From Haloferax marisrubri (GTDB lineage: Archaea > Halobacteriota > Halobacteria > Halobacteriales > Haloferacaceae), in assembly GCF_001469875.2 (NCBI RefSeq), contig NZ_LOPW02000005.1:1-64000 (forward strand): 64,000 bases of DNA. The letters run 5' to 3'. Made by a program: the position numbers and the translations under genes. Under the pieces are notes generated by a model. The model saw only the letters and a program-made list of their open reading frames with translations, had not been told where the DNA came from and did not search any database. This document shows, piece after piece, positions 1 through 64,000 of this stretch (position 1 is the stretch's first letter; every line of letters begins with the position of its first letter).

Positions 1-36
1 AAAGCCCACTAGACTTCGGTCTAGTGGGCTTTTTTC
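1..36 (+). terminator. UUCG-loop hairpin followed by a T tract
   Basis: A perfect 14-bp inverted repeat (1-14 with 19-32) closes on a C(TTCG)G tetraloop, the extra-stable cUUCGg form in RNA. The right arm runs into a tract of six T (30-35). It should act as an intrinsic-type terminator for a plus-strand gene left of the window. Such textbook hairpin-plus-T terminators are unusual in haloarchaea, where T-rich stretches alone usually suffice. The left arm begins with AAA, so it may also work on the minus strand, but the bases beyond it are not visible. Confidence 0.75.
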
Positions 37-339
37 ATTTACAGCGAGCGGCACGCACGTCCGCTCGACTCCCTACACTAACAGCGACCGCGTTTCGGTC
101 GCGTCTCTCCTCTCGTCCGAGAGTGGCAACGCTCTCAGTTTGCCCCGAATCCACGGACACTCGCTCGCGTTCGACTGCGAGAGTGTTTCGACGTGGCTCG
201 GTCAGTCGTTCGGCGCGAAAGTCGGCGAAATCGACAGACGAAGGCCCGATTTCGAACGCGTTGATTGGGATGAAATTCAGCGAAAACCGGGGTTACGATT
301 CTCCCCTTTTACCGTATCAGGGTTAGAAGGGAGGGTTGC
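37..339. other. intergenic region and promoter of the secreted repeat protein
   Basis: About 300 bases without a credible gene. A C/T-rich stretch ending in TTTTACC (about 305-312) sits roughly 30 bases before the ATG at 340 and is the likely TATA element. No tRNA or other RNA gene was recognised. Short open frames here lack a start context and were not accepted. Confidence 0.5.
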
Positions 340-1605
340 ATGCGCGGCAGCAAACACCTCACCGTAGTCATGGTCGTTGCGATGCTCGCCGTCGCGATGG
401 TCCCCGGGACCGTCGGTGCAGCGAGCACCGATGCCCTCCAGGTCGGCGTCACACAGGACGCCGACACGGGCGACGCGACAGTGACCGTGACGCGGAACGA
501 GACGGCCGTCGAGAACGCGACGGTCGTCGTCGAATCGAGCGGTAACTACTCCGGGAACGGAACGTACGCGACGGGCGCGAACGGAACCGTCGACCTCCCC
601 AATCCGCAGGAGCGCGTGAACGCGACGTTCACCGTCACCGAGGGGAACAACACGACCAGCACGTCCGTCGTCCTCGTCCCGCTCGACGAGTCGCTCGACA
701 TCGCCGTCGAGGCTGACGACGCGAACGACACGCTCACCGCCACCGTCACCCAGTACGGTGAGGCCGTCAAGGGCGCGTCCGTCGTGGTCAACGGGAGCGC
801 GTACGACAACGGAACGTACGAAACGGACGCCAACGGCACCGTCGAGGTCGCCGAACCGACGACCACGACGAATCTGACGTTCGTCGCGACGACCGACGGC
901 CTCACCGCCGAGACGACGGTCGCTGTCGACGCTGACGACCTCTCCATCGCCGTCTCGCAGGACGAAAACGAGTCGGTCACCATCACCGTGACCGAAGACG
1001 GCGAGGCCGTCGAGAACGCCTCGGTCGCGGTCGACGGGAACTACACGGACGCGGGCGAGTACGAGACGGACGCCAACGGTACCGTCGAACTCATCGCGCC
1101 CCTGCAGACCGTCACGGTCGATGTGACCGCTGAGTACGACGGTCTCTCCGCGGAGACGACCGCAACCCTGCAGGGCGAGGTCGCCGCGGACGATCCCTTC
1201 GGGCAGCTCGTCAGCAGCTTCGTTGAGCGACTCAAGGACACGGGTACTGACGGTCCCCTCGGACAGGCCGTCTCCGACTTCGTGACCGAGAACAACCCGG
1301 GTAACGCCGACGACAAGCGTCCGGACCACGCCGGCCCGAAGAACAGCAGCGACGGAGCTGACGGCGAGGAGGACGCACCCGGAAACTCCGGCAAGGCCAA
1401 GAACGGTAACGCGGGCGGCCCGCCGGAACACGCCAACAACGACAAGGCGAGCGACGAAGACGACGAGGAGACCGCCGAGACCGAGCAGGCCGACACCGAG
1501 GATACCGAGACCGACGACGACGCTGACGACGAGTCAGAAGACGACGACGAGTCGAACGGTAACGGCAACGGTGGTGGCCCGCCGGAACACGCCAACAACG
1601 ACTAA
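340..1605 (+). CDS. secreted acidic protein with three Ig-like/Big-type repeats
   Basis: 421 residues. Residues 1-28 form a Sec-type signal peptide (basic start, hydrophobic core, cut near AASTDA). Three related beta-sandwich-like repeats follow at about 31-113, 117-197 and 199-277, each with an A/D-NGTV core, and many Asn-X-Ser/Thr sequons suggest N-glycosylation. The C-terminal third is disordered and very acidic. It carries the motif GGPPEHANND twice (359-368 and the extreme C-terminus 412-421). The repeats resemble carboxypeptidase-regulatory or Big-like folds. An extracellular or cell-surface role is inferred; no enzyme motif is visible. ATG 340 is chosen because the signal peptide starts there. 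Confidence 0.8.
   Translation: MRGSKHLTVVMVVAMLAVAMVPGTVGAASTDALQVGVTQDADTGDATVTVTRNETAVENATVVVESSGNYSGNGTYATGANGTVDLPNPQERVNATFTVTEGNNTTSTSVVLVPLDESLDIAVEADDANDTLTATVTQYGEAVKGASVVVNGSAYDNGTYETDANGTVEVAEPTTTTNLTFVATTDGLTAETTVAVDADDLSIAVSQDENESVTITVTEDGEAVENASVAVDGNYTDAGEYETDANGTVELIAPLQTVTVDVTAEYDGLSAETTATLQGEVAADDPFGQLVSSFVERLKDTGTDGPLGQAVSDFVTENNPGNADDKRPDHAGPKNSSDGADGEEDAPGNSGKAKNGNAGGPPEHANNDKASDEDDEETAETEQADTEDTETDDDADDESEDDDESNGNGNGGGPPEHANND
1417..1602 (+). repeat. 27-bp direct repeat encoding GPPEHANND
   Basis: The same 27 bases occur at 1417-1443 and 1576-1602 within the secreted-protein gene, identical also at synonymous positions. The second copy ends at the stop codon. The identity suggests recent duplication or gene conversion rather than independent selection on the peptide. 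Confidence 0.75.
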
Positions 1606-1623
1606 CGACTCGAACACGGGTTT

Positions 1624-1640
1624 CCACGCAGCGCGCGTGG
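1624..1640 (+). terminator. weak hairpin after the secreted-protein gene
   Basis: A 6-bp GC-rich stem (CCACGC 1624-1629, GCGTGG 1635-1640) with a 5-base loop lies 19 bases after the stop codon. The T-rich sequence after it (GTCTTGGGTTTC) is only modest, so termination is a guess. Confidence 0.3.
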
Positions 1641-1750
1641 GTCTTGGGTTTCACCCTTCGTCCGCGTCCGGGCGGATACTGTGGTTCAGAGGCACCCCCA
1701 CATCCACATACGCCCCGGCCGTCGTTGTCAGAGACTGACGGTCGGACGAC

Positions 1751-2161
1751 TCACTCGCCCGACGCGACTTTTTCTATCGAAACGTCACCGAGCGCGCCGA
1801 CGAGCGCCGGCTCGACGTCGAACCGTCGAACCGCGAGCCGTGCGCCCGCGACCACGAGGTCGTCGTCGACGCGGGCGGGCGCGCCGCTCGGATACCACGC
1901 CGAGTCGTCGGACGCGCTGACGCTCGACCGAAGCGACTCCCGGAGGCGACGGTGCGCGAACAGCGTCGAGACGAACGCGAGCGACGCCGCGAGCGTGACA
2001 CCGCCGTCGTCGAACGCCGCGTCGGTCGCTTCCGCTCTGGCCGTTTCGAGCGCGCCGGCGACCGCGAGCGACTGCCTCGCGTGGTCGTCGTCGGTGAGCG
2101 CGCGTGCGAGCGCGGCGTCCTGAATCTCTCGAATCGCGGTCTCCGTCGTCGGGTCGGTCAT
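1751..2161 (-). CDS. conserved haloarchaeal protein of unknown function
   Basis: 136 residues starting MTDPTTETAI at the ATG 2159-2161. It is largely helical and Ala-rich in the N-terminal half (about 1-80), with no signal peptide, membrane segment or metal motif. It follows the 125-residue gene at 2179-2556 by 17 bases on the same strand and is probably co-transcribed with it. The frame stays open far upstream, but that overlaps the neighbour and lacks haloarchaeal protein composition, so the start at 2161 is preferred. No function can be assigned. Confidence 0.65.
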   Translation of the reverse strand: MTDPTTETAIREIQDAALARALTDDDHARQSLAVAGALETARAEATDAAFDDGGVTLAASLAFVSTLFAHRRLRESLRSSVSASDDSAWYPSGAPARVDDDLVVAGARLAVRRFDVEPALVGALGDVSIEKVASGE

Positions 2162-2178
2162 CGGTGACGCTGAGCGGT

Positions 2179-2556
2179 TCAGGCCCCGTCGAGCGGTGGC
2201 ACGCGAAGCGTGTGGTCGACGACGGTTTCGTCCGGCCGGAGCGTCACCGTCCCGAGGAACACCGTCTCGCCCTCGGCGGCGTCGGTCGCGACGGTCTGAA
2301 GCGTCTCCCGCTGGTCGAGTTGTTCCCACGTGACGCGCTCGACGAGGCGCTGGAACGCGTCGGGGTCGGTCCACCCCGAGTCGATGTCGGACGGGACGTT
2401 GACCACGAATCGGAGTTCGGTCTCGGTGACGTGGATGCCGACGCGGAACGTGTCGGCGTCGGTCGCGTCGTCCGGCGAGGGCTCGGTGGCGGCCGCGTCG
2501 TCGGTCGCGTTCGACGCGGGTGCGGTTTCGCTCGCCGTCTCGTCGGGGTCGGTCAT
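2179..2556 (-). CDS. conserved haloarchaeal protein of unknown function
   Basis: 125 residues. Residues 1-35 are a disordered Thr/Asp/Ala-rich acidic tail. Residues 36-122 look like an alternating beta/alpha domain (FRVGIHV, LRFVVNVPSD, VFLGTVTL). It has no signal peptide or transmembrane helix. It is first in a two-gene minus-strand unit and diverges from the YchF-like gene, sharing the intergenic region that holds the 29-bp palindrome at 2689-2717. Start MTDPDETASE at 2556 was chosen over an upstream ATG (2625) whose extra residues are Arg-rich and atypical. Confidence 0.65.
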   Translation of the reverse strand: MTDPDETASETAPASNATDDAAATEPSPDDATDADTFRVGIHVTETELRFVVNVPSDIDSGWTDPDAFQRLVERVTWEQLDQRETLQTVATDAAEGETVFLGTVTLRPDETVVDHTLRVPPLDGA

Positions 2557-2688
2557 GCCCGGCAGTCGGGGACGTGAAGACAAAGATGCACCGGACACGA
2601 AGGAACGACGCCAGCCACGGAACACCGTCGGTTTGTGAGTGCGACCCGGTCCCTGCCCGCCACGAACCCGCCGACGGAGTCGGTTCTC

Positions 2689-2717
2689 CCACGCTCGACC
2701 CCGGGGGTCGAGCGTGG
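2689..2717. promoter_or_regulatory. 29-bp perfect palindrome between divergent genes
   Basis: Two perfect 14-base arms (2689-2702 and 2704-2717) flank one G. The core is GACCCCGGGGGTC. It lies 132 bases upstream of the 2556 start and 100 bases upstream of the YchF-like gene. A divergent promoter region argues for an operator or a nucleoid-protein site rather than a terminator, and no T tract follows on either strand. Confidence 0.6.
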
Positions 2718-2816
2718 ATAATCACCCTCCTCGACCCCGATAGCGTGTGAATTTCACGCACAGCGAGACGAACGTCGAACGGTTATTAGCGTTCGAGACA
2801 CCAGTCCGACCAACGA

Positions 2817-4007
2817 ATGAGTTACAAGATCGGTCTCGTCGGAAAACCGTCCGTCGGGAAGTCGAGTTTCTTCAACGCGGCGACGATGAACGACGTGCCC
2901 GAGGGCGCGTATCCGTTTACGACTATCGACCCCTCCATCGGCGAGGCGTACGTCCGCGTCGAGTGTGCGGCCCCGGAGTTCGACGAGTCGTGTACGCCCT
3001 CGGTCGGCTACTGCGACCACGGCATGCGGTTCGTCCCCGTCAAACTCGTGGACGTGGCGGGGCTCATCCCCGGCGCGCACGAAGGCAAGGGCCTCGGGAA
3101 CCAGTTCCTCACCGACCTCAACGAGGCGGACGTGCTCGTCCACGTCGTGGACTTCTCCGGTGAGACGGACATCGAAGGTGAGGCGACGGAGGGCCACGAC
3201 CCCCGCGAGGACATCGACTTCCTCGAAAACGAACTGGACATGTGGTATCTCGACGTCCTCGAGAAGGGTATCGACCGCTACCGCTCGGGCTATCACGGCG
3301 AGGACAAGGACATCGAAGTCGACCTCGCGGAGCAGATGTCCGCGTTCAAGACGAACAAGGACGAAATCAAGCAGATAATCCTTTCTCTCGGTCTGGAACT
3401 CGACCCCGACGAGTGGGACGACGCGGACAAGGAGTCGCTCGCCCGCGAGATTCGAAAGCGCACGAAGCCGATCATCATCGCGGCGAACAAGATGGACAAG
3501 CCGGTCTCTCAGGAGAACTACGAGGAAATCACGGCGGACCCCGACTACGAGCACCTGACGTTCGTCCCCACCTCGGCGCACGCCGAGAAGGCGCTGAAGA
3601 AGGCCGACGAGGGCGGCGTCGTCGACTACCGCCCCGGCGACGACGACTTCGACATCGTCGGCGACGTGAGCGACGAACAGGAGGCGGGTCTCGAACAGAT
3701 ACGCGAGTTCGTCACCGAGTTCGGCGGCACGGGCGTCCAGCAGTCGCTCGAGAACGCGCTGTTCGACGTGATGGGCGCCATCGCCATCTTCCCCGGGAGC
3801 GCGAACGGTAAGAGCGACTCGCAGGGCGTCTTCCGCGACTGCTTTATCCTCCCCGAGGGCTCGACCACCGAGGACTTCGCGTACCACCTACACTCCGACA
3901 TCGGCGACGGTCTCCTCCACGGTATCGACTGCCACTCGAAGCGCCAAATCGGGTCGGACCACGAACTCACACACCGTGACGTGGTCGAAATCGTCTCGAC
4001 GAACTGA
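2817..4007 (+). CDS. YchF/OLA1-family translation-associated GTPase
   Basis: 396 residues, the normal length for the archaeal family. P-loop GKPSVGKS is at 9-16, the switch II motif DVAG at 79-82 and the base-specificity motif NKMD at 224-227. A helical insertion lies around 130-210 and a TGS-type domain at the C-terminus (about 315-394). OLA1/YchF proteins bind ribosomes and hydrolyse ATP or GTP; NKMD here favours guanine recognition. A TATA-like TTATTA at 2783-2788 implies a nearly leaderless transcript. It stands alone on the plus strand, divergent from the pair to its left. Confidence 0.93.
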   Translation: MSYKIGLVGKPSVGKSSFFNAATMNDVPEGAYPFTTIDPSIGEAYVRVECAAPEFDESCTPSVGYCDHGMRFVPVKLVDVAGLIPGAHEGKGLGNQFLTDLNEADVLVHVVDFSGETDIEGEATEGHDPREDIDFLENELDMWYLDVLEKGIDRYRSGYHGEDKDIEVDLAEQMSAFKTNKDEIKQIILSLGLELDPDEWDDADKESLAREIRKRTKPIIIAANKMDKPVSQENYEEITADPDYEHLTFVPTSAHAEKALKKADEGGVVDYRPGDDDFDIVGDVSDEQEAGLEQIREFVTEFGGTGVQQSLENALFDVMGAIAIFPGSANGKSDSQGVFRDCFILPEGSTTEDFAYHLHSDIGDGLLHGIDCHSKRQIGSDHELTHRDVVEIVSTN

Positions 4008-4061
4008 CTCTCTCGGACGCCAACCGCAACACCGTTATATCCGTGGCTGTAGGACCCGGGT

Positions 4062-4445
4062 ATGGGTGAGGCCGAAACGACGGCCGCGACACTTGACGTC
4101 GAGATTGGGGGTCTCGGCGGCGAAGTGACGCTGGCCGACTTGTTCCCGTCGTCGTGGGTCGAGTCACATTGTCAGGCGGCATCGATTAGTGAATTCCTCG
4201 AAGAGAGCGGTTTCGCGGTCGCAGACCAGGAGTCGTTCGAGTCGATACCGACCCACGAGTTGGACCGGTACGTCGACGCGAACACCGAGTTCGACGACTG
4301 GCAGGCGATGCTCTCCGCCGGCGTCGAGCGCTACGTGCTCGAACAGGCGGGCACCGGCGACACGGCCGCCGACGAACTCGAGGCGGTCGAGGGGAGCGAC
4401 TCGGCGGAGGCCGAGACCGAAGACTCCCTCGAAGCCGGCGTCTGA
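4062..4445 (+). CDS. conserved haloarchaeal protein of unknown function
   Basis: 127 residues, acidic (about 15 percent Glu), cytosolic by composition. Residues 10-95 look like a folded mixed alpha/beta unit; the last 30 residues are a disordered Glu/Ala tail. TATA-like TTATATCC at 4034-4041 lies 25 bases before the ATG, consistent with a leaderless message and supporting this start. No motif identifies a function. Confidence 0.65.
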   Translation: MGEAETTAATLDVEIGGLGGEVTLADLFPSSWVESHCQAASISEFLEESGFAVADQESFESIPTHELDRYVDANTEFDDWQAMLSAGVERYVLEQAGTGDTAADELEAVEGSDSAEAETEDSLEAGV

Positions 4446-4490
4446 ACGCGGGCGCGGGCGCTGAGCCGGACGACGGGAAGGGGACTCGGT

Positions 4491-5105
4491 TCAGGCGGAG
4501 TTGTTCTGTTCGGTGTCGTCGACGAGCGCCGCACCGCGGGCGAGCGCGTCGTCCCACCAGTCGCAGTCGCGAGCGTCGGCCACGGACAGCGGCGCGTCGG
4601 GTTCTTCGGGCCGGTCGCCCAGGTCGAGGCTCCACCACTCCACGTCGTGCCACGCGTCGTGTTTGTAGCCGACGCGCTCGAAGCGGCCGACGCGCTCGAA
4701 GCCGAACGACTCGTGGAAGGCGATGCTCGCGGGGTTCGGCGTCGTGATGACGGCGACGGCCGAGACGTAGCCCTGCCGTTCGAGCAGGGCTAAAAGCGCC
4801 GTGTAGAGGCCGCGGGCGACGCCGCGGCGCTGGAAGTCCGGGTGGACGTAAATCGAGGTCTCGACGGCCCACTGGTAGGCGATACGCTCTCGAATCGCTC
4901 CGGCGTAGGCGTAGCCGGCCACCTCGCCGTCGAGTTCGCAGACGAGCCACGGGTAGCCGGTCTTCTTCTCCAGTTTCGCTTCGAGGTCCGCGACGCTCGG
5001 CGGGTCGTAGGCGAACGAAATCGCGGTGTCCTCGACGAACGGCGCGTAAATCTCCCGAATCGCGGGGAGGTCGGACGCCGTCGCCGCGCGGAGGCGGACA
5101 GTCAT
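4491..5105 (-). CDS. GNAT N-acetyltransferase, phosphinothricin-acetyltransferase type
   Basis: 204 residues. The fold runs from VRLRAATASD to about residue 165, with the acetyl-CoA loop QRRGVARGL at 92-100 and the typical PAT signature TTPNPASIAFHESFGF at 121-136, which continues into the WHDVEWW segment (152-158). The family acetylates phosphinothricin, methionine sulfoximine or related small amines. The natural substrate in haloarchaea is not known. The last 40 residues extend beyond the usual PAT end. It is followed on the same strand by the amidohydrolase at 5219-6532, but the order suggests separate promoters. Confidence 0.88.
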   Translation of the reverse strand: MTVRLRAATASDLPAIREIYAPFVEDTAISFAYDPPSVADLEAKLEKKTGYPWLVCELDGEVAGYAYAGAIRERIAYQWAVETSIYVHPDFQRRGVARGLYTALLALLERQGYVSAVAVITTPNPASIAFHESFGFERVGRFERVGYKHDAWHDVEWWSLDLGDRPEEPDAPLSVADARDCDWWDDALARGAALVDDTEQNNSA

Positions 5106-5218
5106 GACTCAGGTGGGGTCGCGCGGAGAGAAAGATGCGACGATGGCGGCGGGCCTCGCGGGTGCGGCCGTCGCGTACGAGGTTGGTCTCGCGAGGCGGT
5201 CTCGTGAGTGGGGTTCCC

Positions 5219-6532
5219 TCAGTCGCCCGTCGGTGCCGCGTCGAGGCCGTCGGCGACCGCCTGCGCCCGCTCGCGGATGTCGTCGGCGTCCGCGCGGACG
5301 TGTTCGCCTCCGTCGTAGAGCACGTCGCCGTCGACCATGGTGAACACCACGTCGTCGCCGTGGGCGGAGAACACGAGGTGCGAAAGCACGTCGTGTATCG
5401 GCGTCGCGCGGGTGAGGTCGGTGTCGATACCGACGATGTCGGCTTTCCACCCCTCGCGGAGTTCGCCGACGCGGTCGAAGCCGGCGGCCTTCGCGCCGTT
5501 TCGCGTCGCCATCTGGAAGACGGTCGCGGCGGGCGTGCTCGTCGGGTCGAGCGCGTCGACCTTCTGGAGGAGACTGGCCTGCCGCATCTCGGTGAAGGGG
5601 TCGAGCGTGTTGTTGCACGGCGGGCCGTCGTTGCCGAGCGCGACGTTGATACCGCGGTCGAGGTAGTCGGGAATCGGCGCGATGCCCGACGCGAGTTTCA
5701 TATTCGACGACGGGCAGTAGGTGACGTGCGTGCCGGTCTCGGCGAGGACCTCACGCTCTGACTCGTCGGTGTGGACGCAGTGGGCCAGTACCACGTCGTC
5801 GCCGGTGATACCGACTTCGTCGAGCCAATGGATGTTGCGCATGCCCGTCTCCGCCTCGACGGTGGCGATTTCGTCGCGGTTCTCGCTCGCGTGCGTGTGG
5901 ATGCGGACGCCCTCGTACCGGTCTGCGAGTTCGCGGACGCCCCGCAGACACGCTTCGGAGCAGGTGACGGCGAACCGGGGCGTGACGGCGTACTGGATGC
6001 GGCCGCCGAAGCCGTCGTGGTAGCGCTCGATGAGGCGCTCGGACTCGGCGAGGCCCGCGTCGGTGTCTTCCTGTAACCCCTCGGGCGCGTTCGTGTCCAT
6101 GAGCACCTTGCCGATGCGTCCGCGGATGCCCATCTCGCCCGCGGCCTCGAACGCCTGCTCGGCGTGTCGGACCGAGAGGTGGTCGACGACTGTCGTCGTC
6201 CCGGACTCGATGCATTCGAGATAGCCGAGTTCGGCGGCGACGCGCATCCCCTCGGCGTCGAGACCCGCCTCCATCGGGAGCACGTGGTCGAACAGCCAGT
6301 CCAGCAGTTCGGTGTCGTCGGCGATGCCGCGGCCGAGCGACTGCACCGAGTGGACGTGCCCGCCGACCAGCCCCGGCGCGACGATACCGAACTCGCGTCG
6401 CTCGTGGTCTGGATACCGCTCTGTCAGGCCCGAGCGCGCTCCGACCGCGACGATTCGGTCGCCGTCGACGACGACGGCCCCCTCTTCGATGATGGTGGAC
6501 GCGTCGATGACCACCGTTCCCGCGAGTAACAT
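5219..6532 (-). CDS. amidohydrolase, nucleoside/aminohydrolase deaminase group
   Basis: 437 residues of the COG0402 type (S-adenosylhomocysteine, 5'-deoxyadenosine, guanine or chlorohydrolase-like deaminases). Metal ligands and catalytic residues are visible: H59-V-H61, H212-T-H214 (HTHASEN), H251 in HCVH, and D302 in GNDG. The Glu in HASE (217) is the expected proton shuttle. The mononuclear zinc or iron site should deaminate a purine-like base or nucleoside; 5'-deoxyadenosine or SAH deaminase is the best guess. TATA-like CTATTTTACG (minus strand, 6557-6566) fits the ATG at 6532. Confidence 0.85.
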   Translation of the reverse strand: MLLAGTVVIDASTIIEEGAVVVDGDRIVAVGARSGLTERYPDHERREFGIVAPGLVGGHVHSVQSLGRGIADDTELLDWLFDHVLPMEAGLDAEGMRVAAELGYLECIESGTTTVVDHLSVRHAEQAFEAAGEMGIRGRIGKVLMDTNAPEGLQEDTDAGLAESERLIERYHDGFGGRIQYAVTPRFAVTCSEACLRGVRELADRYEGVRIHTHASENRDEIATVEAETGMRNIHWLDEVGITGDDVVLAHCVHTDESEREVLAETGTHVTYCPSSNMKLASGIAPIPDYLDRGINVALGNDGPPCNNTLDPFTEMRQASLLQKVDALDPTSTPAATVFQMATRNGAKAAGFDRVGELREGWKADIVGIDTDLTRATPIHDVLSHLVFSAHGDDVVFTMVDGDVLYDGGEHVRADADDIRERAQAVADGLDAAPTGD

Positions 6533-6784
6533 TCTTGTGCGGGTAGACGACCGGGCGTAAAATAGGTGGTGACCCGGCCGCCGTCCGAGGTTGGTTGGAG
6601 TGATCGGGTGCGGTCGGTGGTGGGGTTGGGGTTGGTCGGAACCGGACCCCGTGGACGAACGGACCTGCGGGACGCGAACGCGTGTTCGAAAGAGCGAGTG
6701 GAAACCACGCCTGACGGGTCACGCGCCGCGTCGGTGTCCGTCCGTCGCGATTCTCACTCCGTGCCCGACGACCCTCATCGTTAC

Positions 6785-6800
6785 GTTAGCACCTGCTAAC
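6785..6800. promoter_or_regulatory. operator-like palindrome, copy 1
   Basis: GTTAGCACCTGCTAAC: perfect 7-base arms around CC. Its 14-base core matches the second site at 6869-6882 at 12 of 14 positions. The shared form is TTAGnACnTGCTAA. The centre-to-centre distance is about 83 bases, close to eight helical turns. Confidence 0.6.
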
Positions 6801-6862
6801 TCACTCAGGAGTAACGGACGAAAGCCGATTCTAGTTCCAGGTGAGCCCCAAACGAAGCAGGT

Positions 6863-6882
6863 GATAAATTAGTACATGCTAA
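6863..6882 (+). promoter_or_regulatory. TATA-like box and operator-like palindrome, copy 2
   Basis: GATAAATTA at 6863-6871 is the likely TATA element of the regulator gene. It overlaps TTAGTACATGCTAA (6869-6882), the second copy of the palindrome. A protein bound here would block TBP/TFB or the start site, so autorepression by the adjacent regulator is a natural hypothesis. Confidence 0.55.
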
Positions 6883-6909
6883 GTTCCTCCGCGACAGAGT
6901 AACCGATGA

Positions 6910-7629
6910 ATGCGTGAGTTCGAATTCGTCGTTCGCTTTTCCGAGGGCACCGACGAGCTGATGGACCTGTTTTACGAGTATCCGAGTCTGCGCTCCCGGT
7001 CGTCGGTCTGTTCGTCCACGGAGGACGTGATGTGGCGGGTCGACCACGTCGTCGGCACGCCGGAGGCGCTGTCGGCGTTCGAGGAGGTGTTCCTCGACGA
7101 GACGCGGTGCAACGAGTGTCTCGACGCCCCCGACTGCCACACCCACCGCAACTACCACGTCCTCGACCGGTCGGACAACTCGATGACCGTCTACACCTAC
7201 CGCGAGGAGGTGAGCAACTGCCACTCGATTCCGCGCTACGTGCTCGAACACGTGGGACCGGGCGTCATCTTCGAGTCGTCTCGCCGCGCGGGCGCGTACC
7301 GCTGGCGCATCCTCTACCCCGGCGACCACCCGCTCGGCGAACTGTACGAGACCATCGAAGCGCAACTCAGAGAGGGTCTGCAGTTGGACGTCGAGCACCT
7401 TTCGAGCGCCGGTAACTGGGACGCCGAGTCGCGCATCGCGGCCGACCTCTCGTCGGCCCACTGGGAGGCGCTCGAAACCGCCGTCGAACACGGCTACTAC
7501 GAGCGCCCGCGCAAGGTGACCGTCGAGGACCTCAGCGAAGTGCTCGACGTGCCGCGCTCGACGGTTCAGTACCGACTGCGAACCGCCGAGGACCTCGTGA
7601 TGTCGCAACTCGGCGACCCGGAGGCGTAG
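6910..7629 (+). CDS. Bat-type HTH-10 transcriptional regulator with Cys/His cluster
   Basis: 239 residues. The C-terminal 55 residues (about 180-235) form the HTH_10 DNA-binding domain of the bacterio-opsin activator family (VTVEDLSEVLDVPRSTVQYRL). The N-terminal sensory part carries C34, C67-X2-C70-X5-C76-H77-X-H79 and C104-H105, a possible metal or redox site. Start 6910 is used because ATG 6906 is followed at once by a stop. The gene is divergent from the amidohydrolase and sits behind two palindromes, so it may regulate itself and possibly its neighbour. The ligand is unknown. Confidence 0.85.
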   Translation: MREFEFVVRFSEGTDELMDLFYEYPSLRSRSSVCSSTEDVMWRVDHVVGTPEALSAFEEVFLDETRCNECLDAPDCHTHRNYHVLDRSDNSMTVYTYREEVSNCHSIPRYVLEHVGPGVIFESSRRAGAYRWRILYPGDHPLGELYETIEAQLREGLQLDVEHLSSAGNWDAESRIAADLSSAHWEALETAVEHGYYERPRKVTVEDLSEVLDVPRSTVQYRLRTAEDLVMSQLGDPEA

Positions 7630-7742
7630 CCGGAGGACAACGCTCGGAGACGTCGGCTCGAACCCGCACGCGACGACGGACCAGCGATAGCGCACACGCT
7701 CGTCGGTCAAGTCAGGCGTCGCAGTCGTATTTCGGACTCGAA

Positions 7743-7800
7743 CGCTCGCTGTCGCTCGCGGTTCGGGAATTGAGAGAAGTGCTCCGTCAGGGATTCGAAC
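7743..7800. repeat. direct repeat copy 1, including a tRNA-Glu 3' fragment
   Basis: 58 bases matching 7864-7921 with one mismatch. The right-hand 21 bases (7780-7800) repeat the 3' end of the tRNA-Glu gene (T loop to discriminator). The other 37 repeat its 3' flank. This is the shape of an att-site pair, though only 63 bases separate the copies. Confidence 0.75.
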
Positions 7801-7863
7801 TCACTCGCAACGCGCTGCGTTGCTCGCTGCTCGAACCCTTCTGTTGCATCTCGGGCCAGAACA
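7801..7863. other. spacer between the tRNA-anchored repeats
   Basis: 63 bases with a perfect 6-bp hairpin (CAACGC 7808-7813, GCGTTG 7817-7822) and a TCGAACCCTT string at 7831-7840 resembling the T arm of a tRNA read on the minus strand. No integrase or other gene is present nearby. Confidence 0.5.
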
Positions 7864-7921
7864 CGCTCGCTGTCGCTCGCGGTTCGGGAGTTGAGAGAAG
7901 TGCTCCGTCAGGGATTCGAAC
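7864..7921. repeat. direct repeat copy 2, overlapping the tRNA-Glu 3' end
   Basis: Partner of 7743-7800. Bases 7901-7921 belong to the intact tRNA gene; the remainder is its 3' flank. Confidence 0.75.
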
Positions 7922-7975
7922 CCTGGTCATCACCGTGAGAGGGTGATATGATTGGCCGGACTACACCAACAGAGC
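7901..7975 (-). tRNA. tRNA-Glu, anticodon CTC
   Basis: 75 nt. On the minus strand the acceptor GCTCTGT pairs with ACGGAGC (one G-U) before discriminator A. The anticodon stem TCACC/GGTGA holds the 7-base loop CTCTCAC with anticodon CTC, and the T arm is CAGGG-TTCGAAT-CCCTG. No CCA is encoded and no intron is seen. It reads GAG codons, abundant in this acidic proteome. A TATA-like CTTTTACAA near 8013-8021 on the minus strand is a possible promoter. Confidence 0.95.
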
Positions 7976-8059
7976 ACGTTGGTACATCCTTTCGTATTGC
8001 TCGTGATTGTAAAAGGTTGTCGCTTCAAATCGGGTGTGATACCGACTGCCGTGTTGCGA

Positions 8060-9217
8060 TTAGACGACCCGCTCGCCCTCGCGGTACACCTGCTGGACCG
8101 TCCGCCACGCGCCGGCGTCCTCGCTCGGGTCGGCATCGAGGACGACGAGGTCCGCGACGTAGCCCTCGGCGACCTTCCCCACGTCGTCCAGTCCGAGGAG
8201 GTCCGCGCCGCCGACGGTCGCGGCTTCGAGGGCCGCCGCGGGCGACAGGCCGTACTCGACGAGCAGTTCCATCTCGCGGAGCGCGTTCTCGCCGTGGTCG
8301 TTGAACGGCGTGCCCGCGTCGGTCCCCATGGCGATTTTCACGCCGGCGTCGAGCGCGTGTTCCCATGCGGTTTCGAAGCGCTCGGCGGCGTCCGCAGCCT
8401 TTTCGACCGCCTCCGGCGGGATGCCGGCCTCGACGCCCGCCTCGACGATTTCGCGGACGGCCGAGGCCGTCGGTACCCAGTACGTGCCGTGGTCGACCAT
8501 GAGGTCGGCGGCCTCCTCGTCCATGAACATCCCGTGTTCGACGCTCGAAATCCCCGCGCGGGCGGCGTTTTTGATACCTTCCTCGCCGTGGGCGTGGGCC
8601 GCGGTCGGGACGCCCTTCGCGCTCGCGGCCTCCACGAGGGCGCGAATCTCCGCTTCCGTGAACTCGGGCGCGCCCGTGACCGCGCCGGACGTGAGGACGC
8701 CGCCGGTCGCCATGCACTTCACCACGTCCGCGCCGCGCTTCAGTTGCTCTCGGGCGGCCTTGCGAACCTCGTTCGGACCGTCGGCCTCCCGGCCGAACCA
8801 GTGGCCGTGGCCGCCGGTCATGGTGATGTTCTCCCCGGCGGCGAGGACGCGCGGCCCGTCGAGTTCGCCGTCGGCGACCGCGTCCTTCGCGCTCGTCGCG
8901 AGGTCACCGGAACTCCCGAGGTCGCGGACGGTCGTGACCCCTGCCTCCAACGTCTTCCGGAGGTTGGCCGCCGCGCGATAGCAGGCGCGTTCGACCGGTT
9001 CGGACTGGTAGGCGGCCACGTCGGGGCGACCGTCCATCATGAGGTGGACGTGGGCGTCGACGAGGCCCGGCGCGACGACCGCGCCCGAAAGACTCCGCGT
9101 CTCGCCTGCTGTCTCGTCGCCGACGGACGCGATGCGCCCGGTCGACTCGTCTATCACCACGTTCGCCTCGCGGGCCCCGTCGGCGTCGACGACCCGCACA
9201 TCGGTAAGCGTGAACAT
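8060..9217 (-). CDS. amidohydrolase, imidazolonepropionase/prolidase-like (COG1228)
   Basis: 385 residues. Ligands: H56-V-H58 in DAHVHLM, K167 in VVKCMATGG (a candidate carboxylated lysine bridging two metals), H208-A-H210, H228 and D300 in GTDAG. This matches the dinuclear Xaa-Pro dipeptidase or arylesterase-like branch of the amidohydrolase superfamily. Its substrate cannot be told from sequence. Start MFTLTDVRVV at 9217 is preferred over the ATG at 9277 because the fold's first strand begins there. It follows tRNA-Glu on the same strand with 84 bases between. Confidence 0.85.
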   Translation of the reverse strand: MFTLTDVRVVDADGAREANVVIDESTGRIASVGDETAGETRSLSGAVVAPGLVDAHVHLMMDGRPDVAAYQSEPVERACYRAAANLRKTLEAGVTTVRDLGSSGDLATSAKDAVADGELDGPRVLAAGENITMTGGHGHWFGREADGPNEVRKAAREQLKRGADVVKCMATGGVLTSGAVTGAPEFTEAEIRALVEAASAKGVPTAAHAHGEEGIKNAARAGISSVEHGMFMDEEAADLMVDHGTYWVPTASAVREIVEAGVEAGIPPEAVEKAADAAERFETAWEHALDAGVKIAMGTDAGTPFNDHGENALREMELLVEYGLSPAAALEAATVGGADLLGLDDVGKVAEGYVADLVVLDADPSEDAGAWRTVQQVYREGERVV

Positions 9218-9313
9218 GGCTCTCTCAATCGGGGGAGACGACGTAAAGCCGCGGATGTCGGCGAGGTGGAACCGCACGACTGCGGAGGTTCGAACGCGAC
9301 GAAAAGAACCGAC

Positions 9314-10177
9314 TCACTCGGAGACGATGTCGCCGACGGTGACCGCGTCACCGACCGACAGCGTCTCGCCCCACGACGACTCCGGCACGGCGGTGTTGAC
9401 CATGAGTCGGAAGTCGTGGTCGAACCAGTCGCCGCCGGACCACTCGGGGAGCGTCTCGCGGCGCTTCCTCACGAGCGTCGTCCGGAAGTCCGCCGTCTCC
9501 TCGCCCGTGTCGGGGTCGCGGCTCGGGACGACACAGCGCTGGCAGGGGTTGACGCCCTCGAAGGCCGCCTCGCCGACGGTGAACTCGACGACCGTTCCGC
9601 GCCGGTCGAACAGGTGGTCCTCCCAGAAGGGTTCGGTCGCGTCTAGGACGAGGTTCGGCCGGAGGCGGCGGCGCATCTCGTCGGCGTCGATGCCGTCGAA
9701 CCACGAGGCGACCGCGTCGAGCGTCCCCGTCGAGATGACCGTCGGGCCGCTGGCCTCGGTGTCGTCGGGGAACCCGCCGGCGGGGTCGCGCCGGAGTTCG
9801 ACCGGGTAGCCGAAGTACGCCGAGAGCCAGTCGTCGGCCTCGGCTATCGGGCCGTCGTAGTCGTCCATCTCGGGGGCCGAGAGTTCGACCGTCCCGTCGG
9901 CGAGCGAGACGGAACTCCGGATTCGGTGGACCGCACGCTCACGCTTTCCGTTGACGTACTCGCCGTCCTCGTCGAAAATCGCGTACTCGCGGTCGCCGCG
10001 GAGCCCGCCGTTCTCGACGATGTCGGCGGCGGCGACGAACTCGGCGTCGAGCGACTTCACGGGGTAGACCGCGATGCGGTCGAGCGTCACGGCCGCCGCG
10101 CCGGCGGCCGCGGCCGCTGTCGTCCCCGCCTCGGTCGTCGCTGAGGTGTTATCGCCGGTCGGGCTCCCGTCTGTCAT
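9314..10177 (-). CDS. MOSC domain protein with N-terminal beta barrel
   Basis: 287 residues. After a low-complexity Thr/Ala tail (1-28), a MOSC N-terminal beta-barrel domain (about 31-130, IAVYPVKSL) leads into a MOSC domain (about 140-285) with the conserved NPCQRC (C212, C215). MOSC proteins handle the molybdenum cofactor or reduce N-hydroxylated compounds (mARC-like). C212 is the likely Mo ligand or sulfur carrier. The start codon abuts the psmA2 stop codon without spacing, so the two are co-transcribed and probably translationally coupled. The link between proteasome and MOSC is unexplained. Confidence 0.85.
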   Translation of the reverse strand: MTDGSPTGDNTSATTEAGTTAAAAAGAAAVTLDRIAVYPVKSLDAEFVAAADIVENGGLRGDREYAIFDEDGEYVNGKRERAVHRIRSSVSLADGTVELSAPEMDDYDGPIAEADDWLSAYFGYPVELRRDPAGGFPDDTEASGPTVISTGTLDAVASWFDGIDADEMRRRLRPNLVLDATEPFWEDHLFDRRGTVVEFTVGEAAFEGVNPCQRCVVPSRDPDTGEETADFRTTLVRKRRETLPEWSGGDWFDHDFRLMVNTAVPESSWGETLSVGDAVTVGDIVSE

Positions 10178-10927
10178 CTACTCCTCGCTTTCGTCCGTCT
10201 CGTCGGACTCGTCGTCCGCGGTCGCGTCGGCGAACAGCTCGGCGATGGTCTCCTCGTCGACGATTTCGTAGCCCGCCTCGGAGACGGTGACGAGGTTCAG
10301 CTCGTCGCTCTCGATTTCGTCGTCGGCCGCGACGAGCGCCTCGACGGCGAGCGCGAGGCCGTCTTCGAGCGACAGGTTCTCGGCGTACCCGTCTTCGAGG
10401 GCGGCCTGCACGTCCTCGCGGTGGCCGCCGATGGCGACCGCCTTCCACTCTTGGGGCGTCCCGGACGGGTCGGTCGCGAAGAGGCGACCCGAGCCGTTTT
10501 CGACGCCGCCGATGAGAAGCGACGCGCCGTACGGGCGAGTGCCGCCGGACTGCGTGCTCTCTTGGATGTTGTCGGTGATGGTCTTCGTGAGCGTCTCGAC
10601 GCCGATGGGCTCGCCGTAGCGCAGGTGCTCGCGCTGGGCGGTCGTCCGCGCGAAGTCCACGAGCTTCCGCGCGTCGGCGACGTGGCCGGCCGTGGCCGCG
10701 CCGAGCGCGTCGTCGAGTTTGTGCAGTTTCTCGATGCTTTCCGCTTCCATGAGTTCCGACGGGGTCGACCGGAGCGCCGCCAGAACGACGCCGTCGGCGG
10801 TGCGCACGCCGAGGACCGGCGCGCCGCGCTTGACGGCCTCGCGGGCGTACTCGACCTGATAGATGCGTCCGTCAGGGGAGAAAAGCGACGTACCGCGGTC
10901 GTAGGCCTGCTTGTCGTTTCGGTTCAT
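10178..10927 (-). CDS. psmA2: proteasome alpha subunit, second paralogue type
   Basis: 249 residues. The N-terminal gate and first strand YDRGTSLFSPDGRIYQVEYA (about 9-28) is the alpha-subunit signature; the acidic C-terminus is typical of halophiles. It forms the outer heptameric rings of the 20S proteasome and docks PAN-type ATPases. ALRSTPSEL replaces the ADKR-type stretch of the major alpha subunit, and the sequence matches my recollection of Haloferax PsmA2 (alpha2). Start 10927 is preceded by an AGGAGGT Shine-Dalgarno sequence lying inside a 13-codon leader ORF (10924-10965) that overlaps it by four bases. Confidence 0.92.
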   Translation of the reverse strand: MNRNDKQAYDRGTSLFSPDGRIYQVEYAREAVKRGAPVLGVRTADGVVLAALRSTPSELMEAESIEKLHKLDDALGAATAGHVADARKLVDFARTTAQREHLRYGEPIGVETLTKTITDNIQESTQSGGTRPYGASLLIGGVENGSGRLFATDPSGTPQEWKAVAIGGHREDVQAALEDGYAENLSLEDGLALAVEALVAADDEIESDELNLVTVSEAGYEIVDEETIAELFADATADDESDETDESEE

Positions 10928-10965
10928 CGTGCGACCTCCTCGCTCGTGTCGGCGACGTTCGTCAT
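10924..10965 (-). CDS. 13-codon leader ORF upstream of psmA2
   Basis: MTNVADTSEEVAR, ending at a TGA that overlaps the psmA2 ATG as ATGA. A TATA-like CTTTTTC (minus strand, 10991-10997) lies about 29 bases before this ATG, so the transcript probably starts at or just before it. The codons for E-E-V carry the AGGAGGT that serves psmA2. It could be a translated coupling peptide or simply a 5' leader. The same layout occurs at elp3 (43912-43953). Confidence 0.45.
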   Translation of the reverse strand: MTNVADTSEEVAR

Positions 10966-10983
10966 TACTCTTCGGTCAGTTCC

Positions 10984-11021
10984 GGAGGCGGAAAAAGCCT
11001 CCACACCCGGCATCGGTGTGG
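10984..11021. promoter_or_regulatory. overlapping inverted repeats upstream of psmA2
   Basis: GGAGGC/GCCTCC (10984-10989, 10997-11002) and CCACACC/GGTGTGG (11001-11007, 11015-11021) sit on and just upstream of the presumed psmA2 TATA element. The first encloses the T-rich box. They may be operator sites, but could be chance in GC-rich DNA. Confidence 0.35.
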
Positions 11022-11087
11022 GGTTCACGCTCGAACCGCCGGACGCGACGCCGATTTCCGACGAATAGCCGGCCTGAAACCCCGTGA

Positions 11088-11270
11088 TTACTCCTCGACG
11101 ACGTCCGCGTCGGGGGCGTTCCGCTTCACGCTCTCGATTCCCTGCTTCGCCTTCTGTTTCGACGCGTAGCCCTCGCCGGAGTCGGCGAGGATGTTCCCGT
11201 TGTCGTGGACGAGTCGCCACCGGTAGTCGTCCGCCGCGTCGACGAACACTTCGAAGTGCGCCTTGCTCAT
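11088..11270 (-). CDS. DUF1508/UPF0339 (YegP-like) small protein
   Basis: 60 residues, a single-domain YegP-type fold: FEVFVDAADDYRWRL, NGNILADSGEGYASKQKAKQGI. The bacterial family usually has two tandem copies; haloarchaeal ones have one. Function is unknown and it is probably cytosolic. The ATG at 11270 matches the conserved N-terminus. It lies between psmA2 and the membrane zinc-ribbon gene, all on the minus strand. Confidence 0.9.
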   Translation of the reverse strand: MSKAHFEVFVDAADDYRWRLVHDNGNILADSGEGYASKQKAKQGIESVKRNAPDADVVEE

Positions 11271-11338
11271 ATCAGGAGAACTGTTGTCAGCGAAGAAAAG
11301 TGTACTCTCCGGCGTCGGACCGTGCCCCCGAAACCGAC

Positions 11339-12253
11339 CTACGCCGCCTCGGGTTCGAGGGCGTCGGCGTCGACTTCCAGCAGTCGCTCCTCGCAGTCGT
11401 CGCAGCGGACGACGAACACCTCCCACGACCGGCAGCACGACTCGGCCGTCTCCGAGCCGAACCTGACGTCGCCCCCGCAGGCGGGACAGCGGTCGAGGTA
11501 GATGCGGAGCCCTCTCGCCAGCGCGCTCCGCTGTTCGCCCGTCAGCCGGTCCCAGTCGTCGAGGCGACCGTCGAGGGCGGCGTCGGCGGCCACGTCGGCG
11601 ACGAGCGCGGCGCGCGACTCCCACGTGCCGATGGTGGTGCCGTCGACGACCGCGACGAACCACCGGTTCCGAGACCGGGATTCCAGCGAGATGTCGTCCG
11701 CGTCGAGTCCGGTGAGGGCGGCGAGTCGCCGGCGAATCGCCGAGTCGTCGGTGCGCGCGACTTTGTCGTTCCACGTCGCCTCGAAGTCGGGGTCGAGTCG
11801 AAGCTCGTCGCCGGTCTCGTCCCAGTCGAGCGCGCCGGCGTTCAGGAGCGCCCGCTCCACATCTAACTCCTCGGCAGCCTCGCCGCCCTCGTCTAACTGG
11901 CCCGCCTCGACCTCGTCGCTCGGCGACTCGGCACCGGCGTCGCCCCCGGTCTTCGCGCCGGCCTCCGCGGACCCGACGCGGGTCGGCGTCGGCTCCTTGT
12001 CGAACCAGCGGAGGACTCGGTCGGGGAAGTACGTCTTCGTGAGCGTCGGCGTGCCGGGAATCAGGTAGCCGCGGAAGTAGATGGCCCCCGCGAAGAGGGC
12101 GAACGAGACGAGCGCGAGGGGCGGCCACGCGACGCCGAGCAACAGGCTGAGCGCGGCGGCGATGACGACGTTCACGATGGTACACGGCGTACACCGGTTT
12201 TCGCCGGTGTACTCGGGCTGGCGGAGTCGGTCTGTAAGTGTCGAGGCGGTCAT
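11339..12253 (-). CDS. two-helix membrane protein with C-terminal zinc ribbon
   Basis: 304 residues. C21-T-P-C24 precedes two membrane helices (about 26-44 and 46-64). A disordered acidic linker spans 95-130, and a soluble domain 131-250 contains GTWESRAALVAD. A zinc ribbon C256-X2-C259 ... C284-X2-C287 lies in the last 50 residues. The gene at 20656-21486 encodes a paralogue with the same order of parts. Function is unknown; a membrane-tethered nucleic-acid or metal-binding protein is a possibility. Confidence 0.75.
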   Translation of the reverse strand: MTASTLTDRLRQPEYTGENRCTPCTIVNVVIAAALSLLLGVAWPPLALVSFALFAGAIYFRGYLIPGTPTLTKTYFPDRVLRWFDKEPTPTRVGSAEAGAKTGGDAGAESPSDEVEAGQLDEGGEAAEELDVERALLNAGALDWDETGDELRLDPDFEATWNDKVARTDDSAIRRRLAALTGLDADDISLESRSRNRWFVAVVDGTTIGTWESRAALVADVAADAALDGRLDDWDRLTGEQRSALARGLRIYLDRCPACGGDVRFGSETAESCCRSWEVFVVRCDDCEERLLEVDADALEPEAA

Positions 12254-12517
12254 AGCGAGGGAAACTACGTTCCCTGTTATGAGGGCTCACCCGTCAATAA
12301 ACCTACCCGTCACCTGACGCGAACCTCACGGATGCTCCGCGACGCGGATGTCCCGCCGGACCGACGGACGACTCGCAGACGAACACACGGACGGGCTCAC
12401 AGACGGACTCACAGATAACTCGAATACGGCCCGCAGACGACGCGTGGCGGTCTTCGACGGCCCTTCCGATAGCACGCCTCACGCCCCGTTTATCGCTCCG
12501 CGGCGCGTCTATCGACT

Positions 12518-13003
12518 ATGGCATCGTACCCCGCTATCGCCCTCCTCGCGGTGTTTTTCGTCGGTCTCGTCGCCGGTTCCGCCGTCGTCGCCTACTCCAT
12601 TCCGACGGAGACGACGACTCCGCCGACCGCCTCGATGACCACCGCGACCGGCTGTCTCCTCCCGGACGAGACCGCGCCCAGTTCGTGGGTCGGGCGGGTG
12701 CCCGCCGGCGACCGGGCGACCGTCGCGTTCAACCGGACCTTCGCGCACGACGCTCCGAGCCTCGCCGTCAGCGGCGAACTCGATTCGTCCGAGGACGGCG
12801 TCTACGTCTACCGAATCACGACCGCCCCCGACGAAGACGAGCAAAAAGCGCCGTCCGACGACTGCGTGCCGCGCACGAGACTCGACGCCGTCGTTTCCGT
12901 CCCGAGCGACTACGACTCGGTCGCGGTCACGTTCGACGGCGAGGAGCTAGTCCGGTTCGAAGGCGGCGACTCCTCGCCGCTGTTCCGGACGCTCGAAGGC
13001 TGA
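12518..13003 (+). CDS. membrane-anchored or secreted protein of unknown function
   Basis: 161 residues with one N-terminal hydrophobic segment (about 5-27), a Thr-rich stretch, then an extracytoplasmic acidic beta-rich domain with two Cys (about 46 and 114) that could pair. TATA-like GTTTATCG (12489-12496) is 27 bases before the ATG, supporting a leaderless start. It has no known domain. Confidence 0.65.
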   Translation: MASYPAIALLAVFFVGLVAGSAVVAYSIPTETTTPPTASMTTATGCLLPDETAPSSWVGRVPAGDRATVAFNRTFAHDAPSLAVSGELDSSEDGVYVYRITTAPDEDEQKAPSDDCVPRTRLDAVVSVPSDYDSVAVTFDGEELVRFEGGDSSPLFRTLEG

Positions 13004-13036
13004 AGACGAGCGGGTGAAAACGGGGAACGACGAATC

Positions 13037-13243
13037 TCAGCGCTTCGGTCGCTTGAACACGAGCGCCGTCTGCCCGCTGTTCGCGCCGGCGCCGCGCGAG
13101 TCGGAAATCGTGTCCACGAGTTCCCAGCCGTCGCCGCCGAGGGAGTTAAGGGCGTCTTCCATCGGAGAGGTGTCGCCGCTGAACAGGCCGCCGTCGGCCG
13201 TGCGGACGATTTTGTACTCCCAGCGACTTCCAGCGTCGCTCAC
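13037..13243 (-). CDS. DUF4177-like small protein
   Basis: 68 residues: WEYKIVRT ... EDALNSLGGDGWELVDTIS ... ALVFKRP is the DUF4177 pattern. Its ATG overlaps the hdrB stop by 4 bases (ATGA), making it third in the thyA-hdrB operon. Its role there is unknown. Confidence 0.85.
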   Translation of the reverse strand: MSDAGSRWEYKIVRTADGGLFSGDTSPMEDALNSLGGDGWELVDTISDSRGAGANSGQTALVFKRPKR

Positions 13244-13794
13244 GATTGCACCTCACGACGCTCGTACGTGACGAACGAGAAGCCGTCTCGGTCGTCGCGG
13301 TCGGTCTCGACCCACGCCTCGCGGTCCCACTCGGGGAACCGCGTGTCGCCCTCGTGAGCCGCGTCGAGTTCGGTGAGAACCAGTCCCGCGGCGCGGTCGA
13401 GGAACTGCTCGTAGACGGTCGCGCCGCCGACGACGTACACCGTCTCGACGCCCATCTCGGCGGCCGCGTCCTCGGCGGCGGCGACCGCGGCTTCGACGGA
13501 ATCGACCGCCTCCGCGCCCTCGGGGAGGTCGAGGTCGCGGGTCGTCAGGACGACGCTGTGGCGGTCCGGAAGCGGGCCGTCGAGCTGGCGGGCGATGCTC
13601 TCGTAGGTCTTGCGGCCCATCACGACCGGATGGCCGGTCGTCGTCCGCTTGAAGTGCTTCAGGTCCTCGGGGAGGTGCCACGGCATGTCGCCGTCGCGGC
13701 CGATGACGCGGTTGTCGGCGACGGCGGCGACGAGGACGAACCGGACCGCGGCGTCGCCCTCGGTTTCGGACCCGGCAGACTCCTCGCCGTTCAT
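13240..13794 (-). CDS. hdrB: dihydrofolate reductase
   Basis: 184 residues; NADPH-dependent reduction of dihydrofolate to tetrahydrofolate. An acidic 15-residue tail is followed by VLVAAVADNRVIGRDGDMPWHL (20-41), the catalytic acid D44 in LPEDLKHFK, VVMGRKTYESI (57-67) and YVVGGATVYEQF (120-131). It overlaps the thymidylate synthase stop by ATGA. This hts-hdrB arrangement is what is described for the second DHFR of H. volcanii, whose loss causes thymidine auxotrophy, hence the symbol. It recycles the dihydrofolate produced by ThyA. Confidence 0.93.
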   Translation of the reverse strand: MNGEESAGSETEGDAAVRFVLVAAVADNRVIGRDGDMPWHLPEDLKHFKRTTTGHPVVMGRKTYESIARQLDGPLPDRHSVVLTTRDLDLPEGAEAVDSVEAAVAAAEDAAAEMGVETVYVVGGATVYEQFLDRAAGLVLTELDAAHEGDTRFPEWDREAWVETDRDDRDGFSFVTYERREVQS

Positions 13795-14789
13795 TCGGCC
13801 ACCGCGAAGCGAATCCCGTCGGCCGGGTCGTAGTCGCGGAGGACGATATCCTCGAACGAGAGGTCTTCGAGGGGCACGTCGGCCACGTCCAGCGTGGGGC
13901 GCTCGCGGGGTTCGCGCGAGGCCTGCAGGAGCAGACCGGGGACGTGGTCGTAGTCCTCCTCGCCCTCGGCCTCCTCGGGTGCCGCGTCGAGGAGCCACTC
14001 GCGCACGTCGAGATATCCTTCGGGGGAGTCCACGTCGGCGAGGCGGGACTGGAGTTCGTCGAGGTGGTCGCCGTACCACGCGCCGCGCTGGCCGGTGCCG
14101 CAGTAGACGTGGGCGTCGACGATGGTGTGGGCGAACGACCCGAGTTCGAAGCCGGCGCGCTGGGCGACGACCTGCGCGAGGATGGCGTACGCCGCGAGGT
14201 TGAACGGGACGCCGAGCGCGATGTCGCCCGAGCGCTGGGTCAAGTGGAGGTTGAGTTCGTCACCCTGCACGTTGAAGACGAACGTGTAGTGACACGGCGG
14301 GAGCGTCGAGACGGCGGCGTTGGCGGGGTGCCACGCGTTGATGACCATCCGGCGGGAGTTCGGGTTCTCTGCGAGCGTGTCGAGGACGTACGCGAGCTGG
14401 TCGAACGTCCCCTCGTCGTTCATCCAGCGGTGGTCGTCCTCGGGCCACGCCTCACCCGAGAGCCCTTCCTCGGGGACGGGGTAGCGCCGCCAGAATCGGC
14501 CGTAGGCCGTGTCGAGGTGGCCCTCCTCGTCGGCCCACGCGTCCCAGATACCCGTCTCCTCGCGGAGGGTGCGGATGTGCTCCTCGCCGGAGAGGTACCA
14601 CAGCAGTTCGTGGATGAGGGAGTTCCAGCGGAAGCCCGAGAGGTCCTTGGTCGTGAGAAGCGGGAAGCCCTCCTGGAGGTCGACGGTGTAGTGCTTCGAG
14701 AAGCCCGAGATGGTGTCGACGCCCGTTCGGTTCGGTTTGTGTCGCCCGGTGCCGAGAACGTCTGTGACGAGGTCGAGATATTGGCGCAT
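13791..14789 (-). CDS. thyA: thymidylate synthase
   Basis: 332 residues; methylates dUMP with methylene-tetrahydrofolate to give dTMP and dihydrofolate. Catalytic C166 lies in LPPCHYTF, with R185-S-G-D region QRSGD, N197 in FNLAAY and H227-V-Y229 in the dUMP-binding loop. It is longer than the 264-residue E. coli enzyme because of insertions near 100-125 and 255-290, common in archaea and some bacteria. Start MRQYLDLV at 14789 was chosen over an upstream ATG at 14876. It heads the operon with hdrB and a DUF4177 gene; the TATA-like GATTTAG near 14826-14832 fits. Confidence 0.95.
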   Translation of the reverse strand: MRQYLDLVTDVLGTGRHKPNRTGVDTISGFSKHYTVDLQEGFPLLTTKDLSGFRWNSLIHELLWYLSGEEHIRTLREETGIWDAWADEEGHLDTAYGRFWRRYPVPEEGLSGEAWPEDDHRWMNDEGTFDQLAYVLDTLAENPNSRRMVINAWHPANAAVSTLPPCHYTFVFNVQGDELNLHLTQRSGDIALGVPFNLAAYAILAQVVAQRAGFELGSFAHTIVDAHVYCGTGQRGAWYGDHLDELQSRLADVDSPEGYLDVREWLLDAAPEEAEGEEDYDHVPGLLLQASREPRERPTLDVADVPLEDLSFEDIVLRDYDPADGIRFAVAE

Positions 14790-14905
14790 GAGAGGTGCCC
14801 TGATTGGCTGTTGGTCATCGTCGGTCCCTCTAAATCCTACCGTCCTCGGCCCGGATTTCCGCAGCGCCCACAACACGGAATAGCCCGCTTTTCGTACCTG
14901 TGCCC

Positions 14906-15484
14906 ATGATTCGCAATCTCGCGCAGGGAATCCGAGTCTTCACGAGCAACGCATTCCTCGTCGACGGCGAGACCACCGCGCTCGTGGACGCCGGGGCGAA
15001 CTTCGACGTGGTGCCGAAGGTCCGCGAGTTCACGGATTCGCTCGACGCGGTGTACCTCACGCACACCCATCCCGACCACATCGGGAACGTGGACGCCGTC
15101 CGCGAGGCGTTCGACGTGCAGACGTGGGGTTACGACACCGGCAACCTCGCCGTGGACAAGCGCATCGACGACGGCGAACGCGTCCAAATCGGCGACGACG
15201 TGTTCGAGGCGGTCCACACGCCGGGTCACAAGGACGACCACCTGTGCTTTTTCTCCCGCGGGTCGGGCGTCTGTTTCGCAGGTGACCTCGTTTTCGCCAA
15301 CGGCGGGTTCGGTCGGACCGACCTCCCCGAAGGAGACCGCGGCGCGCTCGTCGAGAGCATCGACCGCCTGCGCGAGGTCGTCGGCGACGGCTTGACCGAA
15401 CTCCACACCGGCCACGGGCCGAGCGTCACGACTCGCCCGAGCGAGGACCTCGAACTCGCGGCGCGTGCAGCGCGGACGAGGTGA
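14906..15484 (+). CDS. metallo-beta-lactamase-fold hydrolase
   Basis: 192 residues, a glyoxalase II-like single domain. Metal ligands: H53-T-H55-P-D57-H58, then the His in HTPGHKDD, the Asp in CFAGDLVF and the His in HTGHGP. It is shorter than classical glyoxalase II, lacking most of the C-terminal helical domain, so thioester hydrolysis is likely but the substrate is open. ATG 14906 fits the fold better than GTG 14900. It is divergent from thyA. Confidence 0.85.
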   Translation: MIRNLAQGIRVFTSNAFLVDGETTALVDAGANFDVVPKVREFTDSLDAVYLTHTHPDHIGNVDAVREAFDVQTWGYDTGNLAVDKRIDDGERVQIGDDVFEAVHTPGHKDDHLCFFSRGSGVCFAGDLVFANGGFGRTDLPEGDRGALVESIDRLREVVGDGLTELHTGHGPSVTTRPSEDLELAARAARTR

Positions 15485-15518
15485 GTCGCCGCGTCGGACT
15501 CGCCGCTCGCCGCACCGG

Positions 15519-15574
15519 CCTCACCGACCTCACCGACCTCGCCGACGGCATCGACCGCATCGACCGCATCGACG
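15519..15574. repeat. short 9-bp tandem repeats
   Basis: Three 9-base units of CCTCACCGA type (15519-15545) are followed by three of GCATCGACC type (15548-15574), between two convergent genes. It is a small local slippage repeat and not a CRISPR array. Confidence 0.6.
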
Positions 15575-15595
15575 CCTCGCCAACTCGTTCTCGTT

Positions 15596-16354
15596 CTATC
15601 GGCTCGTGTAGCCGCCGTCGACGGTGAGCGCCTCGCCCGTCGTGAACGACGCGCCGTCGGAACAGAGCCAGACGACCGCGGAGGCGATTTCGTCCACGTC
15701 GCCGAGGCGGTTCATGGGGTGGAGCGACTCGATTCCCTTCCGGGCTTCGGGGTCGTCGAGGCCGCCCTCGCCGAGCAACGGCGTATCGACGAAGCCCGGA
15801 CACACCGCGTTGACGCGGACGCCCTGTTCGGCGTACTCGATGGCCGCGGTCTTCGTCAGTCCGAGGACGCCGTGCTTCGCGGCGACGTAGGCGCTCGCGT
15901 TCGCGAAGCCGACTTTCCCGAGAATCGACGCCATGTTGACGACGACGCCGCCGTCGCCGTCGAGCATCGCGGGAATCTCGTGTCGCATCGACCGCCAGAC
16001 GCCGTTGAGGTTCACGTCGATGACCTGTTGCCACTCGTCGAACGAGAGGTCGGCGGCCGGTTTCTGCGCGCCGCCGACGCCCGCGTTGTTGCAGGCGAAG
16101 TCGAGTCGGCCGTACTCGGAGACCGCCGTCTCGACCATCGCGGCGACGGCATCGCCGTCTGTCACGTCCGTCTCGACGAACGTCGCCGTCCCGCCGGCCT
16201 CCTCGATGCGCGCGACGGTCTCCTCGCCGCCCTCCACGTTCACGTCGGAGACGACGACCCGCGCGCCCTCTGCGGCGAACGCCTCCGCCGTCGCGCGACC
16301 GATTCCCGAGCCAGCACCAGTTACGACTGCGACTTCGGTGTCGAATTGAGTCAT
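15596..16354 (-). CDS. short-chain dehydrogenase/reductase
   Basis: 252 residues, classical SDR. NAD(P)-binding TGAGSGIG at 12-19, NNAG at 89-92, catalytic S143, Y156 and K160. D37 at the end of strand 2 (VVVSDVN) favours NAD(H). It is similar in type to 3-oxoacyl-ACP reductases or glucose dehydrogenases. No neighbour points to a substrate. Confidence 0.9.
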   Translation of the reverse strand: MTQFDTEVAVVTGAGSGIGRATAEAFAAEGARVVVSDVNVEGGEETVARIEEAGGTATFVETDVTDGDAVAAMVETAVSEYGRLDFACNNAGVGGAQKPAADLSFDEWQQVIDVNLNGVWRSMRHEIPAMLDGDGGVVVNMASILGKVGFANASAYVAAKHGVLGLTKTAAIEYAEQGVRVNAVCPGFVDTPLLGEGGLDDPEARKGIESLHPMNRLGDVDEIASAVVWLCSDGASFTTGEALTVDGGYTSR

Positions 16355-16459
16355 AGTACGATAGAGAATACAACTACTTGACAGATAACCGTTCGTGCGA
16401 CTCTCACGTCGGAAGAACGTCGCGGACGGCGAACCGTGCGAAGGAGGGCGTGACCGTGG

Positions 16460-16750
16460 TTACTCTTCGACTTCTTCGGGGACGGCGTCGGGATGGAGGC
16501 CGAAGTAGCCCGGTTCGTCGCTCCGGGGGTCGTTGATGACGAAGTCCTCTTGGTTGGCGACGATCCACGGAATCGTCCACTGGACGATGCGGTCTTCGGT
16601 CTCCTCTGCGAGGTCGTCCTGCGGCGACAGTCCCTGCATCAGGCGGGCGATTTCGCCCACGGTGTACATGTAGTCTGGGTCGAGGATGTCGGCGGGTTCG
16701 TACAGGAGGTACCCGTAGAGGGTGTCGAACTCGTCTTTCGGCTTGGGCAT
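16460..16750 (-). CDS. conserved haloarchaeal protein of unknown function
   Basis: 96 residues, acidic, helical, with conserved-looking LYGYLLYEPADILDPDYMYTVGEIARLMQG. No membrane segment or metal motif. The start MPKPKDEF at 16750 is preferred over an ATG nine codons upstream. It is divergent from the gene at 16911, with a G-rich tract between. Confidence 0.7.
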   Translation of the reverse strand: MPKPKDEFDTLYGYLLYEPADILDPDYMYTVGEIARLMQGLSPQDDLAEETEDRIVQWTIPWIVANQEDFVINDPRSDEPGYFGLHPDAVPEEVEE

Positions 16751-16792
16751 ACCAGAGGCTTCTCGGCCGACGGGCAAAACCCCGACGACCGC

Positions 16793-16818
16793 GGGCGGCG
16801 GGGGCGGCGGGGGCGGCG
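16793..16818 (+). promoter_or_regulatory. G-rich tract, potential G-quadruplex
   Basis: Six G runs (3,2,5,2,5,2) separated by single C bases in the divergent promoter region between 16750 and 16911. It could fold as a G-quadruplex on the plus strand; an effect on either promoter is conjecture. Confidence 0.4.
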
Positions 16819-16910
16819 ACCCGCGGCCCCGCGCCCGCTCTCCGAGCGCCCGTACGGGCCTCGACGGCCTGATGAGCAGGCTTATCTGGGGCGACGCGAG
16901 ACCCGAAACG

Positions 16911-17336
16911 ATGAGCGACGCCGCCGCACGACTCGTCGAGACCTTCCGAGACTTCGGTGGGGACGACCTCCGAGACCTCTGGGTCTTCGACCACCACGGC
17001 TACGAGCACCTCTATCTCCGGGCGGACGTCTCGGACGCGCTCGAATGCCTCGACATCTCCCGCTTCATCGACAACGAGCGATTCGGGTACGTCACGAGAG
17101 ACACCTACGAGACGCTGTACTACGCGGACTACGGCTACACGATCCGCGGATTCGACTCCTTCGAGCAGTTCCGGACCTTCGTCGGTGACCGCCCGACCGG
17201 CGTCCTCGCCAGCTTCGACCGCGGGACGGACGGCCGCGACTTCGCCGCGCTGAACGACCGGGTCCGCGCGCTGAACGACGAGTTCGACGGGGCGGAACTG
17301 TTCAGCGATCCGACTGCTCGCGACCGCCAGCCCTGA
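16911..17336 (+). CDS. conserved haloarchaeal protein of unknown function
   Basis: 141 residues, acidic alpha/beta protein. A TATA-like CTTATCTGG at 16881-16889 lies 27 bases before ATG 16911, so the upstream in-frame ATG at 16872 would lie before the transcription start and is not used. Aromatic-rich middle (YVTRDTYETLYYADYGYTI). Similar proteins occur widely in haloarchaea; I assign no role. Confidence 0.7.
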   Translation: MSDAAARLVETFRDFGGDDLRDLWVFDHHGYEHLYLRADVSDALECLDISRFIDNERFGYVTRDTYETLYYADYGYTIRGFDSFEQFRTFVGDRPTGVLASFDRGTDGRDFAALNDRVRALNDEFDGAELFSDPTARDRQP

Positions 17337-17451
17337 GCGGCGGGCCGCATTCGCGAGAGACGGCTCTGACGGCTCTCAACACTCACTTCGGTGCCAAGAG
17401 CGCCGCCGCTGGCAACGTCGCGTCCGAAAGAAAAGTCGGGATGTACCGGGT

Positions 17452-18051
17452 TTACTCGAAGAGTTCGACGGCCTGGTCGTAGCGGGCGGCAGGTTCGTCC
17501 CAGTCGACGACCTCGAAGAACGCGGAGACGAAGTCGCCGCGGGCCGGGCCGTAGTCGTGGTAGTAGGAGTGTTCCCAGACGTCCAGCGCGAGAATCGGGT
17601 GGGAGCCCCAGAGTGCGCCCTGGTCGTGCTTGTCGACGACGACGTTCCGAAGCTGGTTCGAGAACGAGTCGTACACGAGAAGCGCCCAGCCGCCGGCCGC
17701 GCCGGCCGCCGCTTCGAATTCGCCCTTCCAGGCTTCGTAGGAACCGAAGTCCTCCGCGATGCGGTCTGCGAGCGCACCCTCGGGCTCGTCGCCGCCTTCC
17801 GGCGACATGTTCTGCCAGAACAGGTCGTGCAGAATGTGGCCGGAGCCGTTGTGGGTGACGTTGCGGAGCGCGCCGGCGGACGAGCTGAACTCGCCTGCGT
17901 CGCGGTTCTCGGCGAGGGTCTCCTCGGCCGCGTTCCAGCCGTTGACGTAGCCCTGGTGGTGGGTGTCGTGATGCCACGTCAGCACCTGCTCGGAGATGTG
18001 CGGTTCAAGGGCGTCGTACTCGTACGGAAGCGGGTCGAGTTCGTAGCTCAT
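17452..18051 (-). CDS. sod: superoxide dismutase, Mn/Fe family
   Basis: 199 residues. Dismutates superoxide. Metal ligands by alignment memory: H27 (WHHDTHHQGY), H75 (GSGHILHDLFW), D157 and H161 (DVWEHSYYHDY). The second-shell residues are of the Mn type. It has no signal peptide and should be cytosolic. ATG 18051 begins at the conserved MSYELDPLPY. A TTTTAA box at about 18090-18096 (minus strand) and a palindrome further upstream mark its promoter. Confidence 0.94.
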   Translation of the reverse strand: MSYELDPLPYEYDALEPHISEQVLTWHHDTHHQGYVNGWNAAEETLAENRDAGEFSSSAGALRNVTHNGSGHILHDLFWQNMSPEGGDEPEGALADRIAEDFGSYEAWKGEFEAAAGAAGGWALLVYDSFSNQLRNVVVDKHDQGALWGSHPILALDVWEHSYYHDYGPARGDFVSAFFEVVDWDEPAARYDQAVELFE

Positions 18052-18104
18052 AATGTGTAACCTCCGTATCATGGGTCGGTCGGAATCCTGTTAAAACTTG
18101 AGGA

Positions 18105-18126
18105 GTGGTATGCTAGCATAAACCAC
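18105..18126. promoter_or_regulatory. palindrome upstream of sod
   Basis: TATGCTAGCATA (18109-18120) is a perfect 12-base palindrome, flanked by GTGG and CCAC with a two-base offset on the right. It lies just upstream of the presumed sod TATA box on the minus strand, the position of a haloarchaeal activator or repressor site. Its TGCTA half-site also occurs in the 6785 and 6869 palindromes. Confidence 0.5.
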
Positions 18127-18188
18127 GGCCAACGGGTCGCTATCGGTCGATTTCTCCGCTTCGAGAAACTCCGGTTCGCGCGAGCGTG

Positions 18189-18794
18189 TCAGCCGTCGAA
18201 CGGCTTCGTCCGGCGCTCGTACTCGATTTCGGTCGAGACGGCGTCGGCGATTTCGGCTCCGAACTCCCGTTCGACGAGGTGTAACGAGAGGTCGAGTCCG
18301 GAGGTGACGCCGCCCGCGGTGAGCACGTCGCCGTCGTCGACGACGCGCGCTTCGACGACTTCGGCGGCCGTCTCGCGGAGGTCAGAGAGCGCGCCGCCGT
18401 GAGTGACCGCGGGGCGACCGTCGAGGATGCCGGCGCGTGCGAGGAGCATGCCGCCGGTACAGACGCCGGCGACGGTGGTTCCGGCCTCGTGGAGCGCCGC
18501 GATGGCGTCTGGAATCTCGCCTTTCTCGGCCTCCGCCCACGCGCTCTGGTCGGCGCGGGAGTTCCAGCCGCCACCGGGGACGACGAGGAGGTCCGGGCGG
18601 TCGGTCTCGGGGTCAAGGACGCCGTCGACGCCGACGCGCATCCCGTGGCTCGCGGTCACGAACTCGCGGTCGTCGAGCGCGACGAGTTCGGCCTCGCAGT
18701 CGGCCCCGGCCGCGCCGGCGTTCTGGAACACCTCGAACGGCGCGACGGCGTCGAGTTCGTCGAAGCCGTCGTAGAGGATGATGGCGACGTGCAT
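18189..18794 (-). CDS. DJ-1/PfpI family protein
   Basis: 201 residues. Nucleophile C112 in the elbow AGVCTGG, with an upstream Glu in VAPFEVF (E21) and a partner His likely near 135. This resembles the transcriptional-regulator-like or isonitrile hydratase-like branch of the class I glutamine amidotransferase superfamily; it lacks a DNA-binding domain. Start MHVAIILYDG at 18794 begins the first beta strand. It lies next to sod, which may hint at stress defence. Confidence 0.85.
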   Translation of the reverse strand: MHVAIILYDGFDELDAVAPFEVFQNAGAAGADCEAELVALDDREFVTASHGMRVGVDGVLDPETDRPDLLVVPGGGWNSRADQSAWAEAEKGEIPDAIAALHEAGTTVAGVCTGGMLLARAGILDGRPAVTHGGALSDLRETAAEVVEARVVDDGDVLTAGGVTSGLDLSLHLVEREFGAEIADAVSTEIEYERRTKPFDG

Positions 18795-18880
18795 GGATTC
18801 GGAGTCGGCTCCCGAGGAGAAAGTCGTTCGTGCCGCGGCGACCGAGGTCAAAAAAAACAGCAGGCGGGGTCAGTCGTCGC

Positions 18881-20329
18881 TCAGTCGTCGCCGCGGGCGG
18901 CCTCGAACATCGAAATCGCCCGCTCGCGGCGCTCGGAGTGGTCCACGATTGGCTCCGGGTAGTCGGGCGCGAGACGCTCGCGTTCGAGGTCGGTCAGTTC
19001 GTGCCACTCGTGGATGGTGTTGGCCGTCACGTCCGAGAGCTCGGGGACGTACCGCTTGATGTACTCTCCGTCGGGGTCGTAGCGCTCGCCCTGCGTCATC
19101 GGGTTGAAGATGCGGAAGTACGGCTGCGCGTCGGTCCCGGTGGAAGCGGCCCACTGCCAGCCGCCGTTGTCGTTCGCGGTGTCGTGGTCCGCGAGGTGCT
19201 CGCGGAAGTGCGCGTAGCCGTGTCGCCAGTCGCACAGGAGGTCCTTCGTGAGGAACGACGCGACAATCATCCGGACGCGGTTGTGCATGTACGCCTCCTC
19301 GCGAAGCTGTCGCATCCCGGCGTCGACGATGGGATAGCCGGTTTTGCCCTCCTTCCACGCCGCGAGTTCCTCGGCGTCGTCGCGCCACGCGATGTCCTCC
19401 TCGTACTCCTTGTAGTTCTCCGTGACGACGTTCGGGTGCTCCCGGAGGACGTGGGCGTAGAACTCCCGCCACGCCAACTGCGACTGGAACTCCTCGACCG
19501 ACTCGTCTCTCTCGCCGCCGACGCCCTCGCGGGCCGCGGCGGTCGCCGCGTACACCTCGCGGATGCCGATGGTTCCGAACTTGAGGTCCGTCGAGAGCCG
19601 GGACGTGGCGTCCCGCGTCGGGTAGTCGCGGTCGTCGGCGTAGCGGTAGATGGCGTCCGCGCAGAACGCCGACAGGCGCTCGCGGGCCGCCTCGGTCCCC
19701 GCCGACTGGACCGATGCCGACGGCTCCTCGAAGCCGAGGTCCGAGATAGTCGGCAGGTCGCCGACGGCGACGTCGAACTCGTCGTCAGCGAAGCCCTCGG
19801 CCGCTGTTTCGAGCGTGGCCGCGTCGGCGAGGTCGTCGGCCTCCGGTTCCGGATACGGGTCGGGCTTGTCGCGGTCGCGCCACTTCTTCCAGAAGTAGGT
19901 GTAGACGGAGTAGGTGTCGCCCGCGTTGGTCGTGATGCTCCCCGGCGGGTGGAAGATGGCGTCGTGGACCGGTTCGCGCGCGACGCCGGCGTCGTCGAGG
20001 GCGAGGCGCACGTCTGCGTCGCGCTCGCGGGCGAGCCCGGAGTAGTCGATACCCCACGTGGCCCGCTCGGCGTCGAGCGCCGCCGCCACCGCCGGCACGA
20101 CGGTCCGCGGGTCGCCGCGGGCGACGAGCAGGTCGCTCCCGCGCTCTCGGTACGCGTCGCGGAGTTCGGCGAGCGCGTCGAGCAAGTACCTGACGCGGGG
20201 CGCGCCGGCGTGGTCGAGCACGTCCCGGTCGAAGACGAAAAGCGGGGCGACGGGGCCCGTCTCGGCGGCCGTCGCGAGGCCGCGGTTGTCCGCGACTCGC
20301 AGGTCCCGGCGGTGCCAGTGCAGTTGCAT
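18881..20329 (-). CDS. phr: deoxyribodipyrimidine photo-lyase (class I CPD photolyase)
   Basis: 482 residues, the standard length. An N-terminal antenna-binding alpha/beta domain (MQLHWHRRDLRVADNRGL) and a C-terminal FAD-binding helical domain with TGYPIVDAGMRQL, HNRVRMIVASFLTKDLL and GGWQWAASTGTDAQPYFRIFNP. It repairs cyclobutane pyrimidine dimers with light, important in sunlit brines. The DNA-binding and WxW-type residues expected for CPD photolyase rather than a cryptochrome seem intact. Confidence 0.95.
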   Translation of the reverse strand: MQLHWHRRDLRVADNRGLATAAETGPVAPLFVFDRDVLDHAGAPRVRYLLDALAELRDAYRERGSDLLVARGDPRTVVPAVAAALDAERATWGIDYSGLARERDADVRLALDDAGVAREPVHDAIFHPPGSITTNAGDTYSVYTYFWKKWRDRDKPDPYPEPEADDLADAATLETAAEGFADDEFDVAVGDLPTISDLGFEEPSASVQSAGTEAARERLSAFCADAIYRYADDRDYPTRDATSRLSTDLKFGTIGIREVYAATAAAREGVGGERDESVEEFQSQLAWREFYAHVLREHPNVVTENYKEYEEDIAWRDDAEELAAWKEGKTGYPIVDAGMRQLREEAYMHNRVRMIVASFLTKDLLCDWRHGYAHFREHLADHDTANDNGGWQWAASTGTDAQPYFRIFNPMTQGERYDPDGEYIKRYVPELSDVTANTIHEWHELTDLERERLAPDYPEPIVDHSERRERAISMFEAARGDD

Positions 20330-20355
20330 AGCCGCGCCTCAGGACGGCGGCTATG
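20327..20355. promoter_or_regulatory. 9-bp inverted repeat covering the phr start codon
   Basis: CATAGCCGC (20327-20335) and GCGGCTATG (20347-20355) form a perfect stem with an 11-base loop. On the minus strand its 3' arm contains the phr ATG. If the whole element is transcribed it would hide the start codon; if the message is leaderless it would be a DNA-level site. Confidence 0.4.
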
Positions 20356-20655
20356 TCAATGTAGCGGCAGTCCGGCCCCGACGTGCGACTGAAATCGGTC
20401 GACCCGTCCGTTCGAGCGAGCTTAATCGCCCGGAGACGCTGGAAATGGCTACCTACCGTGCCCAACGGCGGTCGTTCGGCCGTTTTCGGACGCCTGCTGG
20501 CATGAATATGGTACGATAGTCGACCCTCGCGGCGACGCGACTGTCTCGGGTAATGTGATGTTATCGACCGAAGTCCGGCACGGGAGTACGTTTACGTTCT
20601 TGCTATCTGGTGTACCCAGTTCATACCTATACCGCGTCGTGCCCACGGTTCTGGT
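20330..20655. other. intergenic region between phr and a divergent membrane protein
   Basis: 326 bases. It holds the phr hairpin, a possible 24-codon ORF (20445-20519, preceded by CTTAATCG at 20421-20428) and the TATA-like ACCTATACC (about 20627-20635) of the gene at 20656. The small ORF is too short and atypical in codon use to accept as a gene. Confidence 0.5.
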
Positions 20656-21486
20656 ATGTCCGGGCATCGCTTCCTTCCTGACTCCGCGGTCCGAAAGCCG
20701 CGTCTCCGCTCCCCGCTCGTGTTTCCGCTTCTCCTCTTGACGTTCGTCTGCGGAACGCTCGGGTGGCTCGTCTGGGTGCCGTACGGCGTGTTCCTCGGCG
20801 TGCTCCCACCGGTCGTCGTCTTCGGCGTCGCGTTCGTCGAACTCTCGTCTACCTCGTCGTCGCCGCCGATGCTCCCGTCGGCGCGCCCGTCGCCGCCGCT
20901 CTCGCTCGACGGCCGCGTCGACCTCACCGCCGCGCTGCACGGCGCGGGCGTCTTCGCGACCGACGCGGACGACAGCCTCTCGCTGTCGCCGCAGTTCGCC
21001 GACGACTGGCGCACCCGCATGCTCGAAACCGAGGGCAGAAGCCGCGACCGCGAGGCGCTTGCGGGGCTCCTCGGTGTCGACCCGGACAGAGTCGAGATGG
21101 GGTGGAACGAGCGGGGGCTGTTCGCACGACTCGACCGCGGAACCGTCGGCCAGTGGGCCTCCCGCGCCGCGTTCGTCGCCGACCTCACGGCGGTCGCGAC
21201 GTTCCGCCGGTACTACCCCGAGTGGTGGCGGCTCTCGACGGCGGACCGAAACCGGGTCCTCGGTGCCCTTCGGCTGTGTCTCCGCACGTGTCCGACCTGC
21301 GACGGCGCGGTCACGGTCGAGACCGAGCAGGTGGGGTCTTCCGAGCGCGACGGGACGAAACGGCGCGTCTCGGCGACCTGCCGCGGGTGCGACGCCTCGC
21401 TGTTCGACGGCGTGGTCGAGCAGTCGGCGGCCGAACAGTCCGGGTCCGACGAGGGTGCCGGCGTGCACCCGCAGAACACGCGGTAA
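20656..21486 (+). CDS. two-helix membrane protein with C-terminal zinc ribbon, paralogue of 11339-12253
   Basis: 276 residues. Two N-terminal hydrophobic segments (about 21-40 and 43-63), a Ser/Pro-rich linker, then a soluble domain with LLGVDPDRVEM and GQWASRAAFVAD (165-176). The zinc ribbon is C212-X2-C215 ... C242-X2-C245. This matches the gene at 11339-12253 part by part: hydrophobic pair, linker, W-x-SRAA-x-VAD block, CPxC ribbon. It lacks the N-terminal CTPC motif. ATG 20656 follows the TATA-like box by about 25 bases. Function unknown. Confidence 0.75.
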   Translation: MSGHRFLPDSAVRKPRLRSPLVFPLLLLTFVCGTLGWLVWVPYGVFLGVLPPVVVFGVAFVELSSTSSSPPMLPSARPSPPLSLDGRVDLTAALHGAGVFATDADDSLSLSPQFADDWRTRMLETEGRSRDREALAGLLGVDPDRVEMGWNERGLFARLDRGTVGQWASRAAFVADLTAVATFRRYYPEWWRLSTADRNRVLGALRLCLRTCPTCDGAVTVETEQVGSSERDGTKRRVSATCRGCDASLFDGVVEQSAAEQSGSDEGAGVHPQNTR

Positions 21487-21560
21487 GCGAGGCGCGAGCG
21501 CGAGGAACGCCGCACCGACAGGCGGGACCACACCGACGAGCGGGCGTGAGAACGGGACTC

Positions 21561-22244
21561 TCAGGGGAGCGAGTCGATGCCGTCGCGCCGACCATCGAGA
21601 ACCGAAAAACGCTCTCCGCGGCGTCGTTCGAGCCACCGGAGCAGGCGCTCTGCCCACCGGAGTTTCTGTGCTTTCATCGCGTCCACGGCCGGGTCGTCGA
21701 AGTCCCACCCGGCGAAGACGAGCCGTTTCGCACCGAGTTCGTCGGCGATGAAGGCCGCACGGTCGCCGTCGGTGAAGCCGCCCCAGTTGACGACGGGGCC
21801 GACCGGGGCCGCCTGCGTCGTCCCGAGGACGTGGTCGGCGTCGAACCGCGGCACCCACTCGCGGACCGCGGGGAGGTTGTCGCCGTGGGCGTGGGCCGCG
21901 ACGGGGACCCCGGACTCGGTCAGTTCGACCGCCGTCTCGGGGTTCTTGTCGAGGTCGGTCACCATCAAATCGAGGTCGAATCCGGCGTCTCGGACCGCGT
22001 CGGCGGCGGTGGAGGCGGCGACGACCACGTCCACGTCGGGGTCGTCGAGTCGGTCCAGTTCGCCGTCGAGCGTCGGGGCCGCCCCGCAGACGGCGACGGT
22101 CGCGCCCGCCCAGTCCAGTCGGTCGCGGTCGAAGGGGCTCACGAGGTCCGCGAGCGCGTCTCTGGCGCGTTCATCGCCGGTTCGGTCGAAGCCGAAATCG
22201 TCGAGAATCCGTTCGTAGACGGGTTCCCACGTGGTGAAATCCAT
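21561..22244 (-). CDS. mptE: 6-hydroxymethyl-7,8-dihydropterin diphosphokinase, archaeal type
   Basis: 227 residues of the DUF115/MptE family, which replaces bacterial FolK in archaea and pyrophosphorylates 6-hydroxymethyl-dihydropterin for folate or methanopterin synthesis. Visible marks: MDFTTWEPVYERILDDFGF, VCGAAPTL (the nucleotide loop), DLMVTDLDKNP and GWDFDDP. Start 22244 begins the conserved N-terminus; TTACATTC near 22263 on the minus strand is a plausible TATA box. It lies downstream of a dihydropteroate-synthase-like gene, an expected pathway partner. Confidence 0.88.
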   Translation of the reverse strand: MDFTTWEPVYERILDDFGFDRTGDERARDALADLVSPFDRDRLDWAGATVAVCGAAPTLDGELDRLDDPDVDVVVAASTAADAVRDAGFDLDLMVTDLDKNPETAVELTESGVPVAAHAHGDNLPAVREWVPRFDADHVLGTTQAAPVGPVVNWGGFTDGDRAAFIADELGAKRLVFAGWDFDDPAVDAMKAQKLRWAERLLRWLERRRGERFSVLDGRRDGIDSLP

Positions 22245-22410
22245 GGTGTAGCTGTCGCTCAGAATGTAACTGTATGGGCCGGAATGGCACTCGTGTACCC
22301 CTACCCGCGTGCCCTTCCGGCGTCCACAGGACCGTTTTAGAGTCGGATGGTATAAGTTTTCTCTTAGTAGAACGGTCAACGTCTGCCGAACGTCAGACGA
22401 ATAGACGGGT

Positions 22411-22432
22411 CTGGTACGCGATACCGTACCAG
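22411..22432 (-). terminator. hairpin immediately after the DHPS-like gene
   Basis: CTGGTAC (22411-22417) and GTACCAG (22426-22432) form a perfect 7-bp stem ending at the base next to the stop codon of the minus-strand gene at 22433. No T tract follows, so it may limit 3' decay or attenuate read-through into mptE rather than terminate fully. Confidence 0.4.
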
Positions 22433-23572
22433 TCAGTTCGTCGCCCGCTCGACCGTCTCTAAGGCGGCTTCGAGGGCGTCGGAGGCGTCCGTGACGAGGG
22501 TCGAAACCCGGGCGAGCGCGGCGGGACTCCCGACCAGAAGCGCGCCGGTGTCACCAGCGGCGAGGACGGCTCCCGCATCGCCGGCCGCCGCGGCGAGAGC
22601 CTCTCGGTCGTCGGCCCCGAGCCCCTCCAGTTCGAAGACGCGCGTGACGCTCTCGGCGGCGACATCGCGGTTCGCACCGACGCGGTCGAGGTGTCTGGCG
22701 GCCTCGCCGGGCGTCGTCACGTCGAGTTCTTCGACCGATACGTCGCCGGGTTCGCGGACGCGGCGGCGCTTGAACTCGTGGCCGATGAGGGCGGCGTCAC
22801 GGGTCTCTTTCACGTCGTGGGTCCGGACGATGTGCACGCCGCGTTCGACCGCCATCGAGGTGGCGGCGAGGCTGACGGGCAGGGCCTCCTCGGTCGAGCG
22901 GCCGGCCACGTCCCGGAGGAAGTTCTTGCGGTTGATGGAGACCAAGATGGGGTAGCCGTAGCCGCGGAACTCCCGCAGGCGGTCGAACGTCTCGCGGTCG
23001 TGTTCGAGCGTCTTCGCCTCCGACCAGCCGCCGAAGGCGGGGTCGAGGATGGTCTTGTCGGTGAAGCCGTTCAGTTCGAGGGCGTCGTAGATGTCGTCGA
23101 CTTCCTCTATTGCGCCGGGGCGGGTGAGGTCCGGGGGACTGGCCATCTTGGCGACGGCGGCGTCGAACTCCTCGCAGACGCGGGGCATCTCCGGGTCGGC
23201 GAAGCCGCAGATGTCGTTGACCATGTCGAAGCCGCCGTCGAGCGCCGCTTCGGCGACCTCGTGGTATCGCGTCTCGATGGAGAAGACGGCGTCGCCGGAG
23301 ACGCTGTCGAGGACCGAAAGCGCGGTGTCGAGCCGGTCGAGTTCGTCTTCAGCAGACAGCACGTCGAGGCGCTTGTTCGCCGATTCGAGGCCGACGTCGA
23401 CGATGTCGGCTCCCTCGTCGATGAGTTCGCGGTCGACGTACTCGGCGGCCTCGCTCGGGTCGTTGAACACGCTCGGCTTGTACGGGGACTCCTTGGAGAC
23501 GTTCAGCACACCCATGATTCGCGGCGGGTGGTCGTCGCCGATTTCGAGTCCTGCCGCATCGACGGTTCGCAT
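22433..23572 (-). CDS. dihydropteroate synthase-like protein with C-terminal extension
   Basis: 379 residues. A TIM-barrel DHPS-like domain (about 15-275) shows IMGVLNVSKESPYKP, DIVDVGLESA, NDICGF, DPAFGGWSE and GVHIVRTHDVKETRDA. The canonical FSDGG loop after NV is replaced by SPYKPSVF, and the Lys/Arg of the KxxR pterin site is altered (SINRKNF). An Ala-rich domain of about 100 residues (280-379) has no recognised homologue. Neighbouring MptE suggests a role in pterin condensation, but a related function cannot be excluded. Start MRTVDAAGLEIG at 23572. Confidence 0.8.
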   Translation of the reverse strand: MRTVDAAGLEIGDDHPPRIMGVLNVSKESPYKPSVFNDPSEAAEYVDRELIDEGADIVDVGLESANKRLDVLSAEDELDRLDTALSVLDSVSGDAVFSIETRYHEVAEAALDGGFDMVNDICGFADPEMPRVCEEFDAAVAKMASPPDLTRPGAIEEVDDIYDALELNGFTDKTILDPAFGGWSEAKTLEHDRETFDRLREFRGYGYPILVSINRKNFLRDVAGRSTEEALPVSLAATSMAVERGVHIVRTHDVKETRDAALIGHEFKRRRVREPGDVSVEELDVTTPGEAARHLDRVGANRDVAAESVTRVFELEGLGADDREALAAAAGDAGAVLAAGDTGALLVGSPAALARVSTLVTDASDALEAALETVERATN

Positions 23573-23714
23573 ACCCGCCGGTTGGACCACACGAACATAT
23601 GCCGACCGGTCGCGGAAGACGCGTCGAGTCGCCCCGCGGTGGCGGCTCGCCGTCTCTCGCGGACGGCTGACCGGCATCACGCCATTTTTATCCGCCGCTC
23701 GGCTACCTCGGACC

Positions 23715-24302
23715 ATGGCGAAGGTCAGCGTCGGACTCCGCGGATGGCGGTTCGAAGAGTCCGAGATATTCACCGACGAGGGCGAGTTCAAACCGCTCGA
23801 CGAGATTCCCGAGGACCCCCGGGAGCGACTCATGCGCCTCGTCTCGCTCGTCGAGGAGCCGTGCGACGCCTGCTATCTGGTCCACGGCGACGAGGAGATT
23901 CAGAACTGCCGACAGGCGTCCATCGTCTACGGCGAGCCCCGCGAGGAGGTGCTCCTCTGCGAGCAGCACGAACCGGACTTCCTCTACTGGTTCCGCGAGG
24001 AGGACGGCCGCGACCTCGTCGGCGACGCGGTGTTCGCCGACGCCTTCCACGAGTGGTTCGCCGCCGGCGGCCGGGCACCCGACGGCTACGGCGGACTGGA
24101 GTACGTCGACACCGAACCCGACGAACTGCCGTCGCCGCCGGACGCGAACGAGATTCAGCGCCGGCTGGAGGAGAACTTCGTCGAGGGCGAGCGCATCAAC
24201 CTCCGCGACTACGGCCCCGACGCGGACGACGAGGACGCGACGCCCCTGACCGAAGACGACCTCGACGGTGTCGACCTCGACACGGACTACCCGACGAAAT
24301 GA
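23715..24302 (+). CDS. conserved haloarchaeal protein with Cys/His positions
   Basis: 195 residues, acidic. Cys pairs CDACYLVHG (about 50-53) and further Cys in IQNCRQAS and VLLCEQHEPDF may form a metal site. The last 40 residues are an Asp-rich tail. Its stop overlaps the trmJ start by 4 bases (ATGA), so the two are co-expressed and may work together on RNA, though no RNA-binding motif is visible. Confidence 0.7.
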   Translation: MAKVSVGLRGWRFEESEIFTDEGEFKPLDEIPEDPRERLMRLVSLVEEPCDACYLVHGDEEIQNCRQASIVYGEPREEVLLCEQHEPDFLYWFREEDGRDLVGDAVFADAFHEWFAAGGRAPDGYGGLEYVDTEPDELPSPPDANEIQRRLEENFVEGERINLRDYGPDADDEDATPLTEDDLDGVDLDTDYPTK

Positions 24303-25078
24303 GCGACGACCCAGACGCCGGTTCCGCCGGGGACCGCGAGTTCGTCGTCGTCGTCGTCGAACCCGAGACGCCCGGCAACGTCGGGACCATCGCGCGGGCG
24401 ATGAAGAACTTCGGCATGTACGACCTCCGCCTCGTCGACCCGCCGGAGCTGGACCCCGATGGCGAGGCCTACGGCTTCGCCGGCCACGCCCGCGAGGACG
24501 TGCTCCCGAACGCCACCGAGACGACCCTGGAGGAGGTCGTCGAGGAGTTCCACACCATCGGGACGACCGCGGTCTCCCACGAGGACTCCACCCGGCACAT
24601 CCGCTACCCGTTCAAGACGCCGGTCGAAATCGCCGACTCGCTGGAGTCGGTGGAGACGAAGACCGCGCTCGTCTTCGGCCGCGAGGGGACCGGCCTCGAC
24701 AACGAGGAGTTGGCCATGCTCGACGAGGTCTGTTGCATCCCCGCCGACGACCGCTACCCCGTGCTCAACCTCGGGCAGGCGGCGACGATTCTCATGTACG
24801 AGCTTCGCCGGTTCACCGTCGAGGAGACGCAACTCCCGGACGTGGAGCGCGAGCGCGCCTCCGAGGCCGAAATCGAGGTCGTCTACCGCTTTTTCGACGA
24901 ACTGCTGGACGCCGTGGACTACCGCGAGCACAAGCGGACCAAGACCTCGCGGATGATGCGCCGACTGCTCGGTCGCGCCCACCCGACCGAGCGGGAGGCC
25001 GCGACGTTAACCGGCGTGTTCCGCCGCGCCGCCGAGGCCGTCCGCGACCCGGACCGCTTCCGCGACGACGAGAACTGA
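24299..25078 (+). CDS. trmJ: TrmJ-type tRNA 2'-O-methyltransferase (SPOUT, TrmH family)
   Basis: 259 residues. SPOUT knot motifs: VVVVEPETPGNVGTIARAMKNFG, LVFGREGTGLDNEEL and LNLGQAATILMYEL bind S-adenosylmethionine and RNA. The C-terminal helical arm (about 170-259) is typical of TrmJ, which methylates the ribose of residue 32 in tRNA. It follows the 195-residue gene with a 4-base overlap. Confidence 0.88.
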   Translation: MSDDPDAGSAGDREFVVVVVEPETPGNVGTIARAMKNFGMYDLRLVDPPELDPDGEAYGFAGHAREDVLPNATETTLEEVVEEFHTIGTTAVSHEDSTRHIRYPFKTPVEIADSLESVETKTALVFGREGTGLDNEELAMLDEVCCIPADDRYPVLNLGQAATILMYELRRFTVEETQLPDVERERASEAEIEVVYRFFDELLDAVDYREHKRTKTSRMMRRLLGRAHPTEREAATLTGVFRRAAEAVRDPDRFRDDEN

Positions 25079-25088
25079 CGCGTCCGCG

Positions 25089-25550
25089 CTACTCCCCGTC
25101 GCCGTCTCGCCGGGCGAACATCACGTAGCTCACGAACGAACAGACCTTCTCTACCTCGCCCGACTCGCGCTCGGCGCGGGTCGTCGTCCGAATCTCCACG
25201 AGGCCGCGACTGTCGGTCTCGGCGGTCGTCTCCAACACCTCGTTTTCCACGACGAGCGTGTCGCCCGGGTACACCGGCTTCCACCAGCGAAGTTCGTCGA
25301 CGCCCTTCGCGCCGAGAGACGCCGAATCGGCGAGGAAGCCGTCCACGAGCAGGCGCATCGTCATCGACGTGGTGTGCCAGCCGCTGGCGATGACGCCGCC
25401 GTACATCGACTCGGACTCGGCGCGCTCCGGGTCGGTGTGGAACCACTGCGGGTCGTACTGCTCGGCGAACGCCAGAATCTCCGATTCGGTCACGTCGTAC
25501 TCGCCGAACTCGTGGGTGTCGCCGACCGCGAAATCCTCGAAGAACTGCAT
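25089..25550 (-). CDS. MaoC-like hot-dog dehydratase
   Basis: 153 residues. Single hot-dog fold with the R-hydratase signature Y-D33-PQWFH38-TDP ... GGVIASGWHT (51-60), where D33 and H38 are the catalytic pair for hydration of 2-enoyl-CoA. LVVENEVLE and VEIRTTT strands complete the fold. Substrate chain length is unknown. Start MQFFEDFAVG at 25550; the upstream frame is Arg-rich and rejected. Convergent with trmJ. Confidence 0.87.
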   Translation of the reverse strand: MQFFEDFAVGDTHEFGEYDVTESEILAFAEQYDPQWFHTDPERAESESMYGGVIASGWHTTSMTMRLLVDGFLADSASLGAKGVDELRWWKPVYPGDTLVVENEVLETTAETDSRGLVEIRTTTRAERESGEVEKVCSFVSYVMFARRDGDGE

Positions 25551-25690
25551 GGCCCCCCTTCGGCCGGCCCCGTGGAGAAAGTAGCGGTGCCGGCGGTCCG
25601 GGCGGCGCGCTCGCCCGGCCGCGCCCGACGAGTTCGTTCCCCCGACGCGCCAGACCGCTTTTGCGACCCGACGCCGTATCCTCACGCGAG

Positions 25691-26644
25691 ATGGCATCGC
25701 CCCCGCGCCGCTCCCGCCTCCCGATGGTCGTCGTCGGCGTCGTCGTCCTCGCGTTCTACCTCTCGCTCAGCGCGCTCAGCGCGTTCGCGGTGGTGACGCT
25801 CTGGCGGCTTCGCCCCGACCCCGTGACCGCCGCCGTCGTCGGCGTCGCGGTCGCCGTCGTCCTCGGCTACCTGAGCTTCCGCTTCGGCACGGTACGACTG
25901 CTCAGCCAACTCGACGCGCGGGACATGTCGCCCGCGGAGTCGCCGTCGGTCCACCGCCTGCGCGACCGCCTCGCCGAGCGGATGGACCTCGATCCGCCGA
26001 CGCTGAAGCTCGCGCGTTTCTCCGCGCCGAACGCGATGGCGCTGGACCCGATGGGCCGCGACGTGGTCGTCCTCGACGCCACGCTGTTCCGCCTCCTCGA
26101 CGCCGACGAGTTCGAGGCGCTCCTCGCGCACGAACTCGCACACCTCGAACGGAAAGACGGGCTGGTCCAGTCGCTGGTGGCGAGCGTCCTCCAGACGGTC
26201 GTCGGCGTCGGCTACCTGTTCGTCTCGCCGGTGACGTTCCTGACGACGGGCGTCGCCCTCGGTTCGGCGTGGATGCGCGGCCGGCCGGGGTCGTGGCACG
26301 AGACGCTCGCCGGACGGATTCGCCTCCGACTGGACGAGTTCGTCGGCCTGTTCGGCTTCGGCCTCACCGTGTTCGTCCGGTCGCAGTCGCGAAAGCGGGA
26401 GTTCGCTGCCGACGCGCGGGCGGCCGAGGTGACGGGCAAGCCGATGGCGCTCGCGTCGGCCCTGCGGAAGTTAGAGCGGGCCGCCCGGCCGGGGTTCGGC
26501 CTGTCGCCGCTGTGGGTGTACGGCGAGGTCGAGGTCGAAGACCCGGTGTCTGACCTGCTTTCGACCCATCCCTCGACCGACGAGCGCGTCGAGCGACTGG
26601 CCGCCATGGCCGACGAGTCGATGACGCGAATCGAGGTGCGGTGA
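25691..26644 (+). CDS. HtpX-like M48 membrane metalloprotease
   Basis: 317 residues. Two N-terminal helices (about 11-35 and 45-62), the zinc motif H147-E-L-A-H151 in LLAHELAHLERKDG, the third ligand E237 in SRKREFAADARA, and further hydrophobic segments around 155-190 and 215-232. HtpX proteases degrade damaged membrane proteins. ATG 25691 is used. It is followed by a membrane protein gene one base after the stop codon. Confidence 0.88.
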   Translation: MASPPRRSRLPMVVVGVVVLAFYLSLSALSAFAVVTLWRLRPDPVTAAVVGVAVAVVLGYLSFRFGTVRLLSQLDARDMSPAESPSVHRLRDRLAERMDLDPPTLKLARFSAPNAMALDPMGRDVVVLDATLFRLLDADEFEALLAHELAHLERKDGLVQSLVASVLQTVVGVGYLFVSPVTFLTTGVALGSAWMRGRPGSWHETLAGRIRLRLDEFVGLFGFGLTVFVRSQSRKREFAADARAAEVTGKPMALASALRKLERAARPGFGLSPLWVYGEVEVEDPVSDLLSTHPSTDERVERLAAMADESMTRIEVR

Positions 26645-26645
26645 G

Positions 26646-27173
26646 ATGCCCGGCTCGCCCGACCCGGTGCTCGGTAACTGGCTTCTCACCCACGTCGTCG
26701 CCGTCGCCGCCGCCCTCGTCACCGTCGGCGTCGTCTACGCGACCCGCGCTCGGAGCGCCCGAAGCTTCCTGACGCCCGCGCTCCTCGGCGGTGGCTACGC
26801 CCTCGCCACGCTCGCCGTCTGGACCGCGGCGCGACTCGCCACCGACGCGTTCCCCTCGGGCTTCGTCGAGGACCCGCTGGCCGCGGCTGGCTTCCTCGGG
26901 TTTTCGTTCCTCTTGCTCGCCGGGTTCGTCGTCGTCGCGGCCCTGCTGTTCGCCCGCCGCGGGCTGGTCGCGCCGCTCGTCGGCCTGTTCGGCGTCACGG
27001 AACTCGTCTGGTGGGCGTTCCTCCACGTCCGCGGCGAGACGGACGCGCTCGGGATGTTCCTCTTCGTCGGGCCGGCGCTGTTGGTTCTTCTCCTCGTCGC
27101 GGCCGGCGTCGAGTACGCGGGCCGGTGGGGCTGGCGGCGGTTCGTCCGCGGTGGCGGGCGCTCGACGACGTGA
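26646..27173 (+). CDS. polytopic membrane protein of unknown function
   Basis: 175 residues with about five hydrophobic helices (roughly 13-32, 41-60, 80-102, 108-125, 136-156) and a basic C-terminus. No known family recognised. It starts just after the HtpX-like stop codon and is almost certainly co-transcribed, so it may be a partner or substrate of the protease. Confidence 0.7.
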   Translation: MPGSPDPVLGNWLLTHVVAVAAALVTVGVVYATRARSARSFLTPALLGGGYALATLAVWTAARLATDAFPSGFVEDPLAAAGFLGFSFLLLAGFVVVAALLFARRGLVAPLVGLFGVTELVWWAFLHVRGETDALGMFLFVGPALLVLLLVAAGVEYAGRWGWRRFVRGGGRSTT

Positions 27174-27213
27174 GAACGGAGAGAAAACTGGATGTGGTCC
27201 GAAGGCTCGACGT

Positions 27214-29088
27214 TCAGGCCCGTTTTTGAATCTCCTCGCGGAGCACGTCGCTGACGACGCCGCCGTCGGCCTTGCCGCGGAGCGCGCCCATCGCCTCGCC
27301 CATGAGCGCCGAGAACGCGCCCATGCCCTGTTCTTCGACCTGGTCGGCGTTGCGCTCGACGACTTCCGCGATGGCCTCGCGGACCTCGTCTTCGGAGACG
27401 CCGGAGAGGCCGGCCTCCTCGACGGCTTCCTCGGCCGTGAGGCTCGGGTCCTCGGCGATGGTGGCGAGCACGTCGTTGACGCCTTCCTTGGCGAGGTCGC
27501 CGTCCTCGACGAGATGCATGACCGCGAGCAGGTGGTCGTCGGTGAGTTCGGAGACGGGCACGTCGTCGCGGCGGAGTTCGGTCAGCGTCGATTCGAGCAG
27601 GCCCGCCGCGAACGTCGCGTCGATGCCGGCGTCCACGGCTTCCTCGAACAGCGGCATCTTCCGGCCGTAGGCGACCTGTTCTGCGAGGCCGGCGTCGAGA
27701 CCGAACTCGGCTTGGTAGCGGTCGACCTTCTCGGTCAGGAGTTCGGGCGTCTCCACGTCGCTCGGGTCGAGGTCGACGGTGAGCACGTCCGTCTCGGGGT
27801 ACATCCGGGCCGCGCCGGGGAGCGGACGGAGGTAGCGCGTCGTGCCGTCGTCGTTGGCACCGCGGGTCTCCTCGGGGACCTCCTCGATGGCGACTTCGGC
27901 GCGCTCGGCGACCGCGTCGATGGCGAGGTCGGCCGTCTCGGGGTCGTCGGCGACGATGGCGACCGCGTCCTCGGGACCGGCGTCGACCGCCTCGCGGAGC
28001 GCCTCGACCTCGGCCTCGGTGACGCCGTAGGCCGGGAGCTCGTCGGTGTGGAAGATGCCGCCCGCGCCGTGGCGCTTGGCGTGGTCGGAGAGTTCGGTGC
28101 CGAGGCGGCGGTCGGGCTGGAGTTCGCGGCCGACGAGGCCGTCGAAGCCGTACAGCGGGACGGCCGTGACCTTCCCGCCGGCGTCCAGCGCGCCGCGGAT
28201 GACGCCGGAGTCCGAGTCCTCGAACACGCCGGTCACGTCGGCCACGTCGCCGACGGACGCGTCGCGCGACTGGAGTTCGTCGCGAATCTCGACGAGTTCG
28301 GCCTGTCGGCCGACCTCGAAGCGGACGATTTCGTCGATTTGGTCGAGCGCCTGCACGCCCTTGATTTCGACGCGCGCGCCGTCCGCGATGGAGACATTCA
28401 CGTCCTGCCGGATGGTGCCGAGGCCGCGTTTGACCTTCCCGGTCGAGCGCAGGAGCATGCCGATGGTCTGGGCCGCCTCGCGCGCCTGCTCGGGCGAGGA
28501 GATGTCCGGCCCGGTGCCGATTTCGACGAGCGGGATGCCGAGGCGGTCGATACTGTAGAGAACGCCGTCGTCGCGCTCTTCGACGCGCTGGGCGGACTCC
28601 TCTTCGAGCATGAGGTCCACGACGGAGACGGGGCCGTCGCTGGTCTGAATCTCGCCTTCCTGCGCGATGAGCGACGAGCGCTGGAAGCCCGAGGTGTTCG
28701 AGCCGTCGATGACGAGCTTGCGCATGACGTGCGCCTCGTCGACGACGTTCATGTCGAGCAGTTCGGCGATTTGCATGGCGACCGTGCGCGCCTCGTGGTC
28801 GAGGCGGTGCGGCGGCTCGTCGTCCTCTTCGACCAGACAGGTCGAGTCGTAGGCGAGGTACTCGAACTCGCGTTCGACGCGGCTCTCTTCGAGCGCGGCG
28901 TCGTCGAGTTCGCCCAGTTCGCTCTTGGTCGGGTGGAGGAAGCGCGTGAACGTGCGCGCCGCCTCGTCAGGCTCGCGGAGGTCGGTCGGACACCCGCAGA
29001 ACAACTTCGTCTCGGTGTCGAGTTGCTGGTGAATCTCCAGCCCAGCCACGAGGCCGAGGTCCTCGTAGTCGTAGTCGTACTCGGTCAT
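27214..29088 (-). CDS. gatE: glutamyl-tRNA(Gln) amidotransferase subunit E
   Basis: 624 residues, the full archaeal GatE length. The GatB-like cradle (YEDLGLVAGLEIHQQLDTETKLFCGCPTDL), a bacterial-AspRS-like insertion in the middle (about 290-420, GVFEDSDSGVIRGALDAGG) and the C-terminal YqeY-like helical domain (about 475-624) are all present. With GatD it converts Glu-tRNA(Gln) to Gln-tRNA(Gln). gatD is not in this window. The tRNA-Glu gene and this enzyme are both here but 19 kb apart. Confidence 0.95.
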   Translation of the reverse strand: MTEYDYDYEDLGLVAGLEIHQQLDTETKLFCGCPTDLREPDEAARTFTRFLHPTKSELGELDDAALEESRVEREFEYLAYDSTCLVEEDDEPPHRLDHEARTVAMQIAELLDMNVVDEAHVMRKLVIDGSNTSGFQRSSLIAQEGEIQTSDGPVSVVDLMLEEESAQRVEERDDGVLYSIDRLGIPLVEIGTGPDISSPEQAREAAQTIGMLLRSTGKVKRGLGTIRQDVNVSIADGARVEIKGVQALDQIDEIVRFEVGRQAELVEIRDELQSRDASVGDVADVTGVFEDSDSGVIRGALDAGGKVTAVPLYGFDGLVGRELQPDRRLGTELSDHAKRHGAGGIFHTDELPAYGVTEAEVEALREAVDAGPEDAVAIVADDPETADLAIDAVAERAEVAIEEVPEETRGANDDGTTRYLRPLPGAARMYPETDVLTVDLDPSDVETPELLTEKVDRYQAEFGLDAGLAEQVAYGRKMPLFEEAVDAGIDATFAAGLLESTLTELRRDDVPVSELTDDHLLAVMHLVEDGDLAKEGVNDVLATIAEDPSLTAEEAVEEAGLSGVSEDEVREAIAEVVERNADQVEEQGMGAFSALMGEAMGALRGKADGGVVSDVLREEIQKRA

Positions 29089-29135
29089 TGGTACTCCCTG
29101 CGTTCGGGGGGAGTAAAAAAGGATTCAGTCTGCCG

Positions 29136-29261
29136 TCAGAGACGGCGCAGACCGTCGCCGATACCTTCCACCTGTTCACACTCGGGACAGACGTACGTCC
29201 ACCCGTCGTTCGTCGCTCGTCCCTCCGGGAATACGGCCCCACAACCTCGACACTCCAACAT
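29136..29261 (-). CDS. small CPxCG-type zinc finger protein
   Basis: 41 residues: C4-R-G-C7-G and C25-P-E-C28 form one zinc site. Haloarchaea encode dozens of such micro-proteins under 70 residues with roles in regulation or RNA/protein contacts. An ATG at 29300 would add 13 basic residues, but it lies too close to the TATA-like TTATAC (29302-29307) to be transcribed in full, so 29261 is preferred. It lies downstream of fumC and is probably separately expressed. Confidence 0.75.
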   Translation of the reverse strand: MLECRGCGAVFPEGRATNDGWTYVCPECEQVEGIGDGLRRL

Positions 29262-29533
29262 GTCTCGCCCGCGGGCCCGCTGCTTTTGCAGTCCGGCCAT
29301 ACTGGTATAATCGTCAAAACCAAGCTTCAAAATACCGATTTTAGAGATTTCGTGACAGTTCCTCTCTCGGGAGTGTCTGTCACGGCGGAGCCGGTGTGCG
29401 ATTGCTACCGAGAGCCGAGTAAATATAACCGTCTCAACGACTGAACTGACCGAAACCGCCGCGAACGCGACTCGAACCGGGCGGTTCGCCCGCTCGACCG
29501 GACGTATCAAAAAGTGGACTGTTTTTGGCCTGC

Positions 29534-30943
29534 TCAGTCGTCGCCGAGGATGCCCCGATGGGTCATCTTCTCGGGGTCGAGCACCGCGTCGGCTTCCTCC
29601 TCGGTGAGGTAGCCCTCGTCGACGGCGACCTGTCGGACGGTCTTGTCCTCCGCGAGCGCCTTCTTGGCGACCTTCGAGGCCTTGTCGTAGCCGATTGCGG
29701 GGTTGAGCGCCGTCGCCAGCGCCATCGACTGTTCGACCTGCGTCTCGCAGTGTTCCTCGTTGGCTTCGAGCTTGGCGACGAAGCGCTCGGCGAACACCTC
29801 GGAGGAGTTCGCCAGCAGTTTCGCCGATTCGAGGAAGTTGTGCGCGAGGACGGGCTTGTAGAGGTTGAGGTCGATTTGGCCCTCGGCGGCACCGGCGGAG
29901 ACGGCGGCGTCGTTGCCGACGACCTGCTTGTGGACCTGATTGACCGCCTCCGCGACGACCGGGTTGATTTTTCCGGGCATGATGGAGGAGCCGGGCTGGT
30001 TCTCCGGCTGTTCGAGTTCGCCGAGGCCGTTGCGCGGGCCGGACGCCAAGAGACGGAGGTCGTTGGCGATTTTATTGAGGGAGCCGGCGACCGTGCGGAG
30101 CGCGCCGTGGGCCTCGCTCATCGCGTCGTGGGCCGCCTGCGCCTCGAAGTGGTTGTCGGCCTCGCGGAACTCGACGCCGGTTTCCTCGGTCATGTACTCC
30201 GCGGCCTTCGCCGGGAACTCGGGGTGCGTGTTCAGCCCCGTGCCGACTGCGGTGCCGCCGAGCGCGAGTTCGCCGAGGTGCTCGCGCACGTTCTCGACGC
30301 GGCGGATTCCCTTTTCGACCTGCGTGCGGTAGCCGCCGAACTCCTGTCCGAGTCGGACGGGCGTGGCGTCCTGCAGGTGGGTGCGACCGGTCTTGACGAC
30401 GCCGTCGAACTCGTCTTCCTTGTCGCCGAGCGCCTCGGCGAGCGTCTCCAGCGCGGGGAGGAGGTCCTTCTCGACGGCTTCGAGGGAGGCGACGTGCATG
30501 GCGGTCGGAATCACGTCGTTCGAGGACTGGCCGAAGTTGACGTGGTCGTTCGGGTGGACGACGCGGTCGCCGATGCCCTCGCCCATAATCTCCGCGGCGC
30601 GGTTGGCGATGACCTCGTTGGCGTTCATGTTCGAGGAGGTCCCGGAGCCGGTCTGGAACACGTCCACGGGGAACTGGTCGTCGAGTTCGCCGGCGATGAC
30701 CTCGTCGGCGGCCTCGACGATGGCGGCCGCGACGTCCTCGTCTATCATGCCGAGGTCGCGGTTGGCCTGCGCGGCGGCCTTCTTCACCACGCCGAGCGCG
30801 CGGACGAAGCGCCGCCCGAAGGTGATACCGGAGATGGGGAAGTTCTCGACCGCCCGCTGGGTCTGTGCGCCCCAGTAGGCGTCGACAGGAACTTCCATCT
30901 CGCCGAGACTGTCCCGCTCGATTCGATAATCATCGTCGCCCAT
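29534..30943 (-). CDS. fumC: fumarate hydratase, class II
   Basis: 469 residues; interconverts fumarate and malate in the citric acid cycle. The family signature GSSIMPGKINP is at 318-328, H189 in TGRTHLQDA is the catalytic-region His, and TGSGTSSNMNANE (98-110) and the SSN at 140-142 bind substrate. Iron-sulfur cluster-free tetramer by family knowledge. ATG 30943 is preferred to 31006; a TATA-like GGATTTTAC lies about 27-34 bases upstream. It is divergent from the ABC importer, sharing a repeat-containing promoter region. Confidence 0.95.
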   Translation of the reverse strand: MGDDDYRIERDSLGEMEVPVDAYWGAQTQRAVENFPISGITFGRRFVRALGVVKKAAAQANRDLGMIDEDVAAAIVEAADEVIAGELDDQFPVDVFQTGSGTSSNMNANEVIANRAAEIMGEGIGDRVVHPNDHVNFGQSSNDVIPTAMHVASLEAVEKDLLPALETLAEALGDKEDEFDGVVKTGRTHLQDATPVRLGQEFGGYRTQVEKGIRRVENVREHLGELALGGTAVGTGLNTHPEFPAKAAEYMTEETGVEFREADNHFEAQAAHDAMSEAHGALRTVAGSLNKIANDLRLLASGPRNGLGELEQPENQPGSSIMPGKINPVVAEAVNQVHKQVVGNDAAVSAGAAEGQIDLNLYKPVLAHNFLESAKLLANSSEVFAERFVAKLEANEEHCETQVEQSMALATALNPAIGYDKASKVAKKALAEDKTVRQVAVDEGYLTEEEADAVLDPEKMTHRGILGDD

Positions 30944-31007
30944 GGTTCGGGGGTCGTTTTGGCAGGGGGTAAAATCCATTGGTCCGTGCGTCCGACTCTC
31001 GTTCATG

Positions 31008-31036
31008 AAAATTTACTCATGTTTGAATTATTATTA
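31008..31036. promoter_or_regulatory. TACT-N7-GAATT repeat, copy 1
   Basis: AAAATTTACTC, then seven bases from TACT to GAATT (TACT 31014-31017, GAATT 31025-31029). It is an imperfect direct repeat of 31097-31125, 89 bases away. It resembles the TACT-N7/8-GAGTA box described for Halobacterium TrmB, a sugar-responsive regulator. Confidence 0.45.
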
Positions 31037-31096
31037 ATCTTCGTCGTATGCAAACGCAGTCTAGCGATTGTGACCAGACAGTTTTGTGATGATTAA

Positions 31097-31125
31097 AAAA
31101 TTTACTCGATTTCGAATTGTTGATT
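31097..31125. promoter_or_regulatory. TACT-N7-GAATT repeat, copy 2
   Basis: Same arrangement (TACT 31103-31106, GAATT 31114-31118). It lies upstream of the TATA-like elements of the sugar-binding protein gene, the location where a haloarchaeal activator would act. The pair sits in an AT-rich 240-base gap unlike the rest of the window. Confidence 0.45.
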
Positions 31126-31186
31126 TGGAAAGTCTTAAGTAAATCGTGTAAAATTCATTGGCCGGACTTGTCACGGACCAACAATC

Positions 31187-32557
31187 ATGACTGACACACC
31201 TGATTCGGACGACGTTTCTCGACGTACGTATCTCAAACTCGCCGGCGGTGCCGGAGCCGCGACCTTCCTCGCAGGCTGTACCGGCGGCGGCGGAGAGTCG
31301 ACGACGGAGTCCACGGACGGTTCCGGCGACTCCGAGAGCACCGAGGAGACGAGCGGTGACGACTCCGACTCCTCGACGGAGTACAACGCGCTCGAAGTGC
31401 AGCACTGGTGGACCGGCGGCGACGGCGGTGCGGCGGCGCAGGCGCTCCTCGAAGGCTTCAACGAGCAGTACCCGGACATCGAACTCACGGAAAACCCCGT
31501 CGCGGGCGGCGCTGGCCAGAACCTCCGCGCAGTCATCAAAAAGCGCATCCTGAACAACGACCCGCCGAGCACGTGGCAGGCGTGGCCCGGCGCGAACCTT
31601 CAGCCCTTCACGGACGCCGACAAACTGGAGGACATCGAGGAGTCCGTCTGGGGCCACAACGACATGAAGAACGCCTACCTCGACGGCCCCCAAGAGGCGG
31701 CTCAGCCGGCCGGTAACTACGTTTCGGTCCCGCTGAACATCCACCGCCTCAACAACCTCTTTTACAACGTCGAGGTCGTCGAGGACGCGGGCGTCGACCC
31801 CGCGAGCATCGACTCGCCGAGCGCCCTCGTGGACGCGATGGCGACCGTCGAAGAGGCGGGCTACGTCGGGATGGCTCAGCAGACGAACTCCGCGTGGTCG
31901 ACCGGCCAGCTCTGGGCGCAGGTGCTCCTCGGCGAGTACGGCGCAGACGTGTACGCCGACGTGACCGCCGGCAACGTCGAGGCCAACGCGGACGCCGTCC
32001 GCGACTCGCTCGACATCGTCAAGCAGTACTCCGAGTACTACCCGAACGACGCCGGTTCCATCTCGTGGCAGGACGCCAACTCGAAGATTATCTCGGGCGA
32101 CGCGGCGTTCTTCCACCAGGGCGACTGGGCGGCCGGAATGTACCGCGCACAGGACGACTTCGAGTACGAGACCAACTGGGACCACGTCGCGTTCCCGGGC
32201 ACCGAGGGACTCTACTCGCTCAACATGGACTCGTTCCCGATGCCGACCAACAACCCGTCGCCCGAGGCGACGAAGGCGTTCCTCCGCTACGTCGGCTCGG
32301 TCGACGCCCAAGAGCGGTTCAACCCGAAGAAGGGCTCCATCCCGCCGCGGACCGACGTGCCGCAGGACGCCTTCGGGCCGTTCCTCCAGAACCAGATGGA
32401 CGACTTCTCCAACTCCGAGGCCCAACCGCTGTCGATTCAGCACGGCCTCGCCGTCGCCCCCAACGCGCTCACCGCGTTCGAGGACGCGATGGCCTCGTTC
32501 ATCTCCAGCTACGACGTGGAGGCGGCCTACAGCGCCATCCAGTCGGCGTTCCAGTAA
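31187..32557 (+). CDS. ABC transporter sugar-type substrate-binding lipoprotein
   Basis: 456 residues. Twin-arginine signal SRRTYLKL (11-18) and lipobox LAGC with C31 as lipidation site, then a Gly/Ser/Thr/Glu-rich linker (32-66) that tethers the domain. The folded part from about 68 is the COG1653 family (LEVQHWWTGGDGGAAAQALLEGFNE ...). By type it binds glucose or another mono- or oligosaccharide outside the cell; the ligand is not decided by sequence. It is first of a four-gene importer operon. Confidence 0.9.
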   Translation: MTDTPDSDDVSRRTYLKLAGGAGAATFLAGCTGGGGESTTESTDGSGDSESTEETSGDDSDSSTEYNALEVQHWWTGGDGGAAAQALLEGFNEQYPDIELTENPVAGGAGQNLRAVIKKRILNNDPPSTWQAWPGANLQPFTDADKLEDIEESVWGHNDMKNAYLDGPQEAAQPAGNYVSVPLNIHRLNNLFYNVEVVEDAGVDPASIDSPSALVDAMATVEEAGYVGMAQQTNSAWSTGQLWAQVLLGEYGADVYADVTAGNVEANADAVRDSLDIVKQYSEYYPNDAGSISWQDANSKIISGDAAFFHQGDWAAGMYRAQDDFEYETNWDHVAFPGTEGLYSLNMDSFPMPTNNPSPEATKAFLRYVGSVDAQERFNPKKGSIPPRTDVPQDAFGPFLQNQMDDFSNSEAQPLSIQHGLAVAPNALTAFEDAMASFISSYDVEAAYSAIQSAFQ

Positions 32558-32581
32558 GGGAGCACTTCCCCATTTCCGATT

Positions 32582-33652
32582 ATGTCACCACACATCCTCA
32601 AGCGACTCCTGGACCGTCTGCGAGACGACGGCCAGCCGGTTCGAACCGACGGCGGGACGGCCGCCGCGGGGAGCGAAACGGCCGGGAGCGGCTTCGACCT
32701 CGGGTCGACGCTGTCGTCGCTCCGCGAGAGCGACGCGGTCCGCTCCGCGCCGTTTTGGCTCCCGCCGTTCCTGCTGATGGGCTTTTTCGTCTACGGCGCT
32801 ATCAGCTGGAACATCGTCATCTCCTTTACCGACTTCGGCGGGCTTCAACTGCCGACGTACGACCCCTCGACGTTCGACCTGGAGATGTACCGGCGGGCCT
32901 TCTCTGACGGCCAGTTCTGGATCGCCACCCGGAACACGTTCGTGCTCCTCATCTCCTTTACCGGCCTCTCGTTGGCCGGGGGGCTCGGCCTCGCCATCCT
33001 CGTCGACCGCGGCATCCGGTTCGAAAACTGGTTCCGTACCATCTACCTCCTGCCGTTCAGCCTGTCGTTCGTCGTGACGGCGGTGTTCTGGCGGTGGATG
33101 TACAACTTCGATTCGGGGCTCATCAACGCCTTCCTGCGGAGCATCGGCCTCGACTTCGTCGCGTCGAAGTGGCTCACCGGCAGCATCGACACGGGCGCGC
33201 TCGGGGCGATACCGCTCGTCCCCGACACGTTCTACTTCAAGCTGTTCGCGGTCATCTTCGCGCTGCTCTGGCAGTTCAGCGGCTACGCGATGGTCGTCTA
33301 CCTCGCGGGGCTCCGCGCGATTCCGAACGACCAGTACGAGGCCGCGCGGGTCGACGGCGCGTCCATCCTGCGGATGTACCGGCGGGTCATCCTGCCGCAA
33401 CTCCGCGCCTCGACGGTGAGCGCCGCGGTCGTCCTCATGGTGTTCGCGCTCAAGGCGTTCGACTTCCTGTACGTCCTGTTCGGGAGCAACCCCGGACCGA
33501 CGGCGGACATCCTCTCGACGATGATGTACCGACAGGCGTTCTCCGCCAACCAGTGGGCCTACGGCTCCGCAATCGCCGTAATCCTGTTCCTCGTGGCACT
33601 GACCGTGGTCGCGCCGTACCTCTACGGCGAGTACCGGCGGGGTGAACTATGA
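32582..33652 (+). CDS. sugar ABC transporter permease, MalF/UgpA type
   Basis: 356 residues with a soluble N-terminal tail of about 55 residues and about six to seven membrane helices. The EAA loop YEAARVDGASILRMYRRVILP (about 257-277) contacts the ATPase. It begins 24 bases after the binding-protein gene and overlaps the next permease by 4 bases (ATGA). Confidence 0.92.
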   Translation: MSPHILKRLLDRLRDDGQPVRTDGGTAAAGSETAGSGFDLGSTLSSLRESDAVRSAPFWLPPFLLMGFFVYGAISWNIVISFTDFGGLQLPTYDPSTFDLEMYRRAFSDGQFWIATRNTFVLLISFTGLSLAGGLGLAILVDRGIRFENWFRTIYLLPFSLSFVVTAVFWRWMYNFDSGLINAFLRSIGLDFVASKWLTGSIDTGALGAIPLVPDTFYFKLFAVIFALLWQFSGYAMVVYLAGLRAIPNDQYEAARVDGASILRMYRRVILPQLRASTVSAAVVLMVFALKAFDFLYVLFGSNPGPTADILSTMMYRQAFSANQWAYGSAIAVILFLVALTVVAPYLYGEYRRGEL

Positions 33653-34608
33653 GCGTCCGCGACGACCTCGCAGAGCGAGTCGGCGTCGACCTCGAAGCCA
33701 TCGACCCGCTGCGCGTCGCCCTCTACGCGACGCTCGTCGGGCTGGTGGCGTTCTACCTGTCGCCCCTCGAATCGGGGCTGATGACCGCGCTGAAGACCGA
33801 AGCCGAGTTCGCCACGTCGCCGCCGTTCGTGCCGCCGACGGTCGAGGGCTTCACGCTCGAACCGTTCGGCGTCGCCCTCAACACGCTGTCGTCGGCCATC
33901 CTCAACAGCATCATGCTGGCCGTGCCGGCGACGGTGCTGTCGGCGCTGTTCGGCAGTTTCGCCGCCTACGGCCTCACGAACTTCGAGTGGCGCGGCCAAC
34001 TCGGCGTCGTCGCGCTGTTCATCGCGGGCATCTTCATCCCGTACCAGGCGGTTCTCATCCCGCTGTCGCGGCTCTGGGCCATCGTGGACACCCAGGAGTT
34101 GCTCGCGCCGGTTCTCGACATCACGGTGTTCTCGGCGCAGGTGCCCGTCCTCGGGACGGTCGAACTCGCCACCCACCCGCACTACGCGAGCATCATCAAC
34201 CTCATCATCACCCACACGGCGTACGGGATTCCCATCACGACGCTGTTGTTCCGAGGCTACTACAAGAAGCTCTCGACGGAGATGCTGGAGGCCGCTCGCC
34301 TCGACGGCGCGAGCGCGTTCACCATCTACCGCCGCATCGTGCTCCCGCTTTCGATGCCGATGTTCGCGGTGACGCTCATCTACCAGTTCACGCAGGTCTG
34401 GAACGACCTGCTGTTCGCGCTCATCATCATCCCCTCGGGGTCCGGCCCCGCGGCGGTGGCGACCATCGCGCTCAACGAACTCACCGGCGGCATCATCCAG
34501 ACGTTCAACACGCAGATGGCCGGCGCGTTCGTCGCCGCCCTGCCGACGTTGCTCGTCTACGTTCTGTTCGGGGACAAGTTCGCGAAGGGGGTCGCAGGCA
34601 ACACATGA
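33649..34608 (+). CDS. sugar ABC transporter permease, MalG/UgpE type
   Basis: 319 residues, about six membrane helices, EAA loop MLEAARLDGASAFTIYRRIVLP around 210-231. It pairs with the permease upstream, with which it overlaps by 4 bases. Confidence 0.92.
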   Translation: MSVRDDLAERVGVDLEAIDPLRVALYATLVGLVAFYLSPLESGLMTALKTEAEFATSPPFVPPTVEGFTLEPFGVALNTLSSAILNSIMLAVPATVLSALFGSFAAYGLTNFEWRGQLGVVALFIAGIFIPYQAVLIPLSRLWAIVDTQELLAPVLDITVFSAQVPVLGTVELATHPHYASIINLIITHTAYGIPITTLLFRGYYKKLSTEMLEAARLDGASAFTIYRRIVLPLSMPMFAVTLIYQFTQVWNDLLFALIIIPSGSGPAAVATIALNELTGGIIQTFNTQMAGAFVAALPTLLVYVLFGDKFAKGVAGNT

Positions 34609-34698
34609 ACCGACTCGCACGCGTCGCGGTCGGCCGCCGCCGCCGTCGCACCCCTCTCGTCGCATCGCAGACGACCACCACGACACGCACACAGACCC

Positions 34699-35838
34699 AT
34701 GGCTGACCTCACGCTCGACCACGTATCGAAGTTCTTCGACGACGGCGGCTCCAAAGTCGTCGCCGTCGACGACGCCTCCGTGACCATCGAGGACGGCGAG
34801 TTCCTCGTCCTCGTCGGTCCCTCGGGGTGCGGCAAATCGACCACGCTCCGCATGATTGCGGGGTTAGAAACCGTCTCCGAGGGCGAGATTCGCCTCGGCG
34901 ACGACCGAATGGACAACCGCCCGCCGCGCGACCGGGACATCGCGATGGTGTTCCAGTCGTACGCGCTGTACCCGCACATGACCGTCCGCGGGAACATGCG
35001 CTTCGGACTGGAGGAGTCGACCGAGATGGCCGACGCCGACATCGACGAACTCGTCGAGGAGACGTCGTCCATGCTCGGTATCGCCGACCTGCTCGACCGC
35101 AAGCCCGGCGAACTCTCCGGCGGCCAGCAACAGCGGGTCGCCCTCGGGCGCGCCATCGTGCGCGACCCCGAGGTGTTCCTGATGGACGAACCGCTGTCCA
35201 ACCTCGACGCCAAGCTCCGCTCGCAGATGCGGACCGAACTCCAGCGCCTGCAGGAGGACCTCGGCGTCACCACCGTCTACGTCACCCACGACCAGACGGA
35301 GGCGATGACGATGGGCGACCGTATCGCCATCCTCAACGACGGCGAACTCCAGCAGGTCGCCACGCCGCTGGAGGCGTACCACCGCCCGGCGAACCGGTTC
35401 GTCGCGGGCTTCATCGGCGAGCCGTCGATGAACTTCTTCGAGATGGACGTGCAGGGCGACGAACTCGTCGGCGACGCCTTCTCCTACGACCTCTCCGCGA
35501 AGTCCGCGGAGGCGGTCGAGGGTTCGGAGCGCGTCACGCTCGGCATCCGCCCCGAAGACGTCGAAGTCATCGGCGACGCGGCCGCGGACCACGCCTACGA
35601 GACGACCGTCGACGTGGTCGAACCGATGGGTAACGAGAACGCGGTCTACCTCGAACTCGGTGGCGAGCGTCGCTTCGTCGCCACCGTCGGCGGCATGCGC
35701 CGGGTCGAAGCCGGCGAGTCCGTCGTCGCTCGCATCCCCGAGGACGCGGTTCACCTGTTCGACGCGACCACCGGCGAGACGCTCCAGAATCGGTCGTTAG
35801 AATCGGCCGACCTCGACGCGCCGGAAGCGAACCTCTGA
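34699..35838 (+). CDS. sugar ABC transporter ATP-binding protein, MsmX/UgpC type
   Basis: 379 residues. Walker A GPSGCGKST at 40-48, Q loop near Q86, signature LSGGQ at 139-143, Walker B FLMDE at 160-164 and the H loop in VYVTHDQTEA. The C-terminal third (about 240-350) is the MalK-like regulatory/TOBE domain, with RPEDVEVI and GNENAVYLEL. It energises uptake through the two permeases. A 90-base gap from the second permease could hold an internal promoter, but none is clear. Confidence 0.94.
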   Translation: MADLTLDHVSKFFDDGGSKVVAVDDASVTIEDGEFLVLVGPSGCGKSTTLRMIAGLETVSEGEIRLGDDRMDNRPPRDRDIAMVFQSYALYPHMTVRGNMRFGLEESTEMADADIDELVEETSSMLGIADLLDRKPGELSGGQQQRVALGRAIVRDPEVFLMDEPLSNLDAKLRSQMRTELQRLQEDLGVTTVYVTHDQTEAMTMGDRIAILNDGELQQVATPLEAYHRPANRFVAGFIGEPSMNFFEMDVQGDELVGDAFSYDLSAKSAEAVEGSERVTLGIRPEDVEVIGDAAADHAYETTVDVVEPMGNENAVYLELGGERRFVATVGGMRRVEAGESVVARIPEDAVHLFDATTGETLQNRSLESADLDAPEANL

Positions 35839-35941
35839 GCGGGCCGTTCAGATTCGGTCGGGTTCAGTCAGTCGGTCGCTTTTCGGTCCGGTCGCTTTTC
35901 GGTCCGGTCCCTTTTCCTCAGTTCGTCGGTCGCGGCGGTGC

Positions 35942-36205
35942 TCACTCCTCCAGCGACGCGTACTCCTCGGGCGTGTACGTCTTCAGTTCCATCGCGTGGA
36001 TGTCCGTCGTCATGTGGTCGCCGAGGGCGTCGTAGACGAGTTGGTGCTGCTTGACGAGCGTCTTCCCCTCGAAGGCGGGCGAGACGACGACGGCGGCGTA
36101 GTGGTCGTCCTCGTGGTTCTCGTCGACCGTTCGCGGCCGCGAGACCGTCGCGTCGGCGTCCTCGATGTGCGATTCGATGAGTTCCTCGATGGCGGCGAGT
36201 TCCAT
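35942..36205 (-). CDS. BolA-family protein
   Basis: 87 residues. Class II KH-like fold with the BolA hallmarks [31 protein letters not shown]; a His near position 50 and the C-terminal region are candidate cluster or glutaredoxin contacts. BolA proteins help iron-sulfur or redox regulation with monothiol glutaredoxins. Start MELAAIEEL at 36205. Confidence 0.88.
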
Positions 36206-36295
36206 GTGCGTACTGGCGGCCCGCGCCGGCAAAAAGCGTCCGGGAACCGGGCGCACTCGCGGAGGTTTTTATCCGGTGGCGACCCACCTCGGTTC

Positions 36296-36733
36296 GTGAC
36301 TGACGTGACATCTCACGCCGGACTCGCCGAGGAGGCCGCTCGCGTGCTCCGCGACGAACACGAGCGACTGCTGACCGTCGTCGGCCAATGCGCCACCGCC
36401 GTCGCCGCGGAGTGGGACGGTGATTCGGTGGCGGACCGCGACCGCGTCATGCCGCCGTTCAGGCGCGCGCTCGACGGCTCCGGCGCGCTCTCCCGACTGC
36501 CGCGGGCCCTCGCCGACGCGGTGACGGCCACCGGCCGACCGATGGCCGCCCCGCCCGTCGCGTCTCCGCCGTACGTGGTCGTCACCGGCGAGGGCGTCGT
36601 CCTCCGCGCCAACCTCGGCGAGGAGCGACTGGTGGTGCTCCTCCGGGCGTTCGAAGTCGTCCGCGACGGCGACGACGGCTCCCACCGCTACCGCCGCATC
36701 GACGGCGTCGAAATCGAAGCCGAAATCGTCTGA
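36296..36733 (+). CDS. conserved haloarchaeal protein of unknown function
   Basis: 145 residues. A TATA-like GTTTTTATCC (36265-36274) lies about 27 bases before a GTG at 36296, giving a leaderless GTG start (VTDVTSHAGLAEEAARVL). The protein is helical in the first half and beta-rich in the second (YVVVTGEGVVLRANLGEERL). It is divergent from BolA with 90 bases between. No function known. Confidence 0.7.
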   Translation: MTDVTSHAGLAEEAARVLRDEHERLLTVVGQCATAVAAEWDGDSVADRDRVMPPFRRALDGSGALSRLPRALADAVTATGRPMAAPPVASPPYVVVTGEGVVLRANLGEERLVVLLRAFEVVRDGDDGSHRYRRIDGVEIEAEIV

Positions 36734-36755
36734 GTCGGGTCGCTCTCGCCCGCGG

Positions 36756-37079
36756 TTACATCTGGTAGCGGCGCACGTCGTCCCGCGGCGGGGCCTGCGA
36801 CTGTCCGGTCATCTCCTCGTAGGTCATCCCCGCGAGGTACTCGTCGTAGGTCACGTCGTAGCCCTGCCGGAGGTGGAAGTCGAGTTGGCCGCGGTCGAGT
36901 TCCGACTGGAACAGCGCGTGGACCGCCCGGCGGACGAGTTCGTCCGCGTCGTCGGGGTCGAACAGGGCGACGAGCATGGCGAGTTCGTGTCGCGTCTCGC
37001 GGTCGAGCGACACGTCGAGGCTGTCGCCGAGGTCTCCGTAGGCCGCGTCAACGTCGTCTGTGAGTTCGTCGAGCGTCAT
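36756..37079 (-). CDS. conserved haloarchaeal protein of unknown function
   Basis: 107 residues, acidic and helical, with a possible conserved C-terminus (FHLRQGYDVTYDEYLAGMTYEEMTG). No metal motif or membrane helix. Convergent with the gene to its left, ending 22 bases from it. Confidence 0.7.
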   Translation of the reverse strand: MTLDELTDDVDAAYGDLGDSLDVSLDRETRHELAMLVALFDPDDADELVRRAVHALFQSELDRGQLDFHLRQGYDVTYDEYLAGMTYEEMTGQSQAPPRDDVRRYQM

Positions 37080-37206
37080 CGCCCGGCGATGGGGCCGTCA
37101 CGGGGATACGCGTTTCGACCGCGGTAGCGGTCCGTTGTGCGTGTCCGCCGTTCGGTCGGCGGTCCCCGACAGAAGACACTTACTGGTGATTCGGCAATTT
37201 CCGCGC

Positions 37207-38124
37207 ATGTCTCCGGAACTCTCCCGACGCTCCCTCCTCGGCGGCCTCGTGGCCGGTTCTACCCTTCTCTCGGGCTGTCTCGGCGGGCTCCCCGGCAATA
37301 GCTGTACCTCCAGCTACTCGCTCGAAGCGACGGCACTCTCCGACCCGGAACTGGTCGATACCGTCATCCAAGACTTCCACGAGCACGCTGAGACGGTGTC
37401 GCGCCTCGTCGCAACTGCGGCCAGCGAGGGCGAGGCCACGTACAGTACGTACGACCACTTCCCGCTCGATTCGGGCGACTACGTCGAACACGACGGCGCG
37501 TACTACCGCGTCGAACGCGAGCGAATCGAGACGCGAGAACGCACCGCTCGCGAGGTCGAAATCGAATACGACCGAAACGAGTCGCCGCCGACCGGGGCGA
37601 CGGTCTTCGACTTCGATGAACTCCCGAAGGCCGACCGCGAGGCGTTCCTCGCCGCGTATCCGAGCAAAGATTTCGAGAACGGCGACGGCCCGCAAGGGTT
37701 CGCAACTGGATACGCGTACGTCTATCCCGACGGTGCCGACTCTCGACTCATCGACGCCGGAACCGTCTGGGTACGCTACGATGGGCGACCGTTCGAGGTC
37801 GCCGTGGGCGAGACGCGAACCGTCGAAGAACAGACCGACAGATACACGCTCGAACAGGTCGGCGAAGACAGAGCGGCGTTCGTCGCGTTCGTTCACGAGG
37901 AACTCGTCGTTCCGCTCGACGACCTCTCCGACGGCGAGCGCGCGGTGTTCGAGCGCGCAATCGACGGAGAGATAGACGAGTGCGAACCGCTTTCCGACGA
38001 TTTCGCCGCGCTCAAAGACCGGCTTGACGAGACTCCCGGGTGGAGCGGGGGCCGCTACGGTGCCCGACTCGTGGCGTACGAGGGGACCACGTACGAAGTG
38101 ACGCTCATGAACGCGGTCGTCTGA
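37207..38124 (+). CDS. Tat-exported lipoprotein of unknown function
   Basis: 305 residues. Signal with SRRSLLGGLVAGSTLLSGC (6-24), where the twin arginine and lipobox LSGC place it on the outer face of the membrane, then a charged beta/alpha domain. A further Cys pair (about 32 and 259) may form a disulfide. ATG 37207 begins the signal directly; upstream residues in the frame do not. No family recognised. Confidence 0.75.
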   Translation: MSPELSRRSLLGGLVAGSTLLSGCLGGLPGNSCTSSYSLEATALSDPELVDTVIQDFHEHAETVSRLVATAASEGEATYSTYDHFPLDSGDYVEHDGAYYRVERERIETRERTAREVEIEYDRNESPPTGATVFDFDELPKADREAFLAAYPSKDFENGDGPQGFATGYAYVYPDGADSRLIDAGTVWVRYDGRPFEVAVGETRTVEEQTDRYTLEQVGEDRAAFVAFVHEELVVPLDDLSDGERAVFERAIDGEIDECEPLSDDFAALKDRLDETPGWSGGRYGARLVAYEGTTYEVTLMNAVV

Positions 38125-38175
38125 TAACCACTCGGCATCGCCACGGCTAAACGCGGGCCGTCCCAAGCCGGGGCG

Positions 38176-39093
38176 ATGAGCGACGCGCCGTCCGAACTCC
38201 CCGCAGACCTCGACCGCGAAGCAGTCCAGTCCGCACTCACCGAGTGGTACGAGGCCGACCACCGGGACTTCCCGTGGCGGCGCACCGACGACCCCTACGA
38301 GATTCTCGTCTCCGAGGTGATGAGCCAGCAGACCCAACTCGGCCGCGTGGTCGAGGCGTGGGAGGCGTTCCTCGACGAGTGGCCGACGACGGCCGACCTC
38401 GCGGCGGCCGACCGCGCCGACGTGGTGGGCTTCTGGACGAACCACCGACTGGGCTACAACAACCGCGCGAAGTACCTCCACGAGGCCGCCCGGCAGGTCG
38501 AAGAGGACCACGGCGGCGAGTTCCCCCGGACGCCCGACGGCCTCTCGGAACTCATGGGCGTCGGCCCCTACACCGCCAACGCAGTCGCCTCCTTCGCGTT
38601 CAACAACGGCGACGCGGTGGTCGATACCAACGTCAAGCGGGTCCTCCACCGCGCCTTCGCGGTCCCCGACGACGACGCGGCGTTCGAGGCCGCCGCCTCG
38701 GAACTCATGCCCGACGGCGAGTCCCGCGTCTGGAACAACGCCATCATGGAACTCGGCGGGGTCGCCTGCGGGAAGACGCCCACCTGCGACGAGTCCGGCT
38801 GTCCGTGGCGACGGTTCTGTCACGCCTACGAGACGGGCGACTTCACCGCGCCCGACGTGCCGACCCAGCCGAGTTTCGAGGGGAGCAGGCGGCAGTTCCG
38901 CGGCCGGGTCGTCAGAATCCTCGGCGAGTACGACGAACTCGGCCTCTCGGAGTTAGGGCCGCGAGTCCGCGTCGATTACGGCGGCAACACGGGAGCGGAG
39001 TGGCTCCGCGGTCTCGTAGACGACCTCGAATCCGACGGGTTGGTCGATGTCGCGGAGGGCGACGACGGCGTCCGCGTCTCGCTGGCGAAGTAA
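38176..39093 (+). CDS. mutY: A/G-specific adenine glycosylase (MutY), short form
   Basis: 305 residues. Removes adenine opposite 8-oxoguanine. Catalytic E47 (SEVMSQQTQ), helix-hairpin-helix GVGPYTANAVA (128-138) with Y132, and catalytic D150 (VVDTNVKR). The iron-sulfur Cys are C198, C204, C209, C215, spaced 5-4-5 rather than the usual 6-2-5. The NUDIX-like C-terminal domain that reads 8-oxoguanine is missing; about 80 residues with a winged-helix look replace it. This may relax specificity. Confidence 0.88.
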   Translation: MSDAPSELPADLDREAVQSALTEWYEADHRDFPWRRTDDPYEILVSEVMSQQTQLGRVVEAWEAFLDEWPTTADLAAADRADVVGFWTNHRLGYNNRAKYLHEAARQVEEDHGGEFPRTPDGLSELMGVGPYTANAVASFAFNNGDAVVDTNVKRVLHRAFAVPDDDAAFEAAASELMPDGESRVWNNAIMELGGVACGKTPTCDESGCPWRRFCHAYETGDFTAPDVPTQPSFEGSRRQFRGRVVRILGEYDELGLSELGPRVRVDYGGNTGAEWLRGLVDDLESDGLVDVAEGDDGVRVSLAK

Positions 39094-39112
39094 CGTCGCA
39101 CCCAGGCAGTTC

Positions 39113-39454
39113 CTACGGCACCTTCAGATAGGCGTCGCCCGCCGCCTGTCGCGTCACGAGTTCGCCGACACCAGAGGGAACGACCGCCACGCCGTCGGCC
39201 AGTCGGTCGGTGTCGATGTCGCGGCCGTCGAGAGAGTTCTGGCAGACGCAACAGCGGACGCCGGCCTCGAACAGCGGGTCGAGGCGGTCGCGGACGGGCG
39301 AGTCGGCGAGAAAGAGGAGCGCCGCGTCGCCGTTGGCGAGGAGGGTGACCTCGCCAGTCTCGACCGTCTCGTCGTCGAGCAGGTTCCGGACGTTGCGGAT
39401 GGCGTGTCGCCAGTCGCCGAGGTCGGCGCTGGAGACGTGGAAAACGACGTTCAC
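39113..39454 (-). CDS. DsrE-family protein
   Basis: 113 residues from GTG 39454 (VNVVFHVSS...). DsrE/TusD-like alpha/beta fold with VRCCVCQNSL, whose Cys are candidates for sulfur handling. An ATG at 39502 would add 16 basic residues; the GTG start is preferred because the first beta strand begins there. Function in sulfur transfer is inferred from family only. Convergent with mutY. Confidence 0.75.
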   Translation of the reverse strand: MNVVFHVSSADLGDWRHAIRNVRNLLDDETVETGEVTLLANGDAALLFLADSPVRDRLDPLFEAGVRCCVCQNSLDGRDIDTDRLADGVAVVPSGVGELVTRQAAGDAYLKVP

Positions 39455-39552
39455 GGACGGTGTTCGCGTCCTGGCGTGGTGTGTGTTGCGCCCGCCAGCC
39501 ACGCCCGAGTGCGGCCGACGAGGTTTTCAGGGCGCTCGCGGAGACACAGGAT

Positions 39553-40131
39553 ATGACGCAGCCACACGTGGTCGCCATCTGCGGCAGTCTCCGCGACCAC
39601 AGCTACACCCGGTTGGCGCTCGAATCCGCCCTCGCCGGCGCGTCGGCCGCCGGCGGCACGACGGAACTCGTGGACCTCCGCGAGTACGACCTCCCGCCGC
39701 TCGACGCCGATTACGACGAACAGGGCGACTCGGCGGAACTCCGCCGCGTCGTCGACGGCGCTGACGCGGTCATCCTCGGAACGCCGGTCTACCACGCCTC
39801 CTACTCGGGCGTCCTCAAGAACGCTCTCGACTACTGCGGCTTCGACGAGTTCGGCGAGAAGACCGTCGGCCTGCTCGCCGTCGCCGGCGGTTCGTTCCCC
39901 GTGACCGCCCTCGAACACCTCCGGTCGGTCTGCCGGTCGCTGAACTCGTGGGTGCTCCCCCATCAGGTCGCCATGCCTCGCGTCTCCTCGTCGTTCGACG
40001 GCGACGACATCGCCGACGCGGACCTGCGCGAGCGGGTCGAACGACTCGGACGCGACGCGGTCGTCTACGCCAACATCGAGCCGGAGCCACCGACGTTCGA
40101 GAGCGGCGAGAACGTCGGCGCGGACGACTGA
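39553..40131 (+). CDS. NADPH-dependent FMN reductase-like flavoprotein
   Basis: 192 residues. Flavodoxin-like fold: VVAICGSLRDHSYTRL binds the FMN phosphate, and the GTPVYHASYSGVLKNALDYCG loop binds the isoalloxazine ring. Members reduce FMN, azo dyes or quinones. ATG 39553 begins the first strand. Confidence 0.87.
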   Translation: MTQPHVVAICGSLRDHSYTRLALESALAGASAAGGTTELVDLREYDLPPLDADYDEQGDSAELRRVVDGADAVILGTPVYHASYSGVLKNALDYCGFDEFGEKTVGLLAVAGGSFPVTALEHLRSVCRSLNSWVLPHQVAMPRVSSSFDGDDIADADLRERVERLGRDAVVYANIEPEPPTFESGENVGADD

Positions 40132-40263
40132 GTCGCCGTCGCGCGCCGCCCCGACTGCGCCGTCTCGACCCCGTCAACGTTCCGCGGAGCCGACCCGTCC
40201 CGACGCCCGACCGTCGCGGCAGATGAACAATCGTTTTGACGCTCCTCGTCCCCCAGTCAGGAT

Positions 40264-40851
40264 ATGCACGCCATCACGCAGAGCGGATGGATAGAGGTCA
40301 TCTCCGGGTCGATGTTCTCGGGGAAGACGGAGGAGCTTCTCCGACGCCTCCGCCGGGCCGAAATCGCCGGGCAGGAGATTTCGGTGTTCAAGCCCCAACT
40401 CGACGACCGCTACGGAGAGACGACGGTCGGCTCCCACGCCGGGCGCTCGTGGGAGGCGAGCGTCGTCCCCTCCGAGGGCGAGGGCGTCTGGCAAATCGCC
40501 GAGGAACTCAACGGCGAGGACGTGGTCGCCATCGACGAGGCGAACTTCTTCTCGGCCGAGTTGGTCGACGTGTGCGAGGCGCTGGCCGCCGACGGCAAGC
40601 GCGTCGTCGTCTCGGGAACCGACCAGACGTTCCGCGCCGAACCGTTCGAGCCAGTCCCCCAACTGATGGCGCTCGCCGAGTACGTCGACAAGCTCCAAGC
40701 TATCTGCACCATCTGCGGCGAGCCGGCGACCCGGAACCAGCGACTCATCGACGGTGAGCCGGCCCACGTCGACGACCCGACCATCCTCGTCGGCGCGGAG
40801 GAGTCCTACGAGGCGCGGTGCCGGAACTGTCATACCCTCCGGCGGGACTAG
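40264..40851 (+). CDS. tdk: thymidine kinase
   Basis: 195 residues, type II thymidine kinase. Walker A GSMFSGKT at 15-22, the acidic pair [10 protein letters not shown] (D91, E92), and a structural zinc site C148-X2-C151 ... C186-X2-C189. Phosphorylates thymidine to dTMP, the salvage route that bypasses ThyA. It closes within 8 bases of the following gene, so they may be co-transcribed. Confidence 0.94.
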
Positions 40852-40859
40852 AGGCTAGC

Positions 40860-41462
40860 GTGACTACTTGGGTCGAAACCCCACGGGAGGGCCGCGACCG
40901 CGGGCTGACCGGCCTCCTCCGCGCGTGGGTCGCCGTGGTCGTTCGCCCCCGCCAGTTCTTCCGCAATGGCGTCGCTCCCGGCGACCAAGCGCCCGGCCTC
41001 GTGTTCGCTATCGCGGTGGCGCTCGTCTATCAGGGCCTCGGGTATGCCCTCGCGCCGGCGACGATTCCGGCCATCGAGGGCGGCCCGCTCGTCTCGGCGC
41101 TCGTCGCCCTGCTCGTCGTCGCGCTGTTCGTCGCGCCGGCGCTCCTCCACCTGACGGCGGCCATCCAGACGGCGCTTCTCATCCCGCTTCTGTCCCGCCG
41201 CGCGGGGGTGAGCGAGACGGTGCAGGTCATCGCCTACGCCGCCGCGCCGTGCGCCTTCGCCAGCCTCCCGATTCCCGGCGTCCGCGCGCTGTGCGCCGTC
41301 TACGGCGCGGTCCTCCTCGTCGTCGGCATCAGCGAGGTCCACCAGACGACGGTTCCGAAGGCGGCGCTCGCCGCGGCCGTCCCCGCCGGCGTGGTGTTCG
41401 GCTACGCCTTCGGCGGCTTCCGCGCACTCTCGGAACTCGCCGCGGCGCTCGCGCTCGTCTGA
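40860..41462 (+). CDS. YIP1-family membrane protein
   Basis: 200 residues from GTG 40860 (VTTWVETPREG). A soluble N-terminus of about 40 residues precedes about five membrane helices. The pattern RAWVAVVVRPRQFFRNGVAPGDQAPGL with helices and ...AYAAAPCAFASLP matches YIP1-domain proteins. Role unknown. Close spacing to tdk suggests an operon without functional logic. Confidence 0.8.
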   Translation: MTTWVETPREGRDRGLTGLLRAWVAVVVRPRQFFRNGVAPGDQAPGLVFAIAVALVYQGLGYALAPATIPAIEGGPLVSALVALLVVALFVAPALLHLTAAIQTALLIPLLSRRAGVSETVQVIAYAAAPCAFASLPIPGVRALCAVYGAVLLVVGISEVHQTTVPKAALAAAVPAGVVFGYAFGGFRALSELAAALALV

Positions 41463-41588
41463 GCCGAACGCGACCCGAATTTCCGCCGTTTCGACCGACT
41501 GAGCGCCGTTTTCCCGCCCGCGCACGCGCCAATCTCGCCTGAGCGTTTTTCGACAATCGTTTTAGTTAGGGGTTGTTTGCTCAACGCA

Positions 41589-43814
41589 ATGGATTGGATT
41601 ACGCACGAGGAGGACGTCTGGTTCGAATTCCGGGGCAATAGCCCCCACCAGCTCGTCCCCGGCCGATTTTACAAAGGCACCGTCGACGGGTACGCCGACT
41701 TCGGTGTCTTCGTCGACCTCGCTTCGAACGTGACCGGACTACTGCACCGCAGCGAACTCGACCGCCGCCTCGAATCCCTCGAATGGGAGCCGGGCGACGA
41801 GGTGTTCGTCCAGGTGAAGAACGTCCGCGACAACGGCAACATCGACCTCGGCTGGTCGATTCGCCAGTCCGACTCGGAGTTCCGCGGCGCTCGCATCCAC
41901 GACCCCGACGGCGACGCCGACGGCCAGCCGGTCGAGAAGGAAGCCGAGAGCAGCGGACCGGCGACGGTCAAGACGCGCCCGAAGACGGGCAAGACGACGA
42001 AGCCCGTCGGCGCGAGCACGTCGTCCGAGACGACCGAGTCCGAACCCGAACAGGAAGCCGAATCTGAGCCCGAACAGGAAGCCGAACCCGAACCCGAGCA
42101 GGACGCCGCGTCCGAGTCCGACGCCGGAGACGAAGACCGCGCGCCGACCGCCGGGGACGTCGTCGACGACATCGCCGCCAACGGCGAGTCCGAGCAGGAC
42201 GTCGAAGCGGAAGCGGAACCGGAGAGCGAGGCCGAGCCCGAATCGGAGCCCGAACAGGACGACACCGACGCCGAGCAGGACGTCGAGACCGAAGCTGACG
42301 CCGAGGACGACGAGGCAGAGCGCGTGACGCTCGCCAGCATCGACGACCGCGTCGGCGACGTGATTCGCGTCGAGGGCGAAATCGCAAGCGTCCGCCAGAC
42401 CGGCGGCCCGACGGTGTTCGAACTCCGCGACGAGACGGCCATCGCCGACTGCGCGGCCTTCGTCGAGGCCGGCGTCCGCGCGTACCCCGAAGTCGAAGTG
42501 GGCGACTACGTCCGCATCGACGGCGAGGTCGAGCGCCGCCGCGGCGAACTCCAGATAGAGACCGAGGAGCTGACGATTCTCGACGGCGACGAGGCCGACA
42601 CCGTGGCCCAGCGCCTCGCGGACGCCCTCTCGGACGAGGCCCGTCCGGACGCCGTCGCGCCCCTCGCGGCCCACGAGCCGGTCGCCGCCGTCGGCAAGTC
42701 GCTGCTCGACGCCGCGGAGGCCATCCGCCGCGCCGTCCTCGAATCGCGCCCCATCGTCGTTCGCCACACGGCCACCGCCGACGGCTACGTCGCCGGTGCC
42801 GCCGTCGAGCGCGCCGTGCTCCCGCTCATCCGCGCCGAGCACCCCCGCGACGACGCCGAGTACCACTACTTCACCCGTCGCCCGCTCGAGGAGGCCGTCT
42901 ACGGTATGGACGCCGCCACGAACGACGTGACGCGGATGCTCGAAGACCGCGACCGCCACGACGAGAAGCTCCCGCTCGTGCTTCTCCTCGGTGCCGGCTC
43001 GACCGCCGAGTCCCTCGACGGTCTCGGCCTGCTCGGCGTCTACGGCTCCGAGCGCGTCGTCGTCGACGCCGCGCCCGCCGACGACGAGGTCGCCGAGGAA
43101 GTCGACGTGCTCGTCAACCCCGCCCGCGAGGGAGCCGACGCCCGCGACCTCTCGGTCGGCGCGCTCGCCTCCACGCTTTCCGTCGCCGTCAACGAGGACA
43201 TCCGCGACGACGTGTCGCACCTCCCCGCCGTCAGCTACTGGGAGAACTGCCCGCAGCAGTACCTCGACCTCGCCGAGTCGCACGGCTTCGACGCCGACCG
43301 CGTCCGCGAACTCCGTGAGGCCGTCGCGCTGGAAGCCTACTACCAATCCTATCAGGACAAGCGCGAACTCATCGCCGACCTGCTGTTCGACGCCGACGAG
43401 GGCCTCGCCGGCCACGTCTCCGAGCAGTTCCGCATCAAGCTCGAAGACGAAATCGAGACGGCGCAGGCGAACCTCGAACGCCGCGACGTCGGTGCCATCT
43501 CCGCGGCCGTCCTCGACTCCGACGCCTACAGTCACCGCTTCGACTTCCCGCCGACGGGCCTGCTCGTGGACGAACTCCACCGCCGCACCCGCGAGGGTGA
43601 CGCCTTCGTGACCGTCGCGCTCGGCATGGACGAACTCTACCTGCGCTCGACGGGCGACCTCGACCTCCGCGCGGTCGTCGAATCGGCCGCCGAGAAAGCG
43701 CCCGCCGCCGGCCTTGCCGCCGCGGGCATCCGCGAAGGTCGTATCGAGTTCCTGACCGGCGCGCGCGACGAGGCGCTCGAAGCCGTCCTCGACGCCGCCG
43801 CCGAGCAGTTCTAA
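41589..43814 (+). CDS. RecJ/DHH-like protein with S1 and OB domains, active site degenerate
   Basis: 741 residues. An S1 RNA-binding domain (about 25-92) is followed by an acidic Glu/Pro/Gln repeat linker (about 150-245) and an OB fold (about 250-335). The DHH/RecJ-like region follows (about 365-741). In active RecJ the metal ligands lie in DADG, LD-x-G and DHH; here these read TATADG (394-399), LLLGAGS (465-471) and VVVDAAPADD (490-499), so most ligands are lost. Archaeal Cdc45/GAN proteins are RecJ-related, and some are non-catalytic replication factors. TTTTAGTT at about 41560 gives a leaderless ATG. Confidence 0.85.
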   Translation: MDWITHEEDVWFEFRGNSPHQLVPGRFYKGTVDGYADFGVFVDLASNVTGLLHRSELDRRLESLEWEPGDEVFVQVKNVRDNGNIDLGWSIRQSDSEFRGARIHDPDGDADGQPVEKEAESSGPATVKTRPKTGKTTKPVGASTSSETTESEPEQEAESEPEQEAEPEPEQDAASESDAGDEDRAPTAGDVVDDIAANGESEQDVEAEAEPESEAEPESEPEQDDTDAEQDVETEADAEDDEAERVTLASIDDRVGDVIRVEGEIASVRQTGGPTVFELRDETAIADCAAFVEAGVRAYPEVEVGDYVRIDGEVERRRGELQIETEELTILDGDEADTVAQRLADALSDEARPDAVAPLAAHEPVAAVGKSLLDAAEAIRRAVLESRPIVVRHTATADGYVAGAAVERAVLPLIRAEHPRDDAEYHYFTRRPLEEAVYGMDAATNDVTRMLEDRDRHDEKLPLVLLLGAGSTAESLDGLGLLGVYGSERVVVDAAPADDEVAEEVDVLVNPAREGADARDLSVGALASTLSVAVNEDIRDDVSHLPAVSYWENCPQQYLDLAESHGFDADRVRELREAVALEAYYQSYQDKRELIADLLFDADEGLAGHVSEQFRIKLEDEIETAQANLERRDVGAISAAVLDSDAYSHRFDFPPTGLLVDELHRRTREGDAFVTVALGMDELYLRSTGDLDLRAVVESAAEKAPAAGLAAAGIREGRIEFLTGARDEALEAVLDAAAEQF

Positions 43815-43911
43815 GCCGCAATCCAGACTCCTCCTCGCGCGGTTCGACGGAGGGCTGTATTCCAGCCTCCCGAGCGACACGCTTATCCACGAAACGACCC
43901 GATTCGCGCCC

Positions 43912-43953
43912 ATGAACCGCCACCACGTCGCCGAACGGGAGGTGTGTCCGTGA
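43912..43953 (+). CDS. 13-codon leader ORF upstream of elp3
   Basis: MNRHHVAEREVCP, with TATA-like GCTTATCC (43881-43888) 27 bases before its ATG, so translation can begin at the 5' end of the message. Its TGA overlaps the elp3 GTG (GTGA), and its codons for R-E-V hold GGGAGGTG, a Shine-Dalgarno for elp3. The same arrangement and length occur before psmA2. Confidence 0.5.
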   Translation: MNRHHVAEREVCP

Positions 43954-45602
43954 GCGCCGAGACCGAGACGGAGTCCGAGGCGTTCGAACGGACCTGCGAG
44001 GCGCTCGTTGAGCGCATCCTCGCGGGCGACGTCGACCGCGACGACCTCGAATCGGCAAAGCTCGACGCCTGTTCGGAACACTCCTCGCCGAAAGTCCCGA
44101 AGAACGCCGAGATTCTGCAGTACGCCCCGGAGGACCGCCGCGAGGAGGTCAAAGAGGTCGTTCAGCGCAAGCCCGTCCGCACCGCTTCCGGCGTCTCGCC
44201 GGTCGCCATCATGACCTCGCCGCACATGTGCCCCCACGGGAAGTGCCTCTACTGTCCCGGCGGGCCAGCCAGCGAGTTCTCCTCGTCGCAGTCGTACACG
44301 GGTCACGAGCCCGCGGCCGCCCGCGGCGTCCAGAACGACTACGACCCCTACGGGCAGGTCACGCTCCGCCTCGAACAGCTTCGACACATCGGCCACCCCG
44401 TGGACAAGGTCGAACTCATCTTGATGGGCGGAACGATGACCGCCCGGAGCCACGACTACCAGGAGTGGTTCGTCAAGCGGGCGCTCGAAGCCATGAACGA
44501 CTACGACCTCGACAAGGAACCGGAACCGGCCGAAGACCGGTCGTTCAAGCCCGACCCCGAGGATGTCGAGTTCAAGTACATCGAGGACGTCATCGCGGAA
44601 AACGAGACGAACGACATCCGCAACATCGGGACGACCTTCGAGACGAAGCCGGATTGGTGCGACCCCGAGCAGATAGACCGGATGCTCGATTTGGGCGCGA
44701 CGAAGGTCGAAGTCGGCGTCCAGACCACCTACGAGCGCATCAACCGCGAGATGCACCGTGGCCACGGCGTGCAGGCCTCCATCGACGCCAACCGCCGCCT
44801 CCGCGACTCGGCGTTCAAGGTCGGCTTCCACATGATGCCCGGCCAGCCGGGCATGACCAAGGAGATGTGTCTGGAGGACTTCCGTCAGCTGTTCGAAAAC
44901 AGCGACTGGCGGCCCGACTACCTCAAAATCTACCCGACGCTCATCGTCCGCGACACCATCACCTACGACATGTGGCGGCGCGACGAGTACGAACCGCTGA
45001 ACAACGAGGAGGCCGCCGACATCGTCGCGGAGGTCATGGGCATGATTCCGAAGTACACCCGCCTCCAGCGCGTCCAGCGGGACATCCCCGCGGACTTCAT
45101 CGACGCCGGCGTCTGGAAGTCGAACCTCCGGCAACTGGCCGCCCAGCGCGCCGAGGAACGAGGCATCGTCCAGCGGGACATCCGCGCCCGCGAGGTCGGC
45201 ATGAACGAGGCCGACCCGGACCCAGAGCGCATCGAACTCGACGTGATGACCTACGAGGTCGCCGGCGGGACCGAGCACTTCATCTCGTTCGAGGACCCCG
45301 TCGAGGACCTGCTGGTCGGCTTCTGTCGCCTCCGCTTCCCCGGCAACCCGGTCCGCCGCGAGCTTCAGGACGCGGCGCTCGTCCGCGAACTCCACGTGTA
45401 CGGCTCCGAGGCGGGCATCGGTGCCGACGGCGACTGGCAGCACAAGGGCTACGGGAAGAAGCTCCTCGCGCACGCCGAGGAACTGTCCCGAGACGCCGGC
45501 TACGACAAGATTTCGGTCATTTCGGGTATCGGCGTCCGGCAGTACTACAAGCAGAAACTCGGCTACCATCAGGACGGGCCGTACGTCTCGAAGCGGCTGT
45601 AA
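43950..45602 (+). CDS. elp3: tRNA uridine(34) 5-carboxymethylaminomethyl-modifying enzyme Elp3
   Basis: 550 residues. Radical SAM domain with C94-X4-C99-X2-C102 (CPHGKCLYC) and a C-terminal GNAT acetyltransferase domain (about 400-550, KGYGKKLLAHAEE). Elp3 uses acetyl-CoA and SAM radicals to modify the wobble uridine. Start: GTG 43950, preceded by GGGAGGTG; GTG 43944 two codons earlier is possible. It is probably coupled to the 13-codon leader ORF that overlaps it. Confidence 0.94.
   Translation: MSAETETESEAFERTCEALVERILAGDVDRDDLESAKLDACSEHSSPKVPKNAEILQYAPEDRREEVKEVVQRKPVRTASGVSPVAIMTSPHMCPHGKCLYCPGGPASEFSSSQSYTGHEPAAARGVQNDYDPYGQVTLRLEQLRHIGHPVDKVELILMGGTMTARSHDYQEWFVKRALEAMNDYDLDKEPEPAEDRSFKPDPEDVEFKYIEDVIAENETNDIRNIGTTFETKPDWCDPEQIDRMLDLGATKVEVGVQTTYERINREMHRGHGVQASIDANRRLRDSAFKVGFHMMPGQPGMTKEMCLEDFRQLFENSDWRPDYLKIYPTLIVRDTITYDMWRRDEYEPLNNEEAADIVAEVMGMIPKYTRLQRVQRDIPADFIDAGVWKSNLRQLAAQRAEERGIVQRDIRAREVGMNEADPDPERIELDVMTYEVAGGTEHFISFEDPVEDLLVGFCRLRFPGNPVRRELQDAALVRELHVYGSEAGIGADGDWQHKGYGKKLLAHAEELSRDAGYDKISVISGIGVRQYYKQKLGYHQDGPYVSKRL
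45576..45601. repeat. 26-bp direct repeat, copy within elp3 3' end
   Basis: Bases 45576-45601 cover the last codons of elp3 and the first base of its stop. The identical 26 bases recur at 45722-45747, 146 bases downstream, outside the gene. Confidence 0.8.
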
Positions 45603-45834
45603 GGAATAGTTGGATTTTTGGTCCACCGTGAGGCTGACCCTCACGAGCCTTCGGTCGCAGTCGCTCCCGAAGACAGATTTTTGCGAGACGAGCGAAGCGA
45701 GTCTCGGAAAAAGGTGGGACTGGGCCGTACGTCTCGAAGCGGCTGTAGCCGACGTGAATTCTCCGTCGACTGATTCTCACTCCTGAGTGTCGCTCCGTCA
45801 CGCTTTTACTTTCTGGCCCACCGCACACGGTAGG
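45603..45834. other. intergenic repeat region with two hairpins
   Basis: Holds hairpin CGTGAGG/CCTCACG (45627-45633, 45639-45645) and hairpin CGAGAC/GTCTCG (45684-45689, 45701-45706), the latter bordered by TTTTT and AAAAA (45678-45711). The repeat copy at 45722-45747 follows. The CTTTTACTTTC at about 45802-45812 is the promoter of the MscS gene. No gene is present. Confidence 0.6.
45722..45747. repeat. 26-bp direct repeat, intergenic copy
   Basis: Exact copy of the elp3 3' end (45576-45601), left by a local duplication or by a small inserted element between the copies. Confidence 0.8.
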
Positions 45835-47058
45835 ATGGCACCACAGGGGGGTGCGGCGGGTTCGGGGCAGGTGGCGACGTGGCTTCAGGACCTCCGCTCG
45901 ACGCTCGTACAGTTCGTTTCGACAGAAGAACGACTCGGCATCTCGGCGGCGCTCGTGGCGCTCGCGCTCGGTATCGCGGTCTTTCTCGCGCCGCGGCTCG
46001 TCTCGCGGGCGACCGCCGAGTTCCGAACGCGGGTGCTGGCCCACCCGCGGGTACCGGACGCCGTCACCGACGCGGCGTGGCTGTTCCCCGCGACGGTCAT
46101 CGTTCGGACGCTCCAACTCGCCGTGTTCGTCGTCGCGACGCTGTCGCTGTTGCTCCTCTGGGGGTACACCGGCCTCGCCGCGGACCTCACCGAGGTCCTC
46201 GCGGTCGCGGTGCCGAACGCCGCGAAACTCGGGGCTACGGTCGCGCTGTTCGCGGGGGCGCTCGTCGGGACGAACGTCCTCGAAGAGAAACTGGACTCCT
46301 ACGCAACCGCATCGGACAACATCAACGCCCACCAGCAGGGCATCGTCTTCCGCGTCCTCCAACTGGTCGTCCTCCTCGCGGTCGGGATGGCGGCGCTCAC
46401 GGTCTGGCAGGTCAGAATCGGCGGCCTGCTCGTCGGCGCGGGATTCCTCGGCATCGTGGTCGGCATGGCCGCGAGACAGACCCTCGGGTCGCTCATCGCG
46501 GGCTTCGTGCTGATGTTCTCTCGGCCGTTCGAACTCGGCGACTGGGTGGAGATAGACGACGCCGAGGGCATCGTCACCGACATCACCATCATCAACACCC
46601 GGCTGAGCAACGCCGACGGTGAGACGGTCGTCTTCCCCAACGACCGCGTGACGAACGCGAAGATAACCAACCGGACGAAGCGCAACCGTCTCCGGCTCCG
46701 CCTCGACGTGGGCATCGACTACGAGGCGGACATCGAACACGCCGAGTCGGTGGCGGAGGAGGCGCTTTCCGGTCTCCAGTTCGTCGAGGAGGTGCCGAAA
46801 CCGCAGGTGATGCCGACGACGTTCGGCGACTCGTCAATCGGGCTCCAACTCCGGTTTTGGATTACGAACCCCTCGGCCCCGCGCCGGGCGCAGGCGAAAG
46901 CCGAGGTGCTTCGGAGCGTGAAACTCGCGTTCGACCGCGAGGGAATCAAGATTCCCTACCCCCAGCGCGAACTGCTCGCCCGCGAGGAGGCCGACGGCTT
47001 CCAGTTGCGGGAGGACCGTCGCAGTCGGCCGGTGGAGAAGTCGGTCTCGGAGGACTAG
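45835..47058 (+). CDS. mechanosensitive ion channel, MscS family
   Basis: 407 residues. Four or five N-terminal helices, then the pore helix and cytoplasmic vestibule: GAGFLGIVVGMAARQTLGSLIAGFVLMFSRPFELGDWVEI is the family core, followed by the beta and alpha/beta domains (VFPNDRVTNAKITN). It releases osmolytes under hypo-osmotic shock. ATG 45835 is supported by a TATA-like box about 27 bases upstream. Confidence 0.92.
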   Translation: MAPQGGAAGSGQVATWLQDLRSTLVQFVSTEERLGISAALVALALGIAVFLAPRLVSRATAEFRTRVLAHPRVPDAVTDAAWLFPATVIVRTLQLAVFVVATLSLLLLWGYTGLAADLTEVLAVAVPNAAKLGATVALFAGALVGTNVLEEKLDSYATASDNINAHQQGIVFRVLQLVVLLAVGMAALTVWQVRIGGLLVGAGFLGIVVGMAARQTLGSLIAGFVLMFSRPFELGDWVEIDDAEGIVTDITIINTRLSNADGETVVFPNDRVTNAKITNRTKRNRLRLRLDVGIDYEADIEHAESVAEEALSGLQFVEEVPKPQVMPTTFGDSSIGLQLRFWITNPSAPRRAQAKAEVLRSVKLAFDREGIKIPYPQRELLAREEADGFQLREDRRSRPVEKSVSED

Positions 47059-47065
47059 GCGTCGG

Positions 47066-47509
47066 CTACAGCGACTTCCGCATCTCGACGTGCGGGATGC
47101 CGGCCTCGTCGAACTCGTCGCTCGTCGTCTCGTAGTCGAGGCCGTGGTAGAACCCTTCTGCCGTAGTTTGGCCGTGGAGGAGAAGCGAGTCGAACCCGCG
47201 CTCGCGCGCCTCTGTTTCGAGCGCGTCCATGAGTCGCCGCCCCCAGCCCTCGCCGCGGGCCGAGTCGAGAACGGCGACGCGCTCGACTTTGCCGACGCCG
47301 GGTTCGTACTCGCGCAGGCGGGCCGCGCCGACCGGGTCGCCGTCGCGGTAGGCGACGAAGTGGACCGCCTCGGCGTCGGGGTCGTCGTGCTCGTCCCACT
47401 CCAGTTCCTCGTCGACGCCCTGTTCGTCCACGAAGACGGCCTTTCGGACGGCGAAGGCGTCGTCACGTTCGCCCTCGGTGACCGCCACGCGGACATCGGA
47501 TTCGCTCAT
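47066..47509 (-). CDS. GNAT N-acetyltransferase
   Basis: 147 residues. ElaA-like GNAT pattern: RVAVTEGERDDAFAVRKAVFVDEQGV, VERVAVLDSARGEGWGRRLMDALE (acetyl-CoA loop) and GFYHGLDYETTSDEFDEAGIPHVEM. Substrate unknown. Start MSESDVRVAV at 47509. It converges with the MscS gene. Confidence 0.87.
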   Translation of the reverse strand: MSESDVRVAVTEGERDDAFAVRKAVFVDEQGVDEELEWDEHDDPDAEAVHFVAYRDGDPVGAARLREYEPGVGKVERVAVLDSARGEGWGRRLMDALETEARERGFDSLLLHGQTTAEGFYHGLDYETTSDEFDEAGIPHVEMRKSL

Positions 47510-47626
47510 GAGGGCAGTTCCGCGGGCGACTACCTGACGATTGCGGAGCGAGTTTCTCATGTCGGACTCGCGAGCCTCGGGTTTGCGCTCGCTTCGCGCT
47601 CGTTTCGCGCTCGGCTTCGGCGGGTG

Positions 47627-48976
47627 CTACACCGTCGCTCGCGTACTGTCGTCGGCCTGACTCCGCGCCGCCTCGCCGCCGAGCGCCCAGCCGAGTCGGT
47701 AGACGAGCGATCCGGTCGCGAGCGTCACCAGCACCCAGACGACGAGCAGCAGGCCGACGAACAGGACACCGTAGCCGCCGAAGGGGACCAGCGGAAGCGC
47801 GAAGACCACCGGCGCGGCGACGATGGCGAGCGACAGCGGGCGCGTGTCGCCGTCGCGCCGGGCCGCGTAGCCGAGGGGGAGAAACAGCACGACTGCGCCC
47901 GCTAACGCGAGCGCGCTGAGCGAGAACCACGGGTTCGCCCCCGGCATCGCAATCGCGGTGGCGACCGCGAGCGCGACCTGCGGCCCGACGGTCGCGGCGA
48001 CGAGGCGACGGAACCCGAGCGCCCCGGGCCGGACCGCCGAGACGACGCCGAACGCGACCAGTTGGAGGGCGAGGAGCCACGCCATCGCGGCGACGCTCCC
48101 GGAGAGCGCCCGGACGACGAGGAGACAGAGGCCCCACATGACGCCGAGTCCCGCGACGACGGGGCCGAAGCGCCGCGCGCCCCGGTCGCCGTCGAACCGG
48201 CGGTCGAAGTGCCGGATGAGGAGGACGCCGATGGTGAGCACGAGCGTCGGGACGAACGCGACCCACGCGACGTTCGTGAGGACGCCGGGCCCCGAGTCGG
48301 CGGCGAGGCTGGCGTAGGCCGCGGCCGTAGTCGCCAGTCCAGCGTCGGGGCCGAACGTGAGGTACGTCTGGCTCCCGACGCTCGACGCGTCCCCGTCGTC
48401 GGCGCTCCAGACGGCGGCCGTCTCGTTGGCCCGAATCCCGGGGGGCGCGGTGAGGAGCGCCGACCTCTCGGGGCCGGTCACGGTGAATCGGTCGGCGTCG
48501 ACGTAGACGGTGCCTCTGACGCCGTCGTCGTGGAAGTAGTCCACGACCAGCACGTCGCCGTAGCCGCGATGCGCCATCTCGGGCACCTCGAAGGTCACGA
48601 CCGCGGTGTCGCCGTCCATCCGGGTTTCGAGGCGTCTGCGGTCGTCGGTGAACACGCGGTAGTCGTCGAACGTCCGGCGGACGACGCGGTCGAGTTGTTC
48701 GGGGTTCTCGCGGAACGTCGCGGCCGACTCGCCGTCGAGTTCGACGCGGGCAGTCCACGCGCCGACGCCGTCGTCGCCGACGCGGACTCGGAGCGCGCTC
48801 GATTCGACGGTGAGCGGGACGCCGGCGTCGTCTCCCGCTTCTTCGAACGTCTCGCCGCAGACGCCGCAGACGGCCTCGGGCGGGGGTCGCCCTTCGGCGG
48901 TGACGCTCCCGGCGGGGAGCGCGGCAAACGCGACGAGGAGGGCGAGCGCGGCGAGAGCGAGGGCTCGGAGACGCAT
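47627..48976 (-). CDS. exported multi-pass membrane protein of unknown function
   Basis: 449 residues. Sec-type signal peptide (1-27), then CGVCGE (CxxC, about 37-40) and a beta-rich extracytoplasmic domain to about 230, then seven or eight membrane helices to the C-terminus. No enzyme motif. The N-terminal CxxC may bind metal or form a disulfide outside the membrane. Confidence 0.75.
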   Translation of the reverse strand: MRLRALALAALALLVAFAALPAGSVTAEGRPPPEAVCGVCGETFEEAGDDAGVPLTVESSALRVRVGDDGVGAWTARVELDGESAATFRENPEQLDRVVRRTFDDYRVFTDDRRRLETRMDGDTAVVTFEVPEMAHRGYGDVLVVDYFHDDGVRGTVYVDADRFTVTGPERSALLTAPPGIRANETAAVWSADDGDASSVGSQTYLTFGPDAGLATTAAAYASLAADSGPGVLTNVAWVAFVPTLVLTIGVLLIRHFDRRFDGDRGARRFGPVVAGLGVMWGLCLLVVRALSGSVAAMAWLLALQLVAFGVVSAVRPGALGFRRLVAATVGPQVALAVATAIAMPGANPWFSLSALALAGAVVLFLPLGYAARRDGDTRPLSLAIVAAPVVFALPLVPFGGYGVLFVGLLLVVWVLVTLATGSLVYRLGWALGGEAARSQADDSTRATV

Positions 48977-49084
48977 TCACCGAATAAATTCTGTTTGGCT
49001 GATAAGTATCTTCTCCCCGATTCGGGCGGGCGTCGCATTCGCGGAAACGACACCCCTTTTCGTTCGCCGACAAAAAGCGAGTCC

Positions 49085-51193
49085 ATGGACCCGAAGCGGG
49101 AACTCACGAGCGTCGACCTCGCGGCCCTCGTCACCGAGTTGAACCGGTACGAGGGCGCGAAGGTCGACAAGGCGTACCTCTACGGCGACGACCTGCTTCG
49201 CCTCAAGATGCGGGACTTCGACCGCGGGCGGCTCGAACTCCTCCTCGAAGTGGGCGAGATAAAGCGCGCGCACCTCGCCGCACAGGAGCACGTGCCGGAC
49301 GCCCCCGGTCGGCCGCCGAACTTCGCGATGATGCTCAGAAACCGGCTCAACGGGGCCGACTTCGCGGGCGTCGAGCAGTACGAGTTCGACCGCATCCTCA
49401 CGTTCACGTTCGAACGCGGCGACGAGAACACGAAAATCGTCGTCGAGCTGTTCGGACAGGGCAACATCGCGGTGCTCGACGAGACGGGCGAAGTCGTCCG
49501 CAGTCTGGAGACGGTGCGGCTCAAGTCGCGGACGGTCGCGCCGGGGTCGCAGTACGAGTACCCCGCCTCGCGGCTCGACCCCCTCACCGTCAGCCGCGAC
49601 GCCCTCGGCCGGAACATGGAGCAGTCCGACACCGACGTGGTGCGGACGCTCGCCACCCAGTTGAACCTCGGCGGCCTCTACGCCGAGGAACTGTGTACCC
49701 GCGCCGGCGTGGAGAAGACGCTCGACATCGCCGACGCCACCGCCGACGACTACGACGACATCTACGACGCCATCTTCGACCTCCGCCAGCAGGTGCGCTC
49801 CGGGGAGTTCGACCCACGGCTCTACCTCGACGACGACGGCGAGGTCGTGGACGTGACGCCCTTCCCCCTGCGCGAACACCAGAACGCCGGGCTGGACGAG
49901 GAGGCCTACGACACGTTCAACGACGCGCTCGACGAGTACTTCTTCCGGCTCGACCTGACCGCCGACGAGCAGGAGGCGACCTCTGACCGCCCGGACTTCG
50001 AGGAGCAAATCGCCAAACAACAGCGCATCATCGACCAGCAGGAGGGCGCGATAGAGGGCTTCGAACAGCAGGCCGAAGACGAGCGCGAGCGCGCCGAACT
50101 GCTGTACGCCAACTACGACCTCGTCGACGACGTGCTCTCGACCGTCCGCGGCGCGCGCGAGGAGGGCGTCCCGTGGGACGACATCGCCACGACGCTGGAG
50201 GAGGGAGCCGAACAGGGCATCCCCGAGGCCGAGGCCGTCACGAACGTCGACGGCGCGAACGGCACGGTCACCATCGAACTCGACGACGCGACCGTCACCC
50301 TCGACGTGTCGATGGGTGTCGAGAAGAACGCCGACCGCCTCTACACCGAGGCCAAGCGCATCCAGGAGAAAAAGGAGGGCGCGCTGGCGGCCATCGAAGA
50401 CACCCGCGAGGAGTTAGAGGCCGTAAAGAAGCGCCGCGACGAGTGGGAGGCCGACGACGACGAGGACGACGAGGACGACGAAGACGAAGAGCCGGAGGAG
50501 ACAGACTGGCTCGCGCTCGACTCGGTGCCCGTCAAGTCCACGGAACACTGGTTCGAGCGGTTCCGCTGGTTCCACACCTCCAGCGGCTACCTCGTCGTCG
50601 GCGGGCGCAACGCCGACCAAAACGAGGAGCTAGTGAAGAAGTACATGAGCAAGCACGACCGCTTCTTCCACACGCAGGCCCACGGGGGGCCGGTCACGCT
50701 CCTGAAGGCGACGGGGCCGAGCGAACCCGCGCAGGCGGTCGACTTCTCCGACGAGACGCTCCGCGAGGCCGCGCAGTTCGCCGTCTCGTACTCCTCCATC
50801 TGGAAGGAGGGCCGCTTCGCCGACGACGCCTACATGGTCGAGCCCTCGCAGGTGTCGAAGACGCCCGAGTCCGGCGAGTACATCGAAAAGGGGAGCTTCG
50901 TCATCCGCGGCGACCGCGAGTACTTCGAGGACGTGGCCGCGAAGGTCGCGGTCGGCATCCAATGCGAGGACGAGACGCGGGTCATCGGCGGCCCGCCGTC
51001 GGCAATCGAGACGCGCGCGGAGACGACGCTGACGCTCACGCCGGGGCAGTACGCCCAGAACGACGCCGCGAAACTGTGTTATCGCCGGCTCCGCGAGCGC
51101 TTCGCCGACAAGTCGTTCGTCAGAAAAATCGCATCACCCGACCAGATTCAGGAGTTCCTCCCGCCGGGCGGGAGCGATATCGTCGACGAGTGA
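49085..51193 (+). CDS. rqcH: RqcH/NFACT ribosome quality-control protein
   Basis: 702 residues. NFACT-N domain (about 1-190, with GRPPNFAMMLRNRL), HhH-like segment, two coiled coils (about 290-340 and 415-455), a very acidic loop (DDDEDDEDDEDEEPEE, about 456-471) and NFACT-R (DUF814) at about 480-600 with SGYLVVGGRNADQNEELVKKYM. RqcH/Rqc2 binds stalled large subunits and recruits Ala-tRNA to tail the nascent chain. ATG 49085 sits 28 bases from a TTTTCG box. pelA, also ribosome rescue, lies 1.7 kb downstream. Confidence 0.92.
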   Translation: MDPKRELTSVDLAALVTELNRYEGAKVDKAYLYGDDLLRLKMRDFDRGRLELLLEVGEIKRAHLAAQEHVPDAPGRPPNFAMMLRNRLNGADFAGVEQYEFDRILTFTFERGDENTKIVVELFGQGNIAVLDETGEVVRSLETVRLKSRTVAPGSQYEYPASRLDPLTVSRDALGRNMEQSDTDVVRTLATQLNLGGLYAEELCTRAGVEKTLDIADATADDYDDIYDAIFDLRQQVRSGEFDPRLYLDDDGEVVDVTPFPLREHQNAGLDEEAYDTFNDALDEYFFRLDLTADEQEATSDRPDFEEQIAKQQRIIDQQEGAIEGFEQQAEDERERAELLYANYDLVDDVLSTVRGAREEGVPWDDIATTLEEGAEQGIPEAEAVTNVDGANGTVTIELDDATVTLDVSMGVEKNADRLYTEAKRIQEKKEGALAAIEDTREELEAVKKRRDEWEADDDEDDEDDEDEEPEETDWLALDSVPVKSTEHWFERFRWFHTSSGYLVVGGRNADQNEELVKKYMSKHDRFFHTQAHGGPVTLLKATGPSEPAQAVDFSDETLREAAQFAVSYSSIWKEGRFADDAYMVEPSQVSKTPESGEYIEKGSFVIRGDREYFEDVAAKVAVGIQCEDETRVIGGPPSAIETRAETTLTLTPGQYAQNDAAKLCYRRLRERFADKSFVRKIASPDQIQEFLPPGGSDIVDE

Positions 51194-51267
51194 AGGTCGC
51201 CGCCGTCCCGCGGTAATCGGCCGCTAGACGGCTTAATATTCAATTATTCGGGCGCTTCGGGTACAAG

Positions 51268-51276
51268 ATTATATAC
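51268..51276 (+). promoter_or_regulatory. strong TATA-like box of the first DUF4013 gene
   Basis: ATTATATAC is the most canonical TATA box in the window. Transcription should start near 51298, leaving a leader of about 75 bases before ATG 51374, longer than most here. Confidence 0.6.
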
Positions 51277-51341
51277 TTTCTCGTCGTAATGTTGCTTCGA
51301 GCGCGCGTGTCAACCCGCGGTTCTCACTCGGCCCGACGGCC

Positions 51342-51357
51342 GGTGGGTGGGTGGTGG
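51342..51357 (+). promoter_or_regulatory. G-quadruplex-like tract in the long 5' leader
   Basis: GGTGGGTGGGTGGTGG: five G runs with single-T loops, on the RNA strand, 17 bases before the ATG. Such single-base loops favour quadruplex folding. It would be an RNA-level control element if formed. Confidence 0.45.
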
Positions 51358-51373
51358 CGCTCGGTGAAACATC

Positions 51374-52081
51374 ATGATTTCAGAATCACTCAATTACCTT
51401 CGAAACGGTGAGGACTGGGTAAAGACGGTCCTCATCGGCGGCGTCCTCGGCCTGTTGAGCTTCCTCATCGTCCCGACGTTCCTCGTCATCGGCTATCTCC
51501 TTCGGGTCGTTCGCGCGACTATGAAGGGCGACGAGGTGCCCCCGGAGTTCGACGACTGGGGTGACATGGCGGTAGACGGCGTGAAAGGCTTCGCAATCGC
51601 GTTCGTGTACGCGCTCGTCCCGGCCATCATCGCGCTGGTGTTCGGCTTCGCGGGCATCCTCGGCGCGGCGGCCGGCGGCTCCGACGCCTCGGGCGCACTC
51701 GGCGGCATCGTGGCGCTCGTGGGCCTCCTGCTCGCGTTCGTCCTCGGCCTGCTCGCCGCGTACCTCATCCCGGCGGCGCTGTCGAACTACGCCGAGACCG
51801 ACCGCATGGGCGCGGCGTTCGACTTCGGCACGCTCCGGCCCATCCTGACCTCGGGTAAGTACGCCACCGCGTGGCTCATGTCCTTCGCGGTGCTGTTCGC
51901 GTCGTCCATCGTGGTCGGCGTCCTGAACGTCATCCCGCTTCTCGGCTTCGTCGTCGGGGCGTTCGTGACGTTCTACGCGGCCGTCGCCGCCTACTACATC
52001 ATCGGCAAGACGTGGGGCGAACTCCACGACATCGAGATGATGGACGAAGGCGAGACGCCGGGCGAACAGCCCGCCGTCTGA
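51374..52081 (+). CDS. DUF4013 membrane protein
   Basis: 235 residues with six or so membrane helices after the N-terminal SLNYLRNGEDWVKTVLIGGVLGLLSF, which is the DUF4013 signature. The protein has a paralogue next door at 52149-52844 with the same DDW-VxTxxIGGVL start. Function unknown; related proteins are common in euryarchaea. Confidence 0.85.
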   Translation: MISESLNYLRNGEDWVKTVLIGGVLGLLSFLIVPTFLVIGYLLRVVRATMKGDEVPPEFDDWGDMAVDGVKGFAIAFVYALVPAIIALVFGFAGILGAAAGGSDASGALGGIVALVGLLLAFVLGLLAAYLIPAALSNYAETDRMGAAFDFGTLRPILTSGKYATAWLMSFAVLFASSIVVGVLNVIPLLGFVVGAFVTFYAAVAAYYIIGKTWGELHDIEMMDEGETPGEQPAV

Positions 52082-52148
52082 ACTATCAGCGAGAATTCGA
52101 ATTTTCGACGGAATATCTAAGCCGGTAGCGGCGCGACACCCCAACGGT

Positions 52149-52844
52149 ATGCTCTCCGACGCGCTGTGGTTTCTCAAGCGAAGCGACGACTGGGTTGCGA
52201 CGACGATTATCGGCGGGGTTCTCTCGTTGCTCTCTGTGCTGATACTCCCGGGGATTATCCTGCAGGGCTACTTCGTCAGGGCGATGCAGGCGGCCGCGAA
52301 CGGCGAGCGGGCCGCGCCCTCGTTCACGGACTGGGGCGGACTGTTCGTCGACGGCCTGAAACTGTTCGTGGTGACGTTCGTCTGGGCGTTGGTGGCCATC
52401 GTCCCGTCGATGCTGCTCTCGGTCATCATCGGCATCGGCACCTTCACCGTCTCCGAGGCGGCGACGGGGAGCGCGGCGGCGTCCTCCGCGGGCGGCGTCG
52501 GGCTCGGTATCGTCTCGGTCGTCCTCGGTCTCCTCGTGTTCGTACTCAGTTTACTCGCGGCCTACCTCGGGCCGGCCGCCGGGGCGAACTTCGCCATCGA
52601 GGGGAACCTCGCTGCCGGCTTCGACGTGCGCACTATCCTCTCGGGCGCGTTCACCGGCGAGTACGCCGTCGCGTGGTTGCTCGCGCTCGTCGTCGCGGTC
52701 GTGCTCGGCTTCATCGGGGGTCTCCTTTCGGTCATCGTCGTCGGGCTCTTCGTCCTGTTCTACGTGCAGGTGATAACGTACTACCTGTGGGCTCGCGGCT
52801 TCGCCGACGCCACCGGCAAGGGCCAGCAGTCGACTGGGTGGTAA
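52149..52844 (+). CDS. DUF4013 membrane protein, tandem paralogue
   Basis: 231 residues, six or so helices, N-terminus LWFLKRSDDWVATTIIGGVLSLLSV. It is a tandem duplicate of the 51374 gene, diverged strongly. It has its own TATA-like TATCTAAG near 52111-52118. Confidence 0.85.
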   Translation: MLSDALWFLKRSDDWVATTIIGGVLSLLSVLILPGIILQGYFVRAMQAAANGERAAPSFTDWGGLFVDGLKLFVVTFVWALVAIVPSMLLSVIIGIGTFTVSEAATGSAAASSAGGVGLGIVSVVLGLLVFVLSLLAAYLGPAAGANFAIEGNLAAGFDVRTILSGAFTGEYAVAWLLALVVAVVLGFIGGLLSVIVVGLFVLFYVQVITYYLWARGFADATGKGQQSTGW

Positions 52845-52910
52845 GTCGACGGCGATTGCGGAGGACCGCGATAGCAGGACTCTTTTCCGTTCCCCGACGA
52901 CCGGACGTGT

Positions 52911-53981
52911 ATGCGCATTTCGAGCCGCGGTCGCGGCGAGGAGGGGCGCGAGCGAATCACGCTCGTCCCCGAGAACGTCGACGACCTCTGGCACCTCTCG
53001 TACGTCCTCGAACCGGGTGACCTCGTCTCCGGCGACACCACCCGCCGCATCCAGCGCGACGACGAGCAGATGCGGGACACCGGCGGCGAGCGCGAGCACC
53101 TCAACGTCACCATCGAGGTCGACGACGTGGAGTTCGCCCGCTTCGCCAACCGCCTCCGCGTCGGCGGCGTCATCGTCTCCTGTTCCCGCGAGGACCAACT
53201 CGGCCACCACCACACGCTCAACGTCGAGGAGCGCGCCGAGATAACCATCGAGAAGCACTTCAAGGCCGACCAGATAGACCGCATCGAGACGGCCGAACAG
53301 GCCGCCGAGAACCCCGACGTGGCCATCGCGACCGTCGAGGAGGGCGCGGCCTACATCCACACCGTCGCCCAGTACGGCACCGAGGAGTACGCCTCGCTCA
53401 CGAAGCCGACCGGAAAGGGCGAGTACGCCCGCCCGCGGTCCGAACTGTTCGACGAACTCGGCTCCGCGCTGTCGCACCTCGAGGTGGACGCCATCATCCT
53501 CGCCGGGCCGGGCTTCACGAAGAACGACGCGATGGACTACTTCGAGAACAACTTCCCCGCGGTCGCAGAGACCATCGTCACGACCGTCGACACCGCCGGC
53601 GTCGGCGACCGCGGCGTCCACGAGGTGCTCAAGCGCGGCGCGGTCGACGACGTGCAGAAACAGACCCGCATCGCCGAGGAGGCCAACCTCATCGACGAAC
53701 TGATGGAGAACATCTCGACGGGCGCGAAGGCGGCCTACGGCGTCGAACAGGTCGCGGAGGCCGCGGACTTCGGCGCGGTCGAACACCTGCTTCTCCTCGA
53801 CTCCCGGCTCCGCGCGGAGCGACAGGGCGACGGCGACTGGGACGTGGACGTGAACGACATCATCGACTCGGTCGAACAGAAAGGCGGCGAGGTCACCGTC
53901 TTCTCCGCGGAGTTCCAGCCCGGCGAGCAGTTGAAGAACCTCGGGGGCATCGCGGCGGTCCTCCGGTACCGACTGCAGTAG
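52911..53981 (+). CDS. pelA: Pelota, mRNA surveillance protein
   Basis: 356 residues. N-terminal Sm-like domain ([29 protein letters not shown]), a central eRF1-like domain (about 130-260) without the GGQ motif, as expected for Pelota, and a C-terminal eRF1-3-like domain. With an aEF1A-type GTPase it opens stalled ribosomes. TATA-like CTCTTTTCC lies about 27 bases before the ATG. Confidence 0.95.
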
Positions 53982-54051
53982 ACCACCTTCGCCGCCACCG
54001 CCGGAGAAACGGTTTAGCTTCCAGAGACCGACAGTTCACCGAGGGAAACGC

Positions 54052-54477
54052 GTGCTCTCGGAGACGACAAAGCGGGTCGACCGCTGGCTCGACCAGGTGT
54101 TTTTCGCCGCGTGGGAGGTGTCGGTACTGGCGATTCCGACCCTCTGGTTCCTGCTTTTCGCGACCCCGAGAGCCGAAGTGTCGCTGTCCGGCCTCACCGC
54201 TCTCGCGGCGAGCGCCGTCGCCGTCGGCACCTTCCGCGGGGGCTACGTCCGAACCGGGTCGTGGCCGCGGCCCGGCCACCTGCCGACGCTCCCGATTCGC
54301 TCGGCGTACTACAGCCTCGTCGTCGGCGGCACGGCCCTGCTCGGCGCGTTCGCGCAGACCGAACTGGGGTCGTTCTGGCCGGGCGTCGTCGTCCCGGCGG
54401 TCGTCGGCGTCGGGGCGCTGGCGCTCGTCCCGGTCGTCCTCGTCGGGACCGAGCGGGTCGCGCGGCTGACGATTTGA
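54052..54477 (+). CDS. small multi-pass membrane protein
   Basis: 141 residues, three or four hydrophobic helices. Start GTG 54052 (VLSETTKRVDRWLDQVFF) fits TATA-like GGTTTAGC at 54012-54019. Hypothetical. Confidence 0.65.
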   Translation: MLSETTKRVDRWLDQVFFAAWEVSVLAIPTLWFLLFATPRAEVSLSGLTALAASAVAVGTFRGGYVRTGSWPRPGHLPTLPIRSAYYSLVVGGTALLGAFAQTELGSFWPGVVVPAVVGVGALALVPVVLVGTERVARLTI

Positions 54478-54492
54478 CGGGCGCGCGGACGC

Positions 54493-55491
54493 TTACTGGC
54501 CGGTGAGCGACTCGCTCGCCGGCGAGAAGTCGATGGTCGTCCCGAGCCCCTCGTCGCGCGCCTTCTCGTAGAGCATGTGCGCCGCGGCGACCGTCTCGAT
54601 GCCCGTGCCGCCGCTGTCGAAGACGGTTATCTCCTCGTCGTCCTCGCGCCCGGCGGCGACGCCGGCGACGACCTCGCCGAGTTCGGCGTGGATGTGGTCT
54701 TCGTCCACGACGCCGGCCTCGACGGCGGCGAGGAACGACCCGGCGTCCATCGTGGCGCGCTCGCGGAGGTCGGGGACGTACGTCGCGCGCTCGATGGTCG
54801 TCTCGTCGAGTTCGCGCTTTTCGGGGTGGTACTGGCCCATCGCGGTGACGTGCGTGCCGGGTTCGAGCAGGTCGCCGTCGAACACCGGGTCCGTGGCGGT
54901 CGTGGCCGTGACGACGATGTCCGCGCCCTCGACGGCCGCGGCGCTGGAGGCGACGGCGGCGACGCTGGCGTCGAGCGTGCGGTCCATCTCGCCCGCGAAC
55001 GACTCGCGGCTCTCTTTCGTCGGCGAGTAGACCCAGACCGTGTCGAGGTCGCGGACGGTCGCGGCGGCTCGAAGCTGGCCGCGGGCCTGCGCGCCGCTCC
55101 CGATGAGTGCGAGCGTTGAGGCGTCTTCCCGGGCGAGCGCGTCGACCGCGACACCCCCGGCCGCGCCGGTCTTGAAGGGGTTCATGCTCGCGCCGTCGAG
55201 GAGCGCGAGCGGCTCGCCGCTCTCGGCGTCGAAAAGCGGCGTCATGAACCACGCGTCCTCCGCGCCGAAGCCGGCGGAGTACATGTACCCGCCCATCGCG
55301 CCCGTCTCGGGGAGCACGGCCGCGTAGGAGGTGAGCATGCCCGGCGGCTCGCGGTTGAACAGCTTCGTCCGCGGCTCGGCCGGCGCGCCCTCACCGCGCT
55401 GTCTGTAGCCCTCGCGGACGGCCTCGACGTACTCGGCCGGCGTCGCCAGTCCGCTAACCTCGTCGCTCGTGAGGAACAACGTCGCTGTCAT
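54493..55491 (-). CDS. ornithine cyclodeaminase / alanine dehydrogenase family protein
   Basis: 332 residues. OCD/mu-crystallin fold: MLTSYAAVLPETGAMGGYMYSAGF, then the NAD-binding LALIGSGAQARGQLRAAATVRDLDTVWVYSPT (about 137-168), with the DIVVTATTATDPVFDGDLLEPGTHVTAMG segment. Candidates are ornithine cyclodeaminase, alanine dehydrogenase or ketimine reductase; specificity is not clear. Start MTATLFLTS at 55491 with a TATA-like box about 29 bases upstream. Confidence 0.87.
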   Translation of the reverse strand: MTATLFLTSDEVSGLATPAEYVEAVREGYRQRGEGAPAEPRTKLFNREPPGMLTSYAAVLPETGAMGGYMYSAGFGAEDAWFMTPLFDAESGEPLALLDGASMNPFKTGAAGGVAVDALAREDASTLALIGSGAQARGQLRAAATVRDLDTVWVYSPTKESRESFAGEMDRTLDASVAAVASSAAAVEGADIVVTATTATDPVFDGDLLEPGTHVTAMGQYHPEKRELDETTIERATYVPDLRERATMDAGSFLAAVEAGVVDEDHIHAELGEVVAGVAAGREDDEEITVFDSGGTGIETVAAAHMLYEKARDEGLGTTIDFSPASESLTGQ

Positions 55492-55563
55492 GGTCGGAAA
55501 AACGAGACCTGCGGTCAAAACCCTGCGGGCCGGCGAACCGGCCAGGCGGGCGTGCGATGGGGA

Positions 55564-55812
55564 TTAGTCGGCGTCGAGGACCGACGGAGAAGGCGCGTCA
55601 GCAGCGTTGGGACCGGCGTGTTCGTCGAATCGAGAGGGGGACGGCGACGAGGGCCCGTTCACGAAGAGCGCGTGGCCGGTGAGGAGCGCGGCCACGCCCG
55701 CGGCCATCGGCACTGCCGTGGTCAACTGCAACCCGGCGACGGTAAGCGTGCCGGTGATGCCGAGGAGTGCGAGCGGGATGAGCCCAAGAATGTAGTCGTA
55801 ATATCCGGTCAT
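55564..55812 (-). CDS. small two-helix membrane protein, haloarchaeal type
   Basis: 82 residues from ATG 55812: MTGYYDYILGLIPLALLG opens one helix, followed by a second (about 27-50), then a Pro/Ser-rich tail. TATA-like GAATTATACC (minus strand, 55841-55850) gives a start near 55816, supporting this codon over ATG 55824. Small proteins starting M-T-x-YYDY-x-LGLIPLAL are recurrent in haloarchaea; role unknown. Confidence 0.75.
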   Translation of the reverse strand: MTGYYDYILGLIPLALLGITGTLTVAGLQLTTAVPMAAGVAALLTGHALFVNGPSSPSPSRFDEHAGPNAADAPSPSVLDAD

Positions 55813-56040
55813 AATATGTACCATACTACGGACGTAAGTGGTATAATTCTTTCCCATAGATGACTGATACTGTTTTCGTGGGTTCTGTATAACGTTCTCA
55901 TAACTTATGAGTCGATAACCGCTGGACGGCATCGGGTACGTCGGTCGCTGAGAACATCACAAATCCGATACTGTGGGTTGTGCCTCCCGCTCGAACAGTC
56001 GGGTCGGGGCTCGCGTCGTCTGCCGGAACTCCACACGGTT

Positions 56041-57411
56041 ATGGGAGTCGGTGCCGTGGCCGGAGACGTGAACCGTAACGACCGCTCCATCGTCGCGCTG
56101 GTGATGCTCGCCCACGGGATGGTCCACACGTACGAGCTGTCCATCCCCATCTTCGTGGCCATCTGGCTCGGGGAGTTCGCGAGCATCGACCTCGGTCTCG
56201 CGACGGTTCCCGTCACGACGGCCTCGCTGGGCGTCATGACCGGCCTCGGCTTCGCGCTGTTCGGGCTCGGGGCGCTCCCCGGCGGCATCCTCGTCGACCG
56301 CGTCGGCTCCAAGCGCCTCATCGTCGCCTGTCTCCTCGGGATGGCGGGGTCGTTCGTCCTGCTCGCGCTGTCGCCGAACCTCGTCGTCGTCGCCCTCGCG
56401 CTCGTCGTCTGGGGTGCCGCGGCCAGCGTCTACCACCCCGCTGGACTCCGACTCATCAGCACCGGCGTCGAGGAACGCGGAACCGGCTTCGCGTACCACG
56501 GCATCGCCGGCAACCTCGGCATCGGTTTCGGGCCCTTCCTCACCGCGCTCCTGCTCTTGTTCTTCGACTGGCACCTCGTCGCCGGCGTGCTCGCGCTCCC
56601 GGCGCTCGCGGCGGCCGCGCTCGCCACCCGCGCCAACTTCGAAGAGCAGGCGGCGGTCACCGCGACCGACGGCGGTGAGGTGGGCGACACCGACGACGAC
56701 GGTGACGCCGGGGGCGACAGCAAGGCCGGCGCGGGCGTCTCCTCGTTCGCGGAACTGGTCTCGCAGTCGAAGCACCTCTTCGCCGGCGGATTTGCGCTCG
56801 TCTTCGCGCTCGTGATGTTCTCCGGGCTCTACTACCGCGGCGTCACGACGTTCCTGCCGGACCTCCTCGGCTCGGTCATCGGCATCGAGCCGATTCCGGT
56901 CTCGGCGCTCCTCCCCGCCGCCCTCGCGTCCGGGTCGGCCGGGGGCGCGCCGACGCTCGACGTGGAATTGTTCGTCTACGCCGGCCTCCTGACGGTCGGC
57001 GTCTTCGGGCAGTACGTCGGCGGCAAACTCACAGACCGCATCAGGACCGAACGCGGCATCGTCGCCGGCTTCGGCGCGCTCGCCGTCATCGCCGTCGCGT
57101 TCCTTCCCGTGGCGAGCCTCGGTGTGGTCCCGCTTCTCGCCATCTGTGCGCTCCTCGGCTTCTTCCTGTTCATGGTCCAGCCGTTCTACCAGGCGACCGT
57201 CGCGGAGTACACGCCCGCCGGTCTACGGGGGCTCTCGTACGGGTTCACCTATCTCGGCGTGTTCGGCGTCGGCGCACTCGGCGGTGCCATCGCCGGCTAC
57301 ATCCTCACCGTCGCCGACTCGACGGCGCTGTTCGTGGTCCTCGCCGGGTTCGCGGCGGCCGCGACGCTCCTCGGCGTGACGCTGTTGCGACGGCGGCCGA
57401 CGCCCGCCTGA
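56041..57411 (+). CDS. MFS transporter
   Basis: 456 residues from ATG 56041, with 12 predicted helices. Motif A-like loop LPGGILVDRVGSKRLIVA follows helix 2, and an acidic loop (about 200-225) separates the halves. A TATA-like GGTTATGG overlaps this ATG, so translation may instead begin at GTG 56068 (VNRNDRSIVALVML). Substrate unknown; the fold resembles drug or small-molecule exporters. Confidence 0.85.
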   Translation: MGVGAVAGDVNRNDRSIVALVMLAHGMVHTYELSIPIFVAIWLGEFASIDLGLATVPVTTASLGVMTGLGFALFGLGALPGGILVDRVGSKRLIVACLLGMAGSFVLLALSPNLVVVALALVVWGAAASVYHPAGLRLISTGVEERGTGFAYHGIAGNLGIGFGPFLTALLLLFFDWHLVAGVLALPALAAAALATRANFEEQAAVTATDGGEVGDTDDDGDAGGDSKAGAGVSSFAELVSQSKHLFAGGFALVFALVMFSGLYYRGVTTFLPDLLGSVIGIEPIPVSALLPAALASGSAGGAPTLDVELFVYAGLLTVGVFGQYVGGKLTDRIRTERGIVAGFGALAVIAVAFLPVASLGVVPLLAICALLGFFLFMVQPFYQATVAEYTPAGLRGLSYGFTYLGVFGVGALGGAIAGYILTVADSTALFVVLAGFAAAATLLGVTLLRRRPTPA

Positions 57412-57504
57412 CTCCGGGACGGTCGGGGACAGGCGCGGACGGCGGCAGAAAATACGGTTTCGGTCAGTTCTTCGGTTCGGTTCGCGGGGGGCGGTGTTCG
57501 ACGC

Positions 57505-57921
57505 TCAGACGAGTTTGAAGTACAGCGTCCGCCAGACGCCGAGCGCGACGGAGCCGAGCACCAGCATGACCGCGACGAACGTGAGTTCGACGCCGCCTTC
57601 GAAAAGCGGCGTCCAGCGAATCGCCATGCCGATGACGGTCGCCGCGAGCCACGAGCGGATTCCGAGCGGGACGGCCGACTTCGCCGACTCGGCCGCGCCG
57701 GGCGAGTACGCGCCCAACAGCGGGGCGGTGACGAGCCATCCGATGAGGAACGGGACCGCGGTGAGTACCCACCCGACCGGGTCGGCCGAGAGGTACGACA
57801 CCCCGTTGTGCTGAACCACGCCGACGGTGACGAGGAGGAAGATGGCGAGCACGTCGCCCACGGCGATGGGTAACGCGCCGGCATCGAGTCGCTCCTCTAA
57901 GAACGAAGTCGAGGTTGCCAT
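57505..57921 (-). CDS. DUF3054-like membrane protein
   Basis: 138 residues, four helices: VGDVLAIFLLVTVGVVQHNGV, TAVPFLIGWLVTAPLLGAYSP, RSWLAATVIGMAIRW, ELTFVAVMLVLGSVALGVWRTLY. The pattern fits DUF3054. Role unknown. Confidence 0.82.
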   Translation of the reverse strand: MATSTSFLEERLDAGALPIAVGDVLAIFLLVTVGVVQHNGVSYLSADPVGWVLTAVPFLIGWLVTAPLLGAYSPGAAESAKSAVPLGIRSWLAATVIGMAIRWTPLFEGGVELTFVAVMLVLGSVALGVWRTLYFKLV

Positions 57922-57942
57922 AGGCGAGGATTCGTCGCCCCC

Positions 57943-58524
57943 CTAATGGCTTTCCCGCTTTTTTCCGACCACCGTGTACTCGAAGCCGCGTTCGACCACG
58001 TCGGCCTCGAACCCGACGCGTTCGAGAAAGCGCACGAGTTCGTCGGGCGCGGCGAACGCCGACCCGAAGCCGACGACCCGCTCGGCGGCGACCAGCCCCC
58101 GCCCGAGGAGCGTTTCGGGGTCGAACTCGTTGACGGCGAAGACCCCGCCGGGCGCGAGGACGCGGAAGACCTCCTCGGCGACGCCTCGCTGGTTCGGCAT
58201 GTGGTGGAAGGCGTCCACGACGGTCACGGCGTCGAGGGAGTCGTCGGCGAAGGGCAGTTCCCGGGCGTCGCCGCGGACGCAGTCGAGGCCCCGCTCGCGC
58301 GCCCGGCGGAGCATCCCGGCCGAGCGGTCGAGGACGATTCGCTCGGGAACGTCGAGCGCGAGGGTCCCCCGCCCGGACCCGCCGCCGATATCGACGACGC
58401 GCTCGACATCCCGGTTGGCGCGGTCGAGAGCCGTGCCGAGCGCGCCGGGGTCGGCGGGCGGCATCACGAGGTCGTAGACGGGTGCGAAGCGGTCGAAGAA
58501 CCGAACGTCGCCTGCGCCGTGCAT
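57943..58524 (-). CDS. class I SAM-dependent methyltransferase
   Basis: 193 residues. SAM site VVDIGGGSGRGTLAL, then VRGDARELPFADDSLDAVTVVDAFHHM, as in UbiE/Methyltransf_11 enzymes. Start MHGAGDVRFF at 58524. Substrate unknown. It precedes the DUF3054-like gene on the same strand with 21 bases between. Confidence 0.88.
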   Translation of the reverse strand: MHGAGDVRFFDRFAPVYDLVMPPADPGALGTALDRANRDVERVVDIGGGSGRGTLALDVPERIVLDRSAGMLRRARERGLDCVRGDARELPFADDSLDAVTVVDAFHHMPNQRGVAEEVFRVLAPGGVFAVNEFDPETLLGRGLVAAERVVGFGSAFAAPDELVRFLERVGFEADVVERGFEYTVVGKKRESH

Positions 58525-58582
58525 ATCCGACTCCACGCCCCCGCCGGGGAAGGTTCTTGCGCGCGGCGGTCCCATCTCGGCC

Positions 58583-59203
58583 ATGGAGTTCGACCTGCTC
58601 GGGTGGCCCGAAGACGGGCCGCGGCTCCGCCTCGACTACCGGCGGTTCGCCTACGCGGGAAAGTTCGTCACCGCGGCGACGGGCAAGACGGTCCTCCGCG
58701 ACCCCGACGAGTCCCTGCCGCCCCTCGACGACGACCGACCCGCGCCGACCGGCGGCCCCGACTCCCTGCCGTCGCTGGCCGAGGACGTGGTCGCCGCGGT
58801 CGCGTTCAACGAGGACCGGACGGACCCGACGACGCTCTGGCTCCGGTACGTCACGGTCCGGCGGGACCGCCGGGGCGACGGACTCGGCCCCGACCTCCTC
58901 CGCCGGACCTGCGAGGCCGCCGCCGACCGCGGCTACGAGACGGTCCGCATCGCCGCGAACAACCCCTTCGCCTACGAGGCGTGCCACAAGGCCGGGTTCG
59001 GCTTCACGGGCCGCGAGACGGGCGTCGCCGAGTTGGTGCTGGAGCGCCCCGCCGGCGCGCCCGCCGCGGTCTCCCGCGAGACGTACCAGTCGGGACTCGA
59101 CCGCTACCGCGCCCGGGACCTCGGCGACCCAGAGCGGACGTTCCTCGCGGCGCGCGAGGGGGCGGAGCCGCCCGGAGCCGACGGCGTTCACTCGGACGAT
59201 TGA
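58583..59203 (+). CDS. GNAT N-acetyltransferase, divergent
   Basis: 206 residues. The acetyl-CoA loop VRRDRRGDGLGPDLLRRTCEAAADRGYETVRIAANNPFAYEACHKAGF is GNAT. The N-terminal 80 residues and C-terminal 45 are haloarchaeal additions. It ends 27 bases before fen1, with which it may form an operon. Confidence 0.83.
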   Translation: MEFDLLGWPEDGPRLRLDYRRFAYAGKFVTAATGKTVLRDPDESLPPLDDDRPAPTGGPDSLPSLAEDVVAAVAFNEDRTDPTTLWLRYVTVRRDRRGDGLGPDLLRRTCEAAADRGYETVRIAANNPFAYEACHKAGFGFTGRETGVAELVLERPAGAPAAVSRETYQSGLDRYRARDLGDPERTFLAAREGAEPPGADGVHSDD

Positions 59204-59230
59204 AACCCTCGGCCCCCGAAGGCCGAGCAA

Positions 59231-60211
59231 ATGGGAAACGCAGACCTGCGGACGCTCGCCGCGCTTTCCGAGGTGTCGTTCGACGAGGTGGCCGGGAGCG
59301 TCGTCGCCGTGGACGCCCACAACTGGCTGTACCGCTATCTCACGACGACAGTCAAGTGGACGAGTTCGGAGAAGTACACGACGAGCGAGGGCGAGGAGGT
59401 CGCCAATCTCGTCGGCATCGTCCAGGGGCTCCCCAAGTTCTTCGAACACGACCTAACGCCCGTCTTCGTCTTCGACGGCGGCGTCACCGAGATGAAAGAC
59501 GACGAGGTGGCGAAGCGCCGCGAACAGCGCGAGAAGGCCGAAGAGCGGCTCGAAGCGGCTCGTGAGGCGGGCGACGCGGTCGAAGCCGCCCGGATGGAAG
59601 CCCGGACCCAGCGGCTCACCGAGACGATTCAGGACACCAGCCGCGAACTCCTCTCGCTGCTCGACGTGCCGGTGGTCGAAGCGCCCGCCGAGGGCGAGGC
59701 ACAGGCGTCCTACATGGCCCGCAAGGGCGACGCCGACTACGTGGGGAGCGAGGACTACGACACCCTCCTGTTCGGCGCGCCCTACACGCTCCGACAGCTC
59801 ACGAGCAAGGGCGACCCCGAGCTGATGGACCTCGACGCGACGCTCGACAAACACGACATCACCTACGAGCAACTCGTCGACATCGCCATGCTCTGCGGGA
59901 CCGACTTCAACGAGGGCATCACCGGAATCGGACCGAAGACGGCCGTGAAAGTCGTCACGGAACACGGCGACCTCTGGTCGGTCCTCGAAGCCCGCGGCGA
60001 CACCATCCCCAACGCCGACCGGGTGCGGGAGTTCTTCTTGGACCCGCCGGTCACCGACGACTACGACTACGACACGGACATCGACCCGGACGTGGCCGCC
60101 GCCCGCGAGTTCGTCACCGAGACGTGGGAGGTCGACCCCGAGGAGATCCGCCGCGGCTTCGAGCGCATCGAGGAGTCGGTCACGCAGACCGGTCTCGACC
60201 GCTGGACGTAG
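59231..60211 (+). CDS. fen1: flap endonuclease 1
   Basis: 326 residues. Catalytic Asp/Glu of FEN1/XPG nucleases: D28 (AVDAHNWLY), D82 (VFVFDGG), [13 protein letters not shown] and [10 protein letters not shown], plus [17 protein letters not shown] (H3TH). The last residues QTGLDRW form a PCNA-interacting motif. It removes 5' flaps in Okazaki fragment maturation and repair. Confidence 0.95.
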
Positions 60212-60277
60212 GCCGCGTTCGCACCGAGACAACAATCCGCCGACACGTTTACACGGACTGGTTCGGAACTCCGGCGT

Positions 60278-61645
60278 GTGTCCCCCGACGACGCCCCTCC
60301 CACAGACGATTCTCCCTCCGACGAACCCTCCTCGCTCTCGCGTCGCCAACTGCTCGGCCTCGTCGGCGGCGCGGGCGCGGTCGGTAGTATCGGCTGGTTC
60401 AGGCCGACGTGGCTCCCCGACCCGATTACCGACTGGCTGACGACGCTGTATCCCAATCCGCCGGCACACGTGTGGCGGCCGACAGTCTCCGACGCGCACG
60501 CCGACGAAGCGGTCGCCCGACTCGAACGGACCGTCGAGCGGGCGCAGACGCTCAAACCGAGGGTCGATACCGACTCGGTTCCGCGGGAGTTGGAGTTTTC
60601 GTTCAACCACCGCGACCCTTCCGGCGGGTGGCTTGAGTCGGCCCAATCGGCGTCCGACCCGCACAAGCGCGTGCAGTACGCACTTATGGGGATGTCCTTC
60701 GCGGGTGAGGCCGTCGGTGCCGCGACGTACCTCCTCGACGAGGCCGACCCGGAACGACTGGCCGAACGCGGGGGGTCAATCCGGTCGAGCGCCGGAGCCG
60801 TCCTCGACTCAGTCGGCGACTACGCCGTCTCGGACCCCTCCCGCGACCTCGCGTATCTGTATTTCGTCGAGCGCGAACTCGCGTTCGCCCGGTTCAACTC
60901 GCGGTACCGAGAGCGGTTCGCCGGCGAGACGACGACCGCCAGCGACGACTTCACCGCTAGCGCCGTCGCGGACGCGCACGCGTCCTACCTGCAGGCCGAA
61001 CAGCGCCTCGCCAACGCCCGATACTACCGCGACCGCTACCGCGATGGGCTCGGCGACGAGACGCGCTCGTACGCGGACGTCCTTGACTCGGCGCTGACGA
61101 CGCTCACCGAGTCGATAGCGACGTTTCCGACGGCAAGTGAGATGCGGGACCGACTCAGCGACGAGTACGACTCCGCCCGACAGACGCCGTACGGCGCGGC
61201 CCGTTGGGAACTTCTCACGATATGTTTCGACAGCGACTACCGGCTCAACTACGGCCCCGACGGGCACCGACACGGCCACACCGTCCAGCAGGTCGTCGAG
61301 GCGGCCATCGCCCTCCTCGGGAGGCGCGGCCACGAGTTCGCCCTCGACGAACTCGGCGTCTCACCCGGCGAGACCGGCTACGACTCCGGTCGGACGTTCC
61401 GAGCGAAGCGAAGCGCAGTCCGTCGGTTCCGGTCGGTCAGAGACACATACGACTCGCCGTTCGCGGGCGTACTCGCGCAGGAGGCGGCGAACCTGATTTA
61501 CTCCGGCGAAGTCGGCATCGAGTTGGCTGACGGAACGTTCCCGATGTGGCGAAACCGCGTGGACGCGACGACGTACTACCTCGTCGGCGAGGGCGAGATG
61601 CGCGAACTCGACGAGGTGTACGGGACGGTTATCGACGACTTCTGA
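60278..61645 (+). CDS. Tat-exported protein of unknown function
   Basis: 455 residues starting at GTG 60278, 28 bases behind a TATA-like CGTTTACAC. Twin-arginine signal LSRRQLLGLVGGAGAVGSIGW (20-40) with no lipobox, so probably a released or N-anchored protein. The rest is helical and acidic, with YYRDRYRDGLGDET-type segments. No enzyme motif recognised. Confidence 0.75.
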   Translation: MSPDDAPPTDDSPSDEPSSLSRRQLLGLVGGAGAVGSIGWFRPTWLPDPITDWLTTLYPNPPAHVWRPTVSDAHADEAVARLERTVERAQTLKPRVDTDSVPRELEFSFNHRDPSGGWLESAQSASDPHKRVQYALMGMSFAGEAVGAATYLLDEADPERLAERGGSIRSSAGAVLDSVGDYAVSDPSRDLAYLYFVERELAFARFNSRYRERFAGETTTASDDFTASAVADAHASYLQAEQRLANARYYRDRYRDGLGDETRSYADVLDSALTTLTESIATFPTASEMRDRLSDEYDSARQTPYGAARWELLTICFDSDYRLNYGPDGHRHGHTVQQVVEAAIALLGRRGHEFALDELGVSPGETGYDSGRTFRAKRSAVRRFRSVRDTYDSPFAGVLAQEAANLIYSGEVGIELADGTFPMWRNRVDATTYYLVGEGEMRELDEVYGTVIDDF

Positions 61646-61704
61646 CGCGACACACGCGGGCGGAGAACGTGACGCCGAGACGACCGCTTGTGGCAGCCCC
61701 TCGA

Positions 61705-63057
61705 CTACGACACGTCTTCGATGGCGTCCAACAGCATCGTCGCGCCGAGGTCAATTTCGCGGTCGGTCACGTCGAGCGGCGGGAGGATTCGAAGCACCTT
61801 GTAGCCGCACGAGAGGGTGAGCAGGCCGCGTTTGAGGGCGGCTTCCTGCACGGCGTCGCGGCGTTCTTTGGTGTCGAACTCGACGGCGAGAAGCAGACCT
61901 TTGCCGCGCACGTCGACGACGCTGTCGGGCGCGTCGTCGCGCATCCGCTCGGTGAACTGCCGGCCGCGGGCGACGGCGTTGTCGAGCAGGTCGTACTCCT
62001 CGATGGCTTCGAGCGTGAACACGCCCTGCATCGAGGAGACGATGTCGCCAGCGCCCCACGTCGAGGAGAGCCGCGAGGTCTCGTCGGGGAATATCTCGTC
62101 GTTCGAGACGGTCGCGCCGACGCGGAGGCCCTTCGCGCCGGTGATGATGTCGGGTTCCAGCGGGTAGTGGTCGGAGCCCCACATCTCGCCGGTGCGGCCG
62201 ACGCCGGTCTGAATCTCGTCGGCGATGAGCGTCAGGTCGTAGTCGTCGACGACGGCGGCGAGTTCCTCGGCGAAGGCGTCCGACGGGAAGCGGTAGCCGC
62301 CCTCTCCCTGTATCGGTTCGACGATGACGTAAGCGACCTCGTCGGCGTCGATGTGGCCCTTCTTGGGGTGGAGCTTCTGCCGGAGTTTGGAGACGGCGGA
62401 GTCGGCGTCGGGGAAGAAGCCGCAGGAACACGTCTCGGGCGAGCAGGTCCGGTCGTCGCAGAACGGCACGTCGAGGACGCCCGAAATCTCGGGGAACTTG
62501 CGGCGGTAGACGGACTTCGAGCGGTTGAGCGAGAGCGCGCCGAGGGTGCGGCCGTGGAACGCGCCCTCGAAGGTGACGCCGTACTTCGCGCCGTCGGCGT
62601 GGTCGTAGGCGATTTTGATGGCGTTCTCGACGGCCTCGGCCCCGGAGTTCGACAGGAACACCGTGTCCATCCCGTAGTGACTCGTGAGGTCGGTCAGTTT
62701 GTCCATGAGCGCGGCGGGGCCGGGGAGTCGCTCCTCGCCGGGCGCGGAGCCGTCGCTGACGTAGAAGTCCTGCCCGGCGATTTTCGTCGGGTCGACGAGG
62801 TCGAACTCGGCCATGCGGTCCATGAGCTTCGGGTTGTTGTAGCCGAGCGGGGCGGCCGCGACGTGGCTCGTGAAATCGAGGAGGACGTTGCCGTCGACGT
62901 CGGTGCAGAAGGGGCCTTCGGACTCCGCCGTGATGTCCCAGACGAAGTCGTAGACGTACGTGCTCGGCGCGGCGTGTTCGTGGTGGTACTCCACCCACTC
63001 GCGCGCTTTCTCGCCGGGCATCGAATCGACGCGTGGCACCGCCGTCTCTCGGTCCAT
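61705..63057 (-). CDS. class III aminotransferase, 4-aminobutyrate-type
   Basis: 450 residues. PLP enzyme of the GabT/ornithine aminotransferase group: SNSGAEAVENAIKIA (136-150), D280 in LIADEIQTGVGRTG and the Schiff-base K309 in ITGAKGLRVG. An unusual Cys-rich insertion, C200-X4-C205-X4-C210-X-C212, lies in the small loop after GVLDVPF. It may transaminate GABA, ornithine or similar. TATA-like signal not clear; ATG 63057 fits the N-terminus. Confidence 0.88.
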   Translation of the reverse strand: MDRETAVPRVDSMPGEKAREWVEYHHEHAAPSTYVYDFVWDITAESEGPFCTDVDGNVLLDFTSHVAAAPLGYNNPKLMDRMAEFDLVDPTKIAGQDFYVSDGSAPGEERLPGPAALMDKLTDLTSHYGMDTVFLSNSGAEAVENAIKIAYDHADGAKYGVTFEGAFHGRTLGALSLNRSKSVYRRKFPEISGVLDVPFCDDRTCSPETCSCGFFPDADSAVSKLRQKLHPKKGHIDADEVAYVIVEPIQGEGGYRFPSDAFAEELAAVVDDYDLTLIADEIQTGVGRTGEMWGSDHYPLEPDIITGAKGLRVGATVSNDEIFPDETSRLSSTWGAGDIVSSMQGVFTLEAIEEYDLLDNAVARGRQFTERMRDDAPDSVVDVRGKGLLLAVEFDTKERRDAVQEAALKRGLLTLSCGYKVLRILPPLDVTDREIDLGATMLLDAIEDVS

Positions 63058-63245
63058 GCGGCTCGGTACGAAGACCCGTGTGTTAAGATATTCGTTATTA
63101 ATGGTGCAATATCAGCCGGGCCGCGGTCCAGTCGGTCGGTTTTACCCCGCGAACGGAGGGGTTCGTCGGCCGAACGTGACGGTAGCGCGTCGTGACCTGT
63201 CGCTCCCGCGATAGGCTTTTGACGCCTCCGCGTCCGTGGTTGGGT

Positions 63246-64000
63246 ATGGCTCTCCCCGACATTCAGCGCTCCCGGGCGATGTGGTGGGCGCTCGCGTTGG
63301 TCCTCGCGGGCGCGCTCACCTACGTCGTCTACTCTTTCATCGGGACGTTCGTCTTCGGTCTCTTCATCTACTACGCCACGCGGCCCATCTACCGGCGGAT
63401 TCGCCGCCGGGTGAAGCCCCCGAGCCTCGCGGCCGCCGTGGCGCTTTTCGCCCTCGCACTGCCCGTGCTCGGCCTCGTCGTCTACGCCGCGACCATCGCG
63501 CTCCGCGAGTTCCTGCGGTACGCCGACCAACTCTCCTCCGACGAGGTGCCCATCGACCTCGAGGCCTACGGCATCGACCCGACCCTGCTGGAGGGAATCG
63601 CCAGCCCGCAGGCGCTGTTGGAGTACGACTTCCGCTCGGTGCTGACGCCCGAGGCGGTCGGGTCGGTGTTCGACTCGCTGAGCGTCGCCGCCAACACCTT
63701 CGCCTTCCTCGGCGTCGGCGCGATTCACCTGTTCGTCATGATCGCGTTCGCGTTCTACCTCCTCCGCGACGGCCACCGACTCCGCCGGTGGGGCCAGTCG
63801 ATGTTCGCCGACGACCACGGCATCCTCGAAGCCTACATGCGCGGCGTGGACCGCGACTTCAACAACATCTTCTTCGGCAACATCCTGAACGCCATCCTCA
63901 CGGGCACCATCGGCGTCATCGCGTACTCGCTTTTGAACGTCCTCGCGCCGATGGGCGTCCGCATCCCCGCGCCGGCGCTCATCGGCCTGCTCGCGGGCGT
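63246..64000 (+). CDS. AI-2E/PerM family transporter, truncated by window end
   Basis: Open from ATG 63246 through the right edge, 251 codons seen. MALPDIQRSRAMWWALALVL then paired helices, an extracellular loop (about 90-135) and FLGVGAIHLFVMIAFAFYLLRDG are typical of the PerM/AI-2E family. The family has about 350 residues, so about 100 are missing. TATA-like GGCTTTTGAC at 63213-63222 supports the start. Confidence 0.85.
   Translation, partial: MALPDIQRSRAMWWALALVLAGALTYVVYSFIGTFVFGLFIYYATRPIYRRIRRRVKPPSLAAAVALFALALPVLGLVVYAATIALREFLRYADQLSSDEVPIDLEAYGIDPTLLEGIASPQALLEYDFRSVLTPEAVGSVFDSLSVAANTFAFLGVGAIHLFVMIAFAFYLLRDGHRLRRWGQSMFADDHGILEAYMRGVDRDFNNIFFGNILNAILTGTIGVIAYSLLNVLAPMGVRIPAPALIGLLAG

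Follow-up and report, generated by a model that had tools for sequence, protein, structure and literature searches.

A leaderless-type micro-ORF overlapping psmA2 is conserved in architecture across the family of Haloferax marisrubri and may deliver ribosomes to the proteasome alpha2 gene

Introduction

In the window analysed here, a 64,000-nucleotide stretch of Haloferax marisrubri DNA, the gene for the 20S proteasome alpha2 subunit (psmA2) is preceded by an ORF of only 13 codons that ends on the psmA2 start codon. Is this arrangement an accident of one genome, and if it is not, what has been kept: the peptide, the DNA, or the passage of ribosomes from one ORF to the next? We compared the locus within the genus and across the family, and searched the same genome for similar upstream ORFs (uORFs).

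Results

Layout of the locus

The features of the locus are collected in Table 1. The micro-ORF, psmA2 and a MOSC-domain gene are contiguous cistrons. The psmA2 product is a genuine proteasome alpha subunit, with matches to the Proteasome domain (1.2e-51) and Proteasome_A_N in Pfam; its counterpart in H. volcanii DS2 is HVO_2923. A preliminary description of this DNA had placed a 13-codon ORF ahead of psmA2, overlapping the psmA2 ATG by four bases, and both statements were confirmed on the minus strand. It had also reported a T-rich box about 29 bases before the ATG and an AGGAGGT in the last codons. The box is present, at a measured spacing of 31 nt from its first T. AGGAGGT is also present but not in the very last codons, as the ORF closes with GCA CGA before its stop. 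A 98-aa GTG ORF that shares the frame of the micro-ORF and extends across the promoter was dismissed, since in 50 of 101 uORF loci this frame is interrupted by a stop on the way from the box to the uORF ATG.

Table 1. Coordinates of the features at the psmA2 locus of H. marisrubri, as positions in the window
Feature	Position	Strand	Remarks
Promoter-upstream block GTGAACCCCACACCGATGCCGGGTGTGGAGGCTTTTT	10992..11028	-	nearly invariant among Haloferax genomes
TTTTT promoter box (TATA-like)	10992..10996	-	first T 31 nt before micro-ORF ATG
Leaderless-type micro-ORF, 13 codons, MTNVADTSEEVAR then stop	10924..10965	-	ATG 10965, stop TGA 10926-10924
AGGAGGT, Shine-Dalgarno-like motif in micro-ORF codons 9-11	10934..10940	-	sequence
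ATGA, micro-ORF stop / psmA2 start overlap	10924..10927	-	psmA2 ATG at 10927
psmA2, 20S proteasome alpha2 subunit, 249 aa	10178..10927	-	Pfam PF00227, PF10584
MOSC-domain gene abutting psmA2	9314..10177	-	Pfam; psmA2 TAG then ATG, no gap

Against Rfam, positions 10000-12500 gave zero matches with an E-value limit of 1. When folded, neither the leader nor the promoter plus leader exceeded shuffled sequences in stability, and we therefore propose no hairpin mechanism. Beside the promoter, positions 10997-11028 of the minus strand hold an inverted repeat, CCACACC...GGGTGTGG, which is nearly invariant in Haloferax; it may be an operator, or it may mark where the upstream DUF1508 transcript ends. 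Apart from the box, the block at 10992..11028 was not found beyond the genus.

Conservation of the micro-ORF

In all 15 Haloferax genomes the ATG is retained, the ORF stays open for 13 codons and it overlaps psmA2 by ATGA, and the interior varies among them (MTNVADASEEVAR, MTNVALATEVVAR, MTNVAFANEVVVR, MTNIAFQNEVVVR, MTNVAAVRVVVLR). For the family survey, psmA2 was sought in 170 genomes and the upstream DNA was read at 129 loci. At 103 of the 129, from 21 genera, a leaderless-spaced ATG opens an ORF of 11-18 codons ending on the psmA2 start; the loci share ancestry, and these counts describe conservation rather than independent trials. Every locus whose leaderless-position ATG is not that of psmA2 itself (103/103) keeps the uORF and the stop/start overlap, which is ATGA (4 nt) in 101 cases and TGATG (1 nt) in two, both from Halorubrum. 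Loss of the ORF and overlap in near relatives had been named beforehand as a finding that would refute the idea, and their retention extends far beyond Haloferax. The uORFs have 11, 12, 13, 14, 15, 17 or 18 codons; because every length still ends on the psmA2 start, the variation comes in whole codons. Stops are absent from the 1096 codons of the uORF frame, whereas the other frames contain 95 and 44. In a chance control on a single genome, a shuffled leaderless ATG ended on the start in ~26% of trials. The pattern in one genome alone could be accidental; its conservation in the genus and family, the stop-free frame and a box at the spacing typical of this genome's leaderless genes put it beyond chance.

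The peptide, in contrast to the linkage, is not conserved. The overlap is invariant, and the 86 distinct uORF DNAs encode 75 distinct peptides, among them MSERDTARAGDRR in Halorubrum and MTALATTIHVGGDR, MNQYAVGRRFGGQR and MTDSEAVSAAEGSR. What is conserved is the frame, the overlap and a strong match to the anti-Shine-Dalgarno (anti-SD) sequence. On these data it is very improbable that the leader acts through a sequence-specific regulatory peptide, such as an attenuator or arrest peptide. The micro-ORF pN/pS is below 1 (~0.34-0.40; with few changes to go on, 0.22 for the SD part and about 0.4 for the rest), and the MTN start is conserved within Haloferax. Selection on the peptide is weak, and the ratio leaves room for some. 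However, an attenuator would be recognized by a conserved or residue-enriched peptide, and here both sequence and length are diverse, the length varying across genera. The common C-terminal GG.R is accounted for by the SD motif and CGATGA read in that frame. The reading was rejected on the diversity of the peptides.

Could conservation of a DNA element, an initiator or operator, account for the pattern, with the ORF as a by-product? Within Haloferax the ATGA at the start of the micro-ORF and the upstream block are indeed highly conserved. But the interior turns over freely while the frame and the end are retained, and length changes by whole codons, so we regard this explanation as extremely improbable.

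Promoter spacing and the clade without the uORF

As expected for a leaderless signature, the boxes of H. marisrubri genes peak 29-32 nt before the start codon (839 kb scanned); leaderless mRNAs make up 72% of the protein-coding transcripts of H. volcanii (PMC4983044). The distance from the box to the first ATG is 30-32 nt in 127 of the 129 family loci by a strict scan, the other two being placed by a relaxed scan. The remaining 26 loci, from four genera of one clade (g9, g15, g19 with Haloquadratum and g26 with Salinigranum), have no uORF, and there the psmA2 ATG itself lies 30-32 nt from a box of the form TTT[AT][AT], mostly TTTAT. The same spacing with and without the uORF indicates that the promoter is positioned relative to whichever AUG comes first, no matter to which ORF it belongs. 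This clade is the best control for the locus, and it supports the leaderless placement that the preliminary description gave to the micro-ORF.

In the alpha-subunit tree, one gain or loss divides the two architectures (support 97/93). The earliest psmA2 branch (g28, support 92/79) carries the uORF, which makes an ancestral uORF with a single loss the likelier, though not proven, history on this tree. No comparable micro-ORF was seen in the upstream DNA of alpha genes from other families of the order, nor upstream of psmA1, whose ATG follows a TGA by 6 nt. As a separate observation, alpha genes of other haloarchaeal families (L212, L213, L214, L216, L218, L223, L224) share a CCTTAC...GGTGAA-like element located 20-30 nt ahead of the start.

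The Shine-Dalgarno motif and the codon before the stop

The letters of the SD motif differ: GGAGGT in the Haloferax volcanii group, GGGTGATC in Halorubrum, and GGTGGTGA or GGAGGTG elsewhere. Its pairing with the anti-SD averages -10.9 kcal/mol at uORF loci, compared with -7.0 for shuffled sequences and -5.8 at uORF-less loci, and is below -8.4 kcal/mol in 97% of the uORF loci. In 81 of 101 loci, 11-12 nt separate the start of the core from the psmA2 ATG. In H. volcanii, SD motifs do not drive initiation in 5'-UTRs (PMC3986360). They contribute to reinitiation at overlapping genes, to an extent that depends on the gene (PMC6728339).

It could be argued that the micro-ORF is untranslated and that the transcript begins further down, giving psmA2 an ordinary short 5'-UTR. 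An SD in such a UTR would be ineffective by the H. volcanii results, the box spacing fits A10965, and the conserved frame, stop and overlap need translation as their explanation. This account is therefore very improbable.

In 77 of 86 uORFs the codon directly before the stop (10924-10929 in the window, with the stop) is CGA, which holds for 10 of 435 (2.3%) TGA-ending genes in 839 kb of the H. marisrubri genome. Its retention may reflect an effect on start context or on pausing.

Discussion

Termination-reinitiation at psmA2

The position, frame, overlap, SD motif and conservation of the micro-ORF can be read directly from the DNA. Taken together, they make it highly probable that an architecture-conserved leaderless micro-cistron delivers ribosomes to psmA2 by termination-reinitiation. 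Transcription would start at or a few bases from A10965, so that the mRNA would be leaderless and begin with the micro-ORF AUG. A ribosome initiating there would translate 13 codons and terminate at the UGA. During termination the embedded SD would pair with the 3' end of the 16S rRNA, and the ribosome would reinitiate at the overlapping psmA2 AUG, making alpha2 synthesis dependent on the micro-ORF. Reinitiation is probably repeated at the abutting MOSC gene, a likely third coupled cistron. The peptide would be largely dispensable, and ribosome delivery the conserved product. Judging by its title, the work of Gil et al. 2007 reportedly found proteasomal genes of H. volcanii to be transcriptionally linked with a MOSC gene.

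Coupling is strict at overlapping gene pairs of H. volcanii, and in the pairs tested a stop placed in the upstream gene eliminated translation of the downstream one (PMC6728339). The uORF loci resemble such pairs: the stop/start overlap is found in 103 of 103, and the upstream ORF carries the SD in its 3' portion, a feature that is frequent but not essential in coupled pairs. The H. volcanii alpha2 protein is acetylated on its initiator Met (PMC2910475), which is compatible with AUG initiation rather than with processing of a longer protein. On the other side, the pN/pS ratio would allow some selection on the peptide and SD strength differs among species, and both count against the proposed mechanism. 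The preliminary description had suggested that a ribosome finishing the micro-ORF is coupled to psmA2, and that a second ribosome could start there by Shine-Dalgarno. The coupling is well supported by the comparative data, and the tuning of alpha2 output that the description also raised is a possibility. Independent initiation is disfavoured by the 5'-UTR results from H. volcanii given above (PMC3986360), and we prefer reinitiation because of the effect of upstream stops in the tested pairs.

Possible control of alpha2 levels

In stationary-phase H. volcanii, the transcripts of all proteasomal genes rise, and only the alpha2 and PAN-B proteins rise several-fold (PMC2910475). The coupled leader would be a natural candidate for growth-phase control of alpha2. 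The micro-ORF could act as a brake or sensor, in which the reinitiating fraction varies with growth phase or stress and sets the alpha2 level. This proposal rests on the same coupling and is compatible with simple ribosome delivery. The protein changes above point to apparent post-transcriptional control (PMC2910475), psmA1 has no micro-ORF, and the enrichment of CGA before the uORF stop would agree with a regulated step. But PAN-B protein also rises (PMC2910475), and one clade has a directly leaderless psmA2 and no uORF. We consider such a sensing role possible, though unlikely. That the micro-cistron is the cis element for a post-transcriptional growth-phase response of alpha2, one that would shift the 20S composition from alpha1 to alpha2, is a still more doubtful proposal, offered tentatively. 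The micro-ORF provides a concrete, mutable element for the stationary-phase rise of alpha2 protein amid rising proteasomal transcripts.

Relation to known systems

The class of mechanism is already known. In mycobacteria, leaderless small ORFs are coupled to downstream genes by an RTGA overlap, and the linkage is conserved over the peptide (Shell et al. 2015, PMC4633059). The psmA2 uORF shares the short ORF, the RTGA overlap and the conservation of linkage rather than of peptide, and its promoter spacing fits a start at the 5' end of the transcript. It differs in keeping an SD inside the uORF and in having a sister clade with a directly leaderless gene; moreover, the mycobacterial study was bacterial and compared two species (PMC4633059), whereas the psmA2 uORF is archaeal and spans 21 genera. 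The overlapping pairs of H. volcanii (PMC6728339, PMC10666635) come from the same organism group and likewise have an ATGA overlap and an SD in the 3' part of the upstream member. They are, however, described gene pairs, whereas the upstream partner of psmA2 has 11-18 codons and no conserved product. Small upstream ORFs are also known from long 5'-UTRs in the same genus, but that survey covered only 150-250 nt UTRs with ORFs of 15-31 aa (PMC4983044), and a 13-codon leaderless uORF at 38 nt falls outside its range. Synthetic short uORFs with an internal ribosome-binding site are similar in design, with a nonsense peptide and a strong site by the stop, and boost translation of the target; they were engineered in E. 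coli (PMC13255528), whereas the psmA2 uORF is natural and of the leaderless type. A review regards short uORFs that deliver ribosomes as a possibly widespread mechanism (PMC12548453).

No description of an archaeal precedent, of conservation this deep or of a directly leaderless gene taking the place of the uORF was found in the openly accessible article texts searched. The locus appears to be an archaeal leaderless micro-cistron, kept across a family for its architecture rather than its peptide, on a central protein-quality gene. In organisms whose 5'-UTR initiation makes no use of SD motifs, it would also provide such motifs with a natural setting.

Similar architecture at other genes

A genome-wide scan covered 839 kb of the same genome. 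A DoxX-domain gene (G000:C17:365491, plus strand; L273:5400-5600) is preceded by a 21-codon leaderless-type uORF with GGAGGTG and an ATGA overlap. This uORF is kept in 14 Haloferax genomes aligned at the orthologous stretch, with TAATG and GTGA variants in two. An MnhE-type gene (G000:C17:41267, minus strand; L257:1200-1330) has an 18-codon uORF (MSQYRTSRRIVRSDFGGG, then stop) with GGAGGTGG and TGATG, kept in 8 genomes with diverged peptides of the same length and the SD. Thus at least two further Haloferax genes share the architecture, which may represent a class missed by ORF callers and UTR surveys. In a scan of two genomes, an overlapping upstream ORF was also present in G007 at 20 of 29 G000 start sites that have one, compared with 19 of 805 sites without, figures that we do not take as the size of the class because the 3' ends of ordinary upstream genes are mixed in.

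One other site drew attention. At G000:C17:45155 (plus strand; L257:5089-5160), a TATA box is followed by a GTCCAGRCGCGCGCTCCGGGCAGGGAGACGCGCAGCGTCAGGGC block that is nearly invariant across Haloferax genomes. The block has no Rfam match, and the 141-aa ORF that follows it has no Pfam match. The invariant GTCCAG... leader is likely an RNA or DNA element rather than a peptide ORF.
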